Positions 1-33,325 of a DNA stretch of 33,325 nucleotides are shown piece after piece. The stretch spans positions 1 to 33,325 of the forward strand of contig JAFGRQ010000026.1 in NCBI GenBank assembly GCA_016935155.1, in the 5' to 3' direction. Under the pieces are notes generated by a model. It made no database searches. It was given only the letters and a program-made list of their open reading frames with translations, and had not been told where the DNA came from. The first letter of the stretch is position 1. Each line of letters begins with the position of its first letter. The stretch comes from Candidatus Woesearchaeota archaeon. GTDB lineage: Archaea > Nanobdellota > Nanobdellia > Woesearchaeales > UBA10107. The translations under genes and the position numbers were made by a program.

Positions 1-134
1 TCGTTAAAGTTTCCTCTTAATCTTCTCCATGTAATTCTGAGTCTCGTTTGAAAGTTCATGAACATCGCATAATTGACTTATTTAAATATCTTTAGAAAAA
101 AGTGAGAGTTAAAAAAGAAATTCAGAGGAAAGAT

Positions 135-281
135 TTATTCCATCTTTCCTATCTTGAACATCTTAGTTCCGCATTTGGAACAAACGCCTTTTATAGCATC
201 TCTGCCATTAGCCATTTTCACAGCTTTAGCGTCTTTCATTTCTCTTGCCATTTTGCATTTCATGCAGTGTCCTTCAACCAT
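135..281 (-). CDS. 48-aa zinc-ribbon protein (DUF5679-like), MVEGHCMKCKMAREMKDAKAVKMANGRDAIKGVCSKCGTKMFKIGKME
   Basis: Translated by hand from the reverse strand; two CxxC knuckles; strong Shine-Dalgarno (AAGGAGGT) just upstream of the ATG; below the ORF-track length cutoff. Confidence 0.85.
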   Translation of the reverse strand: MVEGHCMKCKMAREMKDAKAVKMANGRDAIKGVCSKCGTKMFKIGKME

Positions 282-372
282 TTTTGTACCTCCTTGATTG
301 TGATTTTTGTGTCGTCATTCCGCGAAGCATTTATTTTCGCTTAATTTTCTGAGCCGACGGCACAACAAAATT

Positions 373-1089
373 TTAACCCATATAACTGAGCTGTTTCTTT
401 TTCTGAATTTCGCTTGCTTCCTGGCTTTTTTCGACCAATGCTTTTAGTTTGCCTTCAAACTTTTCAGCTTCCTGTTCCAAAGGCAGGGGGTCAATTTTTA
501 GACCAAGATATTTATCCAGGACCTTGATTACTGATGCGGCTGCTTTCGAGTCTGGCATTGCAGAGTGGGTCTCTGCGAAAACACAGCTCATCGGCTGTTC
601 CTGGTTCTTTGCTTTCAGCAAAACAATTCCTGTCACTCCCATTATTACTCCTTCTTTGAGCTCCTCGATTTTCATCTTTTCAAATTCTTTCTTTTTTGTC
701 TCTCTGTTTGAATAATAAAATGTTCTCGGTTCTTCCTCCATGTTCGACGAGCCGACGCCCTCGACAGAGATTATTTCTTTCGTCTGAAGCATTTTTGCAA
801 GTTTCATTACTGTTTCTCCGAATTCCCATTCCAAGCCTGCAGGATTTGTAACAACATGAAGCAAAACCAGATTGTATTTTTTGTTGTAGAATATTTCAAT
901 CGGCTGAACGACTCTTCCTTTGTGTACAGCAACCATGGGCGGAATTTCCTCGCTGAATATTGTGCCGATTGATTCAGTTTCAAGATGATCAATCAAGTAC
1001 TCTGTGACAATGGTTCCAATGAGTCCAAAACCCGGAAACCCCTCTATTATTACCGGCGATTTTGGCTTTTTTGTAAGAACAATTTCCAT
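373..1089 (-). CDS. PAC2 family protein (proteasome assembly chaperone-like)
   Basis: N-terminal 'PVIIEGFPGFGLIGTIVTEYLIDHL' and 'VEGVGSS' typical of the archaeal PAC2 family. Confidence 0.88.
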   Translation of the reverse strand: MEIVLTKKPKSPVIIEGFPGFGLIGTIVTEYLIDHLETESIGTIFSEEIPPMVAVHKGRVVQPIEIFYNKKYNLVLLHVVTNPAGLEWEFGETVMKLAKMLQTKEIISVEGVGSSNMEEEPRTFYYSNRETKKKEFEKMKIEELKEGVIMGVTGIVLLKAKNQEQPMSCVFAETHSAMPDSKAAASVIKVLDKYLGLKIDPLPLEQEAEKFEGKLKALVEKSQEASEIQKKKQLSYMG

Positions 1090-1090
1090 A

Positions 1091-1510
1091 TTAGAGTTCC
1101 ATTGACCACATTGCGATTATCAAGAACAAGCCCTCAATGACGAAAATTATGTAATAAAGCATTTGCGGAATTTCAAAGCCAAATAATCCCGGTCCTATTC
1201 CGAACTTTTCCAAGGCAACAAGCAAACCGATAAGCATGATTGCTCCGCCAATCATGAAAGACATCCAGCCTATGCTGTTGGAATTTGTCAGCTCAATTAT
1301 TGATTCTATTGCCAGGTAAAATCCAAGGAATGCAAGTATGAAAGGCACAGATGATGAAAACCACGATGCTGACAAGATTTTTGAGAATCCCAAGTTCAAA
1401 ATATTTAACATTTCAAGAAGGGGAATTGCTCCTGCTGCAAGAACTATTAGTCCAACTAATCCGCTTAGGTAATCTTTTCCTTCCATGTGCAGCATTGCTT
1501 TTTTGTTCAT
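1091..1510 (-). CDS. Small multi-pass membrane protein, unknown function
   Basis: 139-aa ORF with about four hydrophobic segments; tight spacing with both neighbours. Confidence 0.75.
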   Translation of the reverse strand: MNKKAMLHMEGKDYLSGLVGLIVLAAGAIPLLEMLNILNLGFSKILSASWFSSSVPFILAFLGFYLAIESIIELTNSNSIGWMSFMIGGAIMLIGLLVALEKFGIGPGLFGFEIPQMLYYIIFVIEGLFLIIAMWSMEL

Positions 1511-2493
1511 GCCGCCAGCCTCTTTTGCTGTTTTTCTGAAATGGCTATTGCTCTTCCTATCTTGCTCCTCGCTTCTCCAAGCAAAGTATAAAGATAGTTT
1601 ATTGATTCTTTTATTCCTTTCAAAGCACCCTTTTCCTGGTCAAGTAAGTCCTGTATTTCATTTGAATATCCTAAAAACGTATGGGGAATGTTGTATTCTG
1701 CAGCTCCTTTTTCAATAAAACTTTCTGCCATGGTTGCATGGAGAATAAGCAAATACTTGAATTCAAACATTTCAGTCAGAAGATTCTTGAAATCTTTGAA
1801 ATAGTCTTTATAATTTTTAAGAAGTCTGTATGCCTGTTCATCTCTTGCATCGGCCCTCATCTTTTCAAAATTTTTGCCTTCGATTTTCAAAATACCTTTT
1901 TCTTCTTTGAATGTCTTCTTAGCTTCTCCTCTTTCATGGAACCATTCCCATGCCGGGAGCCATCTCCAGAATGATTTAATTCCGACATTGTATTCTTTGT
2001 CCAAAAGATATATCGCACCTATCTGTGGTTTCTTCCCATCAACAAGAGCCGAAAGGTCATTTATGTAGTGATTAAATTTAACAAACACATTTTCCTGAAT
2101 AACTTTCAAATACTTCCCGAGTTCTTCGAGTTCCTCCTTGGGCATGAATTCTCCTTGCTTGCCTATGAAGTCGATGAACGTAGAAAATTCCTCTTCGAAA
2201 AGAATGCATTCGTTTTGTATAACATCGATTGTATTTTGAAGTCCATCTCCCAACGCTTCAATTATTTTTAGAGAACTTTTCCTTGCATCTTCAAGCTTAT
2301 GATAATGAATTTGACCCATAATTTTGTTCGTGCAGGAGATTACTTCGCTCTTTTTTTCAACAACTTTTCCTGCTTTTCTTTTTGTTTGGCCCTTTTCAAA
2401 ACTTTTGACTGCAAACCTCTTGCCTTTAGTTCCCAACGGGAAATACTCCAATTTTCTCTTCTTTGTCTCTGGTAGAATTCCTGGTGTTGCCAT
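1507..2493 (-). CDS. Uncharacterised helical/coiled-coil protein
   Basis: 328-aa ORF, overlaps the downstream ORF by 4 nt (ATGA); TATA-like GTTTATAAAC upstream. Confidence 0.75.
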   Translation of the reverse strand: MATPGILPETKKRKLEYFPLGTKGKRFAVKSFEKGQTKRKAGKVVEKKSEVISCTNKIMGQIHYHKLEDARKSSLKIIEALGDGLQNTIDVIQNECILFEEEFSTFIDFIGKQGEFMPKEELEELGKYLKVIQENVFVKFNHYINDLSALVDGKKPQIGAIYLLDKEYNVGIKSFWRWLPAWEWFHERGEAKKTFKEEKGILKIEGKNFEKMRADARDEQAYRLLKNYKDYFKDFKNLLTEMFEFKYLLILHATMAESFIEKGAAEYNIPHTFLGYSNEIQDLLDQEKGALKGIKESINYLYTLLGEARSKIGRAIAISEKQQKRLAA

Positions 2494-2589
2494 CTATTTG
2501 CCTCTTTCCAACTTAATTGGCAAGGCGGTTTATAAACATTTCGCACTTGGAGAGGCTATTTTGGCCGTTTTTAGCTTTATTTTATGTAG

Positions 2590-2636
2590 TTACTTATAAG
2601 TAGTTACAAAACGAAAGGTATATAAAGGAGTGTTAC
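2590..2636 (+). promoter_or_regulatory. Extended archaeal promoter: upstream palindrome (ACTTATAAGT), BRE/TATA (CGAAAGGTATATAAA), downstream AGTGTTAC
   Basis: Closely matches promoter regions at 4970-5016 (-), 13340-13387 (+) and 20366-20415 (+). Confidence 0.7.
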
Positions 2637-2648
2637 GTTAGAGTTTTC

Positions 2649-3782
2649 ATGAAAAAGCTATTACCATTAGCATTGGCAGCTATGCTCGGACTTAGTTCTG
2701 GATGCGCAACAGTCCAGAAAGGAATAGGGAAAAACCTAATCAGAAACAATCCCAACTTGACTGAATCTCAAAAGGAACAGGCATTGTCGGATGTTGATTC
2801 AGGAATTCTCACTAAACAAAATGCAGAACAATATTTCAAAGATATCGCTTTGAAGGCCGCGGTAGAAGCGCAGGGAAACACAAACACCTCGAGACTACCA
2901 GACAGAACACCAGCTGAAAGCCAGTTTATAGAGGAAAGTTTGAAAGACAACTCAATTTTGTATACAGAAAATGGAAATGTTTACAGGCAAAACATAACGG
3001 ACGGTTCAAGACAAGATTTATCATCCAAATTAACCCAAACATACGGTCATTTGCATAACTTGAAGGCAAACGGAGAAAATGAATTATTTTTCATAAAAGG
3101 AAATTCCCTCTTCAGATATTCTGTTGAAGATGGCGCAGAAAACATTTCGTTGGTTGTTTCAAATGCAGATATTGAGGATTATGAAATCGGCGGAGACAGT
3201 GTTATTTTTGTAGAAAGAAGAAACAATCATCCTGAAGTTCTCAAAAAAGTCAACAAGGATGGTTCGGGTTTGGAAGTCATTCTCGGCGGGCAAAAAGAAA
3301 ATGTTAGTTCATTAAGCGTAACTTCGGACGGAAAAAATGCAGTCTGTGTGCTGGTTCCGCGTGCAAGATACACCAGAAATGACAAAAGAAAACCAGTTCA
3401 CATAAATTTAGACAACGGAAAGCAGAGAGAAATCAATTTCCCTGATTCGTATGTTGATAGAATTGAGAAAGTGGCTTTGGCAGATAACGGAAACCTTTGG
3501 TATGTCAAAACAGACAGCAAGGGCAGAGGAGACATATATTTTGCAAATTCAGAAGGAGCTAAACAAATTACGTTCGATAATGCTGTTATTTATGATTTAA
3601 CTCCAGCAGGAGATGGACTCGCTTACATTTCAGACAGATCAGGAGTTCCAGCCGCTTATTTATTCAGTGAAGGGGTCAATGTGACTATGTCAGACTACTT
3701 CGGCGGGCATGGACTATACACAGAGGCATTAAGCAATTCATCTAAGCCCTCGAAAGTTGTGAAGAAATCTAAAAAGAAATAA
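2649..3782 (+). CDS. Putative lipoprotein with TolB/beta-propeller-like repeats
   Basis: Signal peptide with lipobox-like 'LSSGC'; repeated blocks such as 'LSVTSDGKNAVCVL' and 'LTPAGDGLAYISDRSG' resemble propeller blades. Confidence 0.75.
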   Translation: MKKLLPLALAAMLGLSSGCATVQKGIGKNLIRNNPNLTESQKEQALSDVDSGILTKQNAEQYFKDIALKAAVEAQGNTNTSRLPDRTPAESQFIEESLKDNSILYTENGNVYRQNITDGSRQDLSSKLTQTYGHLHNLKANGENELFFIKGNSLFRYSVEDGAENISLVVSNADIEDYEIGGDSVIFVERRNNHPEVLKKVNKDGSGLEVILGGQKENVSSLSVTSDGKNAVCVLVPRARYTRNDKRKPVHINLDNGKQREINFPDSYVDRIEKVALADNGNLWYVKTDSKGRGDIYFANSEGAKQITFDNAVIYDLTPAGDGLAYISDRSGVPAAYLFSEGVNVTMSDYFGGHGLYTEALSNSSKPSKVVKKSKKK

Positions 3783-3889
3783 TTATTCTTTGTTTTGTCT
3801 TTAGTTTAATTTTTTATATCTCATATCTTTGATTTATTATAAAAAAACTAAAAGACATAAAAAATAAGGATACAAAAATAAGAATGAAT

Positions 3890-4534
3890 TTACTGGCTTT
3901 TCAGAGCCTCTATTAGTGCTCCGAGGCTAGGTGCTGCTGGAGCACGGGGTCCTGTTGCCGGTTTTTCTTCCTTTTCTTTTGGGAGCAAACTTCCATAAGG
4001 CATTACCTTGACTTTGTAAAGAGGATCGTCGTCTGTTCCTTGCGCTCTTGTCACATCAAAAGCGTATTGGGTTCCACCCAATCTTTCTGCAGCTATCTTC
4101 GCTACGTCTGAAACGTGCTTTGCCTCTCCCTTGACTTTTTCTCTTTCTCTTTCCGTTACGTTTTCCTTGACGAATTTCTTCCAATCCTTTTTTGCTTCTT
4201 TGTAGTCTGGAGTGCCGTTTTTATCTAAATCCATCGTAGTAACAGCGTTGTAAATTCTCTGGATTCCTCTGGAACCTGCTTCATATGCGATTCCCGGAGC
4301 TTCGAATACAAAATTAACTCCATCGTAGAAGATTGCCTTCGGAATTGCCAAAATGAAGTGCGTTATTGAATCAACAATATTTGCGTTTGCTCTGGCTGGC
4401 ATCATTGATGCTCCAGCTATTGCGGCATAAAGCAGCAATTTCTTGCCATAGCTTAGGCCCTTTTGCTTCTGTTCGCTTCCCTGAACATAAGAATTATTCA
4501 CAGTTTTTTCTAGGTTGTCGTCTTTTATTTGCAT
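3890..4534 (-). CDS. Exported/membrane-associated protein with one EF-hand-like loop
   Basis: Hydrophobic segment near the N terminus; 'DLDKNGTPDYKE' fits DxDxNGxxDxxE. Start chosen at MQIKDDN. Confidence 0.7.
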   Translation of the reverse strand: MQIKDDNLEKTVNNSYVQGSEQKQKGLSYGKKLLLYAAIAGASMMPARANANIVDSITHFILAIPKAIFYDGVNFVFEAPGIAYEAGSRGIQRIYNAVTTMDLDKNGTPDYKEAKKDWKKFVKENVTEREREKVKGEAKHVSDVAKIAAERLGGTQYAFDVTRAQGTDDDPLYKVKVMPYGSLLPKEKEEKPATGPRAPAAPSLGALIEALKSQ

Positions 4535-4956
4535 TCTATGTTCCTCTTGGCAAGTTCGTTGCATAATTCTTTCTTTTTTGCAATGATATCTTCTAGCAAG
4601 CCTCTTGCCTGCCTTTCGAGTTTTGCTTTTTCTTCTTTATTATCGGTTTTTTTTGCTTGTTCAACCAAAGCGTCTGCAGCACTGTATTCTGCTGAAATAA
4701 GTTTTTCGTAGTGCTGTACCATTTGTTTAAACAATAAATCTTTTCCGCCGATATTGATGTAATCAGCAGCCAAATTGAAGTATGGATTTTGGCCAGCTTG
4801 AATAATCTTTGCAAAATGTTTTCTTGCAGAAGCGTAATCCCCTGTTTTCATAGCTGTTTGAGCTGTTTGATAGTCTCTTGCTGGATTGTTTGCGCAGCCG
4901 TGAACAGACATAAAAGTAAGCATGGCTGTAAGCGGTATAACGAGTCTTGATTTCAT
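4525..4956 (-). CDS. Putative lipoprotein with TPR-like helical module
   Basis: Signal peptide plus lipobox 'SVHGC'; module ending 'DYINIGGKDLLFKQM...CNELAKRNIEC' also present in the 7197-8201 protein. Confidence 0.8.
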   Translation of the reverse strand: MKSRLVIPLTAMLTFMSVHGCANNPARDYQTAQTAMKTGDYASARKHFAKIIQAGQNPYFNLAADYINIGGKDLLFKQMVQHYEKLISAEYSAADALVEQAKKTDNKEEKAKLERQARGLLEDIIAKKKELCNELAKRNIECK

Positions 4957-4969
4957 GACTCTGTGAGAG

Positions 4970-5016
4970 CATTACTCATATATAAATCTTTTGTTTTGTA
5001 ATTACTTATAAGTAGT
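4970..5016 (-). promoter_or_regulatory. Extended promoter of the shared class (TACTTATAAGTAATTACAAAACAAAAGATTTATATATGAGTAATGC)
   Basis: Reverse-strand alignment with 2590-2636 and the other copies; TATA at the expected distance from the 4956 start. Confidence 0.65.
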
Positions 5017-5025
5017 AAATGGAGG

Positions 5026-7203
5026 TTATTCTAGGGTTCTAAAGATACGGAAGAGGTCTTTTCTGATTTTTGTTGTTTGGGCCATGATGCCTCCTTCTCC
5101 TTCAGCATAGGCCTGTGCGAGCTTGTCTATCGCATCCGCCACCGATTCGAAGTCTGAAATTTCTTTCCAATTTTCTCTAATCCAATTTGACAGTTTTGTG
5201 TGCCCTCCTTGGTTAGACAATATATCTGTCAAACTTTCATCGCTTATCCTTGTTGGGAACATTATGTTCTTCTTCAACGACATGATGTCGAAGATTTCAA
5301 TACTTTTTGCTCTTAAAGGTGTACCTGCGGCTTTTTGAGGAGACTTCATGTATTTTTTTGCTTCTTTTTCAATTTCACTTTCTCCTTTTTCGGCCTCCTT
5401 GATTTCTTTTGCCAAATCTTTTGTGACTTCTCGTATTATTTTTACTGCCTCTTCCTGTCTTTTCTTGTTATCTCCGCTTTTTTCTTCAATTAACTCGATA
5501 ATAATATCTTTGAATCTCTGTAATTGGTCGCCTTTAATTTTACCTGCAACTATTGCATCGAGCGCCTCTTTTTCTTTTTTCAGTATGCTTTCTTCGTAAT
5601 CGAGAAGTTTATGCAAATCTATGAGTGCCTTGGCAAGCTTATTTGCAGAATCAGTTATTCCCGGAAGAATTATTTCTTCTTCTTTTTTAAGGTTCAATCT
5701 AATTAAATCTAGATCTTCTCTGATTTCTTCGAGGCTTCTTGATTTGACTTCCCCGGAGCCGGCTACAAAGCGGTATGATCCGTTGGCTTCCCGTTCGTAT
5801 AGTTGTCTGTCCAAATTTTTGATAAGTTCTCTATGGTCTTTCATTTCTTTGCTTAGCATGGCTGAAAATCCAGGAATGTTTTCGCTAAGCGTCCTAATGT
5901 GTTTTAGAAGTTTCCCTCTTATATTTTTGTTTGCTAGGAGAAGTTCCTGGAGAATATTTTTTTCCCAGTTTCTTTCGATTGTTATTTTTCTTATGTGTTC
6001 TTCACGCAATTCCGCTATGTCGTCTCCAATTCCTTTCGAAAGTTCGTCCCAGCATTGCTTGTTCTTGGCAATCAAATCGTTTTTCTTGGCGAACAAACCT
6101 TCAAGTTCAAGTTCTTGGCTGATTAAAATATGTATGATTTCTTTGATTTTGCCCATTATTCCTAATTTAGTAAAATGAATCGTTCCTCCCAAATGATATT
6201 TTATCTTCGAACCGAAACAGATTACATAAGTGAAAATTAGAATTATAATCGTAAGGATGAGAGCAACGTACCATTTTTGAAAAGTCCAGACGCCGACGAT
6301 GAAAAGGAACGCCATCGTCATCACAAAGACCCTGCCTTTTGCACCCTCTGCTGTTCCTCCGTGTTTCACTGCCAAATAAACAAAAATAATTATTAGTGCT
6401 ATTATCCAGAAAATCACTTTGCCGATGAATCCAAGCGGCGAACTTCCCGCATACAAAACAGGAGAATTTGTAACGCTTCTGTCTATGCTGTTGATGAATT
6501 TTTTATTAGCGAGAATTTTCTCGTTCAAAGTTTGAATCTGCTGGGGAGAAATATCTTTTTTAGATTTTTGCTCTTCAAGCGTTTTTATCTCTTTGTTTAT
6601 GTTCCCAATGACGGTGTTAATGAGAATGTCTATTGTGTCTCTGTATCTTTTGTCTAGCTCTCCTATGTTGTCTACAGCAATTAGTGTTTTCTGAACTTCC
6701 TGTGTGACTGGCGTCTCTTTGGTCCATGAATACTGCGCAGCTTTTTGTCTAACTAATCCTGTGAGTTCTTTTGTCAGGACTGCGTTGTTTGGGTCTCTGG
6801 TGTATGCTTCGCTCTTCAGAGTGGAAACTAATTGAGCGATTATGAACATCAATTTCTCTGGACTTTTGGCGCTGTTGACCGAGGCAGGATCCACCTTGGT
6901 AGATTGTTCTGTTGGTTGGGTTCCTGTACTAACCCCCAATTTTTCCTGCAATGCTTTTGCCTTCGTTTCTGTTGCCGTAATGCTGGCCGCTATTTTTTCA
7001 TAATCTACATTTTCGCTGAATGTGAATGAATTTAGCTGAGATTTTATGTTTTCTGAAACTCCGCTCAAGCTGAGAATTCTTTCAGTGCTCTGTTTTATTC
7101 CAGAAAGGAATGTTTGACTGAATTCCGCCTGTTGAGTGTCCTGCGCGTAGGCAAAAGAAACCATTACCAACATCAGCAGCAAATAAATTTTAGTCTTCAG
7201 CAT
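5026..7203 (-). CDS. Large secreted/membrane coiled-coil protein, unknown function
   Basis: Signal peptide (MLKTKIYLLLMLVMVSFAYAQ), about 3 central TM segments, long charged helical C-terminal region; overlaps the upstream gene by 7 nt. Confidence 0.8.
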   Translation of the reverse strand: MLKTKIYLLLMLVMVSFAYAQDTQQAEFSQTFLSGIKQSTERILSLSGVSENIKSQLNSFTFSENVDYEKIAASITATETKAKALQEKLGVSTGTQPTEQSTKVDPASVNSAKSPEKLMFIIAQLVSTLKSEAYTRDPNNAVLTKELTGLVRQKAAQYSWTKETPVTQEVQKTLIAVDNIGELDKRYRDTIDILINTVIGNINKEIKTLEEQKSKKDISPQQIQTLNEKILANKKFINSIDRSVTNSPVLYAGSSPLGFIGKVIFWIIALIIIFVYLAVKHGGTAEGAKGRVFVMTMAFLFIVGVWTFQKWYVALILTIIILIFTYVICFGSKIKYHLGGTIHFTKLGIMGKIKEIIHILISQELELEGLFAKKNDLIAKNKQCWDELSKGIGDDIAELREEHIRKITIERNWEKNILQELLLANKNIRGKLLKHIRTLSENIPGFSAMLSKEMKDHRELIKNLDRQLYEREANGSYRFVAGSGEVKSRSLEEIREDLDLIRLNLKKEEEIILPGITDSANKLAKALIDLHKLLDYEESILKKEKEALDAIVAGKIKGDQLQRFKDIIIELIEEKSGDNKKRQEEAVKIIREVTKDLAKEIKEAEKGESEIEKEAKKYMKSPQKAAGTPLRAKSIEIFDIMSLKKNIMFPTRISDESLTDILSNQGGHTKLSNWIRENWKEISDFESVADAIDKLAQAYAEGEGGIMAQTTKIRKDLFRIFRTLE

Positions 7204-8201
7204 TTCATGTCCCTCTTTGTCAGCTCATTGCAAAAAGCTGCTTTTTTTTCTACAATGTCCTGAAGCAGAGCTTTCGCTTCCCTCTCCAAAGTACCCCTTT
7301 TTTCTGTATCGTCAGTTTTTCTTGCTTCTTCTATCAATGCGTCTGCTGCGCTGTATTCTACTGCAAGCAATTTTTCGTAGTGCTGTGACATCTGCTTGAA
7401 CAGCAAATCTTTTCCGCCGATATTGATGTAATCAGCAGCTTCCCAGTAGTGTTTGTTGAATGTCGGATCCGGACCTGCGTTGACAACAAGGGCATAGTAT
7501 GTTCTTGCATTTTCATAATCATATCTTTTTCTGGCTTCCTCTGCAAGCTCCCAATTCAGATTAGGGTCTCTTGTTCCCTGCGTCCCGGAAATAATTCTTG
7601 CAGCAGAAATATCATTTCCTCCAATAATTCCGTCTGAACTTGATTGAATAAAAGGCAGACTTGTGCCGCCTCTCAGCATTCCTGCTCCAAAAATTATCAA
7701 GGCGGCAAGCAGGATTCCTATTCCTAAAGACTGCAGCGATTTGCTCAGCTCATTTTTTGGATTCCACATTTTGTTAATTATGAATCCGATTAGAGAACCA
7801 AGCGTCAATATCCAAATGAAAACTCCAAAGCTGAAATCGCTTCTGTAATAACCGATAGCAAGAAGCGCAGAAATAGCCATAACAGAAACTGTTTTTGCTC
7901 CTTTGTTTACCTTTGAAAGCATATTTGATGCTCCCTGCATGATGAATGCGTAGAATGCAAAGAACAAAAGAATGCTTTCAATCATTTTTTGTCTGGCCTG
8001 CGTTTCCTGTGTCTGTTGTTCAGCAGGAGGACCAAAAATAAAATCTCCAATTGAACTAAAAACAGAACCTATGCTGTTTGCCAGCGCACCAGATTTTACA
8101 TTTTCGCCGAAAGATTGTGCAGGATTTTGAGCTTCTGCCGTGTAGATGAAACAGACAAGAATTAGCAGTCCAATCAGCCACTTTTTCAAATGTTTTGCCA
8201 T
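7197..8201 (-). CDS. Signal-peptide-bearing polytopic membrane protein with C-terminal TPR-like module
   Basis: Signal peptide, about 4 TM segments, C-terminal 'AADYINIGGKDLLFKQMSQHYEKL...FCNELTKRDMKC' matching the 4525-4956 lipoprotein. Confidence 0.8.
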   Translation of the reverse strand: MAKHLKKWLIGLLILVCFIYTAEAQNPAQSFGENVKSGALANSIGSVFSSIGDFIFGPPAEQQTQETQARQKMIESILLFFAFYAFIMQGASNMLSKVNKGAKTVSVMAISALLAIGYYRSDFSFGVFIWILTLGSLIGFIINKMWNPKNELSKSLQSLGIGILLAALIIFGAGMLRGGTSLPFIQSSSDGIIGGNDISAARIISGTQGTRDPNLNWELAEEARKRYDYENARTYYALVVNAGPDPTFNKHYWEAADYINIGGKDLLFKQMSQHYEKLLAVEYSAADALIEEARKTDDTEKRGTLEREAKALLQDIVEKKAAFCNELTKRDMKC

Positions 8202-8884
8202 GCCGGTCTAAGTCCTCTCATGTTGATATCTTTTTCCCGATCTTCTCTTCTCAATTCAAACGAGTTTGTTATTTTTAATGCTTTCTTATTTATTGCGTCT
8301 ATTTTACCTGCTATTTCGCTAAGGTCTTTTCTCAGTAATTGTGCATCTGTTTTCAGTCTTTTCATACTGTTGATGGTTCCAATCATCATCTCCTGTTCGG
8401 TTTTGTTTTTTTGTCTCCTTTCCTCAATTTTGTTGAGCTCCCTCTCAACGAATTCTGTTTTGTTGAGAAACATGGCTTTTTCTATTTCCTTGCCGAGAAG
8501 CAGATTCTGAGCTATGCTCGCTACCTGCTCGCTACCTATTTTTTCTATTTTTTCAAGCAAAACGGAATATTGGCTGCAGATTTTCTCCGCCAGCATTATT
8601 TTTTCTTTTTTTACCTGAATCAGTGAAAGTAATTTTGGCTCTTCTTCGGACAGGAACGCCCTCAGTTCGACTGCGCTTGTTTCAATGGCTTTTCGAATAT
8701 CCTCTGTAGTAAACAAAGGAAGGATTTTTTCAGCAAGTGTTCCATGGATGCGGCTTATTTTGTTCATAATATCTTTTTTTCTTGCTCCTTCGCAAACGTA
8801 TCCTTTCAATTTGCCCTTTATTTTGTTTATTTCGACAACTACTTTCCTTATTTTCTCAACTTTCGAAGTTACATTGTCTTCCAT
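8186..8884 (-). CDS. Soluble coiled-coil protein, unknown function
   Basis: 232-aa charged helical ORF overlapping the downstream gene by 16 nt. Confidence 0.75.
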   Translation of the reverse strand: MEDNVTSKVEKIRKVVVEINKIKGKLKGYVCEGARKKDIMNKISRIHGTLAEKILPLFTTEDIRKAIETSAVELRAFLSEEEPKLLSLIQVKKEKIMLAEKICSQYSVLLEKIEKIGSEQVASIAQNLLLGKEIEKAMFLNKTEFVERELNKIEERRQKNKTEQEMMIGTINSMKRLKTDAQLLRKDLSEIAGKIDAINKKALKITNSFELRREDREKDINMRGLRPAWQNI

Positions 8885-8886
8885 TT

Positions 8887-10110
8887 TTATTCAGCTCCCT
8901 TTATGAATGTTCTTTCAAGCAATTTTCTTATAAAATCAGTATTTTTCAGCTTGCCGAGCATTTCTGTTTCATCCGTTTTCATCCTTAAACCTAAATCATC
9001 CATGATGATTCTCAGCCTTTCTTCGTCAACTTCAATTCCTGCCATTCTGTGTTCGTCTATTTTTTCTTTCAGCAGCAAATTCAAAGCAGCCAGATATAAT
9101 TTAATCTGCGCTTCTTTATATTCGGGAAGAGTTATGTGTTCTTTCAAATCCGCAAGCACTTTTTCTCTGTTTTCTGGGTTTTCTTTTAATTCCTTGAGAG
9201 AATGGATGATGAATTCAAGGCCAGGAAAGTCTGTGCCTCTTCCGAAATCCATCATCATTTTTTCCACTTCCTGCGAGGAATCCGCGACAACACTTTCTGC
9301 AACAGCATCAAGACGTTTTGTAACGTCTGCTTCTTTCTTGGTGAAAAATTTCTTGAAAATTGAAATTTTGTCTTGCTTTTCGTGCTCCTGCTTGAAAAGA
9401 AAATATGATAAAATAAAAGCAATTCCCAAAATTAATTTTATGTAAATCAACTCAAATCCAAAAATAGACCCTTTATCTGTTGCCCTTTCCAAGGCCGGCA
9501 TGGCAACTTTTCCAAGTAAAGGAATCTCTCCGATTTTCATGCTGTACTCGGCAACATACTGAGCTGCAACAATTAGAAGCAGACAGAAGCCAAAGATAAA
9601 ACCTCGGAATTCTCTGAATGAATTTAACATATAGTGGTATAATAAAACAATTCCTGTGGAAAGGATATATGTCATTATCTTTATGATGTAGTGGACAATT
9701 ACGCCGATTCCAAATATTGGAACGAGTATGGTTCCCAATAGCATCAATGGCCAGACAAGAACCCATCTCAATACTATGCCGAGAAAAGGAATGGCTGCCT
9801 CGATGGACTCTTCGGGGTGGTCGAACAATATTTTTCTAAGATTGTGTGTTGCTCCTTCTCCTTCATTTGTTTCTTCTGCTATGAGATTCCAGAGTATGTC
9901 TGCAAAAATCAAGATTGTCAAAAGTAAGTTTAGCCATCCCCAAAAAAAGTTGAAGTTGATTATGTATGTATTAAGGAGCCATTTCAAGGAAAACAGACCA
10001 ACAATAGTCGGGACCAGAACAGGACCCAATTTTTCGAGGAGTCCTTTTGCTTTTTCCGCTCCTCTTTTTTTCTCTGGAGGAATGTTTTGAGGAGATGGTT
10101 TATGACTCAT
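8887..10110 (-). CDS. Polytopic membrane protein with charged C-terminal helical domain
   Basis: 407-aa ORF with multiple TM segments; ATGA-type overlap with the upstream gene. Confidence 0.8.
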   Translation of the reverse strand: MSHKPSPQNIPPEKKRGAEKAKGLLEKLGPVLVPTIVGLFSLKWLLNTYIINFNFFWGWLNLLLTILIFADILWNLIAEETNEGEGATHNLRKILFDHPEESIEAAIPFLGIVLRWVLVWPLMLLGTILVPIFGIGVIVHYIIKIMTYILSTGIVLLYHYMLNSFREFRGFIFGFCLLLIVAAQYVAEYSMKIGEIPLLGKVAMPALERATDKGSIFGFELIYIKLILGIAFILSYFLFKQEHEKQDKISIFKKFFTKKEADVTKRLDAVAESVVADSSQEVEKMMMDFGRGTDFPGLEFIIHSLKELKENPENREKVLADLKEHITLPEYKEAQIKLYLAALNLLLKEKIDEHRMAGIEVDEERLRIIMDDLGLRMKTDETEMLGKLKNTDFIRKLLERTFIKGAE

Positions 10111-11828
10111 GCAGCAACCTCCTCTTCAGCCTGAGCGTATTTTGATTCAAACATAGTTTTTATTCCAAAGACCTTCTGCCATTTTTTGTCAATTTTTTCA
10201 ATATCTTCGAGCGTAATGATGTTTTTCTTCAAGAGCACTTCAAAATTATTCTCAGGATTTTTTATCTCTTCAATGTTTTTTTCAAGGTTTTTGAAAGCAT
10301 TTGGTATTGTGACCACCATCAGCGTTCTTCTTTGAGATTCTTCTCTCGTCGTATCTGCAGCAAGTTTCAATGAGCTTCTCAATATCCCGAGATTTTTGTT
10401 TATTTCATCTGCATATCTGTTGTAAATATTTATCGCTCTTTCAATCTCTCTTGTTTCGCTCTGGAGCTCGCTCAGTTTTCGAGTTCGCTCGGGGGCAAGC
10501 TCTCTTGTTTTTTCAAATTCTTCCGCTATTGTCTTGATTGTTCTCAGCCTAATTTTCTGAAGTTCACCAATTCTCTTTCTGATTAATTTTATTGCAAGTT
10601 CCCTTCCGCCTTCGCCTTTTGGGCCGGTTGTTCCTCTGAATTCATTCTGCCATTTTTGGTATTCTTCGTTCTTCCAATCATCTAGTTTGTCTGCAAAATC
10701 GCATCTGTCCCATTTTTCCCCGACGTATTCAATCCATTTGGCAGGGGTTTCTTTCAAATCTTTCAAAACACCAAGGAGATACAATGCTTCTTTTCCTTCA
10801 TTTGTTGATGCGAATTCATCTTTGAATTTTTTCAGGGCCTCGTTTCTTCTTGCAAACATAGCATTCATTTCGTTTATTTCTTTTTCAACATCCTCTGGTC
10901 TTTGACTAACTAGCCTTATTTTTTGTTCATCTTGAGGAGGCACAGCTTTGGCGAGTTCAATCAGAAACGGAACACTGCTTTTGTTCAATTCTTCTCCGCT
11001 TGTCCTCGCTGCAAATTGCTGAAGATTTGCAATAGGGCCTTCAATTTTTTTGAGTGCTATTTCCATTTTGAGTCTTTCCATGGCGTGTGTGTGCTGTATT
11101 TCCAGCTGCTCTTTGGTGTATTTTGCTGCAATTCTTCTTTCCGCGACTCTTTTTCCAGTTTCTTTCGCTTCTTCTTTGAGTCTCTTCAGTCTTTCCACTT
11201 TTTTTGCTCCGCGGGAACCAATTCCAAGAATTAGCGAGGCAATAAACATGTGTACAGGCAGGATAACAAATATGCTTGAACCGACTGAAAAACTGGCAAA
11301 CGGAGCAACTAAAATGCTGACTCCGAAATAAGTTAGAGCTAAAATTGTCCATTCTCTTTCCGTCATGAGCCCAAACGCTGCCTCTTGTTTGCTCTCTTTC
11401 GTCAGTTTGTTAACTATTATTTCAACAAAAGTATATGACAAGATTGTTGAAAGCCAGACCACTGCAGAAAACGTCGCTTTTGGAAGAGAAAGATTCAGCA
11501 ATGCAGTCCCGTGGAATGTCATCAGTGCAGATACTAAAATAAGCGCAATCGAAAACCAGTTGCCACCTTTTGCTCCGGTCTCTCTTAATTCGGCCCCTTC
11601 AAGCAATAATTTTCCAACACCTCGTAAAATACGCCACACAACAATTGTCGCAGCGAGCCATCCACCAATGAAAGCAATAATTTTGCCCTGTGAAAATATG
11701 TCTCTGATTAACTGGAACGGTTCAAGCATGTTTTGGAAATCGATTGCAAAAACAGAGAGTGTATTGAACAAGAAGATAGCAAGTGATGCTCCTGCAACGC
11801 ACTTTGATTTGCAATTCTTGGCTGTCAT
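10107..11828 (-). CDS. Polytopic membrane protein with long coiled-coil C-terminal half
   Basis: 573-aa ORF with about 5-6 TM segments followed by a charged helical region; ATGA overlaps at both ends. Confidence 0.8.
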   Translation of the reverse strand: MTAKNCKSKCVAGASLAIFLFNTLSVFAIDFQNMLEPFQLIRDIFSQGKIIAFIGGWLAATIVVWRILRGVGKLLLEGAELRETGAKGGNWFSIALILVSALMTFHGTALLNLSLPKATFSAVVWLSTILSYTFVEIIVNKLTKESKQEAAFGLMTEREWTILALTYFGVSILVAPFASFSVGSSIFVILPVHMFIASLILGIGSRGAKKVERLKRLKEEAKETGKRVAERRIAAKYTKEQLEIQHTHAMERLKMEIALKKIEGPIANLQQFAARTSGEELNKSSVPFLIELAKAVPPQDEQKIRLVSQRPEDVEKEINEMNAMFARRNEALKKFKDEFASTNEGKEALYLLGVLKDLKETPAKWIEYVGEKWDRCDFADKLDDWKNEEYQKWQNEFRGTTGPKGEGGRELAIKLIRKRIGELQKIRLRTIKTIAEEFEKTRELAPERTRKLSELQSETREIERAINIYNRYADEINKNLGILRSSLKLAADTTREESQRRTLMVVTIPNAFKNLEKNIEEIKNPENNFEVLLKKNIITLEDIEKIDKKWQKVFGIKTMFESKYAQAEEEVAA

Positions 11829-11968
11829 TCTTTCACCTTCTTTTTCAGTTCTTTTGTCAATAATTCTTCAATTAAAACAGAAAGATTAGTGTCTTTATCT
11901 ATTGCTAGTTTTTTAGCATCTTTCCAGGTATCCTCGCTTATTTTGATTGTCCTTGTTAGCTTGGGCAT
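11825..11968 (-). CDS. 47-aa ribbon-helix-helix (CopG/Arc-like) DNA-binding protein, MPKLTRTIKISEDTWKDAKKLAIDKDTNLSVLIEELLTKELKKKVKE
   Basis: Hand translation; 'RTIKISEDTWKDAKKLAIDKDTNLSVLIEELL' fits the beta-alpha-alpha RHH pattern; stop overlaps the next start (ATGA). Absent from the ORF track because of its size. Confidence 0.82.
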   Translation of the reverse strand: MPKLTRTIKISEDTWKDAKKLAIDKDTNLSVLIEELLTKELKKKVKE

Positions 11969-12103
11969 CAGGGATGTAAAAGGCGCTTTTCTTTATAAAT
12001 ATTTGTATATTTAAATAGATAGATGTATAATTATTTATTTATATAAATACAGAAGAGTGAAGAAAAATCAACAAAAATAGTGAAATCAAACAAACAAAAG
12101 AAC

Positions 12104-12949
12104 TCAGAAACTAGCGTATCTTATGTTGCTGTCAAAATAAGTTTTCCCTGCACTGAAAGTAGCATCTGCCAACCCGTACAATTTCTCTCCCGCAAGTTTT
12201 GTTCCTTCTGCTACAGAAGCAACTTTTGGAACTACTACATCAGAAATCTTTCCTGCTATGGAATCAAAGGTTCCCGGAGACAGATATTTCAAAGCGGCAC
12301 CGAATCCGATTGTGCTTCCAATTATTTTTCCCAATGCGTTTTCATTGTGAGGTTTGAATAAGAATCCTGTCAATCCTACTGGTTTGTTGCTTTTTTCTTT
12401 TTCTTCGCCGTCTCCGCTTATTTTTCCCTGTATGAAATTACCTACTTTCTTGAACCAGCCAGTTCCAGGAATGAAATTCTTTCCTACTTCCCAGACTTTT
12501 CCGATTGATTTAAGCGGATGAAACGCTATGTTATAAGCTGAAGTCAACAGAAATCTTGGCATTTTATAAGAAATATTTGCGAGCACGTATGATGTGCCTC
12601 CCATTATTGCTGCATACGGCAAACCAATAAGGGGATTCATTAAAATCAACGGTGCTGCCAAACCGATACTGTATGATGTTGCTGCACTTCTTACTGTGCT
12701 TCCTACCAATCCGTCCAAATAAGCTGCAGGTTTACGTATAATTTCCTCTTCAAAATTGATTGGCTTTTTTTGTTTCTTTTTTTTGGTGGGTTTTTCTGGC
12801 TCAGCTCTTTCGCCTGCTTCTGTTGGCGCAGCCCCTTCTCTTTGAGCTCCTTCCATTTGTTCATGACCTACTCTGGCCATGGCTACAAGTTGCTCTAGTT
12901 GAGACTTAGGTACGGGAATCATTTCCTCTGCTTGTGTGCCTTCTGCCAT
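12104..12949 (-). CDS. Uncharacterised protein with charged N terminus and hydrophobic central region
   Basis: 281-aa ORF; strong TATA (GCTTTATATATAA) on the reverse strand upstream. Confidence 0.75.
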   Translation of the reverse strand: MAEGTQAEEMIPVPKSQLEQLVAMARVGHEQMEGAQREGAAPTEAGERAEPEKPTKKKKQKKPINFEEEIIRKPAAYLDGLVGSTVRSAATSYSIGLAAPLILMNPLIGLPYAAIMGGTSYVLANISYKMPRFLLTSAYNIAFHPLKSIGKVWEVGKNFIPGTGWFKKVGNFIQGKISGDGEEKEKSNKPVGLTGFLFKPHNENALGKIIGSTIGFGAALKYLSPGTFDSIAGKISDVVVPKVASVAEGTKLAGEKLYGLADATFSAGKTYFDSNIRYASF

Positions 12950-13026
12950 AGTGTTACCACTATCAAGTAGTCTTACTTATATATAAAGCTTTGCTTTACG
13001 ATGTTTATCAAAAAAACACAAAGAAA

Positions 13027-13287
13027 TCACTCAATCTTAACTTCATGTCCAAGAGCTTGTCCTGGAATACCGACTTCAAAAAGCGCTCTGATTGCTCCTT
13101 TATTTCCATGAGCTGCAGAAACTTTTCCAGAAATTACTTTTCCTTTAGGAGAAGTCCAAGTTATTTTCTTGCCTACTAATTTTTCAGCAGCAGCTTTCGA
13201 AGTAAGTTCGTCTACGTGAACAATCACTTGATTGCTTGCTTTCTGATTCTTGTAAGAGCCTCTGAAATTAACGACTACTGCTTTCAT
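13027..13287 (-). CDS. rpl35ae: 50S ribosomal protein L35Ae
   Basis: 'NQVIVHVDELTSKAAAEKLVGKKITWTSPKGKVISGKVSAAHGNKGAIRALFEVGIPGQALGHEVKIE' is characteristic of L35Ae. Confidence 0.93.
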   Translation of the reverse strand: MKAVVVNFRGSYKNQKASNQVIVHVDELTSKAAAEKLVGKKITWTSPKGKVISGKVSAAHGNKGAIRALFEVGIPGQALGHEVKIE

Positions 13288-13339
13288 GTTGATTTGAACT
13301 TAAGGGTGGTTTATAAGGTTTTTGGAGGCTTTATTGTTG

Positions 13340-13387
13340 CTACTTACTAGTAGATAAAAAATAGAAAGATTTATATAGATGTGATAC
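13340..13387 (+). promoter_or_regulatory. Extended promoter of the shared class (TACTTACTAGTAGATAAAAAATAGAAAGATTTATATAGATGTGATAC)
   Basis: Aligns with the copies at 2590, 4970 (-) and 20366; TATA about 30 nt upstream of the ATG region. Confidence 0.6.
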
Positions 13388-13407
13388 AAACCAATTATTT
13401 CTCAAAC

Positions 13408-14148
13408 ATGAAAAACATACACTATACAATGGAGGAATTTGAATCTTTTGCTGGAGCACTTAGAGCTATGGCATCCTATGTTCGTTCCAAAGGCCCAGAT
13501 TTCGTTTTTGCACCTGTTATGGGGTCTGTCCCACTTGTGGACGCACTGCGTGCAGTTGATAGGAAATTTCCGACAGAAATTGTTGAATATCCTCCTAATT
13601 CGAGCAGGTTCGATAACAGAGAAGAACTAATGAATAAATGGTATGGGAATTTTTTAAGATTAAATTATCACGGAGAACCGCTGAATGTTGTGTGCATAGA
13701 TGAAGTAATTTCTGGTTCTTCTGCGATGAAAGGAAATACAGAATTCCAGAAAGCGTTGAATGATTTCGCTGATGAAAAGCAATCCCCAAAAATAAAGAGG
13801 AAAGTCGGCTACCTGATGGCTGCAGTCGGCGAACAGCCAGATTGCGGAAGGAGAAACGGCGGACTGATATCTTTAAAAAATAACGGACAGCTAAAAATAT
13901 TCGAAACTCAAAAAATTCTAACTTGCGATAATCTCGAGTTCAACCCGGTTCGTTTGAGAGTCAAGGAGACAACGAAATCCGGAAACAATCACATTTACGA
14001 ACCAGTCATTGAAAAGTTTGAAGTCACTCCAGAATACTTGACCTTGCTGAGAAATTTAGCAAAGCACGTGGGAGGAGATCCTTCTTTCACAACAATGCAA
14101 AATCTTTGCAAGATACAGACCAGCATAGATAAATATTTGAAAAATTAA
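13408..14148 (+). CDS. Phosphoribosyltransferase-like protein
   Basis: 'VVCIDEVISGSSAM' resembles a PRPP-binding loop; 'FAPVMGSVPLVDALR' resembles a PRTase N-terminal motif. Start MKNIHYT chosen from TATA position. Confidence 0.65.
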   Translation: MKNIHYTMEEFESFAGALRAMASYVRSKGPDFVFAPVMGSVPLVDALRAVDRKFPTEIVEYPPNSSRFDNREELMNKWYGNFLRLNYHGEPLNVVCIDEVISGSSAMKGNTEFQKALNDFADEKQSPKIKRKVGYLMAAVGEQPDCGRRNGGLISLKNNGQLKIFETQKILTCDNLEFNPVRLRVKETTKSGNNHIYEPVIEKFEVTPEYLTLLRNLAKHVGGDPSFTTMQNLCKIQTSIDKYLKN

Positions 14149-14151
14149 TTT

Positions 14152-15360
14152 CTAGAGAATAAAGTAAAATATCACCGGCAATAACAAACATCCCATTGCG
14201 TGATTCTTTCCGATATTAACAAAGCCGGGAATCAATCCTATTGCTGTTGAAACAAAAAGAACAAGAAGTCCTATAACTCCCGTAAAATAAAACACAAGAG
14301 CGGAAACAAATGCAATTATTGTTATGCAAAGCCCGGCATAATTTACTTTAACAATCAGCTTAGAGAAAATTCTTGCGAAAAACATTGTTAAAAAGACACC
14401 AACACATCCGGCAACAAAAGCAATAACTGCCAGAAGCAAGAACATGCTCCAGTCAACAGTTTTAAGGAGCTCTTGAACAACAACTATTGAGCCATTTCTT
14501 GCTTTATTTATTGTGTAAAGTGTTATTAAACTCAAAACCATTGAAACCGTTCCGATTGCTCCGACCAGAACAATATACATGTGGTCTTTTATTTTTCCAA
14601 CCAAACTCCCTCCCAGAATGGCTGCCTGCGCTGGACCCATTCCGGGAAAAATTGAAACTATGGTTCCTGAAATTGTTCCTGCAAAAACCGACTTAGAAAT
14701 CTCCTTTTTTGAAAAATGAAGTTCATTAGTTATGCGCTGTTCAGGAACCCTTACCTTTTCGGATATTGATGTCACTAAAATTGAAATTCCAAAAAGACCG
14801 GAAAGCATAGGAAACAACGGCTGTTCAAGATTGAGGCTGAAAACAATAATTCCCAGGATTCCAGAAATCATAAAAACAAAAAAACTCCAGAACTTTTTAT
14901 TCAGTCCATGTTCTTTTAGAATCATAAAAATCATTATTGCAACAAGAATAATCCCGATATAATCCTGTAATTTTTCGAAAATAAACGGAACTGCAAAAAT
15001 AAGAATTGGCAATAAAGCCAAAACGCAAATCAGCCCAAGAAAACTCCCCATTGTTGCTAGTTTGACTGCCTCAAAACCCATTCCCTGCAGCAGAAGTTTG
15101 TGTGCAGGCAATGCGCTCATTACGTTGCTCTCGTCGGGGGCTCCAAGATAGCAGCTTGGAATGAAATCAAGAAAAGTATGAACAACACTCATAGAAACTA
15201 TCGCGACAGCAATGATTAGGGGATTGACATAATTCCCGAGAAATGGGGCCAATCCAAGAAGCATAACAGCAACGAGGTTTATGTGTATTCCAGGAGTTAT
15301 GCCTGTGATTATTCCGAGCGTGGCGCCAATAAGAATAGCAATAACAAGTTCAACAATCAT
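14152..15360 (-). CDS. TctA/DUF112-like membrane permease
   Basis: 'GATLGIITGITPGIHINLVA' and 'GTIVSIFPGMGPAQAAILG' are the duplicated glycine-rich TctA-type motifs; about 10 TM segments. Confidence 0.82.
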   Translation of the reverse strand: MIVELVIAILIGATLGIITGITPGIHINLVAVMLLGLAPFLGNYVNPLIIAVAIVSMSVVHTFLDFIPSCYLGAPDESNVMSALPAHKLLLQGMGFEAVKLATMGSFLGLICVLALLPILIFAVPFIFEKLQDYIGIILVAIMIFMILKEHGLNKKFWSFFVFMISGILGIIVFSLNLEQPLFPMLSGLFGISILVTSISEKVRVPEQRITNELHFSKKEISKSVFAGTISGTIVSIFPGMGPAQAAILGGSLVGKIKDHMYIVLVGAIGTVSMVLSLITLYTINKARNGSIVVVQELLKTVDWSMFLLLAVIAFVAGCVGVFLTMFFARIFSKLIVKVNYAGLCITIIAFVSALVFYFTGVIGLLVLFVSTAIGLIPGFVNIGKNHAMGCLLLPVIFYFIL

Positions 15361-16055
15361 TTCTTACGGAAACAAAACATGCTTATTGAAATAATTATCG
15401 ATATTTCTCCCAGCCAGAAAAGAAGCCAGTTGTAGAAAGAGGGGACATATGACGAAATAATGCTGCTGAACTCGGCATTTGTTGCGAGTGTCAAAAAATC
15501 TTTCAGATAATTTCCGCCGACAATCAACGCTCCGTAATCTATCACGAATGTGTAAAGGATAACAAATCCGCCGGCGAAGAGCAAAATCCATTCCGTTGTT
15601 TTAATCTTTCTGTTTTTTTTCTCAATCAAACAAAAAGCAAACCAAGTCATTGTTAGCGAGCAAATGATTGGAGCTAGAACCGGACCTGCCCACGGCCAGG
15701 GAATAAGGAAAAGCAAATCCCATGTCATCAGAGAAGCCGGCCAATCAAGCATAACTTTTAACCAGACATAATAAAAAATATCCCATACTGCGAACGAATA
15801 AAGAAAATATGCAAATCTTTCATTGAATTTTTTGCCTGCAAGATAACCAACACAAAGAAGCATAACTATTGTGAAGAATTCTCTGACCCACTCTATGTTT
15901 AGAATTTGAGGCTCAATGAATCCTTTCAAAGGAAAATCAAATCCGTTTTCATAATATAATTTTCTCAGATAAACAACGACGGTTGATTCAAGAAAAGCCA
16001 TGGCAACTGCAAAAATTGTCACAACAGAAATTATCCCGAAGTCCCTTTTTTTCAT
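15357..16055 (-). CDS. Polytopic membrane protein, unknown function
   Basis: Multiple TM segments; ATGA overlap with the permease gene. Start may be MKKRDF (16055) or upstream at 16070. Confidence 0.75.
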   Translation of the reverse strand: MKKRDFGIISVVTIFAVAMAFLESTVVVYLRKLYYENGFDFPLKGFIEPQILNIEWVREFFTIVMLLCVGYLAGKKFNERFAYFLYSFAVWDIFYYVWLKVMLDWPASLMTWDLLFLIPWPWAGPVLAPIICSLTMTWFAFCLIEKKNRKIKTTEWILLFAGGFVILYTFVIDYGALIVGGNYLKDFLTLATNAEFSSIISSYVPSFYNWLLFWLGEISIIISISMFCFRKK

Positions 16056-16121
16056 TGCACACACTCTCATCTATCAAAAACACAAAAAATAAAAAAATAA
16101 AGTAAAGTTTTGTTCAAACGT

Positions 16122-16277
16122 TTACTTGTAGTTTCTCATTAGCTTGCCAATTCCAATCACAAGAACCGACAAAGGCAGTACCCAAGTGCTTAGTTCAGCT
16201 AATGCTGTTACCCCCAAAAGAGGCAGTGTCATCAAAACACCAATAAGCGTTACTAGCCAAGCTGTTAGTTTAGCCAT
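16122..16277 (-). CDS. 51-aa small membrane protein, MAKLTAWLVTLIGVLMTLPLLGVTALAELSTWVLPLSVLVIGIGKLMRNYK
   Basis: Hand translation of the reverse strand; two hydrophobic segments; below the ORF-track cutoff. Confidence 0.8.
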   Translation of the reverse strand: MAKLTAWLVTLIGVLMTLPLLGVTALAELSTWVLPLSVLVIGIGKLMRNYK

Positions 16278-16370
16278 TAAATCACCCCATAGCTATTTTG
16301 CAACTTGGCTTATTTAAAGATTGCGTATAATATGTACATATTTAAATAGGAATTTAAACCAAAATAAATC

Positions 16371-17369
16371 ATGGAAGAATTCCCTAAAATAGGAGATTTT
16401 CAGCCAAAAGGAAAGTTCTTTCTAGCTCCGATGGAGGCAGTAAATTGCGCATCTTTCAGGATTTTGTGCAAGAGAAGAGGCGCTGCATTAGTTTATACTG
16501 ACATGATTGATGCAGACGATTTCGCAGAAGAAGCAAAAAAAACATCTGTTGAAAAGGCAGTCAAGAAATTCGTAAATCCACAAAAAGAAGAGCAGCCCTT
16601 AGCAATTCAATTAATAGGAGCAAAGGCAGACAGTCTGCTTTTCACAGCAAATGCTTTGGAAAAAAATGCCGTTTTGGTTGATTTTAATATCGGATGTTCG
16701 ATTGGAACGGTTCTTGGAAAAAAATGCGGGTGTTACTTGATGAAACACCCAGATCAATTGTATAAATTACTAAAAGCGTTAAGAGAAAACATAAAAAAAC
16801 CATTAACGCTGAAAATGAGAAGCGGTTGGGATAAAGATTCAATAAATGCTGTTGAAATTTCTAAAGAAGCGGAAAAAATCGGAATAAATGCCGTTGCAAT
16901 TCATGCAAGAACAAAAGAACAAGGCTACAGAGACAAATCAGATTGGGAATTAGTAAAAGAAATTAAGAAAGCAGTTTCAATCCCTGTTATTTTGTCCGGA
17001 GATGTATTCAATGATTTCGGTGCAGACAAGGCATTTGCAGTAACAAAATGTGATTACATAATGATTGGAAGAGGTGCAAGGGCAAATCCTTCTATTTTTA
17101 CGCAGCTGAATAAGTGGTATGAAACAAAACAAGTAACGAGCACAAGGGACTTGATTTATAACAAATGGAATGTCAATCCTGCAAAAGATTTTATTGAATT
17201 CTTGGATTTATATCACAAAGTTGAAGACAGAAGAAGCTTTTCAGAAATAAAAGACCATGCTTTGTGGACGGCAATAGAATGCAAATACAACAGAGATGCA
17301 ACAGAAGCAATAATGAATGCAGAAGATGAGAAAGATTTGATTAGAATTGTTAATTTGCTGGAATTCTAG
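16371..17369 (+). CDS. tRNA-dihydrouridine synthase family protein
   Basis: 'FFLAPMEAVNCASFRILCKRRGAALVYTDMI', 'LTLKMRSGWD', 'VAIHARTKEQGYRDKSDWELV', 'IMIGRGARANPSIF' are Dus motifs. Confidence 0.92.
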   Translation: MEEFPKIGDFQPKGKFFLAPMEAVNCASFRILCKRRGAALVYTDMIDADDFAEEAKKTSVEKAVKKFVNPQKEEQPLAIQLIGAKADSLLFTANALEKNAVLVDFNIGCSIGTVLGKKCGCYLMKHPDQLYKLLKALRENIKKPLTLKMRSGWDKDSINAVEISKEAEKIGINAVAIHARTKEQGYRDKSDWELVKEIKKAVSIPVILSGDVFNDFGADKAFAVTKCDYIMIGRGARANPSIFTQLNKWYETKQVTSTRDLIYNKWNVNPAKDFIEFLDLYHKVEDRRSFSEIKDHALWTAIECKYNRDATEAIMNAEDEKDLIRIVNLLEF

Positions 17370-17701
17370 AAAGTAATGTGGCCAGAAAAATAATCAAAGA
17401 TGCACTTTGCAGTCTCCTGCGCAATTTGATTTGTGCCATGTACAACGAAACTTGCTTTTTCTCCTTTGATTAATGAAGGAAGGCGGCTGTCTTTGCCCCC
17501 AAACCGGTCTTCTTTGCAGTCATAAAATCTTCCAATATATTTTACAGCAATATCGATGTCTTTTACTCTTTCGTCTGTGCAGAATTCGTAGAATATTCTC
17601 GAATTCTCAAGTCCAGCCAAAGAAATTTTGAGTTCTTTTATAGTTATTTCAAGATTTCCGCTGTATTCAAGAATTGAAGGTTCGATTTTTGTTAATCCCA
17701 T
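17366..17701 (-). CDS. Hypothetical protein, 111 aa
   Basis: Intact ORF with TATA-like TTTAAATAA about 25 nt upstream on the reverse strand. Confidence 0.65.
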   Translation of the reverse strand: MGLTKIEPSILEYSGNLEITIKELKISLAGLENSRIFYEFCTDERVKDIDIAVKYIGRFYDCKEDRFGGKDSRLPSLIKGEKASFVVHGTNQIAQETAKCIFDYFSGHITF

Positions 17702-17750
17702 GCCCCCTCAACAATCAATTATTATTTAAAGTTAATTATTTGATAACGAA

Positions 17751-17867
17751 GTTAGCACCGCTCGCGATTAAATGTAATCTTATCAGAAATCGTTGCAGTC
17801 CCGTAGGGAGCTACCCCAGCAACTCTTTTTAAAAATCCAAAATAAATCGCTCGCCCCTGGTGCTAAC
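17751..17867 (+). ncRNA. Candidate structured RNA, copy 1: GTTAGCACC...GGTGCTAAC terminal stem, GCGATT/AATCGC inner stem, GTTGC/GCAAC apical stem
   Basis: Perfect 9-bp terminal inverted repeat 117 nt apart plus nested inverted repeats; TATA-like ATTATTTAAA about 25 nt upstream on +; matches the architecture of 22081-22199. Confidence 0.6.
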
Positions 17868-18203
17868 CTACTTAACAACTCTTACGTCTTTTCCAATCAA
17901 CTGCAATTCTCCATCTAGGCCTTCGCTTGCTGTGCCTTTGATTTCAACATAATCTCCTTTATGCAAATCAATTGGATAGTCTTTGAATAAAACAACAGTT
18001 AGTTCATCTTCTTTCTGCAAGTCAATAAATGTGACTGAATCTCGTTCAGTGATTCTGTTTATTGTTCCCCTGACTAAATATGTTTTATCCTGTTCAAGCA
18101 GAGAACCTTCTCCAGTTTCGATTGTTTTTGAAATGAAAAATAAAAAAATCAGGCCAAGAACGGCAGACAGCAAAGTCAATTTCAACAGTGTTGATTCCTG
18201 CAT
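17868..18203 (-). CDS. Membrane-anchored OB-fold protein
   Basis: N-terminal TM segment; 'YLVRGTINRITERDSVTFIDLQ...LHKGDYVEIKGTASEGLDGELQLIGKDVRVV' is OB-fold-like. Start MQESTLLK chosen. Confidence 0.72.
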   Translation of the reverse strand: MQESTLLKLTLLSAVLGLIFLFFISKTIETGEGSLLEQDKTYLVRGTINRITERDSVTFIDLQKEDELTVVLFKDYPIDLHKGDYVEIKGTASEGLDGELQLIGKDVRVVK

Positions 18204-18262
18204 AAAGAAGTAAATCCAGTAACCTTTAAATACCATTGTATTCTCTTTTTCAATGGGGGAAA

Positions 18263-20116
18263 ATGCTCAAATTCAAAACTACTGCCGACCTTAAAGTTTC
18301 TAAGGAAACAATAAGCCAAGTTATAGGCCAGGAAAGTGCAGTCAACATAATTAAGAAAGCAGCCAGACAGAGGCGCCACGTTCTTTTGATTGGGGAGCCA
18401 GGGACTGGAAAATCAATGCTTGGTTTAGCCATGTCTGAACTCCTTCCCAAAGAAAAATTACAAGATATCGTTTCAGTTCCAAATCCGGAAGATGAAAATG
18501 AACCGAAAATCCAGACAACGTCTGCCGGCAAGGCAAGGAGTTCGCTCATAAAAGCAAGAATGGAATCAGAAGGTTCATTCAGAATTCAGAATGTAGTTAT
18601 TTTTGCACTAATATTGATCTCAATGTTTGCGCCGTGGTGGGCAAGAGATTACTACAAATCAGACATTATTTTTGCTGCATTCTTCATGGGAGGAATGGTT
18701 TTTCTTTTGGCAGCTGTACTTTTCATAAATATGGGAAAGAGATTCAATCAAAAAGTAATTCTTCCAAAAATAATTGTTGACAATTATAAAAAAAACCATG
18801 CACCATTCTTGGATGCAACAGGAGCTCATGCAGGAGCATTACTTGGAGATGTTTTGCATGATCCTTTTCAAACAGGAGGATTAGGAACTCCGCCCCATGA
18901 AAGAGTTGTTGCAGGAATGATTCACAAGGCGAACATGGGTGTCTTGTTCATTGATGAAATAGGAAATTTAGAGCCGGTATCTCAGCAGGAACTTCTTACT
19001 TCACTGCAGGAAGGAAAATATGCTATAACTGGGCAGTCGGAAAGAAGTGCTGGTGCAATGGTAAGAACAGAACCGGTTCCTTGCAATTTTATTTTGATTG
19101 CAGCAGGAAATTATGAGTCAATAAGAAAAATGCACCCTGCATTAAGAAGCAGAATAAGAGGATACGGCTATGAAGTTTACATGAAGGATTCCATGCAGGA
19201 TACTCCCGAAAACAGGGACAAAATTGCTTTTTTTGTTGCGCAAGAAGTAAAGAAGGACAAAAAAATCCCCCATTTTACAAGAGATGCAGTGGAAGCAATT
19301 ATACAAGAAGCGAGAAAAATGGCGAATCACAAAGGAAGATTAACTGTCAAATTAAGAGAACTCGGAGGATTAGTAAGAGCGGCAGGAGATTTGGCATTAG
19401 AAGCAAAATCAAAATTTGTTGAAAGAGAACACATAGCAGAAGCGAAAAAAATAGCAAGAACTCTTGAACAGCAAATCGCAGACAAATACATTGAAAGAAA
19501 AAAAGAATATGAAGTAATTCAAGTTACTGGAAAGAAAGTTGGAAGAGTAAATGGACTGGCAGTTATTGGAGATGAATCTGCAATGTCAGGAATTATCTTG
19601 CCAATAGAAGCAGAAGTGACTCCCGGCGGAAAAGAAAGAGAAATTGTTGCAACAGGAAAGTTAGGAGAAATTGCAAAAGAAGCTGTAAAAAATGTTTCTG
19701 CGATTGTTAAGAAATTATTTGGAGAAGATATTAAAGAGAAAAATGATATTTATGTTCAGTTCCTGCAAACATACGAGGGTGTTGAAGGAGATTCTGCTTC
19801 AATCGCTGTTGCAGTTGCAATAATCTCTGCATTAAAACAAGTTCCTGTAAAACAAGATTACGCAATAACTGGTTCATTGTCAGTCAGAGGAGATGTTCTT
19901 CCTGTCGGAGGAGTTTCATCAAAAATAGAAGCTGCAATCGAAGCCGGAATAAAGTTCGTTGTTGTTCCAAAATCAAACGAGCAAGATATTGTTGTGGATA
20001 AAGCTCAGTTGAGCAAAATAAAAGTAATTCCTGTTGAGAACATTTCTCAGGTTCTGAAAGAAGTCATGGATTGGAAAGGAAAAGAAGCTATTCTCAGAAA
20101 GATAACTCGCGGATGA
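18263..20116 (+). CDS. lonB: Archaeal ATP-dependent protease LonB
   Basis: Walker A '[14 protein letters not shown]', membrane insertion, Walker B '[10 protein letters not shown]', catalytic '[17 protein letters not shown]' and lysine in '[14 protein letters not shown]'. Confidence 0.95.
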
Positions 20117-20152
20117 TAGTTTTAAAAAGTAGTTCTTTACTATTACGTTTAT

Positions 20153-20227
20153 GCCCCTGTAGTATAGCTTGGATAGTACACATGGTTGCGGTCCGTGAGA
20201 TCCCGGGTTCAAATCCTGGCAGGGGCG
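20153..20227 (+). tRNA. tRNA-Arg (anticodon GCG)
   Basis: Full cloverleaf: GCCCCTG/CAGGGGC acceptor, CATGG-TTGCGGT-CCGTG anticodon arm, CCGGG-TTCAAAT-CCTGG T-arm; TATA TTTAAAAAG about 28 nt upstream. Confidence 0.95.
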
Positions 20228-20365
20228 TTTCTTTTTTGCGAAGCCTTGGAAGTCTCGGAACCGAGGGTTCTGAGGTGGGAATCATTGCAGGGGCGTTTAG
20301 TTTTGCAATTTTAGCGTGCGATTTCTTTTCCTTATTGAAAATAATTGTTCTTAGCTTTGCTTATG

Positions 20366-20415
20366 TATTTACCAGCAAGTAGTAACAAAACGAAAGATAT
20401 ATAAAGAAGTAATAC
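20366..20415 (+). promoter_or_regulatory. Extended promoter of the shared class (TTACCAGCAAGTAGTAACAAAACGAAAGATATATAAAGAAGTAATAC)
   Basis: Very similar over about 65 nt to the region upstream of the 2649 gene. Confidence 0.7.
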
Positions 20416-20427
20416 AGAAAGGAAACT

Positions 20428-21417
20428 ATGTCAAACGGAAATGATGTACCCCACAACGAAGATCCAATTGTTCGTGAGTACATTGCGAGACTAAAATCGG
20501 AACTAAAACAGTATGAGAAAGAACTAGCTGGTGCTCAAGAAAGAGCAAATAGGGAATCAAAACAAAAATCAGAACTGGAGCAAAGGGTGGAAAAATTAAG
20601 TTCAACTCTGTTGACAACGAATGCAGAACTTGTCAGGGCAAATAGATTGCTAGTCGAAAAAACAACAGAAAATCAAGTATTGCATACACAGCACATCACA
20701 GATGATACTACCGGAATTCCGAATAAAAATTATTTGAGAGCCAGATTGACAGAAACAATAAAAACATCACAAAAATACGGAACATCTTTCTTATTCGGGC
20801 TAGGTGATTTGGATGGGTTCAAAATAATCAACGATACTTTCGGTCACGAAGAAGGAGACGGAATTCTAAAGGCAGTTACAAAAATAATCCTTCCCGCAAT
20901 ACCTGAAGAAGGCGTATTTGGAAGATGGTATCAAGGAGATGAATTTGCGTTTATTCTTCCAATCGGTGCTCCTAAAAAAACAGCAGAGCTTGGCGGCGGG
21001 GCAAAGAATGATGAAGCAAATAAAGCACTTTATGTTTTTGGAGATGTATTGAATAGATTAGAAAAAGCAAATCCAATCGAATATGAAATAGGAGCTCCAG
21101 AAGGAGACCTTGCAATAGGAAGAACACTTCCTGATGATATGCCTCTAACAATTTCATTGGGTGTTGTACAATACGATTCAAAAAGACACAGAAGCAATTG
21201 GAACGCAATTGCAAAACAGGCAGACGCATTAATGTACAAATCAAAAGAAGTAGGAAATAAAGGGCTTGCTAAGTTGTGTGACAGAGAACAACCATATTCA
21301 ATAGGAAATCCGGTAGCAATGAGTGCCTCCGATTACCTAAGAAATTTACCAGACGCCCTAGGAAAGGGGTTTAAGGCATGCAGCAAGGCCTTAAAAAGAA
21401 GAAGAAAACTCCACTAG
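20428..21417 (+). CDS. GGDEF-domain protein with N-terminal coiled coil (signature reads YQGDEF)
   Basis: 'DDTTGIPNKNYLRARL', 'FGLGDLDGFKIINDTFGHEEGDGIL', 'GRWYQGDEFAFIL', 'LTISLGVVQYD...ADALMYKSKEVGNKGLA'. Confidence 0.9.
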   Translation: MSNGNDVPHNEDPIVREYIARLKSELKQYEKELAGAQERANRESKQKSELEQRVEKLSSTLLTTNAELVRANRLLVEKTTENQVLHTQHITDDTTGIPNKNYLRARLTETIKTSQKYGTSFLFGLGDLDGFKIINDTFGHEEGDGILKAVTKIILPAIPEEGVFGRWYQGDEFAFILPIGAPKKTAELGGGAKNDEANKALYVFGDVLNRLEKANPIEYEIGAPEGDLAIGRTLPDDMPLTISLGVVQYDSKRHRSNWNAIAKQADALMYKSKEVGNKGLAKLCDREQPYSIGNPVAMSASDYLRNLPDALGKGFKACSKALKRRRKLH

Positions 21418-21468
21418 TTAGTGGTAAATATAGAAACGTTTAAATATTGGCTATTCCTTTCTCGGAGC

Positions 21469-21846
21469 ATGATTACACAGTCAACTTCGGTGGATTATTA
21501 TGAATTGAGGGGCGGAGCTTACAAGAGATTTGCCAAATTAGCAGAAAAAGCTTCTCAAAACCTAGGCGTTCTTTTACTTTTCCCAATAGACGGAGACTTA
21601 AAACAAATGCCGGATGTTCTGCAAGAAGTGAACAAACAGGGGCTTGATTTTGTTTCTGTTTCCAATTTGAATGGAATTATTGGAATAAATGCTTTCGACG
21701 AGAAGTCGGAAAATCAAGTTTCTGATGTGGCTCAAAAAGTTCAAGCATATCTTACTGCAACACACCCGTTAGTTAATTTCAAATTGAATTCCACCAGAAC
21801 AACAAATGATAATCTCGAAGAAGTATTAAAACAACTTTCTCAGTAA
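21469..21846 (+). CDS. Hypothetical protein adjacent to the GGDEF gene
   Basis: Intact ORF; TATA-like GTTTAAATAT about 30 nt upstream of the internal ATG at 21469. Confidence 0.65.
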   Translation: MITQSTSVDYYELRGGAYKRFAKLAEKASQNLGVLLLFPIDGDLKQMPDVLQEVNKQGLDFVSVSNLNGIIGINAFDEKSENQVSDVAQKVQAYLTATHPLVNFKLNSTRTTNDNLEEVLKQLSQ

Positions 21847-21847
21847 A

Positions 21848-22039
21848 TTATTTCATAAAAACAAACATTGCCCAGGCAGCAATCAGTAATCCAAGAGCGT
21901 GGGGAAATATTTTTTTTGCCTGATAATTCAGCTTACCTCTAACTGCGCTTTTAGCGATTCTCTTTGTTTTGAGTGCCACAATAAATAATGGCAGCAAGAC
22001 TTTATCAATCCAAAATCCCATTCTAACACCTTTGTTCAT
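21848..22039 (-). CDS. Small single-TM protein, 63 aa
   Basis: Intact ORF with C-terminal hydrophobic segment; TATA-like TTTTAAATA about 25 nt upstream. Confidence 0.55.
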   Translation of the reverse strand: MNKGVRMGFWIDKVLLPLFIVALKTKRIAKSAVRGKLNYQAKKIFPHALGLLIAAWAMFVFMK

Positions 22040-22080
22040 AATAGAGCCACTTAGAATCAGTATTTAAAACTTACTTATCG

Positions 22081-22199
22081 GATTAGCACCAGTTACCGAG
22101 TGATATTTGCTGAGCAATAAATGAAGCTGGAGGGGTCGTACCATCCGGGCCTTCAGCGTTACATAAAAAATTCCAGAGCATCGCGAGTCGGTGCTAATC
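22081..22199 (+). ncRNA. Candidate structured RNA, copy 2: GATTAGCACC...GGTGCTAATC terminal stem, GCTGGAGG/CCTTCAGC apical stem
   Basis: Perfect 10-bp terminal inverted repeat 119 nt apart; compensatory T-A to A-T change relative to copy 1; G-U wobbles in inner stems occur only if read on +. Confidence 0.6.
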
Positions 22200-23756
22200 T
22201 TCAGAATACTTCTTGATGCTCATTTGTCCTTTTCTCTTTGTTTCCTTGACTTCCTCAACCTTTTCTCCAACCTGTTCTTTTACGTATTTAGAAACATTAT
22301 CTCCAATCAACTGCTTTAATTTCATCAAATCAACTTTCTTGACATCTCCCAAATCTTTTATTCCGTTGCTGAACATTTTTCTAGCTCTAATTCTTCCAAT
22401 TTCTTTTAATTGCAGCAAAGGAAGCAGTTCTTCTTTTGCTCCGTATCTTAATCTTGCTCTTGTTTTTAGAATTTCTTTTGATAATTCTCTATTTCCAATT
22501 ATTTTTGAAAGTTCGTAGCATGAATAAATCAGCCAGTCTGCCGTTTCTAATTTTGCTCTTGTTTCTCCAGGTCTGACATCAAATGTTTCTAACAAATATT
22601 CATCATCTTTTTCTTCCATCCATTCCGCGAAAAAAGCAGTTGTTTTGATTGAGTTAAGGAAATCATCATATTCTTCTTCAAATTCATCCGGTTTTTCAGA
22701 AATTATTTCTTCTTCTTTTTCAACAATTAATGATGTGTAGTTTTCATATTCTCTTGATTTGACATTTAGCAGAGGTCTCATTTCAAGCGTATTAACAACC
22801 ATCTGCAAAATTCCGAATGGTTTTGCCGATTTTATGTTTTTGATTACTTCAATGAATTTATGAGCGGTTAATGGGTCGATATATAGTTGTGAAACTCTTT
22901 TTCCGAGTTCAGTTGCAGTTATTTTTGAGTCTTCAACCTCATCTGCTGAAACAAAATCTGATTTTTTGCTGTTTGTTTCAATAAATTCAAATTCTTTCAA
23001 TAAATGAATCATTTTGTCTATTATTTTTTCTAACTTGCTCAAATCTTCAAAATGAAACGCCCAGAATGTTTTTGAGAAGAAATCTACCAGTTGTTTTCTT
23101 GAATTTACAAAATTAGATGCAATTAGGCTCAATACATAAGTTCTAAGAACAGGTTCAACAGCTAATTTTGAAGTTATGTCTTCTGGAACTCCATCAACAT
23201 ATTTTTCAGTAACGTCGTCTCTTTCATTTTCAGTTGAAGTAATTATTATTGATTCTCCTTCTGTGTCATATTTAGGACGGCCTGCACGGCCGGCCATTTG
23301 CAAGTATTCTAAAACAGGAATGTAATTGTAGCCTCTGTTTGAAAATCTTTTAACGTCTCTGATAATTGTTCTGAACGCAGGCAAATCAACTCCTGCTGCT
23401 AATGTTGGAGTGCAGCAAATTATTTTTATATTTCCGTTTCTGAAATTGTCTTCAACTAATTCTTTTTGCTTGCTTGTTAATCCTGCGTGATGAAATGCAA
23501 CTTGATACTGAATATGTTCACTCAGTTTTTCACACTGTTTTGTCGGTCTGCTTAATGCTGTTAGAATTTCTTTTGATAATTCTTGATTTTTTGGAGTTTG
23601 ATTCTTCTTCAGAAATCTTGAAACATCTTCTGCAACCTTTTCAGCAGAACGCTTTGCATTAACGAAAACCAAGGCTTGTTTGTTGTTTTTTAATGTGTCT
23701 AGAATTACGTTTAATGTGTCATCATTTGTTTTTTCAGAGATGGCTAGGTTTTTCAT
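22194..23756 (-). CDS. Hel308/Ski2-like SF2 helicase, C-terminal part only (RecA2 domain onward)
   Basis: 'ALVFVNAKRSAEKVAEDV', 'VAFHHAGLTSKQKELVEDNFRNGNIKIICCTPTLAAGVDLPAFRTII', 'YLQMAGRAGRPKYDTEG'; no Walker A or DExH motif in the ORF. Confidence 0.88.
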   Translation of the reverse strand: MKNLAISEKTNDDTLNVILDTLKNNKQALVFVNAKRSAEKVAEDVSRFLKKNQTPKNQELSKEILTALSRPTKQCEKLSEHIQYQVAFHHAGLTSKQKELVEDNFRNGNIKIICCTPTLAAGVDLPAFRTIIRDVKRFSNRGYNYIPVLEYLQMAGRAGRPKYDTEGESIIITSTENERDDVTEKYVDGVPEDITSKLAVEPVLRTYVLSLIASNFVNSRKQLVDFFSKTFWAFHFEDLSKLEKIIDKMIHLLKEFEFIETNSKKSDFVSADEVEDSKITATELGKRVSQLYIDPLTAHKFIEVIKNIKSAKPFGILQMVVNTLEMRPLLNVKSREYENYTSLIVEKEEEIISEKPDEFEEEYDDFLNSIKTTAFFAEWMEEKDDEYLLETFDVRPGETRAKLETADWLIYSCYELSKIIGNRELSKEILKTRARLRYGAKEELLPLLQLKEIGRIRARKMFSNGIKDLGDVKKVDLMKLKQLIGDNVSKYVKEQVGEKVEEVKETKRKGQMSIKKYSED

Positions 23757-23850
23757 GGCTTATGTTACAGTTTTTTAATTAATAAATCTATGTCGCGGTT
23801 GTCTTATGGATATTCACTAGCTTTATATATTGGTTTATTATTTTGATGGC

Positions 23851-24069
23851 ATGGCAAATCTTTATTTTGTTGATAAAAATGGATATTTTGAAGGGTGTGG
23901 TTCGGAACCAAAACTAGATGATTTGGTTCTTAAGTTGGTTCAATTTTCAAAAGGAAAAGTGAACACGTGTGAAGTTTTTCAATTTGCCGATGCACGAAAA
24001 ATGGATGTTGCTATTGTTGTGAAATCAGATGACAATTATTTGACTATTAATTATTATCGTAAAAAATAA
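23851..24069 (+). CDS. Hypothetical protein, about 72 aa
   Basis: ORF with TATA (CTTTATATATTGG) about 30 nt upstream of MANLYFVD. Confidence 0.6.
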   Translation: MANLYFVDKNGYFEGCGSEPKLDDLVLKLVQFSKGKVNTCEVFQFADARKMDVAIVVKSDDNYLTINYYRKK

Positions 24070-24101
24070 GTTTTCTAATAAAAATTTCCAATAGAAAATG
24101 G

Positions 24102-24175
24102 TGAGCCCGGAGAGATTTGAACTCTCGACCGCCCGAGTATCAGTCGGGTGCTCCACCAGGCTAAGCTACAGGCTC
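24102..24175 (-). tRNA. tRNA-Ile (anticodon GAT)
   Basis: Reverse-strand cloverleaf: GAGCCTG/CGGGCTC, CCCGA-CTGATAC-TCGGG, GAGAG-TTCAAAT-CTCTC. Confidence 0.93.
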
Positions 24176-24183
24176 AAATGAAA

Positions 24184-24256
24184 CGCCCCTGGACGGACTC
24201 GAACCGTCGACCCCATGATTAACAGTCATGTGCTCTACCTGCTGAGCTACAGGGGC
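24184..24256 (-). tRNA. tRNA-Asn (anticodon GTT)
   Basis: Reverse-strand cloverleaf: GCCCCTG/CAGGGGC, CATGA-CTGTTAA-TCATG, GACGG-TTCGAGT-CCGTC. Confidence 0.95.
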
Positions 24257-24305
24257 ATTTTAACGTGTTTTAAAGGGCTTTGCCTTGATTTAAATAGTTT
24301 TTGCC

Positions 24306-24725
24306 TTAAATAAATCCTCTAACAGCAATCCCAATCAAAGCAAATAGCAAGAACTGCCATGTTTTCTTAAGAATTCCTGAATATTTGTGATTATGCATTA
24401 AACTTCCGAATGGAAACCCATAAATCAAAACCAAAGAACTCATGATAAAGTTAGGATTCATTCCAAGCATTAAACCGAACAAATAGTAATTCTTTTTCAC
24501 AAACATTGCAAGCACAAACAAAATAACTGCGACAACAAATTTATTCACAATTGTTGTTGGCAGCATAACAAAAAAGACAATAATTATCAGCAATCTCAGA
24601 AGATGTTCGAGGTTGATTAGATTTTGTTTTCCTGCAGAAACTTCTTCCTTTGCAATTTTTGATAGAAGTAATCCAATAAAAACTCCCAAATATGCAACAA
24701 GTATTGCAGTTACTTCATTAAACAT
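24306..24725 (-). CDS. Polytopic membrane protein
   Basis: Start MFNEV overlaps the stop of the upstream Dph2-like stub (ATGTTTAA); about 4-5 TM segments. Confidence 0.7.
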   Translation of the reverse strand: MFNEVTAILVAYLGVFIGLLLSKIAKEEVSAGKQNLINLEHLLRLLIIIVFFVMLPTTIVNKFVVAVILFVLAMFVKKNYYLFGLMLGMNPNFIMSSLVLIYGFPFGSLMHNHKYSGILKKTWQFLLFALIGIAVRGFI

Positions 24726-24984
24726 TATATGCCTCTTTTTTGAATGGTGAATGTCCGAAATGAATGAGCAAGTCAACCTTTAATTCCTCTAAACCTCTTG
24801 GCAAATCGCATGCTCCAAAACAAGAACCTCCCCAAATAATAACTTCTGCTTTTGTTTTTGCTTCAATTGCTTCCTGAATCTCTTTTGCTTTTGGCTTTAA
24901 TCCGTCTGGAAGCTGAATGCATACTCTCTTTGCTTTAGAAGTCTTAATTTCTTCAACAACTTTATCGAGTTCAAGGTCGTACAT
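24718..24984 (-). CDS. Dph2/Dph1-like N-terminal domain only (88 aa)
   Basis: 'KRVCIQLPDGLKPKAKEIQEAIEAKTKAEVIIWGGSCFGACDLPRGLEELKVDLLIHFGHSPF' matches the start of archaeal Dph2 but ends after the first domain. Confidence 0.8.
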   Translation of the reverse strand: MYDLELDKVVEEIKTSKAKRVCIQLPDGLKPKAKEIQEAIEAKTKAEVIIWGGSCFGACDLPRGLEELKVDLLIHFGHSPFKKEAYNV

Positions 24985-25026
24985 AGAATAATGATGGAAA
25001 TGACTGTTTTTAAACTTTTATCTTTG

Positions 25027-25323
25027 TTAATGTTGTGTTTCGAGTCTTCTTTCCAAATCTTTTGCCTTTTCTCCTGAAATTGAAAGAATTGTTTTGTTTT
25101 TTCTTTTGATTGTTGCTGTGTCGTAGGCATGGCAGCCAATGGCTGTTTGATAGTTGCTTACAGCACAAGGAAATTTAAAAAATACATCGTCGCCAACTTG
25201 GACTTTGTCTGTTTTCGGAATATCCCATTCATATTTTTCGCCATATCCTTGAAGTACAAGGCCCGTTACATAAGTTCCCTGGACAACTTCAAGAACACTA
25301 GAACTCAAATCCAATTGTCTCAT
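25027..25323 (-). CDS. Hypothetical protein, beta-rich, about 98 aa
   Basis: ORF with start MRQLDL overlapping the upstream gene end. Confidence 0.65.
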   Translation of the reverse strand: MRQLDLSSSVLEVVQGTYVTGLVLQGYGEKYEWDIPKTDKVQVGDDVFFKFPCAVSNYQTAIGCHAYDTATIKRKNKTILSISGEKAKDLERRLETQH

Positions 25324-25324
25324 T

Positions 25325-26521
25325 TTACTTTCTCTTAACGATTGCAATGCTTCTCAATATCATTCCAATAACGAATGTGCAAACAGCAGCAATTGCCGAG
25401 TTGTTCATCCAAGCTTCTGTTAAGAAGAAGTACGAGCCAATGCTTAAGAACAGTGATAAGAATGCAGCAACAATAAGGAAGTTAGCAAAAGCGTATGTTT
25501 TTGCGTAAGAACCAGATTTTTGTTTGGATTTGACAGCCACTTTTTTTGCCGGTTCTCTGACAATCATGCTTGCGCCATATGTTGAAGACTTAATTTCAGC
25601 ATCCTTTCTTGCCTTTTGGGATTCCAAAAACTTTTTCTGTGATTCAAAATTTTTACCTGATAATTTTGTATTCCTTACATTTGAAAGTTCCTTTTTGATA
25701 TCATCAAATTCGTCGCTAATGTCATCAATAAGGCCCTTAATCTGTTTTACCGTAACGAAATCTTTGCTCTGAGTTTTAAGTGAATTCAAATCCTTTGAAA
25801 CAACATCAAATTCATTGTTTATTTTTGCAATAACATTTTTAATTTCAGAATCCCTAACAAAAGATTTGGCATCTTTCTGAACCGAAAGGAGCTCTTTTCT
25901 TACAGAATCAAAATCATTTGTCATTTCATTCACAACGCCCCTGAGTTCGTTTTTGTCAACATAATTCTTCAAATCTTTTCTTAATTCAATGAATGCCTGG
26001 TTGTTTTCCCTGAATTTGTTTCCAATCTTGTTTTCAAAAGATCTTACGACATCGTTGCTCAGAATGTCTTTTTTGAATTCTACTTTTCTTATTTCCTGAG
26101 CAAGAGCATTAAGTTCCTTGTTTATTCCGGCAACAACTGTTTTAAGCTGGTTTTCAGAAGCTGAAGTTTTCATTTCGTTGTTTAATCTCAGTTCTGTAGA
26201 AACAAGCTTTGCATTCAATTCATCGAGTGATTCTTGGAATGCTTTCTTAGGAGGCTGGTTCATAACATTTACTTTCTTTTCTATTTCCCAAACTTTTTTT
26301 AGTTCTTCATTAACTTCTCCAAGTTTTATTTTCAGAACATTGATTTTATCTTTTGAAGCGGTTTCATCTTTTATTGTTAGAATTTCTCTTTGAAGCTGGC
26401 CGTATCTGTCAGCGGAGCTGTGAACTAGAACCTTGATTTCATTAATGTCCCTTTTTATGTTTCCGAAAGAATTCTCTAAAGCTCTGTTGAGTTGGGATAT
26501 GGTATTGACGTTTAATATCAT
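25325..26521 (-). CDS. Long coiled-coil protein with two C-terminal TM segments
   Basis: Repeating 'I..EFD.V.KEL.S...' heptad-like pattern, then two hydrophobic helices; TATA (GCTTTATATATAAATA) upstream. Confidence 0.78.
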   Translation of the reverse strand: MILNVNTISQLNRALENSFGNIKRDINEIKVLVHSSADRYGQLQREILTIKDETASKDKINVLKIKLGEVNEELKKVWEIEKKVNVMNQPPKKAFQESLDELNAKLVSTELRLNNEMKTSASENQLKTVVAGINKELNALAQEIRKVEFKKDILSNDVVRSFENKIGNKFRENNQAFIELRKDLKNYVDKNELRGVVNEMTNDFDSVRKELLSVQKDAKSFVRDSEIKNVIAKINNEFDVVSKDLNSLKTQSKDFVTVKQIKGLIDDISDEFDDIKKELSNVRNTKLSGKNFESQKKFLESQKARKDAEIKSSTYGASMIVREPAKKVAVKSKQKSGSYAKTYAFANFLIVAAFLSLFLSIGSYFFLTEAWMNNSAIAAVCTFVIGMILRSIAIVKRK

Positions 26522-26579
26522 TTAGCCACCTTGGCCAGACATAACCCTATTTATATATAAAGCTTTCTGTTTTTACCCT

Positions 26580-26756
26580 TGTGGAGTAGAGAAAAGAAGT
26601 GTCATTGGAGGGGGCGGCCTGTTTCAGAAGGACACTGCATGTCTTTCATGTCATAAGGGGCATCTCCCAAAAACTCGGAGTTAGTTGCAAGTAAGTTCCG
26701 TTTTATCAATTCTGCAAAGCAGACTAAATTCATTGGGTAATGGAACGTCTGGTTTT
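26580..26756 (+). ncRNA. Candidate structured RNA ending in a hairpin plus T-tract
   Basis: About 235-nt non-coding gap; AGTGTC/GACACT pairing (26598-26603 with 26631-26636); hairpin 26720-26751 CAGAC...GTCTG with inner TTCATT/AATGGA, then TTTT; TATA-like element about 30 nt upstream. Confidence 0.45.
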
Positions 26757-27177
26757 ACTGATTTTTCCCCAAAAAATTCTTTAAATTTTCCAATGCTTTC
26801 TTAGGATGAAATTCTTTTTTGCATAACTCTTCATACGTTACCCATTCAATGCCGAATATGTGCTTTCCTTTTGAAGGATCATTGAGGTGTGTTTCTTTTT
26901 CTCCTCCGATTATTTTCCCAAGAAAAATGACTTCAAGTACATCTTTTCCTCTTTCTTTGTGAAGATATTGATTGTACGTGATAAAATGAACAAGTTCTAT
27001 ATCAAGGTTTGTTTCTTCCTTGACTTCTCGAATCGCTGCATCTTCTATTGTTTCATAATCTTCAACTCCCCCTCCTGGAAGGAGAAAAATAGTTTTTCCT
27101 GAAGAATATTTGCTATTCATAACAAGTACTCTGTTATTCTTTATGAGGATTACTGATGCTCTTATTTTTTTACTCAT
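26755..27177 (-). CDS. Nudix hydrolase
   Basis: Nudix box 'GGGVEDYETIEDAAIREVKEETNL'. Confidence 0.93.
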   Translation of the reverse strand: MSKKIRASVILIKNNRVLVMNSKYSSGKTIFLLPGGGVEDYETIEDAAIREVKEETNLDIELVHFITYNQYLHKERGKDVLEVIFLGKIIGGEKETHLNDPSKGKHIFGIEWVTYEELCKKEFHPKKALENLKNFLGKNQ

Positions 27178-28114
27178 TTTTTTCCTCTCTAAATGTAAAT
27201 GCTGGCAATGGTACTAGTTTATTCACGTTAAACTCACCGCATTCGTATTTGATATGGGCGCGAATACTTGACTTTCCTAGTAAATGAGATGCAAATGCCC
27301 TGTGCCTTCCATCTTCCAGTAAATTAATATAGCTATCTTCACAATTAATCCGTCTCCTAACAGCAACCGGTTTTATGTCGGCATTTTTCATGATGTCTTC
27401 TTTTCTTCGTTCAGTAGTTGAAGGAAACACATCTGCAAAACTATCCACACAAAGTTCTGAGATGGACACATCGTAGTCCATTAAATGATTTTTCATAATG
27501 GTACTAATACATAGATTAATGCACTCTTCTTTATTAAGCTTGCTGGTATCTATTGTGGTTGTCGGAACGTCAAATCTTGCTATTATGTCTTCATACATAT
27601 GTTGCCTGCTTCTAAATTCTTGAGGTTCATCCAATATTCTTTTTTCCAGTATGGTAGAATCAGTTCTTTTTCGTGCTCTATTAACCGAATCAGCATATGA
27701 TGCACTGCACAAGAAAATATGCTTCGGCTTTTCCACATCTTTGATGAGGGGAAAAGTTCTTTCTATCGGCATACTTGCTCGCATAAATCCATAAAAAAGA
27801 ATAGAGGGAATATGTCTGTCTTGTACAATCTCCTTAAAATCAGCAGGATTCGCTGGCAATCTGTCTTGCCTATAGCAAGAAAGAACATAAGTCACCTTTT
27901 CTGCTGAACTCATGCGTTCAATTTTTTCAACATCTATTAACCCCGGATTCAAAAAGCCGTGATTTGTATTGTAAGTTGCATCAAGTAAATATTTTTCTCG
28001 CAATACGTTTACTACTTTATTTGCGACATAACTCTTTCCGCCAAAATCCATGCCTTCAAAAAGTACAAATCCGGGATGAGACAATTCGCTTATATTTTTG
28101 GGTTTTACATTCAT
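27170..28114 (-). CDS. P-loop kinase (dTMP-kinase-like) fused to a C-terminal ParB/Srx-like domain
   Basis: P-loop 'LFEGMDFGGKSYVANKV', 'VQDRHIPSILFYG'; C-terminal 'INLLEDGRHRAFASHLLGKSSIRAHI' resembles ParB/sulfiredoxin DGxHR motifs. Confidence 0.75.
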   Translation of the reverse strand: MNVKPKNISELSHPGFVLFEGMDFGGKSYVANKVVNVLREKYLLDATYNTNHGFLNPGLIDVEKIERMSSAEKVTYVLSCYRQDRLPANPADFKEIVQDRHIPSILFYGFMRASMPIERTFPLIKDVEKPKHIFLCSASYADSVNRARKRTDSTILEKRILDEPQEFRSRQHMYEDIIARFDVPTTTIDTSKLNKEECINLCISTIMKNHLMDYDVSISELCVDSFADVFPSTTERRKEDIMKNADIKPVAVRRRINCEDSYINLLEDGRHRAFASHLLGKSSIRAHIKYECGEFNVNKLVPLPAFTFREEKNE

Positions 28115-29241
28115 TGAAAATACCCCTTGTGGACTTCAGTATCAAGACTGCTTCTTCTTCCGTGAACTGGGAAAATCGGAATTAGGTTATATCTTTTCCC
28201 TATCCTTGCTTGTTCTTTCAATATTTCAAGTAAGTAGCCTCTATCTGGCCTTTGTTTGTCTTGTAATTTTGAACCTACATCTGGATGAAAAATATTTAGG
28301 CTGGATGGAATGCCTAATCTTCCAAAAAACTCCATGCCTTCTACCAGAGAATCAATCGGTTCAAGACCGCAGACAAACCCGGCCTTTACAGCATTATCTG
28401 GAAACATTTTGGCTGCATCTTCAAAAATTCTAAGATACGCCTCATATCCTATCTGCGTTTCTTTGCCGGGACAATTCTTCCTGAAAAGATTTGGATTGAA
28501 TACCTCAATATCAAAAGCCACAGTATCGGGTCCTTGTTCTGCCAATTGTTTTAATATTTCTCTTGATTTTGGAGGAATGGTAACCAGGTGATAGTTAACA
28601 TTTTTTCTTCCCTGTATCTGCTTCATCATTTGGATGTGTGCCATTTGTTTCTCTATCCCCTTGTCCGGACATCTATAGGCTCCAGAAGTAACCATTACAT
28701 AATTGAAAAGTTCAGAATCATGATCTAATGCTAATTGGAATGCCTCAGCAACCTGATTTACAGTTGGATTGACAACATTTCCTTTTCCGCTATTCTTTCT
28801 TGTATATTCTAAACTGCAAAAATGACATTCTTTATCCTCTGGAAAATAAACACATGTTTTGTTAAGGAATACAGAAAAAATATCCAATCCATACATTACA
28901 GCTACTTTTGAAGCTGGCATCCCCGATTTTAAATTCATTTTCGTAAACTTTGCATCGGGGGTAAAACTTACCTCGCATAGGTTCTGGTTTCCTTTCTTCA
29001 GCATTCTCCCCTGAATACTCCAATCAGAACCTTCACGAAGATATATGTTGCTTACTATGTTATCAGGCAAAATGATTTCAGAAGGCAGCACTCCTCTATA
29101 CTTATTCGAAGTGTCATAGACAAACCTCTCCGGAGCCTCTCTTTCACGCATCTGAATATTTGAATCTGGACTTATTCCATTAATCAATAGCTCTAATTTA
29201 ATTTTACCAGGATTTAATTCAGAAGTGTTTAGATTCTCCAT
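28111..29241 (-). CDS. Radical SAM-like protein
   Basis: 'KTCVYFPEDKECHFCSLEYTR' (CX8CX2C), 'VMVTSGAYRCPDKG', 'AFDIEVFNPNLFRKNCPGK', TIM-barrel-like layout. Confidence 0.8.
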   Translation of the reverse strand: MENLNTSELNPGKIKLELLINGISPDSNIQMREREAPERFVYDTSNKYRGVLPSEIILPDNIVSNIYLREGSDWSIQGRMLKKGNQNLCEVSFTPDAKFTKMNLKSGMPASKVAVMYGLDIFSVFLNKTCVYFPEDKECHFCSLEYTRKNSGKGNVVNPTVNQVAEAFQLALDHDSELFNYVMVTSGAYRCPDKGIEKQMAHIQMMKQIQGRKNVNYHLVTIPPKSREILKQLAEQGPDTVAFDIEVFNPNLFRKNCPGKETQIGYEAYLRIFEDAAKMFPDNAVKAGFVCGLEPIDSLVEGMEFFGRLGIPSSLNIFHPDVGSKLQDKQRPDRGYLLEILKEQARIGKRYNLIPIFPVHGRRSSLDTEVHKGYFQ

Positions 29242-30010
29242 TAATAATGACCTCCAGTTTTTTTTCTTTGATGAGCTTAATTTCCTTACCAACTGGAATT
29301 TCTCCGCCTAATCGTTTTATGTGGTCAATGTGCCACAATAAATCTGTATCAAGATAAACAGGAATGCCTGCATCTGAGCAATCTTGGAAAAAATAGGAAT
29401 CATCTGCTCTTTTCACTTCGTTATTGAACCTTACAGGAATCTTCTTTAAAACTTCCGTTTTAACGAGTGTGCATCCTAAACTGCAACTCTTTACCTGAAG
29501 AAGTCCTTTGTTCTTGATTTCATCAGCAAGGTACCATTCATTAACTGTTACACCATCAATAATATCATAAACTTTATCCAGTTTTGAAGCTGAGATAATA
29601 AAATCAACCATTCTTCTCTGCTCATTTGTGTGGGCAGAGATTATATACGGTGCTCCGACAATAGGAACTTGATGTTTCATAAGCAATTCTGTAATCTGTT
29701 CTGGAACTATAACGTCCTGTTCAATGGATAAAAAATAATCATATCCTCCTTCGATAACAGCGTGATTAAGCATCTTTCTTGCTTCGAACAATCTCCTAAA
29801 CGGGTCATCAAAGCTTGGAGAATACTTAACTTTGATTCCTCGTTTTTCAAATATGTGTCCAAATTTCTCACTTGGTTTGCTGTTGTCGATAACAAGAATG
29901 TCATAATTGGGATAGGATAAATCTTTTACTTTTTCTATCCAGTAAGGAGAAATATACTTCTTATTGGAATATACTGGCGAACCCACTAAAACTTTCGGAT
30001 TTTTAGTCAT
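29219..30010 (-). CDS. GT-A-like (family 2-type) glycosyltransferase
   Basis: 'KVLVGSPVYSNKKYISPYWIEKVKDLSYPNYDILVIDNS' and 'DYFLSIEQDVIVPEQITELL' resemble GT-A nucleotide-sugar binding and DxD-like regions. Start MTKNPK chosen. Confidence 0.75.
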   Translation of the reverse strand: MTKNPKVLVGSPVYSNKKYISPYWIEKVKDLSYPNYDILVIDNSKPSEKFGHIFEKRGIKVKYSPSFDDPFRRLFEARKMLNHAVIEGGYDYFLSIEQDVIVPEQITELLMKHQVPIVGAPYIISAHTNEQRRMVDFIISASKLDKVYDIIDGVTVNEWYLADEIKNKGLLQVKSCSLGCTLVKTEVLKKIPVRFNNEVKRADDSYFFQDCSDAGIPVYLDTDLLWHIDHIKRLGGEIPVGKEIKLIKEKKLEVIINGESKHF

Positions 30011-30096
30011 ATTCTTCAGATACACCACATAATTGTTACTGGCAAGTGGTGTTGATATTTAAATATTATGATTCCTTGTCTAGAAGTTAGACGCCC

Positions 30097-30405
30097 TCAT
30101 TTGTAGGGCACTCTTTTTAGACTCTGGCAGACAAGACAATAATATGTTTTCTTGCCTTTGTTCAGCCTTATTCTGCTGTTCTTTGACGTGAAATAGGCAC
30201 CACAGGCCTTGCAGAAGCGTCTTTTGAGGTTGTCCGGAATTGATACTTTGAGCCTGGACGAGATTTTTCTGGCCATGAAAACATAACGTTTTGCTAGTTC
30301 CGGCTTTGCAACTGCAACTTTTCCTGCTTCCTCAAGAAGTTCAATGATGTGCTGTCTGGCATTTTCCTTGGTTCCTTCTTTCTTTTTTTTGTGATATTTG
30401 GCCAT
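30097..30405 (-). CDS. rnp4: RNase P protein component 4 (Rpp21/Rpr2 family)
   Basis: 'ELAKRYVFMARKISSRLKVSIPDNLKRRFCKACGAYF...YYCLVCQSLKRVPY'; paired CxxC zinc ligands. Confidence 0.92.
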   Translation of the reverse strand: MAKYHKKKKEGTKENARQHIIELLEEAGKVAVAKPELAKRYVFMARKISSRLKVSIPDNLKRRFCKACGAYFTSKNSRIRLNKGKKTYYCLVCQSLKRVPYK

Positions 30406-30493
30406 GTTCACTTTTCCTTGTTTTGTACTTTTTAAATCTATCAGCGATTTCCCAATACAAAACAATATAAATCAATTCTTAGTGTAATTTCCT

Positions 30494-31723
30494 ATGTTTA
30501 AATTTTTAAAGGGGTTAATTGGAAAAAAGGACAAGGAAGAGACAGTTTCTTTTTCATTTATCGATGAATGGTTCAATAATAAATTGAAAGAAACAGATTT
30601 GAGAGATGAGTTAAGTACTGTTTTTGATGACGTTTCACTCGCATTAAAAAAAATCAACGATTCTTTGGTAAGAATATCAACGCAAGTCATAACTGGGATT
30701 TCAGAAGAGCACAAAGCTGTTGCAGAAGAACATATTGGAAATTATGTTTCTTCGATGAAGCATTATGTTAAGCAATTAACTTACAGAGAAACAAGAGATT
30801 TCAACTCAATAATTAATTTTGATGAAACACTTTCGGCTGCACTTCAGGAAATGGAATCTTTGAAGGAGTTTGCGCTCGTCAAGAAGTTCAACGAGCCGGA
30901 AGCAAATGAACTTACAGAATCATTTGGTATTTTGAAGGATGCAGAATCCAATCTTGATAACTTAATTAGAAGAGAGCACGGCCTTCTTTATGTTGCTGAA
31001 ATAAAAAAGAGAATGAATTTGATTGATAAAAAACACAAGAGAAAGCTGGAATTGCAGACGCAGATTGAGAGAGAAACCGCAAGAAAAAATGATGAAGAAG
31101 CGTACAAGTCAAAGCTTGAAACAGATGTTGATAACCTAAAAACAAGCGAAGATTACGAGAAATATGACAGGATGCAGTCAAGAAAAATAAATCTTGAAAA
31201 GGAGAAGGAACGAACAGATTCGGAGATAAAAGCTGTCTTTCAGCCGCTTGTAAATGTTTTCAGAAAGTACGATGTAATGGAGTTGGGAGCGGACAGGGCT
31301 CTGGCAAGAGCGTATGCAGATGACTTTGTGAAGGCTTTGTATTCCGATGAGCGCATGTGGGTGTTGTCATTAATACAGTCTATTTCAGACAAGCTTCCGG
31401 AGATTGAACAGGATGAAGCAAAAAGAATGAAAATAAGGCAGTCTCTTATGGCTGTCTCAGAAGATTCTCTCAAGCAGGTGCTTGCCAAGTGCCGCGCAGT
31501 CGAAGATGGACTCAAAGAAGTAAGGAGGCAGCTGACCGCAGAAGTAACTGCAAGAAAATTAGAAGACATCAAGTACAAAATGAATCACGCGGAGCAGCAA
31601 ATCAAGAATTTGGAAGAATCCATCCTTACCCATCAGAAAGAAATAAACGAGCTCAAAATTGAGAAAGATTTAATAAGCCTTGAAAGGGATTTATCTTCAT
31701 TTGCGAAGGTAAGAATACAATGA
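30494..31723 (+). CDS. Coiled-coil protein, unknown function
   Basis: 409-aa charged helical ORF; overlaps the next ORF by 4 nt (ATGA). Confidence 0.78.
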   Translation: MFKFLKGLIGKKDKEETVSFSFIDEWFNNKLKETDLRDELSTVFDDVSLALKKINDSLVRISTQVITGISEEHKAVAEEHIGNYVSSMKHYVKQLTYRETRDFNSIINFDETLSAALQEMESLKEFALVKKFNEPEANELTESFGILKDAESNLDNLIRREHGLLYVAEIKKRMNLIDKKHKRKLELQTQIERETARKNDEEAYKSKLETDVDNLKTSEDYEKYDRMQSRKINLEKEKERTDSEIKAVFQPLVNVFRKYDVMELGADRALARAYADDFVKALYSDERMWVLSLIQSISDKLPEIEQDEAKRMKIRQSLMAVSEDSLKQVLAKCRAVEDGLKEVRRQLTAEVTARKLEDIKYKMNHAEQQIKNLEESILTHQKEINELKIEKDLISLERDLSSFAKVRIQ

Positions 31724-32151
31724 ATGAAATCGACGGATTTACAAGGCAATTCACAAAAGACAAAGTAAGTGATGTAATTCAATTGAAACGAAATTTCTTT
31801 AAATTTAATGAAGATTTAATGAAGCTTAAAGATAAAATCGGAAGAGAACCCTTTGCAATAGGTACATTTTTAGGTTCGGGAAAACCTTTTCATCCAAGTT
31901 CTGCGCTGCTTGATTGGCTCGGGGACAGAACAAACAATTTTGTTGTTGTAGACAAGAGAGCAGAGTGGCTATTTTTGTGCGGAAGAGATGTTTTCGTCCA
32001 GTCGATACTTGAAAAGAATGCGGACTCCGGTTTGGTTTTGGTCAAAAATCAGCTCGGAGAAGTTCTCGGTTACGGGGAGATGACAAAAAACAAAAAAGTT
32101 CCTTTGAAAAACAAGATGGATAAAGGGGATTTCTTAAGAAGAGAAAGATGA
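31720..32151 (+). CDS. Nip7-like PUA-domain protein
   Basis: 'VVVDKRAEWLFLCGRDVFVQSILEKNADSGLVLVKNQLGEVLGYGEM' resembles archaeal Nip7-like proteins. Confidence 0.78.
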   Translation: MNEIDGFTRQFTKDKVSDVIQLKRNFFKFNEDLMKLKDKIGREPFAIGTFLGSGKPFHPSSALLDWLGDRTNNFVVVDKRAEWLFLCGRDVFVQSILEKNADSGLVLVKNQLGEVLGYGEMTKNKKVPLKNKMDKGDFLRRER

Positions 32152-32657
32152 AAAAAACATTAATTTTATTGTTTTTAGTTCTTATCCAAGGAGTTTATGC
32201 TGTTTCTGTTGAAGATGTTGTTGAAAAATACAGAGAAAGCAAAACAATATCAATTTATGACTCTTGTGTCGAATCTTCTAATGAAGTTTGGACTTTATTG
32301 AATAATTCAGGAATAAATGCAAAACTTTGCGTTGGGAATGTAAATGAAGACATTTCTTCTTTGAGTTCAAGAAGTTTCTTCAACAAGCTAAATCACGCAT
32401 GGCTTATTGCTGATGAAATTGCAATAGAAACAACTGGCGGATTTTTGGTTGAACGAGAAATGAATTCTAATTATTATCAAGGACTTTGCTTTGATGATTT
32501 GAATAAGTTTAATGAATTTACTGCAACACATGACAAATATTATGACGTTTGCAATGAAGCTTTAAATTTGCAAAAAAAATTTGGTTATTCTGCAAAAACA
32601 GTTAAAAAGATAAACGAGTGCGATGCTTTGTTTGAGAAGTTGGAAGAATTAACTTAA
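32148..32657 (+). CDS. Secreted/hypothetical protein with signal peptide
   Basis: MKKTLILLFLVLIQGVYA signal; ATGA overlap with the upstream gene. Confidence 0.7.
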   Translation: MKKTLILLFLVLIQGVYAVSVEDVVEKYRESKTISIYDSCVESSNEVWTLLNNSGINAKLCVGNVNEDISSLSSRSFFNKLNHAWLIADEIAIETTGGFLVEREMNSNYYQGLCFDDLNKFNEFTATHDKYYDVCNEALNLQKKFGYSAKTVKKINECDALFEKLEELT

Positions 32658-33325
32658 TTTTCTTATCTTAGCAACAAAAAATCCTTCTGTTCCGTTGTCT
32701 TGTGGCCATATTCTTAAGCATTTCTTTACTTCTTCATTGTATTTTTCTTTTTCGAATTCAGTAAAACAAGGACTTCTTTTTCCTTCGAACTTAATTTCTT
32801 CTAATTCAGCATTCGGGAAGGTTTCTAATAAATAAGAAATTATTCCTTCATTTTCCTGAGGTTCCATTGTGCAAGTGGAGTAAATCATTGTTCCTCCTGA
32901 TTTTAGAATGTTAAATGAATTTGTTATCAGTTTTTTTTGAATAACTGCAAGTCTTGTTCCAATTTCAGGATTCCAGTCACGAACAACAGCTTCGCTTTTC
33001 ATTATTGTTCCTGTTCCAGAACAAGGGGCATCAAGTAAAATTCTGTCAAACTCTCCTTTGATGTGTTGTCCCTGCATTTTTGTAAGAATTACATTTTTCA
33101 ATCCCATTCTTTGAACATTTATTCCTAAACTTGCTAATCTGCTTCCAGCAATATCGTTTGCAACAATTATCCCTGTGTTTTTCATGTACATTCCAATTTG
33201 AGTTGTTTTGCTTCCAGGAGCTGCTGCAACATCAAGAACGGAGTCATTTTCTTGCGGGTCTAAAACAACAGGAGGAATCATTGATGATGCTTCCTGAACA
33301 TAAAAATAACCTAAAGCATGTTCCA
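32649..33325 (-). CDS. NOL1/NOP2/Sun-family RNA m5C methyltransferase (partial, truncated by window edge)
   Basis: 'VLDVAAAPGSKTTQIG', 'ILLDAPCSGTGT', 'MIYSTCTMEPQENEGII'; frame stays open upstream (EHALGYFYVQEASSMIPPVVL) to the window end. Confidence 0.93.
   Translation of the reverse strand, partial: EHALGYFYVQEASSMIPPVVLDPQENDSVLDVAAAPGSKTTQIGMYMKNTGIIVANDIAGSRLASLGINVQRMGLKNVILTKMQGQHIKGEFDRILLDAPCSGTGTIMKSEAVVRDWNPEIGTRLAVIQKKLITNSFNILKSGGTMIYSTCTMEPQENEGIISYLLETFPNAELEEIKFEGKRSPCFTEFEKEKYNEEVKKCLRIWPQDNGTEGFFVAKIRKLS

Follow-up and report, generated by a model that had tools for sequence, protein, structure and literature searches.

A MITE-like family of non-autonomous DNA elements with a conserved folded core in Woesearchaeota

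Dispersed palindromic repeats and the two copies in the window

Prokaryotic MITEs, among them Correia/NEMIS, ERIC and the Sulfolobus SM elements (PMC10969869), are short, non-coding, multicopy and intergenic; like the repeats analysed here, they have terminal inverted repeats (TIRs), target-site duplications (TSDs) and stem-loops and lack a transposase of their own. MITEs are usually recognised by their ends, whereas the present elements have at least two end classes with different TSD lengths, an interior fold conserved across an order, and stems that covary without wobble. MITEs do not usually combine one core with two end classes. Enterobacteria carry ERIC and long palindromic repeats of 127-168 bp (PMC2759123), which are alike in length, imperfect palindrome and intergenic dispersal; the conserved apical motif and the end classes described below, in contrast, are seen only in Woesearchaeota. 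REPs are 20-40 bp long and GT pairs are frequent in their stems (PMC3733652). The REP/GTAG palindromes with RAYT are likewise scattered hairpins, in whose stems the two partners of a pair vary together (PMC3733652), but our elements are 131-174 bp or longer, have TSDs and show no GT excess. Integron attC sites, too, are DNA hairpins kept through pairing and not through sequence; the elements here differ in the opposite polarity of their GTT/AAC ends, in their TSDs and in not forming arrays. Few mobile elements have, to our knowledge, been described in Woesearchaeota, and a search of the open literature found no description of the present repeat family, which is apparently undescribed.

The window, by which we mean the whole stretch of 33,325 nucleotides analysed here, is one contig of a 771-kb MAG and contains two of these elements (Table 1). 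Their palindromes, arms and lengths are as given by the first-pass annotation, namely GTTAGCACC/GGTGCTAAC over 117 nt in copy 1 and GATTAGCACC/GGTGCTAATC over 119 nt in copy 2, and the coordinated T-A to A-T change that it reported is real, with arms that pair in both copies. It had also judged the remaining sequence to be largely unalike. This is an artefact of antiparallel comparison: the copies face opposite ways, with matches to the covariance model R1 at 17742-17871 (+) and 22078-22207 (-), and their insides looked unalike for that reason. Against shuffled sequences the fold of copy 1 is significantly more stable, with z scores of -3.96 on the + strand and -4.02 on the - strand; the signal of copy 2 is weak (-1.6 and -1.9). 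The annotated position between two - strand genes, roughly 45-50 nt from one start, holds with measured distances of 49 and 41 nt. Copy 1 adjoins the stop codon of ORF 17868-18236 (-), with 49 nt between it and the start of ORF 17366-17701 (-), and copy 2 overlaps the last codons and stop codon of ORF 22194-23756 (-) and lies 41 nt from ORF 21848-22039 (-). Neither a TIR beyond stem A nor a TSD is recognisable at either window copy, and both are probably old family members without recognisable ends.

Two ORFs of the window deserve separate mention. ORF 20428-21417 (+), of 329 aa, encodes a GGDEF (diguanylate cyclase) domain protein (E 1.5e-25), which is, as far as we know, unusual among archaea. 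The Hel308-like helicase of 520 aa encoded by ORF 22194-23756 (-) matches Helicase_C, HTH_61 and archaeal helicase domain 4; it begins within the helicase core, its N-terminal half having seemingly been split off or lost.

Table 1. Coordinates of the window copies and of related loci
Feature	Position	Strand	Remarks
Copy 1, full folded core	17751..17867	+	R1 132.1 bits, E 1e-26; 117 nt
Copy 1, stem A 5' arm GTTAGCACC	17751..17759	+	
Copy 1, stem A 3' arm GGTGCTAAC	17859..17867	+	
Copy 1, stem B 5' arm GCGATT	17764..17769	+	preceded by GCTC internal-loop motif
Copy 1, stem B 3' arm AATCGC	17845..17850	+	followed by TCGC internal-loop motif
Copy 1, stem C GTTGC/GCAAC	17794..17825	+	around conserved apical motif TCCCGTAGGGAGCTACCCC
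Copy 2, full folded core	22081..22199	-	R1 97.6 bits, E 7e-19; 119 nt
Copy 2, stem A arm	22081..22090	-	3' arm in family orientation
Copy 2, stem A arm	22190..22199	-	5' arm in family orientation
Second-class repeats (loci include)	L126:2950-3110, L146, L155, L157, L065, L068, L076, L100, L115, L129, L247:11007		
GGCTCTGT-ended elements with unrelated interiors	L340:1501-1663, L359, L356:1501-1761, L347		
Elements with inserted ACAATCTCGACAAAGTCGAGCTGTG-like hairpin	L201:4176-4348, L293:10165-10337, L290:428-607, L306:13171-13351, L297:5028-5251		

Distribution and structure of the folded core

The two window copies had been described as a two-member family. An exact pattern of the stem arms already finds 6 copies in the window's genome and 6 in its congener UBA10107, and R1, which was built from 18 copies, finds about 22 and about 35, respectively. 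Further copies in related genomes, a check named beforehand, are plentiful: R1 matches occur in at least 67 of the 244 sampled genomes of the order (Woesearchaeota), spanning 54 genera. With a wider model, R2, 68 of 380 genomes of the phylum match, 67 of them in the same order; the sole genome outside it belongs to the same class and matches weakly. Among the matches listed from a scan of GTDB genomes for the apical motif, the titles read Woesearchaeota, Nanoarchaeota/Nanoarchaeia or archaeon, apart from one Roizmanbacteria contig. That contig (L129; LBTJ01000079.1), the sole non-archaeal title among these listed matches, carries a second-class repeat of the kind described below and is possibly a misbinned archaeal contig. 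Scanned phage, plasmid and viral contigs yielded no copy of the element. Neither the window copies nor seven related loci match Rfam at the gathering score, the best score for the window copies being a chance-level U6 fragment (E 3.4); the annotation of an undescribed structured family absent from Rfam is to this extent supported.

The core, about 118 bp in length, is built of stem A, an internal loop, stem B, an A/T-rich loop, stem C and an apical motif with the order-wide consensus CCCCGTAAGGGACRWCCCC. In the alignment used for pair counts (A6), which was fitted to the model so that the counts lean towards structure, the 24 stem pairs are 94.7% paired across 80 distinct copies (stem A 96.8%, stem B 94.1%). 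In the 80 copies, 530 cells are changed on both sides where shuffles give 144 ± 10, and the signal collapses in slid controls; for the first 18 copies the corresponding values are 96.3% paired and 73 double changes against 17. The covariation first noticed in the window is thus genuine, and in the family as a whole it is overwhelming. Letters are also conserved outside the stems, in the CTCG and CTCGC loops that flank stem B and in the apical CCCCGTAAGGGACRWCCCC. On the opposite strand, tandem G-A facing the CTC/TCG loops might be read as a K-turn or C/D-like motif, a reading that no strand evidence favours.

Ends, mobility and the level at which pairing is kept

Around each of 182 distinct copies we looked for an exact direct repeat of 8-10 bp that encloses inverted ends. 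This arrangement is present at 38 of the 182 copies, compared with 0-1 in each of 20 shuffles, and the duplication is 9 bp long in 20 cases, 8 bp in 16 and 10 bp in 2. Most ends fall into two classes. Those of the first are GGCTCTGT-like (observed as GGCTCTGTCC, GGCTCTGTAG, GGCTTCATCC, GGCTCTTAGG, GGCTCTCTCC and GGCAGCGTTC) and go with TSDs of mostly 9 bp, two being scored as 10, and with element lengths of mostly 163-168 bp (range 147-210). The second class is GTATKTG-like (GTATTTG, GTATGTG and relatives), with 8 bp TSDs and elements of 131-135 or 174 bp. Other ends accompany an 8 bp TSD in two cases, at L118 (GGTCGCATTG) and at L222. A core subtype with CTTC...GACCTNA junctions is present under both end classes (11 and 6 cases). 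L222 is the only copy in the window's genome to pass the TSD test; most copies there have no TSD, so that their family membership rests on the core.

Comparison with the congener provides one empty site. The flanks of its element at L290:428, when joined without the element, equal an unbroken stretch of the window's genome (L226:2827-3301) at 499 of 500 bases. The congener's orthologue of the OB-fold gene beside copy 1 (17868-18236) has no adjoining element. Copies nested within copies, and identical copies at different sites, also occur in the congener. Two neighbouring orthologous gene gaps hold an element in both genomes, once clearly of different subfamilies, which reflects either re-insertion or rapid change in place.

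The copies are intergenic and scattered in both orientations, not in arrays, and are unoriented with respect to the neighbouring genes (tandem same 11, tandem opposite 13, divergent 17, convergent 12). A cis-regulatory element or terminator was rejected on this randomness of gene orientation. The contact with a stop codon, pointed out for both window copies and correct for both, is likewise no rule in the family. Adjoining stop codons, a folded palindrome and a length like that of attC might suggest integron-type recombination sites, one after each gene cassette, but the mixture of orientations, the absence of arrays and the TSDs all speak against them. The outward ends of the arms, GTT...AAC, moreover have the opposite polarity to attC boxes, and we regard this origin as almost certainly wrong.

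Inverted ends, TSDs of 8-10 bp, an empty site and an unoriented gene context are the marks of a mobile DNA element. Several features that define MITEs, namely TIRs, a TSD of fixed length and many short, non-coding, intergenic copies, together with one empty site, are found in the family. It is MITE-like, with a folded core that is unusually conserved and independent of the ends, and the window copies are very probably old, end-less members of this large non-autonomous family of Woesearchaeota.

The same features bear on the first-pass proposal of a small RNA family, as do the wobble pairs. A selected RNA helix tolerates G-U on the transcribed strand and does not tolerate A-C. The 1805 cells of stems A-D, from which one conserved G·T column at the base of stem A was omitted, comprise 1693 Watson-Crick pairs, 26 G·T, 27 A·C and 59 others, so wobble pairs favour neither strand. 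As a control, 40 tRNA genes of the window's genome and its congener gave 781 Watson-Crick pairs, 81 G·T, 0 A·C and 1 other in 863 cells. The contrast of G·T to A·C between element and tRNA has a Fisher p of 7e-14, which is only indicative because the copies are related, the symmetry itself being plain. Without a wobble preference, the pairing is kept at the DNA level. Small RNA genes that act in trans and spread by duplication, with the covarying stems as RNA helices, would account for the covariation, the conserved unpaired letters, the constant length and the lack of an Rfam match, as well as for one orthologous gap with a copy in both congeners. They do not fit the symmetry of the wobble pairs, nor the TSDs with inverted ends, the empty site and the unoriented placement. 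The RNA gene was rejected on wobble symmetry and TSDs, and we consider it quite improbable. A structured RNA is ordinarily demonstrated by covariation. The present family covaries very strongly across an order and yet fails the wobble test, having turned out to be mobile DNA; RNA discovery from metagenomes should take this as a caution.

The pairing, which has persisted in the DNA over a very long period, is maintained through selection on a DNA fold or through template-switch correction, two processes that the data separate incompletely. In the latter case hairpins extruded at replication would have one arm copied onto the other by template switching, with no selection on the fold, and the element would still be a MITE. 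Quasi-palindrome correction is an established mutational process, and the abundance of double changes, with one-sided intermediates and wobble states nearly absent, is what it would produce. However, the internal loops and the apical motif are non-complementary and yet conserved order-wide, where correction of whole arms would erase them, and total length is constant. We hold a purely mutational origin of the covariation to be rather doubtful.

A complete element of the MITE-like family consists of the folded core of about 118 bp enclosed by TIRs, on which DDE-type transposases would act in trans, each end class perhaps being served by a different enzyme. The core may have been retained because folding back on itself, in single-stranded or cruciform form, would be a necessity for the element, whose apical motif some factor would recognise, and because cores and ends may be exchanged as modules. 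Insertion beside stop codons or promoters would reflect tolerated intergenic sites and not a functional transcript. With a conserved interior under changing ends, the family makes it testable whether a DNA hairpin can be the unit of spread.

Candidate transposases and related repeats

The families PF12762, PF01610, PF01609, PF13737, PF00872 and PF01797 are absent from the window's genome, its congener and a TIR-rich genome (G128) wherever they were searched for there. None of these six families tracks the element across genomes, in which they are missing or occur patchily; MAGs under-represent IS copies. Around ORFs of 200-560 aa, the available sequence has only chance-like TIR pairs, none with the ends of the element, so that this search returned no autonomous copy. 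One lead to a candidate autonomous partner is contig G047:C32 (9.0-10.4 kb), where a GGCTCTGTAGAAAAA end that faces inward lies some hundreds of bases from a DDE_Tnp_1 ORF (388 aa). IS903-like ends with 9 bp duplications resemble the GGCTCTGT class, which is again only a lead. G049:C91 was rejected as an autonomous element, being a degenerate copy beside a separate nucleotidyltransferase-like gene pair. At L362:1807-2944, neighbouring ORFs that by eye resemble a nucleotidyltransferase (MNT) and HEPN-like pair lie next to a degenerate copy of the element.

Genomes with the element have Y1_Tnp somewhat more often (12 of 22) than others (5 of 18). This would suit a REP-like substrate, with the hairpin itself recognised by a single-strand transposase of the Y1 kind (HUH, RAYT/IS200-type), as would conservation of the hairpin at the DNA level and an apical motif that includes GTAG or GTAA. 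Duplications of 8-10 bp with inverted ends are, however, unlike Y1 transposition, and Y1_Tnp was not found in the window's genome, the congener or G128; we think such a substrate very unlikely.

At about 27 loci the apical motif occurs in another fold, a three-way junction with a core of about 60-85 nt, in which an outer stem is followed by a GACGG-side hairpin-CCTA, a stem and then ACCCCGTAAGGGACRWCCCCC (Table 1). The CTC/TCG mismatches of the main core are found in the stem of 9 of 21 of these second-class repeats, and none of the repeats shows inverted ends plus a TSD. One such locus lies in the window's genome (L247:11007). Unrelated hairpin interiors also occur under the same GGCTCTGT ends, with a 9 bp TSD where checked. 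The apical motif in a second fold, taken with the same ends over unrelated interiors, suggests that the apical hairpin forms a separate module. It is conceivable, though we put this forward with considerable doubt, that the core as a whole is a selfish or host-used DNA module, its hairpin recognised through the apical CCCCGTAAGGGACRWCCCC, which moves between transposon ends and is common to the second, three-way-junction class without TSDs. If so, DPANN archaea would have in the core a mobile unit of a new kind, based on DNA structure. Finally, a small ACAATCTCGACAAAGTCGAGCTGTG-like hairpin sits at differing points inside several of the UBA10107 elements.
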